A stretch of DNA of 42,335 bases from IMG/VR virus record IMGVR_UViG_3300017598_000626, positions 1 to 42,335 of that record; one strand, 5' to 3'. The translations under genes were made by a program, and so were the position numbers. This document shows positions 1 through 42,335 of this stretch, in pieces. The stretch comes from a virus. Numbering within the stretch: position 1 is the first letter of the stretch; every line of letters starts with the position of its first letter. Below the pieces are notes generated by a model. That model ran no database searches, was not told where the DNA came from, and saw only the letters and a program-made list of their open reading frames with translations.

Positions 1-120
1 CAAGCTTACCAGAGGGCATCCAGTTCAACAATCAGGGTTCTGTTGACCTTCGCAGCTTGACGAGCTTACCAGAGGGCATCCAGTTCAACAATCAGGGTTA
101 TGTTTACCTTGAAAGCTTGA
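1..120 (+). repeat. 60-bp tandem repeats, left end
   Basis: Two 60-bp units (1-60 and 61-120) differing at only a few positions, mostly those that change GSVDLRS to GYVYLES. They encode 20-residue repeats of the gene that crosses the contig ends. Bases 1-46 are identical to 42290-42335. Confidence 0.95.
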
Positions 121-548
121 CAGATAAAAATATAATGACTTTTGACAGTCAATCAATGAAAATAATTTCTAGTAAAAAAGTACAAGAATTTAACGTCTAC
201 GAGTGCGAGTACATTGGAATGTCAAACATAATTGATAAAATTTGCTACATTGCTAAGCTTGGAGAGTTTTCTGCTCATGGTAAAAGCATAAGAGAATCTA
301 TTGAAGATGTTAAATTCAAAATAATACAGCAAGATTTTGACTCAATGAAGTTGGTTGAGTCTATAAAAGAGAAAGGAACTATTTCGGTAAACGAATATAG
401 GCTACTGACAGGAGCTTGTCTTTTAGGTTGCAATAATTTTCTTGAAACAAAAGGAATTGAAAAAAGAGAAATGGACCTAAAGAAAGCTTTTGATTTATTT
501 CAAGGAGAGTATGGATCAAAAAAAATACAAGAATTATTTGACTTATGA
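1..548 (+). CDS. Repeat protein with conserved phage C-terminal domain (3' part of gene spanning the contig ends)
   Basis: Frame 3 is open from the first base, so this is the 3' part of a gene whose 5' part lies at 42058-42335. Joined across the 46-base overlap the protein is about 259 residues. It begins with 20-residue repeats (consensus LTSLPEGIQFNNQGxVxLxS), regular in leucine like leucine-rich or beta-solenoid repeats. A non-repeated region of about 140 residues follows, with AHGKSIRESIEDVKFK and YRLLTGACLLGCNNF. From memory, similar blocks (HGKT.keAieD..fK, then Y...TGAC..G) follow such repeats in other phage proteins of unknown function. There is no signal peptide, so it is probably intracellular. 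Its stop overlaps the next start by ATGA. The role is unknown; protein-protein binding is a guess from the repeats. Confidence 0.75.
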   Translation, partial: SLPEGIQFNNQGSVDLRSLTSLPEGIQFNNQGYVYLESLTDKNIMTFDSQSMKIISSKKVQEFNVYECEYIGMSNIIDKICYIAKLGEFSAHGKSIRESIEDVKFKIIQQDFDSMKLVESIKEKGTISVNEYRLLTGACLLGCNNFLETKGIEKREMDLKKAFDLFQGEYGSKKIQELFDL

Positions 549-658
549 AAAATTCAAAAACCAAAGAGAGAAACTTGAGAGCAAGAACTCAAAAAGTAAA
601 AGAGCAAAAAGAATATTCAACTTGGAAAAAATCAATCAAAGATCATGAAAAAGACTGA
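545..658 (+). CDS. Small basic protein, 37 residues
   Basis: Not recognised. ATG 545 overlaps the stop of the repeat gene (ATGA), and the ORF ends inside the next gene, which starts at 645. Such tight overlaps are typical of translationally coupled phage genes and are the main support. The product is very rich in Lys and Arg (MKNSKTKERNLRARTQKVKE...) and probably helical; a nucleic-acid-binding or simply charged peptide is possible. No promoter of its own is seen. Confidence 0.5.
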   Translation: MKNSKTKERNLRARTQKVKEQKEYSTWKKSIKDHEKD

Positions 659-899
659 AAGCAAAAATCAAGCGAATAAAGAACAATTTTACTATCTCAT
701 GCACAAAGACACAACTCTTCAGGCTTTCTCATCAGAGAGACAACCCTGCAAGCCTGGAGAAACTTTTTCAATTCAATCTGGAACGTGGAACCCAACAAAG
801 AAACTTTATAAGGTTACAAAGATTGAGCAATGCATTGGAGGGGGCTTTGATGTGATATGTGAATTTGTGAAAGAGATTCCTTTTTTTAATAAAAATTAA
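645..899 (+). CDS. Hypothetical protein, 84 residues
   Basis: Not recognised. It overlaps the preceding small gene by 14 bases and is the last gene before the structured leader at 920-1092. The protein is soluble, with a mixed composition and a predicted beta-rich middle (QSGTWNPTKKLYKVTKIEQC, then GGGFDVICEF). It has two cysteines and no membrane segment. It is likely the last member of the transcription unit that starts near 40.4 kb and crosses the contig junction. Confidence 0.6.
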   Translation: MKKTESKNQANKEQFYYLMHKDTTLQAFSSERQPCKPGETFSIQSGTWNPTKKLYKVTKIEQCIGGGFDVICEFVKEIPFFNKN

Positions 900-910
900 A
901 TAACTTTTAG

Positions 911-918
911 TATATTTG
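911..918 (+). promoter_or_regulatory. Bacteroidota-type -7 element TATATTTG
   Basis: TATATTTG matches the Bacteroidota -7 consensus TAnnTTTG. No good TTG is present about 20 bp upstream, so the promoter call is weaker than others here. A start about 7 bases downstream would give a transcript that begins just before the GCAGTGAG segment of the structured leader. Confidence 0.4.
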
Positions 919-919
919 T

Positions 920-1092
920 ATTAAGCAGTGAGACCAGCCTTGACAATCTGATTCAATCTCACAAATAGTAAAACGTAGAATACATTTAAAAATAATTTCT
1001 TATATAGCAAAGCCTATTATAAGAGCAGTGAGGGAACCTATCTACGTGGGTTCATGTCAAAACCTTGCGGCTCTCGTGATAGGCTTTTTTTT
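920..1092 (+). ncRNA. Structured leader or small RNA ending in an intrinsic terminator
   Basis: Visible elements: hairpin 928-933/957-962 (GTGAGA/TCTCAC); a long hairpin closed by 1011-1017/1079-1085 (AGCCTAT/ATAGGCT) with inner pairs 1023-1026/1070-1073, 1031-1033/1063-1065 and 1034-1038/1049-1053, followed by a run of eight T. The apical loop segment 1041-1047 (TCTACGT) is perfectly complementary to 973-979 (ACGTAGA), a possible pseudoknot. Segment 940-945 (TTGACA) is complementary to 1055-1060 (TGTCAA) and nested with it, which gives an alternative fold that would compete with the terminator. It lies directly before the PAPS-reductase-like gene. It could be a riboswitch or attenuator, or a free small RNA. 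I do not recognise a known class. Confidence 0.5.
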
Positions 1093-1109
1093 GTTTAAAA
1101 CTGAATATT

Positions 1110-1904
1110 ATGAGAAATATCTTTGTTTCGTTTTCGGGAGGAGAATCCTCGGCTTATTTATTAATGAAAGTATTAGAGGAGTATTATAATGATAATATTC
1201 TAGTTTGCTTCGCCAACACAGGAGACGAAAACGAAGAGACATTGTTGTTTGTTAAGAAACTGCAAGACTATTACGATATAGATGTTTTATGGCTGGAAGC
1301 TTATGTTTCAAAGCAACACAGAAAAGGCGTAATGCCAGTTATAGTTAATTACGAAAATGCTTCAAGGGATGGAACTCCACTGTTAGACCAATCTGAAAAA
1401 TTAGGACACGCTGCTATAACTGCGAGCCATTGCACAAGGGATTTAAAAGTAAGGTCAATGCATAAGTTTGCAAAGGTTTATTTTGAGGGGCAACCATACA
1501 CAACAATGCAAGGAATAAGGTACGATGAATCAAGTCGAGTTAATTGGGAGAAGGCAAAAAAAGAAAATTGGGAGTATCCACTGATTGAGTGGAAAATAAC
1601 AAAGCCCTATATTAATAAATATTGGGAGCAACACGAAAGAGAAAGAGGATTTAGGTTAAACCTAGAAGAGCACCAAGGCAACTGCAATCTTTGTTTTAAG
1701 AAGTCGGACAAGAAGCTAATTAAATTAATCAGAGAAAAGCCCTGTTTAATCTTATTTAGAATAACACTTGAGCTAATATCAAAAACAGACAAGCACGACC
1801 AATTTAGAAAAAATAGAACAGCTGTTGACTTACTAGAACTCGCTGCTTCTGATACAAAAACTAGTCAACTATCTATATTTGGCGGTCAATGTTTTTGTGC
1901 TTAA
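1110..1904 (+). CDS. PAPS-reductase-like (adenine nucleotide alpha hydrolase) protein
   Basis: 264 residues. The N-terminus carries the PP-loop SGGESS (residues 9-14) of the ATP-pyrophosphatase/PAPS reductase fold, followed by VCFANTGDENEETL. Further family marks are SHCTRDLKV, GIRYDESSRV and a cysteine pair in GNCNLCFKKSDKK; the C-terminus has two more cysteines. Phage members of this family are common, but their substrate is generally unknown; classical sulfate reduction, thiolation of a nucleotide or DNA phosphorothioation-type chemistry are all possible. No dnd-like partner genes are visible. It sits immediately after a T-run terminator of a structured RNA, 17 bases before its ATG, so attenuation is plausible. 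It is followed 24 bases later by the replication protein. Confidence 0.85.
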   Translation: MRNIFVSFSGGESSAYLLMKVLEEYYNDNILVCFANTGDENEETLLFVKKLQDYYDIDVLWLEAYVSKQHRKGVMPVIVNYENASRDGTPLLDQSEKLGHAAITASHCTRDLKVRSMHKFAKVYFEGQPYTTMQGIRYDESSRVNWEKAKKENWEYPLIEWKITKPYINKYWEQHERERGFRLNLEEHQGNCNLCFKKSDKKLIKLIREKPCLILFRITLELISKTDKHDQFRKNRTAVDLLELAASDTKTSQLSIFGGQCFCA

Positions 1905-1928
1905 AAATATCACAACAATCACTAACGT

Positions 1929-2909
1929 ATGAGTAAGTTAAAAGGAGTTTGGATAGATGGCTTATTATGGGAATCTAAGGAGTTTAAGCCTATTGAGATG
2001 CATCTGCTACAAAAAATCAAAGACCTTGATAACGACAACGGATGCACAGCAATGAACGCTTGGTTTGCTGACTTCTTAGGAGTGTCTAAATCAAGAGTAA
2101 GTCAGTTGATTAGTAAATTTAAGAGTAAAAAGTTAATTTCTGTTAAGCTAAAGTACAACGGAAAAGAGGTCATTGGTCGTGTCATTAGAATACTAAAGGG
2201 GGGTATGTTGTATTTTAAAGAGGGTATGTTGAAAACGAATAACCCCCTTTCAAATCCTAAAGACCCCTCTTTAATTTTCAGTGGAGACAGTAATAGAGTT
2301 TTAAGTAATAGAGTTAATAGTTTAATTGAATTGAATAATTCAAAAGAAGAAAGAATAAAACAATTAGAACAAGAGCTTTTTGAATTAAAAAACCAAGACG
2401 CAAAAGAAAGAGAAAAAGATTCCGCGAAAAAAGAGAAAAGAGTTTTCCCTGACATCACAGCAAGAAAGTCATACAAAGTTGAGGAGGATGAGCAAGAGAG
2501 GGATCCAAGAGATATGAGGACCAATCCTCAAAATACTTTCTCCAGCGATCAAGTTGAAGCAATTGCAACTCTTCTGGCCATCTATCCAAAAGATAATTAT
2601 CAATTATTAATTGACTGCCAGCAAGAAAATAAAGGATTAACTCCAACAAATGACCAGATCAAACTTTGTCGAGAATCATACATTACAGCTGGACTCCTCC
2701 AATATTCGTATCTCAAGTGCATCTCTGACATCAACCTATTTCAAAAGCAGTTCATCCAATGGATTCCAAAACACTTGAAATTCCTGGAAAAAGGAGAGAA
2801 ATTCAAAGCAAAAAAATCATATCAAAAGAGTGATCCTGACACAAGGAATGGAATGGATGTGAATTATTCAATTGAGAAATCATCAGAAATGGCTCGAAAG
2901 TATGGATAA
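1929..2909 (+). CDS. Winged-helix replication initiation protein
   Basis: 326 residues. Residues about 1-90 form a helix-turn-helix/winged-helix unit (GCTAMNAWFADFLGVSKSRV is followed by a recognition-type helix and a basic wing), as in phage replisome organisers that bind the origin. Residues 130-175 are a charged coiled-coil or linker, and the C-terminal third is an alpha-helical domain rich in Lys. The next genes encode a DnaC-like helicase loader and a nuclease, which suits a role in starting phage replication with the host helicase. The origin might lie in or next to this gene, as in lambda O, but I see no clear iterons. Function is inferred from the HTH and context. Confidence 0.65.
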   Translation: MSKLKGVWIDGLLWESKEFKPIEMHLLQKIKDLDNDNGCTAMNAWFADFLGVSKSRVSQLISKFKSKKLISVKLKYNGKEVIGRVIRILKGGMLYFKEGMLKTNNPLSNPKDPSLIFSGDSNRVLSNRVNSLIELNNSKEERIKQLEQELFELKNQDAKEREKDSAKKEKRVFPDITARKSYKVEEDEQERDPRDMRTNPQNTFSSDQVEAIATLLAIYPKDNYQLLIDCQQENKGLTPTNDQIKLCRESYITAGLLQYSYLKCISDINLFQKQFIQWIPKHLKFLEKGEKFKAKKSYQKSDPDTRNGMDVNYSIEKSSEMARKYG

Positions 2910-2987
2910 ACTTTAAGCTAAAAAACACACCTAATCAATTAAAAACCATGTTTTGTACGAAATATTCAAAATAAATCGCGCAATTAC

Positions 2988-3018
2988 TTGCATAATCTGT
3001 GCAATTGCTTTACATTTG
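2988..3018 (+). promoter_or_regulatory. Early rightward promoter with overlapping operator
   Basis: TTG at 2988-2990 is separated by 20 bp from TACATTTG at 3011-3018, a full match to the Bacteroidota promoter. The -33 element is covered by the inverted repeat TTGCATAATCTGTGCAA (2988-3004), TTGCA-N7-TGCAA. The same operator in the same place occurs at 20166-20182 and 39744-39760 on the other strand. Drives the helicase-loader/sigma operon. The non-coding stretch 2910-3049 holds nothing else I can identify. Confidence 0.75.
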
Positions 3019-3049
3019 AAGAACAGAAAGGAAATTTAAAACCAATACA

Positions 3050-4024
3050 ATGACAATGAGCAATTTTGAAGAATGGAAAGAGGCTAAATTACAAAAGATC
3101 TGGGATCTGTACTCTGACATTGATGAGGACAAAAGAATTGACTCCATGTTGCCAGAGCATAGGATTGAGTTTCTTGACGATTCAGAGCGAATGAGAGAGA
3201 TATCAAACATCTCAAATCCATTCAAAGGAAAAGTCAAACTTGAGTCATCTCAATATGACAATGACAAAGTTGTCAAAGACATCAAGGAGACAACGAAAGG
3301 AAAAAGGACCTCAATGAGTAAAGCAAGAGAGGAATATCTCATGAAATCAATTCCTGAATATGGGGAAAAGATAAGAGATTGCTATGTTGAGAAAAAGAAA
3401 TCTCCTGTCAGATTACCAAAGTATGATCAAGCGATTGAAGTCTTTGGAAAGCTTTTCTTGGAGAAATCTTTTCATGACTCTGACTTTGTTGTTGATGATT
3501 TCAACAGAAATGCAATTAAAAAGCTCCTCATGTACTTCATTGGAGACTCTGATGTTGAGGACCGGTCAAAGGTTATTGGAGGAACTCTTGACCTAAACAA
3601 AGGAATTTATTTATTTGGAGATGTTGGGTCTGGGAAAACAAATCTGATGTATCAATTGTATTTATTCCTCAAGGAATTCAGATTTGAAAAGAGATTTCAA
3701 TTCAATGATTTCAAGCAAACGATTGAGATTTGTTCCAGCAAAGGGATTCAGTATCTTGATAAGTTCAAATCTGGAGACTGGTGTCATGATGAGTTGATCT
3801 CAAAAGATGTCAATAACTATGGAAATAAAATTGAACCAGCTCAATCAATCATTTGCACAGCTTACAACCGATATATAAAGACAGGAGGATTGACTCATTT
3901 CACTGGGAATGGAACTCCTCAAGAGTTAGCCAAAGCGCTCGGACAAGTAGCATATTCAAGATTGAGTCACATGAATAACTATATTTTTATGGGGCAAATT
4001 AACAGGAGACCAAACAACGACTAA
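3050..4024 (+). CDS. DnaC-like helicase loader ATPase
   Basis: 324 residues. The P-loop GDVGSGKT lies near residues 190-197 in the context YLFGDVGSGKTNLM. A Walker B-like acidic pair is at about 245-250 (CHDELI), and the C-terminus ends in a DnaC-type block (AYSRLSHMNNYIFM). The N-terminal half is charged and helical and could bind the helicase. Members of this family load the replicative helicase; no phage DnaB is present, so the host helicase is the likely partner. ATG at 3050 gives MTMSNFEEW; ATG 3056 is an alternative. The gene follows an operator-controlled promoter and precedes tightly packed early genes. Confidence 0.75.
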   Translation: MTMSNFEEWKEAKLQKIWDLYSDIDEDKRIDSMLPEHRIEFLDDSERMREISNISNPFKGKVKLESSQYDNDKVVKDIKETTKGKRTSMSKAREEYLMKSIPEYGEKIRDCYVEKKKSPVRLPKYDQAIEVFGKLFLEKSFHDSDFVVDDFNRNAIKKLLMYFIGDSDVEDRSKVIGGTLDLNKGIYLFGDVGSGKTNLMYQLYLFLKEFRFEKRFQFNDFKQTIEICSSKGIQYLDKFKSGDWCHDELISKDVNNYGNKIEPAQSIICTAYNRYIKTGGLTHFTGNGTPQELAKALGQVAYSRLSHMNNYIFMGQINRRPNND

Positions 4025-4026
4025 AA

Positions 4027-4359
4027 ATGGAATTTGAACCAATGGACCTTGAGACAGCTGTTGAGCACATTGCAAGACAAAAGGAAATCCAATACAGGGA
4101 GAACATATTCATCAGGAAAACAAAGATCAGATTTGACATTGAATTTGTCAGCAGAAAGTTAGCTGATGAGTTTTCCTTTGCCTGGGCAACCAGCATAAGA
4201 GATCTTTATGATGGAGATTTTATTTTGTTTCTTCATTACCTGGACGATGGAAGATTGATTCCTATTCCTAAGATGTATAAACCAGGACCAGCTCCAACAG
4301 TTCAATTAAAATTAGTCAAAGGGTGTCAACGACCAGAGAAAAGGCTCCCATTTTTTTAA
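4027..4359 (+). CDS. Hypothetical protein, 110 residues
   Basis: Not recognised. It lies two bases after the helicase loader stop and three before the VRR-NUC gene, so it belongs to the replication operon. The product has an N-terminal helical part with many Arg/Lys/Glu and a C-terminal part rich in Pro and Gly (GRLIPIPKMYKPGPAP). It has no cysteine pairs typical of zinc sites and no membrane segment. A role as accessory replication or recombination factor is inferred from position only. Confidence 0.65.
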   Translation: MEFEPMDLETAVEHIARQKEIQYRENIFIRKTKIRFDIEFVSRKLADEFSFAWATSIRDLYDGDFILFLHYLDDGRLIPIPKMYKPGPAPTVQLKLVKGCQRPEKRLPFF

Positions 4360-4362
4360 GAT

Positions 4363-4863
4363 ATGGCAAAGAAAACAAGATACACACTAGAGGAGTTTAA
4401 AAGAGACTTTGGAACCAAAGGAGGAAAGATTGTCAACAAGACTGAAGAGATGGAGCAAGCGGAGTTGATTGTCTGGATTAAAGAAAAATATCCTGATGTC
4501 CTTTATACTGTTGACCTTGGAGGAGTACATCTCACGCCACAACAAAGAAAGATCCACAATACAAGATCTAGGAGAGGACATCCAGATTTGATGTTTCAAG
4601 AGTGGTTCAAAGATGATTTTTGTGGACTAGCAATTGAGTTCAAGCCAACAGGAAAAAAGTTGAGCATGAAAATCATCCTTGAAAATGACCACTTAAAAGA
4701 ACAATGGGAGTACATCCAACTACTAAAGCAAAGAGGTCACATTGGAGGATTTTGCTCTGGAATATTTTGTGCAAAAAAAGTAATTAATGCATACTTAGAA
4801 GGAACGGAGAAAAGTTTAAAAATAATTGATCATTACTTATTCCCTCCACAATCAACAAAATGA
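4363..4863 (+). CDS. VRR-NUC-type nuclease
   Basis: 166 residues. The PD-(D/E)XK-like core of VRR-NUC proteins is visible: an N-terminal helix with E29-E34 (EEMEQAEL), then RRGHPDL with Asp75, then IEFK with Glu92 and Lys94, then a Gln-containing helix (LKEQWEYIQLLKQRG). VRR-NUC enzymes cut branched DNA; phage copies are often Holliday-junction-type resolvases in replication operons, which fits the neighbours. Its stop overlaps the start of a tiny membrane peptide by ATGA. Confidence 0.8.
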   Translation: MAKKTRYTLEEFKRDFGTKGGKIVNKTEEMEQAELIVWIKEKYPDVLYTVDLGGVHLTPQQRKIHNTRSRRGHPDLMFQEWFKDDFCGLAIEFKPTGKKLSMKIILENDHLKEQWEYIQLLKQRGHIGGFCSGIFCAKKVINAYLEGTEKSLKIIDHYLFPPQSTK

Positions 4864-4931
4864 ATATATTAACAAGCATCATAATAGGATTATTACTTGG
4901 ATGGTGTATATCAACGACAAAAGATGACTAA
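4860..4931 (+). CDS. Membrane microprotein, 23 residues
   Basis: ATG 4860 overlaps the stop of the nuclease gene (ATGA), and the ORF runs into the first codons of the sigma factor gene (overlap 8 bases). The product is a short hydrophobic helix (NILTSIIIGLLLGWC) followed by a polar tail ISTTKDD, so a single membrane-spanning peptide. Overlaps on both sides suggest translational coupling. Function unknown; it could be only a coupling device for sigma factor translation. Confidence 0.5.
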   Translation: MNILTSIIIGLLLGWCISTTKDD

Positions 4932-5814
4932 AACGAAAGGACTCAAAAAGTTTTCAATTGGAAACTCGATCACAGTAAGAGATACGAAAGCAATAAAATC
5001 CTATTTTTACGAGCTGAACACAATCGACACAGCTCCAATGCAAAAGGATCAAGAAATCATTTGCTTTGAAAAGTATCAAAACGGATGCAAAAAGTCAGGA
5101 GAGAGAATCCTCCACTCAAATCTAAGATTTGTTGTCAGTGTGGCGAAAGCTTTTCACAGAGGAAATCCTTGTCTTGAGGTCAACGACTTAATCCAGTGTG
5201 GCAATATCGGACTCATGACAGCAATGAGAAAGTATGACATATCAAAAGGCTTTAAATTCATTTCTTATGCTGTTTGGTGGATTCGACAACATATACTTGA
5301 GGAAATCAAAAACAACTCCAACACAATCAAGATTCCTCAAAATGCAAGACACATCCAAGGACTACAAGATACATTTGTTTCCAAGTTCTATAATGAAAAC
5401 GGATTCAATCCTTCTCATCATGAAATTGCTCAAGCTCTATCCACTACAAAAGAAAACATTATGTTTTTAAATAATTCGTGTTTTGTAAAGAGCATTGATG
5501 ACAAAGTTGCTGATGATGACTCTCCAGTACTAAAAGACATAATTCAAGGAGAATCAAATGAGTTTGACAAGATATTTGCTGATGATGTCTCCAAGAGTCT
5601 TGAGGATGCTTTTAAATGCCTTAAAGAAAAAGAGAGGCACGTTCTGTCTAAACTATACAATTTAAACGATGAGGACAAATCTGTTGGGCTCTTGAGGCTA
5701 TCTCATGAAATGGGGAAAACAAGAGAAGGAATCAGACAGTTGAGAAATAGAGCACTTGAAAAGATTAGCAAGTATTCAATTGAAAATAACATGGAATTAT
5801 TAAATTTTTGGTAA
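4924..5814 (+). CDS. Phage sigma-70 factor of the Bacteroidota primary-sigma type
   Basis: 296 residues from ATG 4924; an in-frame ATG at 4897 lies inside the preceding microprotein and is less likely. Region 2 is well conserved: NLRFVVSVAK near residue 67, then DLIQCGNIGLMTAMRKYD, then GFKFISYAVWWIRQHIL near 109-125, which covers the core-binding and -10 recognition helices. Domain 3 follows (HHEIAQALSTT), and domain 4 has a helix-turn-helix (SHEMGKTREGIRQLRNRALEKI). The size and sequence resemble the short host primary sigma, so it may have been captured from a host. It would redirect host RNA polymerase, probably to late phage promoters. Being in the repressed early operon fits that role. 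Confidence 0.9.
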   Translation: MTKTKGLKKFSIGNSITVRDTKAIKSYFYELNTIDTAPMQKDQEIICFEKYQNGCKKSGERILHSNLRFVVSVAKAFHRGNPCLEVNDLIQCGNIGLMTAMRKYDISKGFKFISYAVWWIRQHILEEIKNNSNTIKIPQNARHIQGLQDTFVSKFYNENGFNPSHHEIAQALSTTKENIMFLNNSCFVKSIDDKVADDDSPVLKDIIQGESNEFDKIFADDVSKSLEDAFKCLKEKERHVLSKLYNLNDEDKSVGLLRLSHEMGKTREGIRQLRNRALEKISKYSIENNMELLNFW

Positions 5815-5815
5815 G

Positions 5816-6040
5816 ATGAGCAACCAAGAAAACAAAAGCGAATTAAAAGAGACAACTGGATCTTGCTGCTGTACTGTCACGCTCTCACTTTCCAGCTCTT
5901 GCGCTCCAATGACAAATGTGACATACATCACAGATCGACAAGTTGGAAACTACAAGAGAGCGCTATCCAGTAGAAAGAAGAAAAGAAAGGAACCATCAGA
6001 AAAGATATATTTTTATTCAAAACGAAAAACAAAAAGATAA
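5816..6040 (+). CDS. Cys/Ser-rich small protein, 74 residues
   Basis: Not recognised. It begins one base after the sigma stop and ends overlapping the next start (TAATG). The N-terminal half has a CCC triplet and another Cys in a Ser/Thr-rich stretch (SCCCTVTLSLSSSCAP); the C-terminal half is very basic (SSRKKKRKEPSEK). The basic tail suggests nucleic acid or membrane-surface contact, but nothing specific can be named. Confidence 0.6.
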   Translation: MSNQENKSELKETTGSCCCTVTLSLSSSCAPMTNVTYITDRQVGNYKRALSSRKKKRKEPSEKIYFYSKRKTKR

Positions 6041-6258
6041 TGCCAATACAAGAAACAAAAGCAATCAAAGCAACTTGCGATAAATGTGGAAAACCTTTTG
6101 TCAGTTATCAAGGAGTTGAATTATTCAAGGATGCTGTCTCTATAATGACCGATATACAAGACAAGCTCTGGAAGGCTCAAGGAGGTCAATTATTGTGCTT
6201 AAAATGCTTTGATGTACATTCAGAGAATGAGAACATCAATGAGCTTAAAATTGTTTAA
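6040..6258 (+). CDS. Small zinc-ribbon-like protein, 72 residues
   Basis: Two CxxC knuckles, CDKCGKPF near residue 14 and CLKCF near residue 54, separated by a helical stretch, form a likely four-cysteine zinc site. Small zinc-ribbon proteins are frequent in early phage operons, where they bind DNA or RNA polymerase; a role next to the phage sigma factor is attractive but unproven. The start codon overlaps the previous stop. Confidence 0.65.
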   Translation: MPIQETKAIKATCDKCGKPFVSYQGVELFKDAVSIMTDIQDKLWKAQGGQLLCLKCFDVHSENENINELKIV

Positions 6259-6261
6259 AAA

Positions 6262-6339
6262 ATGTACATTTTAAAGATGATAATTATTTTTATAGTATTG
6301 TTGTGTCTTGGATCGTTGATCAGAGATGTGATGAAATAA
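6262..6339 (+). CDS. Membrane microprotein, 25 residues
   Basis: A short ORF (ATG 6262, stop 6337-6339) between two accepted genes, spaced three bases from the upstream stop. It encodes one hydrophobic segment (MIIIFIVLLCLGSLI) with a short charged end (RDVMK). It is the second single-span microprotein in this early operon. Support is only position and hydrophobicity. Confidence 0.4.
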   Translation: MYILKMIIIFIVLLCLGSLIRDVMK

Positions 6340-6348
6340 ACAAATAAC

Positions 6349-6570
6349 ATGACACAGGCAGATTTTTTGAGAAAGCATGGAGGCGATGAGTTTGCATTCC
6401 ATAAGATAGATAAACACAAGATAATTACTTATACTAATACAGTAATGGGCATTTCGGTAAAAGGGTCAATCAAATTCCATTCAAATTTAGAAAGCGTTGA
6501 GGATGGACACACTTTGATGGCAGAACTCGAGGAGCTTGAGATATTAATACTTAAGCCAATAAAAGACTAA
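6349..6570 (+). CDS. Hypothetical protein, 73 residues
   Basis: Not recognised. Last gene of the early rightward operon, followed at once by a strong bidirectional terminator. The product is acidic and soluble, with alternating beta-type stretches (KIITYTNTVMGISVKGSIKF) and a helical acidic end. No motif is visible. Confidence 0.6.
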   Translation: MTQADFLRKHGGDEFAFHKIDKHKIITYTNTVMGISVKGSIKFHSNLESVEDGHTLMAELEELEILILKPIKD

Positions 6571-6577
6571 AACAAAG

Positions 6578-6613
6578 AAAAGACCAGCTCAATCAAGCTG
6601 GTCTTTTCTTTTA
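6578..6613. terminator. Bidirectional intrinsic terminator
   Basis: Stem 6581-6589/6596-6604 (AGACCAGCT/AGCTGGTCT) with a six-base loop, extended by AAA/TTT, with T-rich sequence on both sides. It separates the rightward early operon from the convergent leftward genes. Confidence 0.85.
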
Positions 6614-6931
6614 TACCTCAAGAACAATCTCATTGATCTTCTCATTTTTCCTCCTCAACTCCTTTTTAACTCTCTCTATATCCACAAGGTCAAACTCCAA
6701 GTCAAGCTCCTCTATTTCAGCAACCTCGACAACTCCAACCTCCAGAGCCATCTCTTTGATTTGAATATGCATAGGAATATCACAAGAGAAAGCTCCTTGA
6801 TTCAGCATTGAACTCAATGAGGACTCTGATGATCCTGGGAATCTCTTTTCAATCTTGTTGATTATAGTATGAATCAAGCTAGTTCCATAAGTAGTCAAAA
6901 AGCAAATAGCAATAAATTGAAAGAATGTCAT
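6611..6931 (-). CDS. Hypothetical membrane-anchored protein, 106 residues
   Basis: Not recognised. N-terminal hydrophobic segment (FFQFIAICFLTTYGTSLI, residues 3-20), then a mostly acidic soluble region ending in a charged helix (ERVKKELRRKNEKINEIV). Such an anchor plus coiled-coil layout occurs in spanin- or superinfection-type proteins, but nothing decides it. Last of three leftward genes that form an island between two rightward operons. Confidence 0.6.
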   Translation of the reverse strand: MTFFQFIAICFLTTYGTSLIHTIINKIEKRFPGSSESSLSSMLNQGAFSCDIPMHIQIKEMALEVGVVEVAEIEELDLEFDLVDIERVKKELRRKNEKINEIVLEV

Positions 6932-6999
6932 AACTAAAGTTTTAGTTTAATGTTTAGGTGTCAAAAACGTCATTTGAAGCAAATCAAAGTAGTTTAATA

Positions 7000-8235
7000 T
7001 TATGATATATTATTCTTTGCTTTGAATTTGTCAGCCTTAAGAGCAAGAGATTCAAGTTCCTCTTTCCATTCCTTCGAAACTGTTTTTCTGTTTGCCATTG
7101 ACCTCAATTTTGCTGCTGTATATTCTTTCCAAGTTCCTTTCTTTGTTTGATATCTGACTCTTGGCTCTGTTCCAATGTCAGGAATAAAAACAGAACCATG
7201 CTGTTGGAATCCTATTGGTTTTGTTTTCTTTTGTTCCGCTGCAACCTCTTGAAAATCAGTCTTGTTCTCTTGTTCCGTTTGCTCTTGTTCTGTTGACATT
7301 GGAACAACTCTTGTTTTGTTTTGGTCAGTTGACTCCTGTTCTGTTCTGTTCACTTCTGTTGACTGCTGCTCATCAGGAGACTCTTGTTGCTCTCTTTTGC
7401 ATCTATCTTTATAGTAGTACTTACCAGCGATATAAGCGATATAAACAAATTCAAGAACAAGCATGATCCAAAAAGATATATTTCCAGCGTTCTCTTTTCT
7501 GAAGGCATGAGACTCTTTTCTCTCTGCATTCTCAATCTTTGCCTCCTTAATTTCTTGGTTCTTCCTGATGTCGATGTCTTTGAGTTGTGAGTTGAGATCC
7601 TTTCTTGCATTGCTCTCATCAGCCTCCAAGGATGCATGAGTCTCTCTGACATTTCCTCCGCTGGTCAATCTGACTCGATCTTCTTTTTTGTAATAACTCG
7701 CATAAGTAGCAAAGTACTCATCAGCCTCTTTTGAATGTTTGTTGATTTGTGGAGTCCAGAAATCAAGCGCTTGTTGCTTCTGGTCATTGTACTTGGATTC
7801 AATATCCTCCAAGTCAATCAACACAGCATCGGGAGACAATCTATTGACAGCAAGAGGAATTCCATTTGTTGAGGAGGCAACAGAGAGCGAAAAGAAACAC
7901 AAAGCTCCAAAGGCCATTCCATAAGAAATGATCTTTGATTCAAAGTAATTCTCAAAAACTGTCTTTGTTAATACAAATTTTGGGATCTCTATGAAGATAA
8001 AAACTCCAACAAATCCAAAGAGGAGCCCGATTCCAAATGACCCAAAGAGGACCTCAATATGATACGCTGGAAATATAACAGCAGCAAAAAAGGATATAAT
8101 GTGAATGAAAACAACTCCAATTGTTCCAGATACCATCACAGGGAACAACTGTTGACCAAAACTCCTTTCTTCATTAATCTCTTGACTTTGATCCTGGATG
8201 ACAGAATCAAAGTATCTTTTATAGTATTTATTCAT
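7000..8235 (-). CDS. Multi-pass membrane protein with Gln/Glu-rich linker, 411 residues
   Basis: Not recognised. Three hydrophobic segments in residues 30-125 (around 30-54, 62-86 and 104-122), then a charged, probably coiled-coil stretch with many Lys/Glu (about 145-245), a fourth segment near 257-274 (FWIMLVLEFVYIAYIAG), a low-complexity linker rich in Gln, Glu, Thr and Ser (about 281-335), and a basic C-terminal domain (WKEYTAAKLRSMANRKTVSK). The last part could bind DNA. The topology recalls membrane proteins of mobile elements that carry a cytoplasmic DNA-binding end. It could act in superinfection exclusion, DNA entry or anchoring replication at the membrane; none is shown. Confidence 0.7.
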   Translation of the reverse strand: MNKYYKRYFDSVIQDQSQEINEERSFGQQLFPVMVSGTIGVVFIHIISFFAAVIFPAYHIEVLFGSFGIGLLFGFVGVFIFIEIPKFVLTKTVFENYFESKIISYGMAFGALCFFSLSVASSTNGIPLAVNRLSPDAVLIDLEDIESKYNDQKQQALDFWTPQINKHSKEADEYFATYASYYKKEDRVRLTSGGNVRETHASLEADESNARKDLNSQLKDIDIRKNQEIKEAKIENAERKESHAFRKENAGNISFWIMLVLEFVYIAYIAGKYYYKDRCKREQQESPDEQQSTEVNRTEQESTDQNKTRVVPMSTEQEQTEQENKTDFQEVAAEQKKTKPIGFQQHGSVFIPDIGTEPRVRYQTKKGTWKEYTAAKLRSMANRKTVSKEWKEELESLALKADKFKAKNNIS

Positions 8236-8253
8236 AATTCTCTAGGTTTTGAA

Positions 8254-8285
8254 TAAAAAAAGGCTCAATGATTTTGCATTGAGCC
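8254..8285 (-). terminator. Intrinsic terminator (leftward)
   Basis: Stem 8262-8270/8277-8285 (GGCTCAATG/CATTGAGCC) with loop ATTTTG and an A-run at 8255-8261, which is a U-run in the leftward transcript. It ends the transcript of the 8304-8687 gene, so the membrane protein gene beyond it probably relies on read-through or its own promoter. Confidence 0.8.
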
Positions 8286-8303
8286 AATAAAATAATTAAC
8301 TTT

Positions 8304-8687
8304 TTACAATTTCAACTCCGCAAGGTACATAATATAACTTGCTAATTCAGAGGAGATTTTGTTTGTTCTTTCTGCGAACTCCTCAAGTTTATCGCTTTCA
8401 ATGTCAAGCTCATTCTCAAAAATCTTGTTGAGCTCAAGTCTCTCCATCTCATCAAGGTCTTTGAATTCTTTGCCAATCTCCTCATATTTCTGCATTACCT
8501 TTCCAAATTCAAAGGCATCATCAATGAATCTCAATGCTACCCATCCATTGACAACCTTTCCATCTTTTTTTCTTTGCATGATTCTGATAATCTCCTCCAG
8601 GAGTCCAGCTTTCCATGATTGAAGTTTTTTGAGGTTTTCTATGCCATATTTACCATGATCATCAGGTGCAATAGTTTCTTTTGCCAT
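8304..8687 (-). CDS. Hypothetical helical protein, 127 residues
   Basis: Not recognised. Almost entirely charged amphipathic helix: KKLQSWKAGLLEEIIRIMQR, then FEFGKVMQKYEEIGKEFKDL and a Glu/Lys-rich C-terminal half. Soluble, no Cys, no motif. It is divergent from the terminase operon across a 112-base A/T-rich gap in which I see no clear promoter. A terminator follows it directly, so it may be a monocistronic unit. Confidence 0.6.
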   Translation of the reverse strand: MAKETIAPDDHGKYGIENLKKLQSWKAGLLEEIIRIMQRKKDGKVVNGWVALRFIDDAFEFGKVMQKYEEIGKEFKDLDEMERLELNKIFENELDIESDKLEEFAERTNKISSELASYIMYLAELKL

Positions 8688-8799
8688 AACTATATTTTGT
8701 ATTTATGAATAAATCTTGATTACAATAATATTGATTATTCGTCTTAAATTATTATTTTTTGATTGATAATTGCTTATTTTGTACAAATAAATCATAAAT

Positions 8800-9384
8800 A
8801 TGGAACAGAGAAAACAAGTATCAAAAGCGATAAGGAGCAAGATCAGCAAAGCCATGAAAGGAAACAAGAACGCTGAAAAATGGACTGATGATGTTGTGAG
8901 TAAGATTCTTAAAAGTATGATTAATTTTGCAACTGAAGAATATGAGGTTGAGATCGTATCATCAAATGAGGAGGGATTCTCTTCAAAAGGACCGAATGAA
9001 AAGAAAACGACAAAGACCATCAAAAGGAAAGTACATCTCAAGACTGGATTGCTTGTTGAGTACAAGATTTGGAATCCGAATTGGTTTGGAAATATGAGAG
9101 CGAAATTCAGTGAGAATGATTCTGTTTTGTGTCTCTTGAATGCAATTGACATGATATGTGTTACGAACACCTATAATGACATTGCAAATGGAGCAATCAA
9201 TCCAGCTGTTGGAAAGATGAACCTATCAACACATTACAACTGGAGTGACAACACAAAAACAGAGGTTGAGGCTAAAGTTGACAGCTCTGTTGAATTTGTT
9301 TTGCCTCCTCCATCAGATGAGGCAATGAGACAATGGGTTATTGCAAACAAACAAAGTGAGGCCGATGCCACAAATAAGACTTGA
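8800..9384 (+). CDS. Terminase small subunit-like DNA-packaging protein
   Basis: 194 residues. Layout fits small terminase subunits of the DNA-packaging type: a basic N-terminus with KGNKNAEKW, a middle block CVTNTYNDIANGAINPAVGK that resembles the usual 'G..NP.i.kl.L..' motif, then MNLSTHYNWSDNTKTEVEAK, and a Pro-rich tail. It overlaps the large subunit gene immediately downstream, which is the strongest context. It would recognise the packaging site; a pac or cos site could be near or within this gene. Confidence 0.75.
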   Translation: MEQRKQVSKAIRSKISKAMKGNKNAEKWTDDVVSKILKSMINFATEEYEVEIVSSNEEGFSSKGPNEKKTTKTIKRKVHLKTGLLVEYKIWNPNWFGNMRAKFSENDSVLCLLNAIDMICVTNTYNDIANGAINPAVGKMNLSTHYNWSDNTKTEVEAKVDSSVEFVLPPPSDEAMRQWVIANKQSEADATNKT

Positions 9385-10822
9385 GAAATATCACATTGCT
9401 CCAATTTACACTCCTCTGTTATATGATGATACTTTCATAAAACTCTTGTATGGATCAAGGAACTCGGCAAAATCAGACTTTGCTTGTTTGAAAAAACTAA
9501 TCAGAGCTTTGACATTACCTTATTTTAAGTGTTTAATGGTCAGGAGAGTGAAAGAATCTGTTTCAAATTCAATATATGATACACTAAAATCATGTGCAAA
9601 GAGAAACAAGATTGATCAATACTTTGAGTTTAACGATCACAGGAGCAAGATAAAATGTATTATTAATGACAATGTGTTTCTCCCAATGGGAACTTATGAG
9701 TCGGTTGGAAAGACAGGGCCATCCAAATCAATCGCAAATCCAACGGATGCTTTGATTGATGAGATGGATGAGCTGACAGAATCAGAGTTCACAAAACTTG
9801 TTTTCTCAATTCGTGGCTCTGATGATATGGAAGTGATTGGAGTTTTTAACACAAATATAGTTGATGAGGAGCACTGGATTTTCAAGAGATTCTTTCCTCC
9901 AGTGGAAACTTTTGAGAGAAAAGATGGAAAACATACTTATGTAAAGAGTAAGAGAAACAATGTGACTATATTGCATACAACTTATTTAATGAATCCATAT
10001 TGCAACCAACAGACAAGAGATGACTTTGAGCAAGAGAGAATCAACAATCCTGATAATTATGAGATAGAAGGACTTGGATTGATCAAAGCCATTAAAATGA
10101 GCAATTTGGCGCTCGATGAATTTGACAGGAGGAAACACATCAAGGATGATATTGAGTTCAATCCTGATGCTTTGACTTACTTCTCATGGGATTTTAACAA
10201 GTTGCCTCATCACACAGTTGGCTGCTGGCAATTTGGAGGATTCGACAAAGCAAACAATGAGTACAAATGGAATTTAATCAAGGAGTTTTGTTTGGAGAAT
10301 CATTCTATCACTAAGACACAAAAAGAAATTAACAAATGGTTGAAAAGAATGAAGTACCAACCTCAAAAAGTTGTCATTGTTTGTGATTACTCTGGAAATA
10401 CAAAGAGAGACCATGATGCAAAGAGTTCGGTCAATAGGATAAAATCAGAGCTTTCAATTGGAGGGTTCAAAGTTGTCGATAGAACAATTGTGAATCCTCC
10501 AGTAATAACATCATTAAATTTTTTAAATGATATATTTGCAGGAGCTGTCAAGGTATCAACAGCAAACTCAAGTTACGGAGGAGCAGCCATCAAGATTCAA
10601 ATACATCCAGAATGTAAATTCTATATAGCAGATTTTGAAAAGACAAAAACTGACAAAGAAGGCAAAATATTAAAAATAACAAAAAGAGATTCATTTGTTG
10701 AGGATGGAATCACCGTCAACAGGACCTATCAAGTGAGAGGTCATGCTGTTGACAATTCCAGATACCTTTTTACATCTGTATTCTCATTTGAATATCAACA
10801 CAATAAATCAGCAAGAGCGTGA
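9365..10822 (+). CDS. terL: Terminase large subunit
   Basis: 485 residues from ATG 9365, which overlaps the small subunit by 20 bases; an upstream TTG at 9341 is in frame but less likely. ATPase: P-loop variant GSRNSAKS at about residues 30-37, Walker B LIDEMDE near 130-136, and a coupling motif after FNTN. Nuclease: acidic residues in YFSWDFNK (about 272-279) and VIVCDYSGN (about 336-344) in an RNase H-like fold. This is the PBSX/SPP1-type large terminase. The motor docks on the portal at 33801, unusually far away in this genome. Its end overlaps the next gene (GTGA). Confidence 0.92.
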   Translation: MPQIRLEKYHIAPIYTPLLYDDTFIKLLYGSRNSAKSDFACLKKLIRALTLPYFKCLMVRRVKESVSNSIYDTLKSCAKRNKIDQYFEFNDHRSKIKCIINDNVFLPMGTYESVGKTGPSKSIANPTDALIDEMDELTESEFTKLVFSIRGSDDMEVIGVFNTNIVDEEHWIFKRFFPPVETFERKDGKHTYVKSKRNNVTILHTTYLMNPYCNQQTRDDFEQERINNPDNYEIEGLGLIKAIKMSNLALDEFDRRKHIKDDIEFNPDALTYFSWDFNKLPHHTVGCWQFGGFDKANNEYKWNLIKEFCLENHSITKTQKEINKWLKRMKYQPQKVVIVCDYSGNTKRDHDAKSSVNRIKSELSIGGFKVVDRTIVNPPVITSLNFLNDIFAGAVKVSTANSSYGGAAIKIQIHPECKFYIADFEKTKTDKEGKILKITKRDSFVEDGITVNRTYQVRGHAVDNSRYLFTSVFSFEYQHNKSARA

Positions 10823-11391
10823 CAAAAAAAACAGAGGGATTGAAAGTGGCAGTTAACAACACAAATCAAGAGAATACTGTCAAGGGTGCAAAGAGACCCA
10901 AATACATCACCTTAGGAGATGGAAAACAAGCAACAAAGGTTCTCACTCCAAAAAAGATTATTCCAATCAAAATGCAAGGTCATGACTTCATGGTCTTTGG
11001 CGATCCAAGATGCTCAAAAATACTCTTGCCTCTGACAATGCTGCAGATGTGCAAGAAGAAAAATGAGGTTTTAATTGCATTAAGAACAAAGAAAAGTAAG
11101 CAACATCCAAGAGGTATGATGGTTTTCTCCAGGACCTTTGATGATTTATTGAAGTCAAGAAAATGGAGACTTGTCAATGCTCAATCAATTTTCATGATGT
11201 ATGAGACTCTTGGAATGGCTTGTGAGACTCCAGTCCAATTCATGAAAGGAGAGCTTGAAATGAATCATGATGTTGAGATTGATCCAGAGGAGTTGGAGAT
11301 TCAATTCTTGTCCAGCTTAAATGATGGATTAATCTGCAAGGATATTGTCAGAGTATTGCAATTGTATCATCAAGAAAGTCAAAAGAAATGA
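10819..11391 (+). CDS. Hypothetical protein, 190 residues
   Basis: Not recognised. Likely GTG start at 10819, overlapping the terminase stop by four bases, and its own stop overlaps the next ATG. A basic, disordered N-terminus (residues 1-45) precedes a mixed alpha/beta domain with IPIKMQGHDFMVFGDPRCSK and an acidic C-terminal helical part. Conserved coupling with the terminase hints at packaging or head-tail functions, but no motif proves it. Confidence 0.65.
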   Translation: MTKKTEGLKVAVNNTNQENTVKGAKRPKYITLGDGKQATKVLTPKKIIPIKMQGHDFMVFGDPRCSKILLPLTMLQMCKKKNEVLIALRTKKSKQHPRGMMVFSRTFDDLLKSRKWRLVNAQSIFMMYETLGMACETPVQFMKGELEMNHDVEIDPEELEIQFLSSLNDGLICKDIVRVLQLYHQESQKK

Positions 11392-11756
11392 AAACAGAAT
11401 ACTCACTAAGGAGAGCCAAAGCCATGATTCAAATGTCAAAAGACTTAAAGAATCAGCAATTTTATGTCAAGAGCAGAAAGAACAGAGATGAACTTGCATC
11501 AGTTTTCAAGCAAATGATGAACTGTGGAGGATCATTTCCAGCAAGACCTTTGTCAATGAATAATCATCTCCCTTCTAAACTACAAAAGAGGACTTCAAAT
11601 ACTTGTCCTTATTGTGTCAAGGAGAGTCAGATGATTAAATACATAAAGCAAGCTATTGAATTAATTGACCAATATGCAAAGATCCTCGCAATCTGGATTG
11701 ATGACAGTGACTTTCAAGATCTTCCGAATGATGTGCACCAACTAGATCCAACATAA
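11388..11756 (+). CDS. Hypothetical protein with CPYC motif, 122 residues
   Basis: Not recognised. Starts in an ATGA overlap with the previous gene and ends one base before the HNH-like gene. N-terminal basic helix (SLRRAKAMIQMSKDLKNQQF), one CPYC pair near residue 74, and an acidic C-terminus. A single CxxC could be half of an intermolecular metal site or a redox pair. Part of the packaging/tail-chaperone transcription unit. Confidence 0.6.
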   Translation: MKTEYSLRRAKAMIQMSKDLKNQQFYVKSRKNRDELASVFKQMMNCGGSFPARPLSMNNHLPSKLQKRTSNTCPYCVKESQMIKYIKQAIELIDQYAKILAIWIDDSDFQDLPNDVHQLDPT

Positions 11757-12107
11757 ATGAAATATAGCAAACTTGATTCAATTGGTCTAAATCGGAAAAA
11801 GAAGCAAGCCAAAAAGAAAGTCAATCCTGGAGATCAAAAAAAGATGTTTATTGAGATATGGAAAGAGAGACCTCATGTCAGTGAATTATCAGGAGAGTAT
11901 CTTGGAGATGAAATGAATGCTTGGTTTTTTGCTCATATACTTGGAAAAGGAGCTTATCCTCATTTGAAGCTGGTCAAGGAAAATATCATGTTGGTCACAC
12001 AAGCGGAGCATTGGACTCTTGACCAGCAAACTCACAGAGCCAAAGCTTATGATTTATATGATCCTTTCTTTGAGAAAGCTCAACAATTAAAAGAAAAATA
12101 TAGATAA
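11757..12107 (+). CDS. Degenerate HNH-family nuclease-like protein, 116 residues
   Basis: The block FAHILGKGAYPHLKL is followed by ENIMLV and AEHWTLDQ, placing His60, Asn76 and His85 in the order and spacing of an HNH (beta-beta-alpha metal) site. Related phage proteins, from memory, have CxxCG and L just before this block to hold a structural zinc; here the cysteines are replaced (HVSELSGEYL), so the zinc site is lost. HNH proteins next to terminase genes often assist DNA packaging cleavage in cos phages. This gene lies 1 kb after the large terminase, which fits. Whether it is still an active nuclease is uncertain. Confidence 0.55.
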   Translation: MKYSKLDSIGLNRKKKQAKKKVNPGDQKKMFIEIWKERPHVSELSGEYLGDEMNAWFFAHILGKGAYPHLKLVKENIMLVTQAEHWTLDQQTHRAKAYDLYDPFFEKAQQLKEKYR

Positions 12108-12127
12108 TTAAAAACCAGAGAGAAAAA

Positions 12128-12931
12128 ATGAAAATAGATTTTGGAGGCACAACATTCAATTTCAAGGAGAGCTTTGGAGAGTTCTCCTTGGAAACAATAA
12201 AGGAGTATATGAGCATTCATGATGATACTGAAGAGTTAATCAAAGAACATAATTCTCTATTAAAAAAAGTGCAAGATATAATCCCATCAGATAAAACCAG
12301 TGAGGATGATATTGGAACCTTGCTTGTATTAGATTCTGAATTGGCAGAGATACAACACAAACTGACTGGAAAGAGAACAGATCTGCTGTGTATTCTTTGC
12401 AATAACAATGATTTCGGAGACTTTGCTGTCAATACTGCTGGAGTTGACTATGAGATTATAAAAGTTGCCCTTACTCACTGTCTTGAGAAGCTTGGAGGAT
12501 TTACTGATTTCTGGGATTCTATCCCTCCAGTTGAATCATTCAAGATGAGAATGAAAGGATCTTTATTGAGAAAGAAATTCAAAGTCCATCACTTTGACAA
12601 AACAACTTTATACAGAGAGACTCTTGCAAGTATGCAAGCACAAAAAGCGCTGAACCATAAAACAAAGCTTGACTCTGGATCCTGGGATGATATATGCTCC
12701 TTTGTTGCTATGATTGTAAGACCAGCCAATGAAGTTGAGGAGATATCATTCACAAGAAAGGCTTTTGTACAAAGCAAAGAAACCAAAGGACTCTCTCACT
12801 CTGACAAACTGGCTGTCTATGTGGAGCGATTTGAGAAGGTCTGGAAGAAACGAGCAAAGACATTCAAGAATCTTCCTTTGCCTATTGCAATAGGTGTTTT
12901 AAAAGACTTCTTTCAAAAAAAAAAGAAATAG
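12128..12931 (+). CDS. Tail assembly chaperone, short form
   Basis: 267 residues in the zero frame, helical and soluble, ending in DFFQKKKK just after a run of ten A. The C-terminal part (ERFEKVWKKRAKTFKNLPLP) and the arrangement with an open -1 frame are like the G protein of the lambda G/GT pair. Such chaperones coat the tape measure protein while the tail tube assembles. Context is partly unusual: the tape measure gene is on the other strand 10 kb away instead of directly downstream. Preceded by an AAAACCAGAGAGAAA leader, also found before 13599. Confidence 0.6.
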   Translation: MKIDFGGTTFNFKESFGEFSLETIKEYMSIHDDTEELIKEHNSLLKKVQDIIPSDKTSEDDIGTLLVLDSELAEIQHKLTGKRTDLLCILCNNNDFGDFAVNTAGVDYEIIKVALTHCLEKLGGFTDFWDSIPPVESFKMRMKGSLLRKKFKVHHFDKTTLYRETLASMQAQKALNHKTKLDSGSWDDICSFVAMIVRPANEVEEISFTRKAFVQSKETKGLSHSDKLAVYVERFEKVWKKRAKTFKNLPLPIAIGVLKDFFQKKKK

Positions 12932-13203
12932 CTGAAAAGTATGACAGGGTTTTCAAGGGAAAGTCAAATATAAAAACTGAAGCATACAGGAGATATCTGA
13001 AAGTATTCGGAGTCGAGACAACAATTGAGAGTCTTGTTGAGGTCTCTACATACAGTATTGATGAGATATGGTTGTTCTCTGTTGAGCTGTTTGTCAAAGA
13101 GGTTAAAAAATTCAATATGAAAATTGATGCAAACTCAAAAGAAATGGATGCTGAATTTGAATTGATGAGACAAAAACAAGAAGCATTGAGTAAAATCAAG
13201 TAA
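12128..13203 (+). CDS. Tail assembly chaperone, -1 frameshift fusion form
   Basis: After the zero-frame stop at 12929-12931, the -1 frame is open for 92 codons to TAA 13201-13203, without an ATG until residue about 65, so it has no good start of its own. A slip at A AAA AAG (12919-12925) would join the two parts as ...QKKK+EIAEKYDRVFKGKS..., giving 358 residues. The -1 segment is charged and helical (FELMRQKQEALSKIK at the end). This matches the G/GT scheme of long-tailed phages, where the T part contacts tail tube protein. The alternative is a sequencing or real indel in the A10 run. Confidence 0.6.
12919..12925 (+). promoter_or_regulatory. -1 ribosomal frameshift site A AAA AAG
   Basis: In the zero frame the codons are aaA AAA AAG, the same heptamer used by dnaX of E. 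coli. It lies two codons before the zero-frame stop, at the end of a ten-A run that could also allow RNA polymerase slippage. I did not find an obvious strong stem directly downstream. Confidence 0.6.
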
Positions 13204-13260
13204 TTATTGAAATATTTTATTATATTAGTGTTTATATTTTCTACAAAAAAACAAACTGAC

Positions 13261-13470
13261 ATGAAATATTTACTATATACCATTGTATTTCTTGCTCTTT
13301 CATTGAGTTCTTATTGTTCATATTATGGCATTAGTGGCATGATTGAAAGTCAGGAGAAAAGCATTGAGGTTGTTGATTATGAATTGGAAAAGGATATTAA
13401 ATTGAGAATGATTGATGAGGAGCCAATTGAGCTTTTATCAACAAAGAGTCCTTATTCAATACCAATATAA
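13261..13470 (+). CDS. Small exported or membrane protein, 69 residues
   Basis: Not recognised. From ATG 13261 the protein starts with a hydrophobic signal or anchor segment (YLLYTIVFLALSLSSYC) and continues with an acidic soluble tail. The reading frame extends upstream to 13207 but without ATG, and the 13261 start puts the hydrophobic segment at the very N-terminus. A Cys after the segment is not in a good lipobox. It is the last gene before a terminator. Confidence 0.55.
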   Translation: MKYLLYTIVFLALSLSSYCSYYGISGMIESQEKSIEVVDYELEKDIKLRMIDEEPIELLSTKSPYSIPI

Positions 13471-13511
13471 GCAAAATATTATATTAAGAATTGGGTTATA
13501 ATTTAGGGATT

Positions 13512-13546
13512 AAGAGTTTGTCATTCAATGGCAAGCTCTTTTTTTA
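13512..13546 (+). terminator. Intrinsic terminator
   Basis: Inverted repeat of AAGAG-TTG-CATT and AATG-CAA-CTCTT (13512-13540) with single mismatches, followed by a T-run to 13545. Ends the terminase/chaperone transcript. Confidence 0.75.
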
Positions 13547-13576
13547 TTGCTTTTATGCTTAAAATGGTTATATTTG
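13547..13576 (+). promoter_or_regulatory. Bacteroidota-type promoter
   Basis: TTG at 13547-13549, 19 bp spacer, TATATTTG at 13569-13576. It lies right after the terminator and 22 bases before the ATG at 13599, so it likely drives the 13599-17218 operon. No TTGCA-N7-TGCAA operator is present here. Confidence 0.6.
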
Positions 13577-13598
13577 ACACAACAAAAACCAGAGAGAA

Positions 13599-14075
13599 AT
13601 GAAAAAAGAAATCGAAAAAGAGAAGCTTGAACAAATCAAGATACTCTTTGTAGTAGTCAAAGCAACATCTGACATCATTGCAGCGATTAACAAAGACAGT
13701 AGGTCAAAGCAGATGTCAGAGTCATCAAAAGAGATAATTGGCTACATTGAAAGTAGTGAGGCAACAGCAGAGGGAGCTCTTGAGAGAATCTCTGACCATG
13801 TTGAAAAGATGAGAGATATCTTTGGACTTCCAGCCGATCCAATTGAATTTGACAAAGGAGGAATCATGTCAAATACTCCTCAATCTGATGTCAGAATATG
13901 TGAGGGAGAAATTGTCTTGAGCAAAAAAAGCCTCTCAATTGGATATCCTTGTAAAGATATACCTCCTTTGGGAGTTGTGAAATGTCCAGACTCTATTGAA
14001 AGCGCAATACATCCTTTTTATTTTGACCCAAAAGGAGATGATAACCATGATGACGATGATTGCTGCCACTATTAA
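13599..14075 (+). CDS. Hypothetical tail-module protein, 158 residues
   Basis: Not recognised as a family. N-terminal half is a charged helix; the middle holds FDKGGIMSNTPQSD followed by EGEIVLSKKSLS, which resembles a segment of the tape measure C-terminus here (FAGGGLV, NTPNIS, then TGEVILNQRQQ). The last residues are acidic with His and two Cys (DDNHDDDDCCHY), a possible metal site. The leader AAAAACCAGAGAGAAATG matches that of the tail chaperone. A role in tail assembly or as a minor tail component is inferred from this and from the following tail genes. Confidence 0.6.
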   Translation: MKKEIEKEKLEQIKILFVVVKATSDIIAAINKDSRSKQMSESSKEIIGYIESSEATAEGALERISDHVEKMRDIFGLPADPIEFDKGGIMSNTPQSDVRICEGEIVLSKKSLSIGYPCKDIPPLGVVKCPDSIESAIHPFYFDPKGDDNHDDDDCCHY

Positions 14076-14087
14076 AGATTAAAAACT

Positions 14088-14705
14088 ATGAGTCAATATA
14101 AAACACATCCTTTTGTCTTAGCTTTAGAGGCACTTTGTCCAATCTTATACCCTTCATTCACTTTGAGGAGTGCAAGAGATGGAGAAACAACTCCAGAGAA
14201 ATATCCTCTTGTTGATTATATCATCATATCTGGACAATCAAAAACATACAATCCAGGTACAAAAAAATTCAGAGGAAACTTTCTTGTGCAATTGGATCTC
14301 CTAGTCAAAGAGACTGATGATCCTTTAAGCTGGTGTGAATATGATGAGTTGAAAGATGCTCAAGACAGACAGGCGCTGTTCTGGTTCCTTGAGCAACAAG
14401 TTGAGATATTCATCAAGCTGTTGATTGATCCAAGATCAGTGAGCACGAATCTCAATGAGCAAGACATGATATACTCAAAATTTGATTTTAAGCTTGAAAG
14501 TTTTATCAGCACGAATCCACATAATAAAAGAGGAGCCCACAATTTGACAGGCATATCATCTGTTTTCACTCTGTCAGCTCTTTCTGATGATGGATCTGGT
14601 TGTTGTTTAATCAATGATACTGTTGAGCAATGGGAGAAACTTCAGAAGATAACAAGAGAAGGATCTGTCAGTTATAAAAAGATTGAAAATGAACTAAATC
14701 CTTAG
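14088..14705 (+). CDS. Putative tail-completion/head-tail joining protein, 205 residues
   Basis: Not recognised with certainty. Soluble alpha/beta protein with an N-terminal helix (THPFVLALEALCPILYPSF), a strand region (FLVQLDLLVKETDD), and a middle helix containing DRQALFWFLEQQVEIFIKLL. Tail-terminator proteins share such a short helix-plus-sheet arrangement and sit in this position, before the tail structural genes and next to an HK97 gp10-like gene. The call rests mainly on context. Confidence 0.5.
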   Translation: MSQYKTHPFVLALEALCPILYPSFTLRSARDGETTPEKYPLVDYIIISGQSKTYNPGTKKFRGNFLVQLDLLVKETDDPLSWCEYDELKDAQDRQALFWFLEQQVEIFIKLLIDPRSVSTNLNEQDMIYSKFDFKLESFISTNPHNKRGAHNLTGISSVFTLSALSDDGSGCCLINDTVEQWEKLQKITREGSVSYKKIENELNP

Positions 14706-14707
14706 TT

Positions 14708-15184
14708 ATGGCAACATACATCCAATTGGTTCCTGATTCATTCTTTGACCAGGTTCAAAAGGATCTTGGAACGTCAACAGTTGTGGCTCTCCAAAGGCTT
14801 AATAAGATAGTATCAGGTAAGACAGCAAGATCAGTGAGGACTGAAAGGAAAAGAAGTGCAACGGCTGTTGATATTGCGTTGATTGGAGGAGAGGGAATGA
14901 AATATATCATCGAAGGAAAAGAGGCAAATACAAAATATCCAGTTGTAAAAAAAGGAGATCAGTTTGAGCTGGTGCAAAATTTAAAAGACTGGAAAGCTCT
15001 TGTCAATTTCCAAGGATCTGATTTCTTGCTTGCTCGATCAATCGCGTTGAATCCTAGAGATCCAGTTGATGTTGCTGGAGAGACATTGAGAGTATATCAA
15101 GAGCTCTTTGGCAAGAAAAACAATAATAGTATAATCGATTTTACAATAGCAGAATTGAGAAAAGACCTAAAAAAAATCAAATAA
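14708..15184 (+). CDS. Putative HK97 gp10-like head-tail/tail component, 158 residues
   Basis: 158 residues, two bases after the previous stop and directly abutting the next ATG. The segment LNKIVSGKTARSVRTERKR, followed by VDIALIGGEGMKYIIEGKEA, recalls gp10-like head-tail proteins, which usually read 'TG.Lr.SI', beta strand, 'a.y.e.Gt'. C-terminal helix with Lys/Glu. Expected at the head-tail interface. Confidence is moderate because the similarity is short. Confidence 0.5.
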   Translation: MATYIQLVPDSFFDQVQKDLGTSTVVALQRLNKIVSGKTARSVRTERKRSATAVDIALIGGEGMKYIIEGKEANTKYPVVKKGDQFELVQNLKDWKALVNFQGSDFLLARSIALNPRDPVDVAGETLRVYQELFGKKNNNSIIDFTIAELRKDLKKIK

Positions 15185-16780
15185 ATGGCTCATCCAACAA
15201 TTGATCTCACTCAACAACCGAATCCAGATTGTTTGCATCCAGCTTACAATTGTGTGAAATATTGCTTTGAAGCAAATGATTTTCAAACTCAAGTTGGAAC
15301 TAAAGCAGGTTTTACAATCAAAAAAAATGCTCTTGCAGATGGTCATGCTCCTGGGCTTTTGTTTGTAATAGCTGGACAAGATTTCAAGACATCAACAATC
15401 AACTCATACAGCACAATTAATACAGCTCCAGTCCAAACAACGTTTGAATATGCGACTAATTTCAAAGCAGCTCTTGAGGCTAATTCTTATATATACAATA
15501 ATTTTCACATTGAAATAATTGCTGATGAGGTGGTTGCAACAGCAAGAGCGGTAGGAGTTCAGGATGATTTCATTTTTGATTATTCATCAGCAACCAATCC
15601 TCCAGGGAACACAGATACAAACGGATTAAATGATGAGTATCTTGAGAATTATCGATTAATTGTTGAAATCTGGCAACGAATAAAAGACACGCCAACAACA
15701 TTTATTGATAAAAAAATAACCGCTGAAGCTTATACTCCGAACGCTGATGGAACATTCTGTATAAACATAGGAGAGAAAGTTGCCCCATTATTAGAGAGCT
15801 TTTTTCCTTTTGATTCTGGAGGCTCTATTGCTTTTATTGATCAAGGTATCTCTGGCAACTTTTACATAAGATATGGAGAGAGTTATTCAGATACAATCAA
15901 TTCTTGTGATGTCCAATTGAGGACTTTTGAGAGTTCTGTATTGATTGGAGTAATAAATTCAGCCTTTCAGAGGCAAGATCAAGTTGCAAAGACAGCTCTG
16001 ATGTGTGAACATCAATGGATGACAAATGCTCCTCAATATACTCAAGTTTGTCCTGAATCAAATTTCCTCCTTTGGATTAACTTAAACAATATCCTTGCTC
16101 CATTTCCTACGACTATAAAAGTGAGAGGAAAGTATATCATAACATATACAGATGGGACAACAAGCACTCACACAACAGGAGCTTATCTCCATTCTGTTAC
16201 AAGCGCAAATCAAGTTGCAGCTGTTCAAGCTGGAGTGAATATCATTCCATTCTTTGCGGATCCTTCGAAGGTAGTTGATTTTTATGAGGTAAGAATCCAA
16301 CAAGAAGATCCTCCAACTGTTCAGGATTTTGGAAGTCAATTTTTCAAAATGGTTTCTTGCTGTGATGGAGATGTTGAATTCTATTTCCTGAATGAATATG
16401 GCGGTTATGATACAATACTATTCACTCAAGTCGATGCAATTGAATTGGCTCAATCAAATGCAGTATTTCAGCAGTTCACAGATTGTGAGGAGGAGGACAC
16501 ATTGAGAACAGGGAAAAAGATTGTTGACCAGACAGCAAATGACTTTTATACTGTGACAAGCAAGTTCACAGACAACTATATTACAAGAAAATGGATCAGA
16601 GAATTTCTTTCCTCTCCAATCAAATCAGTAAAAATGAAAGTTGAAGCGGATGAGGACACAATATTGAGCAAAGTGATTGTTGATCCTGGAGCTGTTCAGT
16701 ATTTCACAGGAGAGAACAACTCTCTATTTTTGAGGATTCAATTCACTTTGAATGAATCTATAAACCTACAAAAAAATTAA
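15185..16780 (+). CDS. Large tail structural protein, 531 residues
   Basis: A beta-rich protein with many Thr, Asn and Gly. The C-terminal 110 residues contain FYFLNEYGGYDTILFT, then TLRTGKKIVDQTANDFYTVT, WIREFLSSPIKSVKMK and a final strand region FLRIQFTLNES. From memory, this kind of ending ('FLN..GG.dt', 'W...LL.Sp...', then a sheet) is found in tail or baseplate proteins of Bacteroidota phages. About 12 cysteines are present, high for a phage protein. It could be a distal tail, baseplate or tail-surface protein. It abuts the gp10-like gene. Confidence 0.6.
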   Translation: MAHPTIDLTQQPNPDCLHPAYNCVKYCFEANDFQTQVGTKAGFTIKKNALADGHAPGLLFVIAGQDFKTSTINSYSTINTAPVQTTFEYATNFKAALEANSYIYNNFHIEIIADEVVATARAVGVQDDFIFDYSSATNPPGNTDTNGLNDEYLENYRLIVEIWQRIKDTPTTFIDKKITAEAYTPNADGTFCINIGEKVAPLLESFFPFDSGGSIAFIDQGISGNFYIRYGESYSDTINSCDVQLRTFESSVLIGVINSAFQRQDQVAKTALMCEHQWMTNAPQYTQVCPESNFLLWINLNNILAPFPTTIKVRGKYIITYTDGTTSTHTTGAYLHSVTSANQVAAVQAGVNIIPFFADPSKVVDFYEVRIQQEDPPTVQDFGSQFFKMVSCCDGDVEFYFLNEYGGYDTILFTQVDAIELAQSNAVFQQFTDCEEEDTLRTGKKIVDQTANDFYTVTSKFTDNYITRKWIREFLSSPIKSVKMKVEADEDTILSKVIVDPGAVQYFTGENNSLFLRIQFTLNESINLQKN

Positions 16781-16783
16781 TCA

Positions 16784-17218
16784 ATGGACAATATATTTGT
16801 TATATCGCTCTTTTGTGTTGGGATTCACACACTAACAAGAGACAATTGCATCCTTTCTTTTTGGCAAAAAATTGTCTTGGATGAGGAGAGAGAATTGAGA
16901 ACGGAACTTTTTGAGCCCCTGACAGAATGTTTAGTATGTATGAGCTCTCTCTGGAGCTGTGTGTTTTTATGCTACTTTCAAGGAGTGGATTCAATGACAG
17001 CAACTTTCTTTATAATGGCTTATTTGGCAGTCCTAGCCTTTGATATAGCAATTGGAGGATCTTCTTTGAATAAAATATTATACTTTTGCATTATTGCAAT
17101 AGTTATCTTTTATCTTAGCAATCCAATTCAATCAATTATCATGATGATCTCTGTTGCTGGATTGAATTTTACTTTCCTTAGTATTTCAGTAATAGCAAGC
17201 AATACACAAGAATACTAA
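16784..17218 (+). CDS. Multi-pass membrane protein with CxxC, 144 residues
   Basis: Four hydrophobic segments: an N-terminal one (FVISLFCVGIHTL), one around the CLVCMSSLWSCVFLCYF motif, and two in the C-terminal half. The pairing of an acidic linker with ECLVCMSSLW resembles DUF1360-type membrane proteins found in phages (usual motif C..C..FW.g). Some such proteins are annotated as holin-like, but here no endolysin is adjacent. Last gene of its operon, before a terminator. Confidence 0.6.
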   Translation: MDNIFVISLFCVGIHTLTRDNCILSFWQKIVLDEERELRTELFEPLTECLVCMSSLWSCVFLCYFQGVDSMTATFFIMAYLAVLAFDIAIGGSSLNKILYFCIIAIVIFYLSNPIQSIIMMISVAGLNFTFLSISVIASNTQEY

Positions 17219-17278
17219 AAAACCTCTCTGGGTTTTTTGAATTGAGCTCCTCTCCAGTAATGGAGGGAGCTCTTTTTT
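17219..17278. terminator. Two adjacent terminator hairpins between convergent operons
   Basis: First: AAAACC/GGTTTT (17219-17236) followed by T-run. Second: GAGCTCC (17244-17250) with GGAGCTC (17266-17272) plus an inner CTCC/GGAG pair, followed by T6. The second overlaps the stop codon of the methyltransferase gene on the other strand. Confidence 0.75.
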
Positions 17279-18461
17279 ATTTGTACTCGTGACCTAAAAT
17301 ATAAGCTATTACAGCAACTGTCCAGCCATTGCCTAACATTTTATAAAGCTGACTATCTGAAACGCCACAATTCAACATCTTTTCAATAGCCCATTCTGGT
17401 ACAGTTTGCAATCTCATACACTCTTTAGGTGTTAACCTCCTAATCTTTGCATCCTTCCATTGACAAAAATCATAATTCGCAGCAGTAAGGCAATTGCTTT
17501 TATCTTCCATTTTTCGCCCTCTTCTTGTCTTTGAATCAATAAAGGTTAAATCTACACAGTCACCGTCTTTGATTTCTGCATAGCCTTGTTTTGTTGCTTC
17601 TGGCACTATTAGAATATTATCTTTTTGAACAGAAGTAAGGCAGTTTGTTTTAAAATCCTTTCTTATCTCAATTTCTTGCTTTGACTTTCCTGCAATGCTT
17701 CCTTTTGCGTCTTGTCGTTTACCGTTTTCTTTATAACGTCCTCGCATTGCTCCACATTTAATTGCTATCATATCCATATCGGAATGATTGCCTCCACTAT
17801 TACCGCCAGCAGTAAAACAGGAAGCTTTATTTTGGTTATTCTCTGGGAATAGCTTTTTATCCAACTTCATGTAAAACTTTTCATCAACTTCCAATTCCAA
17901 AATATCTTTCAACAAAATACCTTTATCCTTTGGCTGCTTTATTCCTGGCTCTTCTATTCCAAATAGATTAGCAGTAGACGTTCCTATATTAGTCCAGTAA
18001 TATCTTAATCTGTTTTGTGCGCTCAGCAATGCAGAATTTATAATAACAGGCTCTATTCCCATGTACAAAGAAATCCTATGCGCCCACTCTTGCTTTTTAG
18101 GTCGCACATTTTCAAGCAGCCATTTTAAATTAGGGTTTGCTTCTTTACAAGATTTTAATATCCTAAGAAACTCAAAGAATAACTTACTCTCTTCGTGCTC
18201 AAAAGCTTTTCCATTTCCCGCTTGACTAAATCCTTGACAGGGCGATCCACCAACAACAAGGTCAAAAGCTGGCAAAGAATTAATATCTATTTTGGTAACG
18301 TCTCCCAGTTCGATTGTATTAGGGAATAGTGTATTGCTTACCTTGTTAGCATATTTGTCTATTTCACTAACATACAATTCAAATTCAACACCTAAACTAT
18401 GCAGGGCTAACCCTATACAGTTCATCCCATTAAATAAACTTAATACTTTTATTTTTTTCAT
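17277..18461 (-). CDS. Cytosine-5 DNA methyltransferase
   Basis: 394 residues with the C5 motifs in order: I, LSLFNGMNCIGLAL (7-20); IV, GGSPCQGFSQAG with catalytic Cys75; VI, LLENVR (115-120); VIII, QNRLRYYW (149-156); IX, RRLTPKECMRLQ; X, MLGNGWTVAVIAYI near the end. The variable target-recognition region (about 165-330) is long and unrelated to anything I recognise, so the target site is unknown. No restriction endonuclease gene is next to it, so it probably protects phage DNA from host restriction. It is the last gene of a leftward operon under the operator-controlled promoter at 20152-20182. Confidence 0.92.
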   Translation of the reverse strand: MKKIKVLSLFNGMNCIGLALHSLGVEFELYVSEIDKYANKVSNTLFPNTIELGDVTKIDINSLPAFDLVVGGSPCQGFSQAGNGKAFEHEESKLFFEFLRILKSCKEANPNLKWLLENVRPKKQEWAHRISLYMGIEPVIINSALLSAQNRLRYYWTNIGTSTANLFGIEEPGIKQPKDKGILLKDILELEVDEKFYMKLDKKLFPENNQNKASCFTAGGNSGGNHSDMDMIAIKCGAMRGRYKENGKRQDAKGSIAGKSKQEIEIRKDFKTNCLTSVQKDNILIVPEATKQGYAEIKDGDCVDLTFIDSKTRRGRKMEDKSNCLTAANYDFCQWKDAKIRRLTPKECMRLQTVPEWAIEKMLNCGVSDSQLYKMLGNGWTVAVIAYILGHEYK

Positions 18462-18467
18462 GTCGTT

Positions 18468-18708
18468 TTATTTATCAAAATCTGACCATCCGTCAAGGAA
18501 ATTTTCCCCTTGCCTCAAGAACCAAAACTCCTTCCAATTCAAAATATTTTTATTCTCATCCTTGAACAATCCTCCTTCCATGAATACAAATTCATTATCA
18601 GAGAATAGCCAATGAGTCACTCTCTTTCCTTTTAAGAGTAATTCTTTAGCCTGTTTTTTGTGTTAAGTATTCTGGTAAGTTGATAGGGCATGGATCCATT
18701 ATCATCAT
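18468..18708 (-). pseudogene. Small protein gene split by a one-base frameshift; remotely like DUF2829/Tad2-type proteins
   Basis: ATG 18708 overlaps the upstream stop (ATGA) and starts MMIMDPCPINLPEYLTQK; the frame stops soon after an A6 run (T6 at 18654-18659 on the + strand). In the next frame the ORF continues as AKELLLKGKRVTHWLFSDNE, FVFMEGGLFKDENKN and WKEFWFLRQGENFLDGW to a stop at 18468, six bases before the methyltransferase. Removing one A restores one 79-residue protein. The pattern 'A..LL.GK.V......E.v' plus a Trp-rich end recalls DUF2829 proteins, which include the anti-Thoeris factor Tad2; this resemblance is by eye and weak. It may be a sequencing error, a true inactivation, or a recoding site. 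Confidence 0.55.
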
Positions 18709-19109
18709 GATTGTTTGTTTTTAATTTTACCTAATTTAATTACAAAATATTTTATGCCACAAATGGCCCCCCATTCTGGACTACCTTCTCTTATTTCTAT
18801 TCCTTTGAATTCAATCTCAAATTGTGGGCGATCCTTTGCGTATCCGTTAGAGAAAGTAACCGTATCGAATGAATTACCCTGTATTTCATTTCTTTTGAAA
18901 TAGTAAGATACTAAGTCGGGCAAATCTTCTGGATAACAGTATGACTCTTCAAACACACCTTGTTTTTTATGGTGATGCATTGTTTTAAAATCTACTAACC
19001 TACTTAGGTAGTGCGTTTTAATTTCTCTATATTCTTCTTTCTTTTCGCCTGATAATATCATATCAAACCATTTCTTTTTCAAATTCAGGTGCAATGTCTT
19101 TTTTTTCAT
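18705..19109 (-). CDS. ASCH/PUA-like domain protein
   Basis: 134 residues. The start LHLNLKKKWFDMILSGEKKE followed by EYREIKTHY is the hallmark of ASCH-domain proteins (L.lk..w.d.I..G.Ktve.R), and the C-terminus gives further strands (EIEFKGIEIREGSPEWG). ASCH domains bind RNA or modified nucleic acid bases. Its stop overlaps the start of the next gene, which lies upstream of the methyltransferase. A link to base modification or reading of methylated DNA is inferred from this neighbourhood. Confidence 0.8.
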   Translation of the reverse strand: MKKKTLHLNLKKKWFDMILSGEKKEEYREIKTHYLSRLVDFKTMHHHKKQGVFEESYCYPEDLPDLVSYYFKRNEIQGNSFDTVTFSNGYAKDRPQFEIEFKGIEIREGSPEWGAICGIKYFVIKLGKIKNKQS

Positions 19110-19120
19110 GTCGTTATTTT

Positions 19121-19525
19121 TTAAAAATCCTTTATACGTTTAGTTAAATCCTTTACTGTATTAAACAACTCTTGACCTTCTTTTGATTCCCTCTCTTCAG
19201 GTGAAAGGAGTTTGTATTTATCGTTTTCCAACTTCAATTGACTGATCAAATCATTCAAACTGTCTCCTTGATCTTCTTTTTCTAGCATTAAACCGATAGA
19301 GATGAATGCTGCTATAATTAAAAGGAAAGGCTGTTGATAAAAAAGAGCTAGTAAGCAAAATCCAAGCACAATGAATGCAAGAACAGAGGCAATTGAAAGA
19401 AAGATAAAAGCCAATAACATTGGAATATTAATCAGCAATGACTTGCTCTTTGGCTTTACATCGTTTGACAACATGAAGGAGTAGGCTCTTTTGTTTAAGT
19501 CGTATAACTTGTTTTTTATATTCAT
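19121..19525 (-). CDS. Membrane protein, 134 residues
   Basis: Not recognised. Two hydrophobic segments in residues 30-80 (LLINIPMLLAFIFLSIAS and LGFCLLALFY, then LLIIAAFISIGLML) form a hairpin; the C-terminal 50 residues are a charged helix (LISQLKLENDKYKLL). Overlaps the upstream gene by four bases. A membrane hairpin with a cytoplasmic coiled coil is compatible with superinfection exclusion or holin-like roles, without proof. Confidence 0.6.
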   Translation of the reverse strand: MNIKNKLYDLNKRAYSFMLSNDVKPKSKSLLINIPMLLAFIFLSIASVLAFIVLGFCLLALFYQQPFLLIIAAFISIGLMLEKEDQGDSLNDLISQLKLENDKYKLLSPEERESKEGQELFNTVKDLTKRIKDF

Positions 19526-19710
19526 TGTTTTTGTTTTATAAAAAATAACATTATTGATTCTTGCCTCTTAAAATGAATGTTTTTGTCAACCCCCTTATTT
19601 CTTTTGATCATTCCTTTTAATTGTTCTCTGCTGAAATCTTCGTAAAATTCACACCAATACTCTACTAAAGATTGATGTCCTATAGTACTTTGGCTATTAA
19701 ATTCTGGCAT
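19522..19710 (-). CDS. Hypothetical protein, 62 residues
   Basis: Not recognised. Starts at ATG 19710 and ends in a four-base overlap with the next gene. Contains a Trp/Tyr-rich acidic stretch (LVEYWCEFYEDFSREQLKGM) and a basic C-terminal half. Supported by the overlap and by position in the operon. Confidence 0.55.
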   Translation of the reverse strand: MPEFNSQSTIGHQSLVEYWCEFYEDFSREQLKGMIKRNKGVDKNIHFKRQESIMLFFIKQKQ

Positions 19711-19736
19711 AGTTTTTAATATTCGGTTATTTCGAA

Positions 19737-20123
19737 TTATTCAACTTGTGCTTGTTTCGCACAAGTTGAAGTCCAAAGATTAGATTCTATTTTAGGCCAG
19801 TCAACAATCTGAACTGGATGAGACTTAAATACAACTTTCAACTTTTGATTTGTGGACTTTTTAATGACATTGATTGTCTTTGTCCTGTTGTAACAGATTT
19901 GTCTGATTAGTTTTTTGTTGATCTCTGGAAAGTTTAGGAATTTATTTTGAATCTTGAAAAGATATGCAATTGCATTTCCAAGGCTATCTTCGAAAGAATC
20001 ATGACAATCTCCATTTTTGAGAGGATTGCTCATGTCGTAAATGTATAATTCAACCTTTCTGCAGTACGGTCTCACACTTGAGAGCTCAATGATGTGCTTT
20101 GCTTTCGTTTGATTCTCTGTCAT
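19737..20123 (-). CDS. Hypothetical protein, 128 residues
   Basis: Not recognised. First gene of the leftward operon controlled by the operator at 20166-20182; its ATG follows the AAACGAC leader motif by six bases. The middle is basic (NRTKTINVIKKSTNQKLKVV), so nucleic-acid contact is possible. The last nine codons lie in a perfect 12-bp inverted repeat (19740-19770). Confidence 0.6.
   Translation of the reverse strand: MTENQTKAKHIIELSSVRPYCRKVELYIYDMSNPLKNGDCHDSFEDSLGNAIAYLFKIQNKFLNFPEINKKLIRQICYNRTKTINVIKKSTNQKLKVVFKSHPVQIVDWPKIESNLWTSTCAKQAQVE
19740..19770. repeat. Perfect inverted repeat, 12-bp arms
   Basis: TTCAACTTGTGC, seven-base spacer, GCACAAGTTGAA. It overlaps the 3' end and stop of the 19737-20123 gene. 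No U-run follows on either strand, so it is not a standard intrinsic terminator; it could be an RNA processing or protein-binding site. Confidence 0.6.
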
Positions 20124-20151
20124 TTCATGTCGTTTAAATTAAAAGAATAAT

Positions 20152-20182
20152 CAAATATACAATAATTGCACACAATATGCAA
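20152..20182 (-). promoter_or_regulatory. Early leftward promoter with overlapping operator
   Basis: On the minus strand, TTG (20182-20180), 20 bp, then TATATTTG (20159-20152), a perfect Bacteroidota promoter. The inverted repeat TTGCA-N7-TGCAA (20166-20182) covers the -33 element exactly as at 2988 and 39744. Drives the methyltransferase operon. Confidence 0.8.
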
Positions 20183-20213
20183 TAATTAAGCCTTTTATTT
20201 GAAATAAAATAAC

Positions 20214-20221
20214 TATATTTG
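20214..20221 (+). promoter_or_regulatory. -7 element TATATTTG before candidate small RNA
   Basis: Good TAnnTTTG match about 14 bases before the predicted RNA start; no clear -33 element. Points rightward, away from the methyltransferase operon promoter. Confidence 0.4.
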
Positions 20222-20227
20222 CTATCG

Positions 20228-20341
20228 TAGAAATCATGAAGTTTACTGGACAACTAAAAAAAAGAATGTGGTGAATTATTTTTAAATCGGATAAGTTCAA
20301 AACTTTTGGGAAAATTTGTTGATTGAGTTGTCCAGTTTTTC
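20228..20341 (+). ncRNA. Candidate small RNA of about 110 nt
   Basis: The 289-base gap between divergent coding regions has no ORF but holds an RNA-like unit: a TATATTTG -7 element, then an 11-bp perfect pairing between 20245-20255 (ACTGGACAACT) and 20326-20336 (AGTTGTCCAGT) that closes a loop of about 70 nt, followed by five T. The enclosed sequence is A/T-rich with a possible small hairpin AAGTT..AACTT. It looks like a self-contained transcript with an intrinsic terminator. No known family recognised. Confidence 0.45.
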
Positions 20342-20387
20342 AATAAAATCCTTGCACTTGTCTTGTGCTTCCATTCATACCAAAAAA

Positions 20388-20414
20388 GGATCTCATAATG
20401 AGATCCTTTTTTTT
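20388..20414. terminator. Strong bidirectional terminator
   Basis: GGATCTCAT, one base, ATGAGATCC (20388-20406), flanked by A6 and T8. It ends the leftward tail operon and would also stop rightward transcripts from the small RNA region. Confidence 0.9.
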
Positions 20415-22830
20415 ATTCACAGTTCTTAAAATTGTTGTTATCTGGAATCAATTCGACTGGAGTTGTGATGTTCTCTCCAATAGAATAATCATTGACTCTG
20501 GAAAGTCTTGCAAAAAAGGCTATCTCTCCCCACGCTGATGATAGATACTTGACTTTCCATTTCCTTCTGAATGATATATTTGAAAATGTCACTAAATCAA
20601 TTAAAACTAAAAAATTTAGAGCTATGTTGAAATAGGCTTGATTGACTGATTTTGAATAAATGAAATTCCAAAGATCTTGTATTGATGGATTGAAGTCATT
20701 GCCATATACAACAGCAAGTCCAGGAGTTTGATCTGGTCCAGGAGGAATCGCTGGAGTAAAAGACAATCCAACTGGAGCGATTTGCAAAAATAACTCTCCA
20801 AAATTAATGACCTGATCTTCGTATACATAAACAAGGAGAGTCTCATCTGTTTGTCCTGTCAGCTCTGGTTGTAATGTGATGGGATTTGACCTTGGGTAAG
20901 CAATTGCTATTCTTGGGGTGAAATCATATCCTCTGGCTGGATATGTTCCATCTCTTGAGTTGTCCTCCCACATGAAAGGAATCCAGTTTGAAGCTGGACG
21001 GATATCTCCAGGTCCAAAAGAAATGGGTACTCCAGCAAGTTGAGAATCAATTCCATTTGCAACGGGCTCAAAGAATGGATTTGTGATTTCATTTGTTCCA
21101 TCGACAAACTCTGGACCTAAATCAATTTTCTTGCTATGCAGTTCCTGGTCTAATAGGAGGCTTTCAATATATCCATCAGTCGAGTTGAGGAACTTGACAT
21201 ATACCTCTCTTTTTAATTCAGTATTCGAAAAGACTTGTTTCATTGTTTTTGCCTGAATTATATCAATAGCATCAACAGGGTCATCAGTATTGTCTTTGAA
21301 AAATCCTTGTTGAATACCTGAAATATACCAATCAAACTTACTTTCAGGGTACATGAAAACCTTTTTTTGGAATGGATCGGACTCAATCTTTCCATTGTAC
21401 AGATGAGCAATTCCTTTGAATAAGTCTAAAGCAGACAAATTTTTATTCAATAGTAGCCCCCAGTCAACAAGATCTCCATCTTCAAGCACTTGCTTTTCAA
21501 CAGTACAAGAGAACAGAGTTCCAGCAAGTATGTCAGTTTGATCATACAAGAAATTTTGATCATAATACGACCCTCCACCATCGACCAGGGATGCTTGATA
21601 TTCTACTCTGACAAAAACAACCTCATTCTTATACACTTTAACTGATCCAGTATCAATTGAATAGTCAAACTCAATTGGAGCTCCAGCAACAAGCAATCCT
21701 TTTTGTACAAAAGATTTACTTCCTAATACAGTGCTTTTATTTAAAAGGTCTCTTTGTGAGAATACTCCATATCTAGGAGCTTTTGAAATAGATACTTTTA
21801 ATGTCACAAAATCTGGACTTATTGGAATTAAAGACCCAGAGTTCAAAGCAATCTTGATTGTTCCTTCGGTGTGAAAGTTTCCTATAATTCCACCACTATA
21901 AAAACCCCCAAAGAAATTCTTTGTTGATGCTGGAATTGGAGGATTGTGCAACAAGTGACCTCCTGGATCAGATATCACATTGAAAAAATTCATCACTCCA
22001 TTGAGTTGAATTCCGCTTGCTGTTGTCTGAAACAAGAACTCAAAAAAGGTTGTTGCTACTCTCTCAAGTTCAATTGGCCTGTCAAGTACATCAAATTGAT
22101 TTGCAGTCTCAAAGTCCTTATCAAGAAGATAGGCCCAATGTCTCAAGAACTCCTCTTGCAACATCATTGGAGCAACCAACTCCCAACCGATTTGACAGAA
22201 AGCCTGTTTTAATAATGCATAGGGAGAATGCCAAAATCTAAAGTTTTCAAAAACAGCCTGAGACTCTGCTCCAGATATTCCAACAGTACCTTTAATGAAC
22301 CATTCGCCATAATTCACAAGAGGAGCGAACACTGGGGCAATGGCCTCATCATATTTATAATTTAGAGCATTGATTGTGTTGAATAGGTAATTTTCATCAA
22401 CAATATGACTCCCAAGCTCAAGCTCATTCAAAAACAAGTTTTTCAATGGTCTATACCAAAGATTTATTTCACCAAACAAATTGACAGCAAACAACTGGTC
22501 AGGATCAGAAGTATCAACAACTTGCAATCCGCTTACTGGATAAGAATAGTCTCCTTTTAGTAATTGGATTTCAAATATTTTCGCATTGTCTTGATTGAAT
22601 GCTGATGGATTTCCGATACTACTTAATAGTAATTTATTCTTTTTAGACATTGGAACTGTCATCTCTTTGAATGTATCTTGCTTTATCGTTCCAACATCAG
22701 AATAGTCGTCGATGACCTTTGTGAGTGCAATTCTTTCTCCATCATTAAGATCAAGAGAGTAAGATCCATCCTCGTCAGCCATATCAACAGGCATGAAAGA
22801 AGGGGGGTCCATGAAAATAATTCTAACCAT
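20413..22830 (-). CDS. Tail-tip/baseplate structural protein, 805 residues
   Basis: Large beta-rich protein downstream of the tape measure gene on the same strand, the normal place of tail-tip genes. The N-terminal region SDVGTIKQDTFKEMTVPMSK, followed by NKLLLSSIGNPS and FEIQLLKGDYSYPVSGLQVV, resembles the start of baseplate-type proteins in Bacteroidota phages, which often read 's..iklP.t..N...l'. The rest has many strands and aromatic residues and no enzymatic motif that I can see. It probably forms the tail tip and may contact the receptor. Its start overlaps the preceding gene by eight bases. Confidence 0.65.
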   Translation of the reverse strand: MVRIIFMDPPSFMPVDMADEDGSYSLDLNDGERIALTKVIDDYSDVGTIKQDTFKEMTVPMSKKNKLLLSSIGNPSAFNQDNAKIFEIQLLKGDYSYPVSGLQVVDTSDPDQLFAVNLFGEINLWYRPLKNLFLNELELGSHIVDENYLFNTINALNYKYDEAIAPVFAPLVNYGEWFIKGTVGISGAESQAVFENFRFWHSPYALLKQAFCQIGWELVAPMMLQEEFLRHWAYLLDKDFETANQFDVLDRPIELERVATTFFEFLFQTTASGIQLNGVMNFFNVISDPGGHLLHNPPIPASTKNFFGGFYSGGIIGNFHTEGTIKIALNSGSLIPISPDFVTLKVSISKAPRYGVFSQRDLLNKSTVLGSKSFVQKGLLVAGAPIEFDYSIDTGSVKVYKNEVVFVRVEYQASLVDGGGSYYDQNFLYDQTDILAGTLFSCTVEKQVLEDGDLVDWGLLLNKNLSALDLFKGIAHLYNGKIESDPFQKKVFMYPESKFDWYISGIQQGFFKDNTDDPVDAIDIIQAKTMKQVFSNTELKREVYVKFLNSTDGYIESLLLDQELHSKKIDLGPEFVDGTNEITNPFFEPVANGIDSQLAGVPISFGPGDIRPASNWIPFMWEDNSRDGTYPARGYDFTPRIAIAYPRSNPITLQPELTGQTDETLLVYVYEDQVINFGELFLQIAPVGLSFTPAIPPGPDQTPGLAVVYGNDFNPSIQDLWNFIYSKSVNQAYFNIALNFLVLIDLVTFSNISFRRKWKVKYLSSAWGEIAFFARLSRVNDYSIGENITTPVELIPDNNNFKNCE

Positions 22831-23059
22831 TTTTAACCTTGTTTTTTATGTTAGATAATATTGTTCTTGCTTGACTTTCTGGAATAGAATATTTTTTTGC
22901 AATGCTCCTATATCCATGCTTTCCTCCATTACCAATCGAATCTTTCCAGATTAAAGGCTTTAGCACATCCATTTCAGAGAGCGCATCAAAGACCTTTATA
23001 GGGTTTTCATCCATTAGCCTCAAAAATTCCATTTGATATTTAGACAGATTCATTTTCAT
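22823..23059 (-). CDS. Small HTH-like protein in tail operon, 78 residues
   Basis: ATG 23059 (or 23053) lies inside the 3' end of the tape measure gene; the frame is open further upstream but that part is the shadow of the tape measure gene. The C-terminal half (GYRSIAKKYSIPESQARTIL) reads like a helix-turn-helix. DNA-binding is odd for a gene between tape measure and tail tip; it might instead be a small helical tail factor. Its end overlaps the tail-tip start. Confidence 0.5.
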   Translation of the reverse strand: MKMNLSKYQMEFLRLMDENPIKVFDALSEMDVLKPLIWKDSIGNGGKHGYRSIAKKYSIPESQARTILSNIKNKVKNG

Positions 23060-25955
23060 TTCTTTTGGCTTTTCTCTCTTGTTCTCTTGATAATTGATTC
23101 GCAATGTCAGCACTCTCAATCCCTTGCTTTGACCCAATAGCAGATCCTTTTGCAACAGCACTCTCAATGCCATCAATGAGAGATTGATTCTCTTTTTCAA
23201 TAGCTCCTGATATTTCTTGAGCAGCATTCGCAGCAAAGACTCCTCCTGATTGATAAGCTTTAGCCATTACAATCGAGCTTGTAAACCTTGGAGTCATTCC
23301 TCCTTTTGCAAAAGGAGAGGCTTTTGCTATTGGATTCAAGTCAACCTTTCCTCCTCTTGCAAATCCTGGAACTCCAGCAGCTCTCAAAGCAGCTGCTCCT
23401 CCAATTGATTCTTGTTGTCTTTGGTTTAGAATTACCTCTCCAGTTTTAACTGTTGCAAGGATATTGTCTCCATTGCTCATTCTTGATATATTTGGAGTAT
23501 TCACAATCCTTCCATCTTCCAACTGAACAGGCTGAACAAGTCCTCCTCCAGCAAAATTTGTTGCTGCTATAATAGCCAATTGGATCGCTCCAAGAGCAGC
23601 AGTTGCAGCAGCAAGAGCAACATTCGCTGGAGCTGGAGAGTTCAGTGACTTGATTACAGCTCCAGCAATATCAATTGCGGCCTCTGCCAAAGCAATTGCT
23701 TTTCTTTCTGCTGCTGCTTTCTTTTCAAGCTCCTCTCTTTCTTGTTCAAATTTCTGAACAATCTTCAATTTCTCCTCTTCTGTTTTTCCTAATCTTTCAG
23801 CCTCATCCAGTTCAGCCTGTTCTCTTTGATCTATCTCATTGAGTTGCTTCTCTGTTTGTTGCTCTTGCAAAACACTTAAAAGTTCGGTTATTTTTCCAGC
23901 AGCAGCGATTGTTGTGTCAATAGCAATATCTCTCAATTGCTTTCTCTTGCTCTCCTCATTTTTAGCTGATTGAGTTTTCTTTTTCTCACTCTCATCAAAG
24001 TTCTTGACTCCAATATTCAAAAGTTCAGCCTCCAACTCAAGCTCCTTCTTTTTGATATCATCTCTTTTTCCTTGAGCAATCAGGAGAATCTCTTGCTTTT
24101 TAATTTCATTATCTGCAAACAATCTCAATTCTTTCTCCAATTGGGCATCAATAGCAACCAATTGAGCATCAAGGATGTCTTTCTCATCAGCTATCCTGTT
24201 GACTCTAAGTTGTCTTAAATCAGCATTTAATTGAGTTTCGATTTCAAGCCTCCCTGTTGCAATCTCTTCAGCTGTTCCCTCAAGAGCTTGGATTTCTTTG
24301 AATGCATCAGCTCTCAATCTCAATGCTGTCTCTGATTCCTCAAGGAGTCGGATATTTTCCTCTTGTGCAACGTTCAACTCATTTATACTGGCAGTTATTT
24401 CTCCAAGAGCAGCAGCTCTCTCTCCTTCAGTTACAAGAATTTGATTTTGAATATTGAGATACTCATCTGACTGGACATTCAGAGTTGTGAGTTGCTCATT
24501 CAATTGAGTGAGTCTCTGATTATAGTCATCAATACTCCCTTTCTGAAATTCAATTGTTTTTGTGAGAGCATCAGTGGCATCTTTGAACTTAGTCTCAACC
24601 TCCAGCAATTTTGCAGTGACCTCAACAAATCTGTTTAAGTTTTCGCTGGCATCCTCTCCAGCTAACAATTGAAGCTTTATTTGTTCAGTCAGCTTTGATT
24701 GTTCAGCTTGTAATTGTTGCAGAGCATTAATTTGTTTTGTATTTGATTTCTCTGCTGCTCTTCCAAGTTCATCTCTTCTCTTTGTAAGTTTAGCAATTTG
24801 TAATTCAATAGCAGCCTCAATGTTCAAGACTTTTGCTGATTGATTTTCAAGTTCTCTCCTGTCATCCGCTGATGTCGTTTCAGCGCTCAACTCAACTTGT
24901 CTCCTCAAGATATCCTCCCTTTCTCTTGCAAGACCAGCCTCAATCTCTCCTCTCCTTGTGACAATATCAATCTCCTCCTGGACCGCAGCAGCAGCAGCAG
25001 CTCTGTCAGTCTTTTCTAGTTCAGCAGCCTTTCTCCTTGCTGCTGCAGCATCTAATCTAAGTTGAGCCAATGTGACAATTGAATTGATTTCTCTGTCTCT
25101 TAATTCATTCAAAGCATTGCTCAATCGACTTGCTTCACTGAAATCGTTTGCAATCTCCTCTCCAATTCCAGAGAAAGAGTTTTTCACATCTTCAGCGAAT
25201 CCAGCAAAATCAAGAGTCAACAACTTTCCAAAGGAGAGACCAAATCTCCCAATCCTTTCAGTAAGAACATCAAACACAGCTCCGATCCCAGCAAGGTTGT
25301 TTCCTATCGAGTCAGTTATTGACTGGAACTTTGACAGAGCTGCTGTGATTAATCCAAGAGCTATGACAATAGGACCTAGAGTCAAAAGAAAAGCCTTTGC
25401 AGCTCCTCCAGCTGATCGAAAAGCCCCAACAAGACCACCTAAAGCGGTTTGAAGAGTTCCAACAGAAACAAACACGCTCCCAATGCCAGCATTAAGACCA
25501 ACTAAAGATCTTGTATATTTTCCGACAGATCTCCTGAAGTCTCCAAGACCTCTCTCTGCTTTGCTAAGTTCTTTCCTGGTCTTTATTATATTTCTTCTTA
25601 ATACTCTGGCCTCTGACGTTTTTCTTTGCTGTTTTGATAGACTTTTGTATTCATTTTCAAGCCTCCTCAAGTTTGTACTCAATCCTTTGAGAGAGTCTCC
25701 AGCATTTTTGAACTGTTTATCTCCTGTTTTGAGTTGCTTATTGAATCGCTTTATCTCATCAGAGTTCTCTTTGTATTGCTTTTTTGCTTTTTTGAGTTGC
25801 TCCTCAAATTTTTTATACTCCTTTGTTCCTTCTCTTGGAGCATCCTTGATAAGCTTTGCAAGGTTCTTATTTGCCTTTACTAAGTCATTAACTGTCTTTG
25901 CGTTTTTTGTGTCTGCTTGCAATTTCAGTTTGAGTATGAGAGTTTCTTCAGCCAT
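23040..25955 (-). CDS. Tape measure protein
   Basis: 971 residues from ATG 25955 (preceded by AAAAACA); an earlier in-frame ATG at 26006 would add 17 residues that cover the promoter-like element. Residues 1-130 are charged coiled coil (NDLVKANKNLAKLIKDAPRE), followed by Gly/Ala-rich hydrophobic segments (about 155-220), then more than 400 residues of Ala/Glu/Leu/Lys-rich coiled coil, another Ala-rich hydrophobic region, and a C-terminus with FAGGGLV and TGEVILNQRQQ, typical of tape measure ends. It sets tail length; about 970 residues would correspond to a long flexible tail. It is inverted relative to head genes and to its chaperone. Confidence 0.88.
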   Translation of the reverse strand: MAEETLILKLKLQADTKNAKTVNDLVKANKNLAKLIKDAPREGTKEYKKFEEQLKKAKKQYKENSDEIKRFNKQLKTGDKQFKNAGDSLKGLSTNLRRLENEYKSLSKQQRKTSEARVLRRNIIKTRKELSKAERGLGDFRRSVGKYTRSLVGLNAGIGSVFVSVGTLQTALGGLVGAFRSAGGAAKAFLLTLGPIVIALGLITAALSKFQSITDSIGNNLAGIGAVFDVLTERIGRFGLSFGKLLTLDFAGFAEDVKNSFSGIGEEIANDFSEASRLSNALNELRDREINSIVTLAQLRLDAAAARRKAAELEKTDRAAAAAAVQEEIDIVTRRGEIEAGLAREREDILRRQVELSAETTSADDRRELENQSAKVLNIEAAIELQIAKLTKRRDELGRAAEKSNTKQINALQQLQAEQSKLTEQIKLQLLAGEDASENLNRFVEVTAKLLEVETKFKDATDALTKTIEFQKGSIDDYNQRLTQLNEQLTTLNVQSDEYLNIQNQILVTEGERAAALGEITASINELNVAQEENIRLLEESETALRLRADAFKEIQALEGTAEEIATGRLEIETQLNADLRQLRVNRIADEKDILDAQLVAIDAQLEKELRLFADNEIKKQEILLIAQGKRDDIKKKELELEAELLNIGVKNFDESEKKKTQSAKNEESKRKQLRDIAIDTTIAAAGKITELLSVLQEQQTEKQLNEIDQREQAELDEAERLGKTEEEKLKIVQKFEQEREELEKKAAAERKAIALAEAAIDIAGAVIKSLNSPAPANVALAAATAALGAIQLAIIAATNFAGGGLVQPVQLEDGRIVNTPNISRMSNGDNILATVKTGEVILNQRQQESIGGAAALRAAGVPGFARGGKVDLNPIAKASPFAKGGMTPRFTSSIVMAKAYQSGGVFAANAAQEISGAIEKENQSLIDGIESAVAKGSAIGSKQGIESADIANQLSREQERKAKRNENESV

Positions 25956-25989
25956 TGTTTTTGATTTTTTATAAAAATACAGTTTTTGT

Positions 25990-26001
25990 GTATTAAAATA
26001 C
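25990..26001 (-). promoter_or_regulatory. Candidate late promoter element before tape measure gene
   Basis: On the minus strand GTATTTTAATAC followed by ACAAAAACTG, 35 bases before the ATG. The same 12-mer followed by AAAACAGAC lies before the major capsid gene at 27566. Not the TAnnTTTG type. Confidence 0.35.
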
Positions 26002-26079
26002 ATCAAATTCTTTTTTTCAAACTAAAAACTCAATTTATGAGTTGATTATTCACGCACTAGAAGCATAAATATATATTTT

Positions 26080-26110
26080 TTGCACTATGGTTGCTATATT
26101 TATACCTATG
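26080..26110 (+). promoter_or_regulatory. Degenerate operator/promoter before head operon
   Basis: TTG (26080-26082), 20 bp, TACCTATG (26103-26110) with one mismatch to TAnnTTTG; TTGCACTATGGTTGCTA (26080-26096) is the operator with one half-site change. If this promoter is real, the protease start must lie at or after 26108. Confidence 0.4.
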
Positions 26111-27544
26111 AGTGACAAAACAACCACAACAAGCATCAAGTCAACGATTATGAACATGGCATCAAGGCCAATGTTTATTGATCGTCAGAATGCTCTTAAT
26201 TTGATGTTACAATATAACGGTATTATTGAGGCTGTCTCATCAGCTGGAGATTTTGCTGTCAAGGAAGAAATCCAGAGACAAAAAGAACTAAGTAATATCA
26301 AATTTTATTCAGCAGAAAAGAACGTTGTATCGGGAAAGTTCTCAAATGAGTTCGAGAGAGTTCCGAAAAACTCTGTTGCTGTTGTTCCTGTCATGGGAGC
26401 AATGATGAGAGATTCCTATTGCACGATGTCAGACGGGTATATCTCTGGAACAAGAGACCTGGAAAGAACATTGACAGATCTTGACAATAACGAGAACGTT
26501 GATGGAGTTGTCCTTTATATAAATACTCCAGGAGGAGAAGCTAGAGGAAATGAGTCTCTTATGAAAGTTGTCAGATCAATGAACAAGCCTATATTGGGAT
26601 TGTTTGAGGGAATGGCATCAGCTGGAGTTTATGCCTTTCAAGGAGTCAATGAGCTATATGCAACAGAAAAAAATGCTTATTGGGGGTCAATTGGAACTTA
26701 TGTCACACTGATTGATGACTCTGAATTTTGGAAGCAATCAGGAATTGAGTTCAAAGAGATTTATGCTGAAAAGTCAACAGAAAAGAACAAGACCTATAGA
26801 TCAGCACTTGAGGGAGACGATACTCCTATGCTGGAATGGCTTGGAATAATGAATGATGCTTTCATCAAAGATGTTAAATCCTCAAGACCTAGCATCAAGG
26901 ATGATGGAAATGTGTTTGCTGGTAAATTATACACAGCAGAACAAGCAAAGAAGATCGGAGCAATTGATGGAATTAAAAACCTAGACTTTGTTATTCAGAG
27001 AGTCAGGACTATATCAAAGAAAGGCAAGAAAAGCAAAAAAGCCAATCAAGCCACAAATCAAACTGAAACTATTATGAGTACTGATGAGAAAAAATTGAGT
27101 CTTTGGAATAAGTTTTTTGGAACTGCTGAAGCAAGCGAAGTTGAGCAAGACATTGAGAAAACAAAAACTGATGTTGACAATCTAAAAAATGAGATTGTTG
27201 AGCTAAACAGTTCAAAAGAATCTCAAGCGCTTAAAATTCAAGAGCTTACTGATGAGAATAAAGCCCTCACTGGAGTTGTTGAAAGCATGACAGCAGAAAA
27301 GAAAGAGCTATCTGATAATCTTGCAGCCTTGGAAGGAACTGAATTCAGTACAGTTCAAGAGCTTGCTGATGATCACAAGAAAGTAATGGAGCACAACAAA
27401 GAGATTGCTGCTGCTGATCCTGCTGCTACTCCAATAAATGAGTCACAAACAACGACTCACGAGGAAGAGGAGAAAGAAATCCCTGCAAACAGATCTTATG
27501 ATGAGATTGTCAAAAACATGACAAATAAGAAAGAAGAAAAGTAA
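26108..27544 (+). CDS. S49-family capsid maturation protease with scaffold-like C-terminus
   Basis: About 478 residues from ATG 26108; ATG 26087 lies inside the promoter-like element and ATG 26150 (MNMASRPMFIDRQ) is a further candidate. The protease half has VAVVPVMGAMM, YINTPGGEARG and GMASAGVYAFQG with the nucleophile Ser at about residue 171, as in SppA/ClpP-like phage head proteases. After a Lys-rich linker (KKGKKSKKANQ) the C-terminal third is a Glu/Lys coiled coil that looks like a scaffolding domain, with an internal ATG at 27074 (MSTDEKKLSLWNKFF) that could give a separate scaffold, as C/Nu3 in lambda. Directly upstream of the capsid gene. Confidence 0.87.
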   Translation: MSDKTTTTSIKSTIMNMASRPMFIDRQNALNLMLQYNGIIEAVSSAGDFAVKEEIQRQKELSNIKFYSAEKNVVSGKFSNEFERVPKNSVAVVPVMGAMMRDSYCTMSDGYISGTRDLERTLTDLDNNENVDGVVLYINTPGGEARGNESLMKVVRSMNKPILGLFEGMASAGVYAFQGVNELYATEKNAYWGSIGTYVTLIDDSEFWKQSGIEFKEIYAEKSTEKNKTYRSALEGDDTPMLEWLGIMNDAFIKDVKSSRPSIKDDGNVFAGKLYTAEQAKKIGAIDGIKNLDFVIQRVRTISKKGKKSKKANQATNQTETIMSTDEKKLSLWNKFFGTAEASEVEQDIEKTKTDVDNLKNEIVELNSSKESQALKIQELTDENKALTGVVESMTAEKKELSDNLAALEGTEFSTVQELADDHKKVMEHNKEIAAADPAATPINESQTTTHEEEEKEIPANRSYDEIVKNMTNKKEEK

Positions 27545-27565
27545 ACCAACTAAACATTTAGTTTA

Positions 27566-27577
27566 GTATTTTAATAC
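27566..27577 (+). promoter_or_regulatory. Candidate late promoter element before capsid gene
   Basis: GTATTTTAATAC (inverted repeat GTATT-TT-AATAC) followed by AAAACAGAC, 27 bases before the capsid ATG. Shares about 20 aligned bases with the element at 25990-26001. The gap 27545-27604 has nothing else notable. Confidence 0.35.
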
Positions 27578-27604
27578 AAAACAGACTAATAAAAACTTAA
27601 AAAA

Positions 27605-29815
27605 ATGGGTACTAAAGTAGCTCCTGAAACACTTGAATTCGTGCGATCTGTTGGATGCGCGGATGATTGCAGCAATATCCTTGAGATAAACAATGGTATT
27701 GATTTGCCTTGTAAGCAATGGACAAATGAAGAATCAAACTTGTTAAGAGAGAGAATGTTGAGAGACAACCAACTCCTTACAAGTGGATTTGTGAGACGTG
27801 TGTCAAAATCAAATCTTGGAAATAGCAACAGAATCCGCAAAACTGGACTTGATGTTGGACCAATCAGAACTCAAGACTCTGGAGCTGGTGCTGTGAATGA
27901 ATGCAAAATCACTTGGGACACAATAAGAATCAAGGATTTTGAAAAGACTTTCTATGTAGTTAATACAGAGAAGAATCTTCAAATCTGTGTTAAAGATTTC
28001 ATTGGAACTCAATGGCAAGATCTTATCTCTGATGCTTATTCAGATTATGAAGCGGATGCCTTTGCTGACACTGATCTTGCTGATTTGATTATTGCTGGTA
28101 TTATTGAGAAATATATTGCTTTTATTCCTAAGTTTATGCTTTTAGCTACTTGTGGAGGATCTGGAGAGGATATGCATGGAGATGATGGAATCTTTGCAAA
28201 AGCTTATTATGCTAGTCAAGGGCAATACTTCCACACTCTTGAGTTTGACATGACTGCTGTTGATACTGGATTTGATACAACATTTATTCAAGCTATTGTT
28301 GGAGGAGATAAGTATGAAGCTGTTCCTTCTGACTTTGCAACAGCTGAACAATACTTGCTTGATTTCTTAGCTTGGATCAATACAAGAAAAGAATCAAGGA
28401 ACTATCTTTTCAATGCATCACTTGACTTGACAACATTCAAAATGTATGTTGCCAGTAATTTTGCAACAAGATTGATTGACTTGAGAATTGTCTTGAATGA
28501 TGGAACTCTTGTTGATTGGGGTTGTAAGTCGGCTTATGCTGACCAACTTGCTCCAATGGAATTGCAAAGAGCAATGTTGATAAATGATGTTCCTTTGTTA
28601 TTCCAATATGAGCAAATTGATGAGACAAACTTTGCTGAAAAGTTCAAGTTGTACAAAAAGGAATTCAAAAAATACTTGAAGCAAAACGGATGGAGTGATT
28701 TGACTGATTCTGATATCAGAATTGGGATTGATCCTGAACTTTTGGAAGAAAGAAAATGTCAAATCCAAAACAGATTTCTTGCTGGTTCAATTCCAGCTGA
28801 TTTCATGGACACAATTGGTCTTGCTGAAAGTCAATTTGTTCCTTTGAATGCATTAGATGATACTGGTCTTTTCTTTATGACTATCAATCAAAATCTTTTA
28901 TTGTTGGATGATGGCACAAATGTTTTGAATCAGATTGAAAACATGGGAAAAATTCGCTTTCAAGAGGCTTGTGATACTCCTGGAATTGTGAATATTATAT
29001 CAGGAGTTCCTCCAATTGGTTCAGAGGTTGAAGCATGGGGAGCGTTCGCTTGTAATATTACCGATTCTTATTTTGTGATTGACAATGATCTTGAGAATAG
29101 AGAGCCGTGTGAGCACTCTAAACTCAACCTAACTTGCTATGATGCAAATGTTAAAAATGAGTGTGTGATTGAGGCAACGTGTTCTCTTTCTTGCTCTGTT
29201 GAGACAACTGCTGTATATGACGAGCTTGCAGATGAAACAACAATTTCAGTTGTTGTGTCAACTAATACTCCAGGAGGAACAACTCTTGTTTATGATCTTG
29301 CTTATGCTTTAAGTGATGGAACTGGTCAAAACGGGATATCTGTTCCAGTTTTTGACATTACATTGCCAGGAGACCAAACTGCAAGCGGTTTGAGACTTTC
29401 TGTGACAGGAACAATTGAGGCTCAACTTGCTGGAGATGTTCAGTGTGCAACTAACGTTGTTCATACTGAAGATTTCGGAGATGGTTCTGGATTTTTATTG
29501 TGTGTGTTGACTGATACGAATGACGATGGAGCAAACCCATTAACTGACACACTATCAATTGATTATGCTATTGATGGAGGAGCTCAAAACACTCCTTTGG
29601 TTGATTCTGGTCTTGATTATAGCGAAGCTGGAGATTACCCAGCAATTGAGGCTGAGATTGAGGCTATTTTCCCAGGAACAACAGTTTCAATCACTGTTCC
29701 TGGAGCTGGACTTGCCTTGATCACTATCTCTGATATGCCATCTTACATCACAGATGTTCAAATCACATCAGGAGACACAACAAACTCAACAGCCGTTTTA
29801 GTTCAAGATTGCTAA
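27605..29815 (+). CDS. Major capsid protein with C-terminal decoration domains
   Basis: 736 residues, directly after the protease/scaffold gene. Residues about 1-540 have the composition of an HK97-like capsid subunit, with an N-arm (VRRVSKSNLGNSNRI), a domain rich in acidic helices and SFA-like insert segments, and FFMTINQNLLLLDDG near 440. The last about 190 residues are Thr/Val/Gly-rich beta sequence (TTISVVVSTNTPGGTTLVYD, later TLSIDYAIDGGAQNTPL), likely one or two Ig-like domains displayed on the capsid. Family assignment is by context and architecture, not by a diagnostic motif. A perfect palindrome follows the stop. Confidence 0.75.
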   Translation: MGTKVAPETLEFVRSVGCADDCSNILEINNGIDLPCKQWTNEESNLLRERMLRDNQLLTSGFVRRVSKSNLGNSNRIRKTGLDVGPIRTQDSGAGAVNECKITWDTIRIKDFEKTFYVVNTEKNLQICVKDFIGTQWQDLISDAYSDYEADAFADTDLADLIIAGIIEKYIAFIPKFMLLATCGGSGEDMHGDDGIFAKAYYASQGQYFHTLEFDMTAVDTGFDTTFIQAIVGGDKYEAVPSDFATAEQYLLDFLAWINTRKESRNYLFNASLDLTTFKMYVASNFATRLIDLRIVLNDGTLVDWGCKSAYADQLAPMELQRAMLINDVPLLFQYEQIDETNFAEKFKLYKKEFKKYLKQNGWSDLTDSDIRIGIDPELLEERKCQIQNRFLAGSIPADFMDTIGLAESQFVPLNALDDTGLFFMTINQNLLLLDDGTNVLNQIENMGKIRFQEACDTPGIVNIISGVPPIGSEVEAWGAFACNITDSYFVIDNDLENREPCEHSKLNLTCYDANVKNECVIEATCSLSCSVETTAVYDELADETTISVVVSTNTPGGTTLVYDLAYALSDGTGQNGISVPVFDITLPGDQTASGLRLSVTGTIEAQLAGDVQCATNVVHTEDFGDGSGFLLCVLTDTNDDGANPLTDTLSIDYAIDGGAQNTPLVDSGLDYSEAGDYPAIEAEIEAIFPGTTVSITVPGAGLALITISDMPSYITDVQITSGDTTNSTAVLVQDC

Positions 29816-29841
29816 GATCAACTAATTAAATAGAAAACTAT

Positions 29842-29871
29842 ATGAGCAAGCTGATTAATCAGCTTGCTCAT
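29842..29871. repeat. Perfect 30-bp palindrome after the capsid gene
   Basis: ATGAGCAAGCTGATT and its exact reverse complement. In RNA this is a 13-bp stem with a UUAA loop. Followed by ATTATTAAAAAAA, not a U-run, so it is a weak terminator at best; attenuation, processing or mRNA stabilisation between the abundant capsid protein and the next gene is plausible. Confidence 0.75.
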
Positions 29872-29888
29872 TATTAAAAAAATATATT

Positions 29889-30488
29889 ATGCCAGTTATA
29901 TTTGATTGTGTTTGTCAGGTTCCTTTGGGAGCTCAAGAATGTGATACAACAACAGGGATTGCTGAATTGTATTACACTCCTTATAAAAACATCAATGCAA
30001 TTGCTTTTGTTGCGACTGCAAACACTTGTTGCGCAGAGGGAGAAATTGCAAGTTTTGGTGTTGCCGGAGCATCTCCAGAGGGATTGTTGCAACCGATTGA
30101 TTTTGTCAAGCAAGATGATGACAGCGGAGCTGTTTTCTCTTACGAGACCACCAACGAAGGAGGAAATAAAGTGAGAAATTATACTTTATTATTCCAGACT
30201 AATTCAAACAATCCTGATGAGGAGTGTGCAATTGATTCCTTAATAGGGAGAGAAATTGCTTTCATTTTTAAATTGAAAAATGGATCTTGGAAGGCTGTCA
30301 ACTGGAGTGGAGGAGCAAAAGTTCAATCCAATGCTGGAGATTCTAACACAAGTTATAAGACTGTGACTCTTTCAGGGAGGGCTAATGACAGAGACTTGTA
30401 TATCTCTTTCACAGATAGTGGAGCATGGGCTAACATCCATCTTGTTCCTTTTTCTGTTGACCCCGTTAATGGATTAATTAATTCATAA
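29889..30488 (+). CDS. Putative major tail tube-like protein, 199 residues
   Basis: Begins MPVIFDCVCQVPLGAQECDT and continues with IAELYYTPYKNINAIAF, VKQDDDSGAVFSYETTN, FIFKLKNGSWKAVNW and SYKTVTLSGRANDRDLYISF. From memory this order (Cys-rich N-terminus, 'GI..lY', central acidic strand, 'v.l..NG.w...G', 'G....D.ng') is that of a common tube-like virion protein in Bacteroidota phages. It has no other good competitor for tail tube in the window. A head decoration protein is the alternative, because it follows the capsid gene directly. Confidence 0.6.
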   Translation: MPVIFDCVCQVPLGAQECDTTTGIAELYYTPYKNINAIAFVATANTCCAEGEIASFGVAGASPEGLLQPIDFVKQDDDSGAVFSYETTNEGGNKVRNYTLLFQTNSNNPDEECAIDSLIGREIAFIFKLKNGSWKAVNWSGGAKVQSNAGDSNTSYKTVTLSGRANDRDLYISFTDSGAWANIHLVPFSVDPVNGLINS

Positions 30489-30492
30489 TACA

Positions 30493-30500
30493 TATATTTG
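30493..30500 (+). promoter_or_regulatory. -7 element TATATTTG
   Basis: Within the inverted repeat AATACATATATTTGTATT (30486-30503), 47 bases before the ATG at 30547. No clear TTG at -33. May re-initiate transcription of the accessory head genes. Confidence 0.35.
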
Positions 30501-30546
30501 TATTGTAATTCAATAATCTCCTTTTATAAAGGATTAATTTAATATC

Positions 30547-30804
30547 ATGCCAGAGAATAAGTATAAGAATATAGACACAAAAAAGCTAAAGTTTAAGCCT
30601 GACTGGAATGAAGCTGGAAAAATTCAAGTAAGAGCTGACAATGGGAGGCTCTATGACATGACAAGAGAAAAAATCCTTGTTTCAATTAAGCATGGATTTC
30701 ACTTTGATAAAATCAGTACTTTCTTTACTTCTGAATCTATATCTCAAGCTTTGAAAGTGGCAAGCGAAAAACCAAAAAAAGATGAGAGCAAAGATTCAAA
30801 GTAG
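30547..30804 (+). CDS. Hypothetical protein, 85 residues
   Basis: Not recognised. Basic soluble protein with a central strand-like part (GKIQVRADNGRLYDMTREKI) and a Lys-rich C-terminus. In the head/accessory region after the tube-like gene. Possibly a small capsid-associated or neck protein; position is the only hint. Confidence 0.6.
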   Translation: MPENKYKNIDTKKLKFKPDWNEAGKIQVRADNGRLYDMTREKILVSIKHGFHFDKISTFFTSESISQALKVASEKPKKDESKDSK

Positions 30805-30844
30805 TCTAAAAAAACAATTTGTACCATTTTTTTTAACTGTCATT

Positions 30845-31279
30845 ATGGGCAAGCCTACAAAGGTAAGCCTGAAAGATGCTGAAAAGAATCCTGATAAATA
30901 CATTAATACTCCAATTGGTCCTCTTTATGAAGATTTCAAAGCCTTAAAAGCTTACCTTGAGAGTAGATCAAAGAAAGAAGATTCTTTGGTTCTTGATATG
31001 AGACAGGCTGACCGAGGTCATGTTTTTGACAAAAACCACAAGAGCAAGAAAGATTTGCATCTTGAGAAAATGCTTGAAAAGTCAAAATCAAAAAGAGCGA
31101 GAATCAAAGCGAGTCTTGAAGCAAACATAAAAGCAAAGGCAGAGAGCGAAAAGGCAACAAAAGAGGCTGTCAAGAAAGCTGTTGCTAAAGCAAACAAGGC
31201 TGATAAAAAGGAACCTAAAGCAAAGAAAGATGCTGTCAAAGCTGAAGAGGTTTCAGCTCCAAGTGAAAAAGATGCTTAA
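30845..31279 (+). CDS. Lys/Ala-rich helical protein, 144 residues
   Basis: Not recognised. ATG 30845 (MGKPTKVSLKDAEKNPDKYI) is preferred; the frame is open back to an ATG at 30782 inside the previous gene. The N-terminal 60 residues look folded, while the last 90 are repetitive Lys/Ala/Glu (KAVAKANKADKKEPKAKKDA), as in histone-H1-like or packaged internal proteins. It may bind DNA in the head or be a flexible scaffold. Low-complexity composition makes homology by eye unreliable. Confidence 0.55.
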   Translation: MGKPTKVSLKDAEKNPDKYINTPIGPLYEDFKALKAYLESRSKKEDSLVLDMRQADRGHVFDKNHKSKKDLHLEKMLEKSKSKRARIKASLEANIKAKAESEKATKEAVKKAVAKANKADKKEPKAKKDAVKAEEVSAPSEKDA

Positions 31280-31319
31280 AAAATAAGCTTTTTGCCTAGT
31301 TAAAACAATTTTGATCTAT

Positions 31320-31592
31320 ATGATTGCTCAACCAATTAACGAGGGCAAAAATGCCATCAAGATTCATGACAAAGACTTTGATGAGATATCCTCTTATCAA
31401 GTAAAGCTTACAAATAAAGATTTTTGTATTGCTGAAACTGTTGTGAATGTTGATGGCTTTTCTTTTTGTCGAGAATATGCAACTCTTTTCTTTGTGTTAC
31501 CTTGCATGGAAGCTGGACAATATACAATGAACATCATTAAAATACCAAGTTTAGAAATTGCTTATACTCTAAACTCAAAATTCATATCTTAA
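31320..31592 (+). CDS. Hypothetical protein, 90 residues
   Basis: Not recognised. From ATG 31320 (MIAQPINEGKNAIKIHDKDF). Mostly beta-type sequence with three Cys (FCIAETVVNVDGFSFCREYA, LFFVLPCMEAGQ). It ends one base before the next gene. Probably a small virion protein, judged by its neighbours. Confidence 0.55.
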   Translation: MIAQPINEGKNAIKIHDKDFDEISSYQVKLTNKDFCIAETVVNVDGFSFCREYATLFFVLPCMEAGQYTMNIIKIPSLEIAYTLNSKFIS

Positions 31593-31593
31593 A

Positions 31594-32640
31594 ATGTGTT
31601 TACAAACTATAATAACCGAAACCGATTGTCTTTATCTTGAATTTCTTGACAATTGTGGACCCGACAGAGCTTATCCGCCTTTGAGAATGTATGAGAATGA
31701 TGACTTTGTATATATCAATGCAGATGACAACAAGCAAATATCAATTTCAAAAGTTGGATTTGAAGTTGATATCAATGGAGTTACTTATGAGGACATAGAT
31801 GCAGCAATGGCTCAACTTGCCATTGAGATCGGATGTGTGAACAGCTCAAGAACTGGAGGCTCATCTGCTGACATTACTGACATTGCGGAGGATCTTGACA
31901 AGATTGTTGAGCAATTATCCGAGAGATCAACAGTTGAGTATATAGATTTAACAAATTCCCAGGGATCTCCATGGGGAGGATTTCCGATGACAGTCAATCA
32001 GTTTGATTGGAGTGATGGAACATTTTTTCCCCCTAATGGGTACCCAATAACACCAACTATTGTCAATGATGTTCAAGAATTAGTTGATCTTTGGAATGCA
32101 AATGTATTGGACAACAAACTCGAAGTCAGAAATGCGACATCTGTTTTCATAGTTCCAAGATCAGCTCCAGTTCCAACGGACAACAACGGATATATTCAAA
32201 TTGTTGCAGCTGCTCCAATTTTCACATTGGCATATATTAAAGTTGCTTCATGGGGTCAAGAACCTGATGCAGAAAATTCAGCGGTCAACAATATTGATGA
32301 CAAAGTCACTCAGCTTGCAGATGGAGGAGAGAATCTTGATTCTGATGAGAATGGAATTGCAACTTATAACGAGCCAACAAATATAGCAATCGCCTTAGTT
32401 CCAGCAGAGGAAAAGAGAGAGAGTGTTTTTGTTCAATGTCATTCTCTTGCTTTATGGATAAGATTAAAACCAGCTGCAACTGTTCCGAATAATCGTGAAG
32501 GTTACAAAATAGAGGCTGGAGGATCTTTCAATCTTTCTGCTTTCGCTAATGGTCAGAAATATACAGGAGAGATTTCTTTGATCAATGCAGCTGATGGAGA
32601 ACAGCCAAACTATTCAATAAGCGTATTAAATAGACCTTAA
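31594..32640 (+). CDS. Virion accessory structural protein, 348 residues
   Basis: Not recognised as a family. N-terminal domain (residues 1-80) of alternating strands; a helix/coiled coil about 90-112 (DITDIAEDLDKIVEQLSERS), which could trimerise; then a beta-rich C-terminal half with VFIVPRSAPVPTDNNGYIQI and GYKIEAGGSFNLSAF. Short trimerising coil followed by beta domains is typical for head or tail fibres. Placed between capsid and portal genes. Confidence 0.5.
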   Translation: MCLQTIITETDCLYLEFLDNCGPDRAYPPLRMYENDDFVYINADDNKQISISKVGFEVDINGVTYEDIDAAMAQLAIEIGCVNSSRTGGSSADITDIAEDLDKIVEQLSERSTVEYIDLTNSQGSPWGGFPMTVNQFDWSDGTFFPPNGYPITPTIVNDVQELVDLWNANVLDNKLEVRNATSVFIVPRSAPVPTDNNGYIQIVAAAPIFTLAYIKVASWGQEPDAENSAVNNIDDKVTQLADGGENLDSDENGIATYNEPTNIAIALVPAEEKRESVFVQCHSLALWIRLKPAATVPNNREGYKIEAGGSFNLSAFANGQKYTGEISLINAADGEQPNYSISVLNRP

Positions 32641-32642
32641 AA

Positions 32643-33179
32643 ATGGAAGGGATAACAGTAAATAATCCAAAAATATCAATTTTAAACTCATCTTATTCAA
32701 CGTTCAATATTGTTAATGTTGAGAATCTTTCTCAGAATCTTTCTGATGGTGTTTTCTATGGTAGCGGAGCAATAGTCAATCCAGGAAGATTTGACAAGTA
32801 CAGGATTTATCTTGCTGGAGCGAACCCAGGACCAGCAGAGTCAGCTGAGTTGAGATTTGGCTTGTATGACTCAAATTTCCTATTAATAAGAGAGGGGAGC
32901 TTGTTGATCGACCAATCAACTGCATTGAATGAATACAAAGACTTTTCAATTCAATTACTTGAGTTGAGTCAACCAACTGTCTTGTATTTTGTATTGGGGA
33001 AAAATGATGAAATAGGCAATCTGAGTATTAGATGTCCTAGAATCGACTCAAATGGAACTCCAAACTCTGATATAATATTCGACTTCAATCATCCAGCTGG
33101 AGCTTTGCCATCTGACATCTCAGGGATAAGAACAACGGGAAACAGAGTATTTTATAATGCAATATACAAAATTGATTAA
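32643..33179 (+). CDS. Putative virion surface (beta-sandwich) protein, 178 residues
   Basis: Not recognised. All-beta composition with many Asn/Ser/Gly and Tyr (SYSTFNIVNVENLSQNLSDG, FDKYRIYLAG, LRFGLYDSNFLLIREGSLLI, TVLYFVLGKND). This reads like a jelly-roll, as in carbohydrate-binding domains. Two bases after the preceding structural gene and two before the next, so part of the same virion operon. Confidence 0.5.
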   Translation: MEGITVNNPKISILNSSYSTFNIVNVENLSQNLSDGVFYGSGAIVNPGRFDKYRIYLAGANPGPAESAELRFGLYDSNFLLIREGSLLIDQSTALNEYKDFSIQLLELSQPTVLYFVLGKNDEIGNLSIRCPRIDSNGTPNSDIIFDFNHPAGALPSDISGIRTTGNRVFYNAIYKID

Positions 33180-33181
33180 GT

Positions 33182-33772
33182 ATGTTTTTTGAAAATAAGA
33201 CCAGCTATTTTTATATAGTTAAAAATATTAGTGCAAGTGATTTGACAGCAGCTCAAACAGCCAATGCTGTCTTTCTTTCTGGGTCAATAAACTCTGATAC
33301 TTATCACATAATTAACTATTCGGATCAGTACACTTTTGAAGGTACTGAGGATTATGTCAATACGCTTGAAATGCAACAAGTTTCAATTTGTTCAGTATCT
33401 CCAGCGTTTTGGGATTTAGTTGGAGAGTTGAATGACCCTGTCACTCACATGGCAGCACATGAAAAATTCAGGCCATTTGCCCAAAACGACAAGAATCTTG
33501 CAACAACGATTTTTGATGACTTGTTTGTCCATTTGAAATATGTGATTTTAGCAACAGATTCAGAACGTCATACATGGTATGATGGAGCTCTTTCTCCACT
33601 GGTCCTCTCTCTATCTTGTGGAGATCTTCTCGCTGCTGCTAATTACTTGGGAGGATTTACTGGAGCTTCTCTTGCTGCAGCATTTGAAAAAGGAACCGCT
33701 GCCCAATGGGATCAACTGTTGAATCATGTCGGAATGATGGTCAATCCATTCTTGGAGAAATTCCCAAGATAA
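33182..33772 (+). CDS. Hypothetical virion-operon protein, 196 residues
   Basis: Not recognised. N-terminal half of strands (FYIVKNISASDLTAAQTANA, YSDQYTFEGTEDYVNTLEM), C-terminal half helical and rich in Leu/Ala (LSLSCGDLLAAANYLGGFTG, then LAAAFEKGTAAQWDQLLNH). It lies directly before the portal gene. Could be a neck or minor head protein. No enzymatic motif. Confidence 0.5.
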   Translation: MFFENKTSYFYIVKNISASDLTAAQTANAVFLSGSINSDTYHIINYSDQYTFEGTEDYVNTLEMQQVSICSVSPAFWDLVGELNDPVTHMAAHEKFRPFAQNDKNLATTIFDDLFVHLKYVILATDSERHTWYDGALSPLVLSLSCGDLLAAANYLGGFTGASLAAAFEKGTAAQWDQLLNHVGMMVNPFLEKFPR

Positions 33773-33800
33773 ACGAAATAGGTAAACAAAAAACAGAGAT

Positions 33801-35309
33801 ATGTCACTAGGAGGAAAATTGTTCTTTAATAAAAGCGGAGAAAGCAAGTTCTTGTCATCTTCAAAAACAAGCGTGAGAGGCCATGGCAATCAGCACGATG
33901 AGGACAACTCTGTTGATTTAAAGATTGGGCAAGATTTTATAAAAAATGGTACTAACAACTACTTTCCTTTTGAAATCGAGACAGCTGTAAAAAAAAGTAT
34001 GCTCCAAAAGCGAGCGTTTAGGACCATTACCAACTTAATCAATGGAAAGATTGTTTTTCAGAATAGAGACGGATCGGCAGTCACTCCAGCAAGACAGCAA
34101 GAACTGCAGCTAATATATAAGAACCTAGGAATCACAAAGCATGATTTCACAGGACCAACAATAAGATCAAACTATTTACAAGGAGGAGCTTTTGTTGCTA
34201 ATCAATGGGAGTCAAACGGGAGAGAGTTTGTTTTGTCATCTGTGACTCATAGACAATATAAAACAGGGAGACTGTCTTTCCCTCTCTGGAATAAAGGAAA
34301 GTATGTTTATCCTCTTCATTACTTTCATAGAAATTGGGGGTACTCATACAATAAGAGATCAAAAAAAGTATCTCCAAACAAGAAAACAAAGTCTTGGATT
34401 GATTGGAATCGGGATCCAAAAAAGAATTTTGATGATGTTTGCTATATTCCAGAGTTCAATCAAGAGCTCAACCTCAACCGACCAGTCAACAGATTGCAGT
34501 CAACATTGATTGGAGACTTTGATGGCTTATCTGACCACTATCCTCAACCTTGTTGGTTCACTGGTACAACGTACAACTATGAGAGAGCAGAGTTCCTCTT
34601 GAGCTGCTTTGATATTGATGATCTTGAAAACGGATTTCATGCTGATGGTATTGTCAAAGTATATCACACAAGTTATGTTGATCCAGAGAGCGCCCTTGCA
34701 AAACAAACATTTGCAGAGCAATCAAAGCTTGTGGAGGAGAAATTGAGATCATCATATAACTCTGGAGCTGTCATGGTTGTTCCTGTTGGTCTTGACTCAT
34801 CAGGAGAAATGATTCCAACATCTGATTTCATGGAGTTTGAACCATTCAAAACGAATGAAAACAAAGACAGACATGAGATATTTGACAAGAGAATATCAAA
34901 CAAGATACTTGGAGCCAATGGAATCATTATGCCTGAATTGGTAGGAGTAAGAGATGAAAAAAGCACGTTGAGTGAGTCAGGAGATAAACTTCTAACAGGA
35001 GTCAAACTTCTTTTGCAGTTTACAATCAAGCCACAAAAGGCGCTTTTGGATGATCCTGTCTCTGGATATTTCAATGAAAGAGTCAATGATGTACTTGGAA
35101 TAGAAGAGAGAACAGTGATTGCTCCAAATATGGCAGCATTCCTGAATATGTCTGAAAATTTAATGAAACATTTTTTGCATCCTGATCAATGGTTTGATAT
35201 GTTTGCAGATTTCGGATTGAGTAAGCCTACGATTGAACAGATTGCAAGTCAATTAATTCCAGCATATATCACAAAAGGAACATCAATGAACAAAATAACA
35301 ATTGAATAG
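33801..35309 (+). CDS. Portal protein
   Basis: 502 residues. N-terminal low-complexity part, then FRTITNLINGKIVFQNRDGS (stem-type region), SVTHRQYKTGR, GFHADGIVKVYHTSYVDPES, RISNKILGANGIIMPELVGV and FNERVNDVLG, the last two in the position of the helix-rich portal crown of many phages ('i...rI..a..vPp.llG'). It forms the dodecameric DNA entry channel. It is followed by a connector-like gene. Unusual: it comes after the capsid gene and far from the terminase (9365-10822). Confidence 0.8.
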   Translation: MSLGGKLFFNKSGESKFLSSSKTSVRGHGNQHDEDNSVDLKIGQDFIKNGTNNYFPFEIETAVKKSMLQKRAFRTITNLINGKIVFQNRDGSAVTPARQQELQLIYKNLGITKHDFTGPTIRSNYLQGGAFVANQWESNGREFVLSSVTHRQYKTGRLSFPLWNKGKYVYPLHYFHRNWGYSYNKRSKKVSPNKKTKSWIDWNRDPKKNFDDVCYIPEFNQELNLNRPVNRLQSTLIGDFDGLSDHYPQPCWFTGTTYNYERAEFLLSCFDIDDLENGFHADGIVKVYHTSYVDPESALAKQTFAEQSKLVEEKLRSSYNSGAVMVVPVGLDSSGEMIPTSDFMEFEPFKTNENKDRHEIFDKRISNKILGANGIIMPELVGVRDEKSTLSESGDKLLTGVKLLLQFTIKPQKALLDDPVSGYFNERVNDVLGIEERTVIAPNMAAFLNMSENLMKHFLHPDQWFDMFADFGLSKPTIEQIASQLIPAYITKGTSMNKITIE

Positions 35310-35311
35310 AT

Positions 35312-35935
35312 ATGGAAAATTGCAAAGATTGTGCTTGTAAGTGCAAGCCAGTTTCAGCAGAGTGCATCACTTCAAATTGTGAGATCACTGATGCTAATAT
35401 CATAAAGAAAAACCATTACACAAAAGCAACTGATGACATTGATGAGCTCATTGGAATGGATTGTGCTGATGAGTTATGTGAAGCGCTCTCTCAAGCTGCT
35501 GCTGATTTGCAACAATACAATATTGATAATCCAGGATTAAATGACAAGACAATTGATGACTTTCTTGCTGACAAATGGCTTGCAGTTGTAAATAATAAGC
35601 ACTTTCAAAAATGGTATTCAAATAAATTGCTTTGGCATTGGGTATTTGGAGCAAGCACAAGTCAATTGACATCAAGTGGTCTTGTAGCTGTGAACAATTC
35701 TGACCAGCAATATAAAAATAATTTCAACCAGGCTGTTGAGGAGGAAAGGAAGAGAATGCAAGATTCTGCTGAAATGTATTTCACAAAAGCAAGATTCAAA
35801 TTCATCAATCAATTTTGGAACAAAAATACTGAAAATTACTCTTGCATTGTTTCAGCTTGTGGATGTACTAAAATATATACGTGTGACACTCATTGTCCTC
35901 CTTCTAATGATGGAATAGGCATGATAGTAATATAA
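35312..35935 (+). CDS. Putative head-tail connector (gp6-like adaptor), 207 residues
   Basis: Two bases after the portal stop. A Cys-rich N-terminus (ENCKDCACKCKPVSAECI) precedes a helical body with LADKWLAVVNNKHFQKWYSN, WHWVFGASTSQLTSSGLVAV and EEERKRMQDSAEMYFTKARF. The Trp-rich helix plus Gly loop resembles the DUF6712-like connectors found in Bacteroidota phages. The C-terminus is again Cys-rich (CGCTKIYTCDTHC). The Cys clusters might bind metal or be disulfide-linked in the virion. Confidence 0.6.
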   Translation: MENCKDCACKCKPVSAECITSNCEITDANIIKKNHYTKATDDIDELIGMDCADELCEALSQAAADLQQYNIDNPGLNDKTIDDFLADKWLAVVNNKHFQKWYSNKLLWHWVFGASTSQLTSSGLVAVNNSDQQYKNNFNQAVEEERKRMQDSAEMYFTKARFKFINQFWNKNTENYSCIVSACGCTKIYTCDTHCPPSNDGIGMIVI

Positions 35936-36020
35936 GAATAAAAAACAATGTCAGTCTCCCCCGATTGGTATTTAATACTTTAAACCGAGCTTATCCCTTT
36001 ACAGTGAAAATGAAAAAAAA

Positions 36021-36317
36021 ATGCAAGAAATAGTTTTTAACAGAATTGCTGAAGCATCTGACTTGATAGTCTTGTTTTGTGTGATTATTTTCTCTTTAGG
36101 TCTTGTGATTAAGATGCTTTGGAATCGACATATAAAAGAGTGCGATTCAGATAAAAAAGCAATCAAGGCCAAAGACAAAGAAATTGCAAGATTGAACACA
36201 GTCAACTCTGATACTCTAAAAGACAACATTGCAGCAATGACGAAGATGTTGGTTGTTTTGGATGAGTTTCGCAGCGATATAAACCAAATAAGAGATGGTA
36301 ATTCAAAAACAAAATAA
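36021..36317 (+). CDS. Membrane-anchored coiled-coil protein (spanin-like), 98 residues
   Basis: N-terminal membrane segment (LIVLFCVIIFSLGLVIKMLW, residues 15-34), then a charged coiled coil (KAIKAKDKEIARLNTVNSDT). This is the layout of inner-membrane spanins and of some holins. It overlaps the next membrane protein gene, and both sit at the end of the virion operon, a usual site for lysis genes. The partner outer-membrane lipoprotein is not obvious. Confidence 0.5.
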   Translation: MQEIVFNRIAEASDLIVLFCVIIFSLGLVIKMLWNRHIKECDSDKKAIKAKDKEIARLNTVNSDTLKDNIAAMTKMLVVLDEFRSDINQIRDGNSKTK

Positions 36318-36645
36318 CATCAAGGAGAAAGTCAATCCAGAATCACAAGAGGATTGTCCAATCAAAAAAGCCATAAAAAATAACAAGGACCGATTGAGTA
36401 AAATGGGAGTCAAATCCGTAGAGGAGGAGGAAAAAGAAAAAGAGAAAAAAAAATCAAAGACAGAGATAAAAAAAACGTATAAAGCAATTTTAAAGATTGC
36501 AATCATTTTTGGATTAGTTCTATTGTGTTCTTTGATATACAACTTTGTTTTTTCGCCAAATATAGTTGATGCTATTTTGGTCTTTTTAAGAGGAGTTTTT
36601 CCTTCTTTCAGTGATTCTGCTGGAATGGAACATTTTGTCAACTAA
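36295..36645 (+). CDS. Single-span membrane protein (holin-like or lysis-related), 116 residues
   Basis: Not recognised. Very charged N-terminal 60 residues (EEEEKEKEKKKSKTEIKKTY), one membrane segment (ILKIAIIFGLVLLCSLIYNF), then a partly hydrophobic end (IVDAILVFLRGVFPSF). Overlaps the preceding spanin-like gene by 23 bases. Lysis role inferred from pairing and location; no test in the sequence. Confidence 0.5.
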   Translation: MVIQKQNNIKEKVNPESQEDCPIKKAIKNNKDRLSKMGVKSVEEEEKEKEKKKSKTEIKKTYKAILKIAIIFGLVLLCSLIYNFVFSPNIVDAILVFLRGVFPSFSDSAGMEHFVN

Positions 36646-36655
36646 AACATAAGAT

Positions 36656-36901
36656 ATGCCAACATGGATTGTATATACAAGTGAGGACGAATCTGCAAAG
36701 ATTCATATTGATACTGATTCAGGAGGAATTGTCAAACTCGAAGACTTGAATGCTGAAACTTTTCGAACATTACCTATTGATAAAACTGGATCAACTACTG
36801 GAAAGGATGAGATATCAGATGAATTATACTCTCATCCTGGTTTCAAGTTTGGAAAAATGGCCATGATGATCGCAAGGTTAATTGAGAAAGCAATGACATA
36901 A
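36656..36901 (+). CDS. Hypothetical protein, 81 residues
   Basis: Not recognised. Small acidic protein: beta-type start (MPTWIVYTSEDESAKIHIDT), polar centre, helical end (FKFGKMAMMIARLIEKAMT). Last gene of the rightward head/lysis operon; convergent with the recombination operon. Between them (36902-36967) only an imperfect AGAG...CTCT hairpin and short TCTATT repeats are seen. Confidence 0.55.
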   Translation: MPTWIVYTSEDESAKIHIDTDSGGIVKLEDLNAETFRTLPIDKTGSTTGKDEISDELYSHPGFKFGKMAMMIARLIEKAMT

Positions 36902-36967
36902 AACAAAAGAGACCAATCTGCTTTATGCAAATTGCTCTCTCAATAAATATCTATTTATCTATCTATT

Positions 36968-37228
36968 TCAATCAAACAATCCTTTTTGATTCGGATTTGA
37001 ATCAATGGGATTGTTTTTGTCTGGACCTAGTTGATAGACTCCTCTTGATGGCCTATGGATTAATCCAGATTTGACCATTCTTGACAGTATCTCTCCAAAG
37101 TGTTTGTCTGTATTTGCATAATACAAGATATTAGTCTCTTTGATGAGCTCTCTCTTTGTCATTGGCTCTCCTTTTTCAGTGAGAGCTTTGATGACTTTTG
37201 ATTGATTTGGTGTGATTCGTCCTTTCAT
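36968..37228 (-). CDS. Winged-helix DNA-binding protein, 86 residues
   Basis: A compact winged helix: ITPNQSKVIKALTEKGEPMT, then KRELIKETNILYY, a recognition-like helix (KHFGEILSRMVKSGLI) and a wing RPSRGVYQL; a polar tail follows. Fits a small transcription regulator. It is the last gene of the leftward recombination operon (two bases after its neighbour), so it would be made early. It is a second candidate, besides 39839, for the repressor of the shared operators. Confidence 0.65.
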   Translation of the reverse strand: MKGRITPNQSKVIKALTEKGEPMTKRELIKETNILYYANTDKHFGEILSRMVKSGLIHRPSRGVYQLGPDKNNPIDSNPNQKGLFD

Positions 37229-37230
37229 TT

Positions 37231-37965
37231 TTATCTCTTTTTATCTTCGATTAATAATTTTGGTTTAGCCTCCTCCAGCAATTGAGCATCAAAAATGTTT
37301 TGTTGAGCCAACTCTGGCAACAAAGGATCCAGAGAAATCACTGGATATACTCTTGATTGATCCAGAACTCTTGATGACTTGACTTTTTTCACACTTAAAA
37401 AGAAAGGAACTTGAGCAACAGACTCTCCATTGATTTTCTTGATCATATCATAGGAATCAAGAATCTGATTAATAGATGACTTTGCAGCCATTGTCCTCAA
37501 CTCCCAAACTCCCAAGATCGGAACTTTTGCAATTATAAATCTCAATGTTAGAACCTCATTCCACTTTGGTTGAAATCTATCATTTGTCAAGTGCTCTTGA
37601 GTTTTATTCATGAAAGCCTCTACTCCTCCATATTTCTCATTGATAGTGGCAAGAGTTACAATTTTAAACTCTTTCCTCATTGATACAAAGAAAGTCTCTC
37701 CGTCCCCATAAGAATACAACTTTCCTTGATTGTTTCTGATTTCGTAAACGTGAGATATATTGAAGGAATCCTCATTGCAAGAAAAGCAAATAGGCAATTG
37801 ATTCATTTTAGGATAAAGCTGGTTGAAGATATCAACATATCTCTGATGATCAGAGGTTGCTTTGAAGTAGTCAAGAGATATTGGATATCCTTTTTCGCTC
37901 AACTCTCCAACCTTAATTTTTCCTATTATTCCCAAAGTTGGCTTTCTTTCTGTCTTTATTCTCAT
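37231..37965 (-). CDS. Recombination protein (RDF/gp3-like or ssDNA-annealing type), 244 residues
   Basis: Segments YPISLDYFKAT, ICFSCNEDSFNI, GDGETFFVS, WNEVLTLRFIIAKVPILGVW and ELRTMAAKSSINQILDSYD match, from memory, a phage family related to the phiC31 gp3-type recombination directionality factors and other DNA recombination accessory proteins ('GvWel.T.g..SSi'). Next to a RecB/Cas4-like nuclease it could equally be an annealing or single-strand-binding partner. No integrase exists here, so a role in DNA recombination or replication is more likely than excision. Confidence 0.55.
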   Translation of the reverse strand: MRIKTERKPTLGIIGKIKVGELSEKGYPISLDYFKATSDHQRYVDIFNQLYPKMNQLPICFSCNEDSFNISHVYEIRNNQGKLYSYGDGETFFVSMRKEFKIVTLATINEKYGGVEAFMNKTQEHLTNDRFQPKWNEVLTLRFIIAKVPILGVWELRTMAAKSSINQILDSYDMIKKINGESVAQVPFFLSVKKVKSSRVLDQSRVYPVISLDPLLPELAQQNIFDAQLLEEAKPKLLIEDKKR

Positions 37966-37978
37966 TGTTTTTGTCGTT

Positions 37979-38398
37979 TTATATGTTTATGTCAAACTCT
38001 TTTAATATTAATTCGATTAGTTTGATTGCGTATTTATTTATTAAATCAAGAGCTGGATCTTTTGATGAGTAATGATCCCCCCTAAAAACAACCGATTTAC
38101 CTTTTTGTATTGCAAGAAAAAACATTGGGTCATCCTCATAACTCATTAGGCCTGTTACAGAGTTGTATTTGTAATACCTTCTTAATGTTAATTTATACCC
38201 AGCTAAAGATTTAGACTCTATGATTATGTTGCTGGTTCTTCCTGTTGAGACGTAACTCCAAAAATACTCTTTAAACCTGTAAGTAAAGCAAAGAGGATTC
38301 ATTCCTTGCTGGTGCCATTGAACTAAACCAATAGCTTGATTTGTATCATTGTCAGAATGAATCAAGCTCATGATTTTTTCTTTATCTCCTTTAGTCAT
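37979..38398 (-). CDS. Hypothetical protein, 139 residues
   Basis: Not recognised. Overlaps the end of the nuclease gene by eight bases. Mixed alpha/beta; contains WHQQGMNPLCFTYRFKEYFW, YKLTLRRYYKYNSV and an acidic end. Position between a nuclease and a recombination protein suggests an accessory function in DNA processing. Confidence 0.6.
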   Translation of the reverse strand: MTKGDKEKIMSLIHSDNDTNQAIGLVQWHQQGMNPLCFTYRFKEYFWSYVSTGRTSNIIIESKSLAGYKLTLRRYYKYNSVTGLMSYEDDPMFFLAIQKGKSVVFRGDHYSSKDPALDLINKYAIKLIELILKEFDINI

Positions 38399-39677
38399 TA
38401 GGTATCACGTTTATAGTTTTATCCTCTTGATCAACACCAAACTCAATATTAAATTGTTTTGACATCCCCTCAACAATCTCCTTGACAGTTGGATCAACAA
38501 TCTCTTTCATGTGTGGCTTTTCAACTTTCTTTTTATTTTTAGACTTCACAAAGTCAGCCATCTCAATAATATAAACATTGTCTTTTATACTCTCCTGACC
38601 AAATTCAATGACTCCAAAGCCTCTCTTGACTGGAGATGGATCACTTGTCCAATTCTCTCTCAATGCTCTTTGCATCAATAAATCATGAGCAATTGGACCA
38701 TCAGTTTGATTCTTTAGAGAATAAGTTGGAGAGCATCTCCATTTTTTAGGAGCCCAATTGAATATATGAGTCACTGGAAGTATGTCGCCAAAGTTCTCAT
38801 TCCACATGTCTTTGTATGTTTTCAGCTGCAGCTCATGAGATTCAAAGAATCCTTTCCTACCTGATTTGAAATCAACAATTGTTTTGACTCTCTTTGATCT
38901 GAAATCCATCTCACAAACAAAATCCAGACAACCTCCAAGCTTCCATGTGTCAGAGACAAGAGGAAACTCTGTTGCAATTGGCTCAACATTCTTGTCAATG
39001 CAGAACTTTGCAAAGCTCAAAACGTCATTGTGTATCTTTTCAATCCAAGATCCAGCAAATTTCATATTAATACCGTTGTCAAGCATATACTCAATTGTGA
39101 TATCATCCAAAATGTCAAGATTTATTTTTAAGTCTTTAATGAATTGACCGATTATGATATGCATAAATGTTCCGTAGTCAGCAGCATCTTGAGATCTCTT
39201 GTCAGCAACTTCATTTCCAAGGTCTCCTCTCCATTTTGACAAGTAAGGATTGGAGAGAGCTTTGCTTGAGAAGCCTGTGACAGATAAATAAAACTTTGGA
39301 TCATCCTGGTCAATAGTACAATAGTATCTTTCTTTTCCTTTCTGGATTCTCTTGATTTTGAATGGAGATACAATGTGAGTATAATTCGGAGCAATGAAAT
39401 CCGCTTGCATCTCTTCATAAGATACATTTTTAAGCTCCATTTCTCCTCTTAATTGAGGAAAGCTTGCTGGATTGTCAATCATCTCTTTAATCAAGGAAAC
39501 TTGATCTCTCTTTCTTTCTGTGATTTCGAGGTCAACAATGATATCCTCTTTGTTTTCTTTTACTATATGAATAAAGGCTTTCCATTTTCTCTTACTTTCT
39601 TCATCTCTATAAATAGAGAAATAAAAATCTTTGTACTCTCCACAATAATTTCCTTTCCCTGATCTTTCAACTTTCAT
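38391..39677 (-). CDS. PD-(D/E)XK exonuclease of the RecB/Cas4-like type
   Basis: 428 residues. N-terminal part is a separate domain (1-130). The nuclease core follows: DYGTFMH with His173, Glu237 in ATEFPLV, Asp252 in GGCLDFVCE, Asp269 and Lys271 in VDFKSG, and Gln284-Tyr288 in ELQLKTYKDMW, all in the order of RecB-family nucleases. No iron-sulfur cysteines as in Cas4 proper are obvious. It would degrade or resect DNA ends for recombination. First gene of a leftward operon behind an operator-controlled promoter; three AAACGAC copies lie in its leader. Confidence 0.85.
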   Translation of the reverse strand: MKVERSGKGNYCGEYKDFYFSIYRDEESKRKWKAFIHIVKENKEDIIVDLEITERKRDQVSLIKEMIDNPASFPQLRGEMELKNVSYEEMQADFIAPNYTHIVSPFKIKRIQKGKERYYCTIDQDDPKFYLSVTGFSSKALSNPYLSKWRGDLGNEVADKRSQDAADYGTFMHIIIGQFIKDLKINLDILDDITIEYMLDNGINMKFAGSWIEKIHNDVLSFAKFCIDKNVEPIATEFPLVSDTWKLGGCLDFVCEMDFRSKRVKTIVDFKSGRKGFFESHELQLKTYKDMWNENFGDILPVTHIFNWAPKKWRCSPTYSLKNQTDGPIAHDLLMQRALRENWTSDPSPVKRGFGVIEFGQESIKDNVYIIEMADFVKSKNKKKVEKPHMKEIVDPTVKEIVEGMSKQFNIEFGVDQEDKTINVIPND

Positions 39678-39729
39678 TTTATGTCGTTTAAATGTCGTTT
39701 AAAATATATTTTTGTTGTCGTTTGTAGTG

Positions 39730-39760
39730 CTAAGATACAATAATTGCACATAATATGCAA
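39730..39760 (-). promoter_or_regulatory. Leftward promoter with overlapping operator (recombination operon)
   Basis: On the minus strand TTG (39760-39758), 20 bp, TATCTTAG (39737-39730), one mismatch to TAnnTTTG. Operator TTGCA-N7-TGCAA at 39744-39760. Same geometry as at 2988 and 20166. Confidence 0.75.
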
Positions 39761-39776
39761 GTATGATTGATATTTA

Positions 39777-39809
39777 TTTGCTTTTATTGTGCAAAAACTC
39801 CTATACTTG
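39777..39809 (+). promoter_or_regulatory. Rightward promoter of the candidate regulator gene
   Basis: TTTG at 39777-39780, 21 bp, TATACTTG at 39802-39809. A TGCAA half-site (TTGTGCAAAA, about 39788) lies in the spacer. ATG follows at 39839. Confidence 0.5.
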
Positions 39810-39838
39810 TATTCAATTAGATAAATAACCAATGTAAA

Positions 39839-40126
39839 ATGACAAATACAGATAAGGAAAAAGAACTGAATTGTCTTTCAGTGAGAGATCTATATATAGA
39901 GATACTAAAAAGAATCAAGTCAAATTGTCCAACAACTAAGTCTTTTAGGGATTATGTTGTATCTTTGGGATTCTCTGAAAGAACATATTATGATATTGTT
40001 GACTTTGCTGATAAAGGGAAACTCCCAAAGGGAAAAGCAAAGCCTCTCCATGAAAACAAATTGAGTCTACTTTGTGAAAGGCTTAATATAGAATTTAAAA
40101 CTACTATGTACCTAGTCAAATATTAA
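39839..40126 (+). CDS. Candidate transcription regulator, 95 residues
   Basis: Small soluble protein divergent from the recombination operon, with the shared operator between them, as cI/cro-type regulators usually are. The segment TTKSFRDYVVSLGFSERTYY could form a helix-turn-helix, with a following helix and Lys-rich loop (KGKLPKGKAK). It ends with HENKLSLLCERLNIEFKTTM. No database-type motif is definite. Followed by a strong terminator, so it is a single-gene unit. Inferred to be the protein that binds TTGCA-N7-TGCAA, with moderate doubt; the wHTH gene at 36968 is the alternative. Confidence 0.5.
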   Translation: MTNTDKEKELNCLSVRDLYIEILKRIKSNCPTTKSFRDYVVSLGFSERTYYDIVDFADKGKLPKGKAKPLHENKLSLLCERLNIEFKTTMYLVKY

Positions 40127-40153
40127 TACTTTCGTTTTATATATTTATGTTGT

Positions 40154-40189
40154 GCCGTTTCTGATGTCGTTTTCAGAAACGGCTTTTTT
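40154..40189 (+). terminator. Strong intrinsic terminator
   Basis: GCCGTTTCTGA (40154-40164), eight-base loop, TCAGAAACGGC (40173-40183), T6. Ends the regulator transcript. Confidence 0.9.
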
Positions 40190-40242
40190 ATGTCTTTTTT
40201 GGATGGCCTTAAAAATAATTAAAAAACATTAAAAAAACTTTT

Positions 40243-40282
40243 AAAGCTGAAACACTGATATACACTACGTTTCAGCTTTTTT
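40243..40282 (+). terminator. Second intrinsic terminator
   Basis: AAAGCTGAAAC (40243-40253), 15-base loop, GTTTCAGCTTT (40269-40279), T-run. Lies 60 bases after the first, with no ORF or promoter between them. The 40127-40400 gap holds only these terminators and the promoter at 40327. Confidence 0.85.
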
Positions 40283-40326
40283 ATTGAAAAAGATTCAAAA
40301 GAAAACAACAAAAGTAGTGCGAAAAC

Positions 40327-40357
40327 TTGCACGAATAAAATGTTTGTCATATATTTG
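40327..40357 (+). promoter_or_regulatory. Bacteroidota-type promoter
   Basis: TTG (40327-40329), 20 bp, TATATTTG (40350-40357), a perfect match. It has a TTGCA half at the -33 but no second half-site, so it is probably not under the shared repressor. Inverted repeat GTGC-N8-GCAC surrounds the -33. Drives the 40401-899 unit across the contig junction. Confidence 0.75.
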
Positions 40358-40400
40358 TATCAACAACAACGGTAATACTAACAAATATAAAACGACAATC

Positions 40401-40679
40401 ATGACAAATTCTGAAAGATTCACAGCAGCACACAAAGAAGCAAAAAGAAATCAATCTAATTTTGGAACTTACGCACAAAGGTTTTCAATTGCTCTAAAAG
40501 GATTTTATTTGCGCGCTAGAATAGCAAAGAAAAGAGCAGCTAACAAGATCAAAAGTGAAGCGCTTGCAGCTAAAAAACAAGCGATTTCATTTGCAGAAAG
40601 AAAGATCAACAGAAAGTCAACGCAGCCGACTAGCTCTTATGTTAACATCCATCATTGGACTTATTTGAAAACTGCATAA
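40401..40679 (+). CDS. Small basic protein, 92 residues
   Basis: ATG 40401 (MTNSERFTAAHKEAKRNQSN) follows the promoter and an AAAACGAC motif; the frame is open further upstream but that part lies before the promoter. Highly basic, helical (FYLRARIAKKRAANKIKSEA). It resembles small phage proteins that begin 'F..AH..AK......Y...f..ALK' and have unknown function. DNA or RNA binding is likely from charge alone. Confidence 0.65.
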   Translation: MTNSERFTAAHKEAKRNQSNFGTYAQRFSIALKGFYLRARIAKKRAANKIKSEALAAKKQAISFAERKINRKSTQPTSSYVNIHHWTYLKTA

Positions 40680-40730
40680 ATCTATTTACTAATTAGTATT
40701 TTTTAATTAAAACGACAAAAACAAAGTATA

Positions 40731-41252
40731 ATGAAAGAGTTAATCATTAAGTCATGGGAGGCATCAAGACTGAACTTTATCACAGATAGAATTTTGCATG
40801 GAGACAGAGATTGTGATATCACAGATATTTCAATTCATGGAGAGGATATTTTTCTATTGGTTGACAATGTGTTTTATTCGATATCAAAACAAAGCCTATC
40901 GGATATACAAAACATAGGACTTGAGGAGATGGAGGAGATCATTGAGATCCTGGACCAAGAGGAGTTGAGAGAGATGATTGAAAAAGCATGGATCAAGGAT
41001 CAATCAAGTCAGCTATTTCTGCATGACTTGAAGGAGATTGTCAATCAGTCAACATCAATCAAATTGATTCCAAATAAATCTCCTCAATGGTTTTCAGAAT
41101 ATGAAAGTAGTTTTAAAAATACATTCATTAAGACTGAACTGGATGTCATTGACTATATTCCACTAAACATCCAGGAGGATGACAATGCATGGATCATTGA
41201 GAATGAGAAAAGATCTCATGACATAGCCTCTGTTTTAAGGCTGGCAGTTTAA
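40731..41252 (+). CDS. Hypothetical acidic protein, 173 residues
   Basis: Not recognised. Preceded by AAAACGAC. A beta-type N-terminal section (CDITDISIHGEDIFLLVDNV) leads to a very acidic helical middle (EEMEEIIEILDQEELREMIE) and a mixed C-terminus. Very acidic small phage proteins can mimic DNA or bind host factors, but that is only a possibility here. Confidence 0.65.
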   Translation: MKELIIKSWEASRLNFITDRILHGDRDCDITDISIHGEDIFLLVDNVFYSISKQSLSDIQNIGLEEMEEIIEILDQEELREMIEKAWIKDQSSQLFLHDLKEIVNQSTSIKLIPNKSPQWFSEYESSFKNTFIKTELDVIDYIPLNIQEDDNAWIIENEKRSHDIASVLRLAV

Positions 41253-41293
41253 TCTGATTATATAAATTAAAAAAACATTAAAAAACAACAACG

Positions 41294-41527
41294 ATGACAC
41301 AACAAGAAAAGCTCCGAGAACAGCTAAGAAAAAAAATCAAGGAGCTCAAAATCACTCCTAACAAGATAAAAGAGAGAAAAGCTCCGATCAACAAAAAAGG
41401 AGAGTTTGAGAATCCTTTTCCAATAGGCACTAGATCTGTCTATGTATTTGCAAAAGGAGGAGACATTTCTGATGCTCACAAATGGAAATTATTTGTACAC
41501 TTTGAAAATCAAGAAAAGAAATCATGA
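41294..41527 (+). CDS. Hypothetical protein, 77 residues
   Basis: Not recognised. Basic N-terminal helix (EKLREQLRKKIKELKITPNK) and a C-terminal strand section (RSVYVFAKGGDISDAHKWKL). Its stop overlaps the endolysin start by ATGA. Confidence 0.6.
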   Translation: MTQQEKLREQLRKKIKELKITPNKIKERKAPINKKGEFENPFPIGTRSVYVFAKGGDISDAHKWKLFVHFENQEKKS

Positions 41528-42024
41528 AACGAAAAATTATAACTATGAAAAGCGTACTATTAAAGACAGTATTATTGATAGCTGTCTCCTATTCCTCATT
41601 AATTGCCAACAACATCAGAGGGGAACTGCTCTTGAGTATTGAGAGTAATGAAGTGAGTAAGCACATCAATAAGATATATGATGATGCTGAAACAATCTGC
41701 AAAAAATACAATATCCCTATTGGAATATTAATTGCAAAATCTTGTCTTGAGAATTTCCACAAAAAAGGATGTTTGGATAAAAGTGAATTCAACTATCTTG
41801 GAATTATGAGCGAGGGAGGTTGTATGGAATTTAGATCAAGGATTCATTGTTTTGACTTTTGGGCCAGAATAATCAGCAAGAACTGTCATCAGGATCTCCA
41901 GTTTCAGACTCTCAATGGCTGGATATATGCATTGAGTTGCAATGGAGAGCTCCAGTCTCCATCATACAGGAATAAGATGAGAATGGTCATCAGGAAATAC
42001 AATCTTGACATAACAGCTAAATAA
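41524..42024 (+). CDS. Secreted glucosaminidase-like endolysin
   Basis: 166 residues. Basic N-terminus with a hydrophobic signal or anchor (VLLKTVLLIAVSYSSLIANN, residues 11-30). The core has IPIGILIAKSCLENFHKKGC with Glu76 at the place of the catalytic acid in GH73 ('Q..lEs.wG.S'), then FNYLGIMSEGGCMEFRSRIH and FDFWARIISK, matching the 'N.fGik......fr.Y.s...s...h...' order, and ends YRNKMRMVIRKYNL. It would cut peptidoglycan glycan chains. The signal suggests export by the host Sec system rather than through a holin. Overlaps the previous gene by ATGA. Confidence 0.65.
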   Translation: MKRKIITMKSVLLKTVLLIAVSYSSLIANNIRGELLLSIESNEVSKHINKIYDDAETICKKYNIPIGILIAKSCLENFHKKGCLDKSEFNYLGIMSEGGCMEFRSRIHCFDFWARIISKNCHQDLQFQTLNGWIYALSCNGELQSPSYRNKMRMVIRKYNLDITAK

Positions 42025-42057
42025 GTCTATTAATTTACAACTAAATAAAATATAAAA

Positions 42058-42335
42058 ATGAAAAATTCAGAGTTTAAGTCTTTTTTGACAATACGAGGGT
42101 ACTCTTTTCTTGAAGAGAATAATATGATTGTTATCAACAATCAGGGTTATGTTGACCTTCGCAGCTTGACAAGCTTACCAGAGGGCATCCAGTTCAACAA
42201 TCAGGGTTCTGTTGACCTTGAAAGCTTGACGAGCTTACCAGAGGGCATCCAGTTCAACAATCAGGGTTCTGTTTACCTTCGCAGCTTGACAAGCTTACCA
42301 GAGGGCATCCAGTTCAACAATCAGGGTTCTGTTGA
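42058..42335 (+). CDS. Repeat protein, 5' part (continues at base 1)
   Basis: Starts at ATG 42058, 33 bases after the endolysin-like gene, and stays open to the last base. The N-terminus (MKNSEFKSFLTIRGYSFLEE) is unique for about 26 residues; a half repeat and then the 20-residue repeats follow. The reading frame at the last base (codon GA+C) matches frame 3 at base 45-47, which supports one continuous gene across a circular junction. Because the repeat units are almost identical in DNA, the true copy number may be higher than the four or so seen here. Upstream is only an A/T-rich spacer without a recognisable promoter, so it is probably co-transcribed with the preceding gene. Confidence 0.75.
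   Translation, partial: MKNSEFKSFLTIRGYSFLEENNMIVINNQGYVDLRSLTSLPEGIQFNNQGSVDLESLTSLPEGIQFNNQGSVYLRSLTSLPEGIQFNNQGSV
42170..42335 (+). repeat. 60-bp tandem repeats, right end
   Basis: Units begin at 42170, 42230 and 42290 (the last is cut at 46 bases by the contig end); a partial unit precedes at 42135-42169. The final 46 bases equal the first 46 of the window, consistent with a circular or terminally redundant assembly. Confidence 0.95.

Follow-up and report, generated by a model that had tools for sequence, protein, structure and literature searches.

A putative repressor regulon built on a shared operator-promoter unit in a phage with a likely Flavobacteriia-like host

In the lambda-type Cro/CI and P22 c2 regulons, a small helix-turn-helix (HTH) protein acts on 17-bp two-fold operators placed over early promoters, and a divergent layout with paired operators is part of the arrangement. 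The phage described here presents the same traits, the HTH protein being a predicted one (the product of ORF 39839, see below). Unlike in those regulons, the phage sites are scattered, one per promoter, and lie over Bacteroidota -33 elements; the candidate repressor has a single domain, no integrase or lysogeny genes are seen, and no sequence homology is detected. A second likeness is found in C proteins such as C.Esp1396I, which are HTH proteins of about 80-95 aa that govern, under autoregulation, the timing of DNA-modification genes. In contrast with C proteins, the 39839 product would regulate phage replication and recombination besides a methyltransferase. The operator sequence and spacing also differ from those of such proteins, and no restriction endonuclease is recognised beside gene 39839. 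Gene control in Bacteroidota phages appears to be little studied, and in the literature found, whose coverage is incomplete, no repressor-operator set is described for a phage of this phylum.

The window (the whole stretch of DNA analysed) is a virus record of 42,335 bases. Its ends are made of a 60-bp tandem repeat (42134-42335 and 1-121) and have a 46-bp direct repeat in common, so the map is probably circular and complete, with its point of closure within a repeat gene. Across the junction, the 60-bp repeats form a single open frame whose product is a series of 20-aa units (SLPEGIQFNNQG...) that are leucine-rich-repeat-like. By sequence resemblance, the host is likely to be Flavobacteriia-like. 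The best link to a host is the methyltransferase, which shares 47% identity with a methyltransferase from a Gilvibacter genome; the terminase and the head protease are about 25-30% like those of Flavobacterium, Polaribacter and other phages. Intergenic DNA makes up only 8% of the genome. Rfam and tRNA scans of the phage were empty, and Pfam and PHROGs scans recognised no integrase or lysogeny gene among about 53 proteins, many of which have no family match.

A sequence-only reading of this DNA had proposed that the inverted repeat TTGCA-N7-TGCAA forms, together with a promoter, a unit that controls three operons. An exact scan of the whole genome returned the three sites on which that proposal was based, and no other:

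2988-3018, plus strand: unit A, candidate operator TTGCATAATCTGTGCAA (2988-3004) over promoter TTG-N20-TACATTTG; the first gene of the operon is 3050
20152-20182, minus strand: unit B, candidate operator TTGCATATTGTGTGCAA (20166-20182) over promoter TTG-N20-TATATTTG of the methyltransferase operon
39730-39760, minus strand: unit C, candidate operator TTGCATATTATGTGCAA (39744-39760) over promoter TTG-N20-TATCTTAG of the exonuclease operon

The operons under these units are the following:

3050-6570, plus strand: operon A, with genes for a DnaC-like helicase loader (3050) and a sigma factor (start about 4924), and small genes
17277-20123, minus strand: operon B, with four small genes and a C5 cytosine methyltransferase gene (17277-18461)
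36968-39677, minus strand: operon C, with genes for a PD-(D/E)XK exonuclease, a 139-aa protein, a Gp3-like protein and an AbiEi-like winged-helix (wHTH) protein

Their description as replication/sigma, methyltransferase and recombination operons is borne out by the helicase loader and sigma factor, the C5 methyltransferase and the PD-(D/E)XK exonuclease, respectively. From this gene content, operons A-C are presumed to be early. The Gp3-like protein, encoded at 37231-37965 (minus strand) inside the exonuclease operon, is 'recombination directionality factor-like' (PF18897, E 5.7e-26); no integrase is recognised.

Three copies of TTGCA-N7-TGCAA compare with 0.17 expected, and three copies were reached in only 1 of 100 shuffles. 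All three are intergenic; instead of many equally good copies inside genes, which would have refuted the proposal, there are no exact ones. If up to one mismatch is permitted, eight sites are found versus 4.5 expected, and among the five inexact ones only that at 39778-39794 is credible, on position. The composite formed by the palindrome and a promoter in register occurs 0.013 times per shuffled genome (300 shuffled genomes, spacing 19-21 allowed). In promoter orientation, A, B and C all read TTGCATA-N3-TGTGCAA. This imperfect palindrome of 17 bp has the same 14 arm bases at every site, and its orientation never changes: TTGCATA is on the left and TGTGCAA on the right each time. A symmetric matrix built from the sites places A, B and C far on top, with the fourth site and in-gene sites distantly behind. 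The sequence statistics give good support to a unit of operator and promoter that three non-structural operons have in common: several copies of a dyad operator lie over phage promoters and are rare elsewhere in the genome, as is characteristic of a regulon. B and C agree at no fewer than 27 of 31 positions, perhaps because a single module was copied; their flanks are unrelated outside the -33 to -7 stretch. A has a different spacer and downstream half and keeps all 14 arm bases.

Three more promoters have to be considered, one with a weaker operator and two with none:

39778-39809, plus strand: unit D, weaker candidate operator TTGCTTTTATTGTGCAA (39778-39794) over promoter TTG-N21-TATACTTG of ORF 39839
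13547-13576, plus strand: promoter E, TTG-N19-TATATTTG of gene 13599, with TTGCT at -33 and no operator right arm
40327-40357, plus strand: promoter F, TTG-N20-TATATTTG of gene 40401, with TTGCA at -33 and no operator right arm

Site D, overlooked in the sequence-only reading, lies back to back with site C (39744), at a centre-to-centre distance of 34 bp or about three helical turns. Only the right arm of TTGCTTTTATTGTGCAA is intact, and a matrix made from A-C alone gives site D the same score as one in-gene site, so the case for it rests on position.

At all three exact sites the first TTG is found 20 bp before a Bacteroidota -7 element, as had been proposed, with one mismatch in the element of C. 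The reference is the host -7 consensus TAHHTTTG (sigma-ABfr type; PMC6847099), which is matched by A and B and missed by a single base in C (TATCTTAG) and in D (TATACTTG). When compared with primary-sigma promoters of Bacteroidota (-33 TTTG / -7 TAnnTTTG), A, B, E and F share a perfect -7 element with TTG 19-20 bp upstream. A difference is that all six credible Bacteroidota promoters of the phage have TTGC at -33, whereas in F. johnsoniae a -33 motif is hardly visible (PMC6847099). The right arm TGTGCAA is present in four of the six, and TGCAA occupies the right-arm position in 4 of 56 loose promoter matches versus 0.15 expected. Because E and F carry TTGC at -33 without the right arm, the left arm is partly promoter and is not independent evidence. 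Read from the sequence, the left arm doubles as the -33 element, and the right arm is the independent signal. A MerR-type spacer mechanism was also contemplated and dropped, since the promoters that lack the operator, E and F, are spaced in the same way. In F. johnsoniae, 4-5 nt separate the -7 element from the start (PMC6847099). Application of this distance predicts transcription starts near 3023, 20147, 39725 and 39814, relative to which the palindrome would span about -35 to -19.

Two gene products had been put forward as possible ligands of these sites:

39839-40126, plus strand: ORF 39839, candidate repressor of 95 aa with one domain
36968-37228, minus strand: last gene of operon C, encoding an 86-aa AbiEi_4-type winged-helix protein

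Gene 39839 is divergent from operon C. It is the only gene between a promoter of its own, overlapped by site D, and a strong terminator. The sites, their promoter register, their absence elsewhere in the genome, this divergent layout and the terminator are direct observations. Segment VVSLGFSERTYYDI of ORF 39839, as read from the sequence, fits an HTH signature. A single-sequence AlphaFold2 model of the protein (pLDDT 75) aligns mainly with lambda-repressor-like HTH proteins (such as HipB, P22 c2, C.Esp1396I and lambda CI), and a further comparison agrees; the fold match is only middling, with a best Z of 6.9, below 8, and Foldseek E values above 1 in the PDB. Searches against Pfam (E 0.1) and PDB sequences (E 10) gave no match, and for this reason ORF 39839 is not filed as a member of the lambda-repressor-like (XRE/Cro) HTH group. 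The 36968 product matches PF13338 (E 7.3e-6, above the cut-off); its structure model (pLDDT 50) was too poor to use. The divergent position of gene 39839, its own operator-overlapped promoter, its terminator and the predicted fold lead us to favour it over 36968, and make its product the likeliest repressor.

The reading that we prefer, with moderate confidence, is a putative autoregulated regulon for early shut-off, governed by a phage-encoded repressor that is most likely the 39839 product. TTGCATA-N3-TGTGCAA would be the operator of this HTH protein; a dimer bound there would cover about -35 to -19, so that RNA polymerase could not reach the -33 element. Occlusion of this kind would affect the promoters of all three operons (replication/sigma, methyltransferase and recombination), while binding to the weaker site D over the promoter of gene 39839 would result in negative autoregulation. 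The predicted block of RNA polymerase by a bound protein, already suggested from the sequence, fits the operator geometry. As to timing, early promoters might fire on entry and be shut as the repressor accumulates, and the phage sigma factor might then serve later genes. If one small protein controls three operons and its own gene, the scheme resembles shut-off of the Cro or C-protein type. A regulon of this sort is probable and of a known kind, and the sites and their promoter register are real; protein binding, the identity of the protein as 39839 and repression are what we infer. Immunity and timing had been mentioned as alternative roles. Timing, in the form of shut-off, is the better reading; immunity is without support because no integrase is recognised among the approximately 53 proteins, and the candidate is a one-domain protein of 95 aa. 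The result is a concrete set: four predicted operators, a single likely repressor and the predicted positions of transcription starts.

The conserved block might instead belong to the promoter itself, as a module in which the -33 element extends into the spacer and is read by the phage sigma factor or by an activator. The presence of TTGC at -33 in six of six promoters and the constant direction of the asymmetry of the palindrome are in agreement with this idea, and the phage does encode a sigma factor. We consider it unlikely, however, as the right arm is missing from two promoters whose -7 elements are perfect, and one would not expect inverted-repeat arms for sigma contact nor an activator that overlaps the -33 element in such a way. 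Furthermore, A and B have -7 elements of the host type, TAHHTTTG (PMC6847099).

Binding of the operator by the AbiEi-like winged-helix product of 36968 seems unlikely as well. Its match to PF13338 is above the cut-off and its gene belongs to an operon that carries a site, but the gene lies away from the operator pair, has no operator-overlapped promoter of its own, and encodes a protein whose model is poor.

Phages sometimes use host repressors, and a host regulator might bind the sites here if the phage had joined a host regulon. This seems improbable given that only three composites were found in 299 Flavobacteriaceae genomes, and that the bare palindrome occurs four times in one 3-Mb genome versus three times in 42 kb of phage; both counts bear on the question only if the host is in or near that family. 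Chance, or the recent copying of one promoter block without regulatory meaning, could account for the near-identity of B and C across the 31-bp block but is very improbable in view of the 14 arm bases kept by A despite its different spacer and downstream half, the unrelated flanks of B and C outside -33 to -7, and the 0.013 composites per shuffled genome.

Aside from the operator, the most enriched 8-mer in the genome is AAACGACA, with 13 copies on both strands versus expectations of 0.88 in a second-order model and 0.62 in shuffles. Eight genes (4924, 18461, 19109, 20123, 37965, 39677, 40401 and 40731), none of which is structural by position or match, have its AACGACA core over the start codon or at most 20 nt from it:

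39682-39723, minus strand: three copies of AAACGACA before gene 39677
37972-37979, minus strand: AAACGACA before gene 37965
20128-20135, minus strand: AAACGACA before gene 20123
18461-18468, minus strand: AAACGACA overlapping the methyltransferase start codon
19109-19115, minus strand: AACGACA overlapping the start codon of gene 19109
4913-4919, plus strand: AACGACA, 4 nt upstream of the sigma-factor start (4924)
40390-40397, plus strand: AAACGACA before gene 40401
40710-40717, plus strand: AAACGACA before gene 40731

Several leader motifs lie inside operons with no promoter nearby, which indicates a role in RNA rather than in DNA. Other fetched loci contain the motif about 1.2 times per 42 kb, so it is not general there.

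The intrinsic terminator of gene 39839, at 40154-40183 on the plus strand, has an 11-bp stem and a T6 tail (fold of -19.0 kcal/mol). Its 8-nt loop, TGTCGTTT, is the exact reverse complement of the leader motif AAACGACA, a match spotted after the fact. Perfect complements of the loop are found in 6 of 53 leaders, and among the 29,731 8-mers of the genome only TTGTTTTT has more perfectly complementary leaders. A given loop would be this 8-mer with a chance of 1.6e-5, a figure that takes no account of there being several terminators and motifs. The loop may be an imperfect duplication, given its resemblance to the stem arm GCCGTTTCTGA. Its complementarity to the leaders suggests an antisense layer. 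A tentative proposal, which we regard as possible though doubtful, is that one gene acts at two levels: the 39839 protein would repress the early promoters, and the loop UGUCGUUU of its mRNA would pair with AAACGACA leaders and block their translation. The eight loop-paired genes in early operons would then include those for the exonuclease, the methyltransferase and the sigma factor. Bacteroidota are not known to rely on Shine-Dalgarno sequences. If the loop pairs with the leaders, the repressor mRNA would itself be an antisense regulator in hosts without the usual ribosome-binding site, and this possible link between the repressor mRNA and the leaders of controlled genes is what would most interest a specialist. 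Pairing of a terminator loop with mRNA leaders has a precedent in RepG of Helicobacter pylori (PMC8295292); what the two cases share is a loop whose exact complement is present in leaders. Unlike RepG, the phage terminator ends a protein-coding mRNA, probably that of a repressor, the complement is present at eight leaders, and pairing is a prediction.

Relatives of the phage were sought in several collections, none of which contained a close one. Peptides of 39839, the exonuclease, the helicase loader and the terminase detected no homologous locus in viral contigs, and 39839 had no match in phages, plasmids and genome contigs. In 397 Flavobacteriaceae genomes, the exonuclease had no match, and 39839 gave seven weak ones at a per-genome E of 0.01, where chance would yield about 4; most of the seven contain internal stops.

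In viral contigs, the composite showed no clear general enrichment (54 matches at the right spacing versus 45 at the wrong spacing). TTGCATA-N3-TGTGCAA-N6-TA was detected in 43 contigs, once per fetched stretch and never as a multi-copy set. In six viral contigs (L006, L023, L036, L040, L049 and L050), a TTGCATA-type palindrome overlaps the promoter of a MarR-like winged-helix gene that the contig itself carries, in the same 20-bp register to TAnnTTTG; the MarR-like gene is unrelated. In viral contig L045, the composite is upstream of a tyrosine recombinase gene. L025, an unrelated contig, harbors three TTGCAA-type palindromes (at 244, 1896 and 10213), two of them in register with TAnnTTTG promoters, and is possibly an analogous regulon.

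In the phage itself, another palindrome, GTATTTTAATAC, is found at 25990-26001 (minus strand) and 27566-27577 (plus strand), about 30 bases upstream of genes 25955 (minus strand) and 27605 (plus strand), respectively, with 0.28 occurrences expected when one mismatch is allowed. Both genes are outside the early operons, and the palindrome may be a later promoter or operator.
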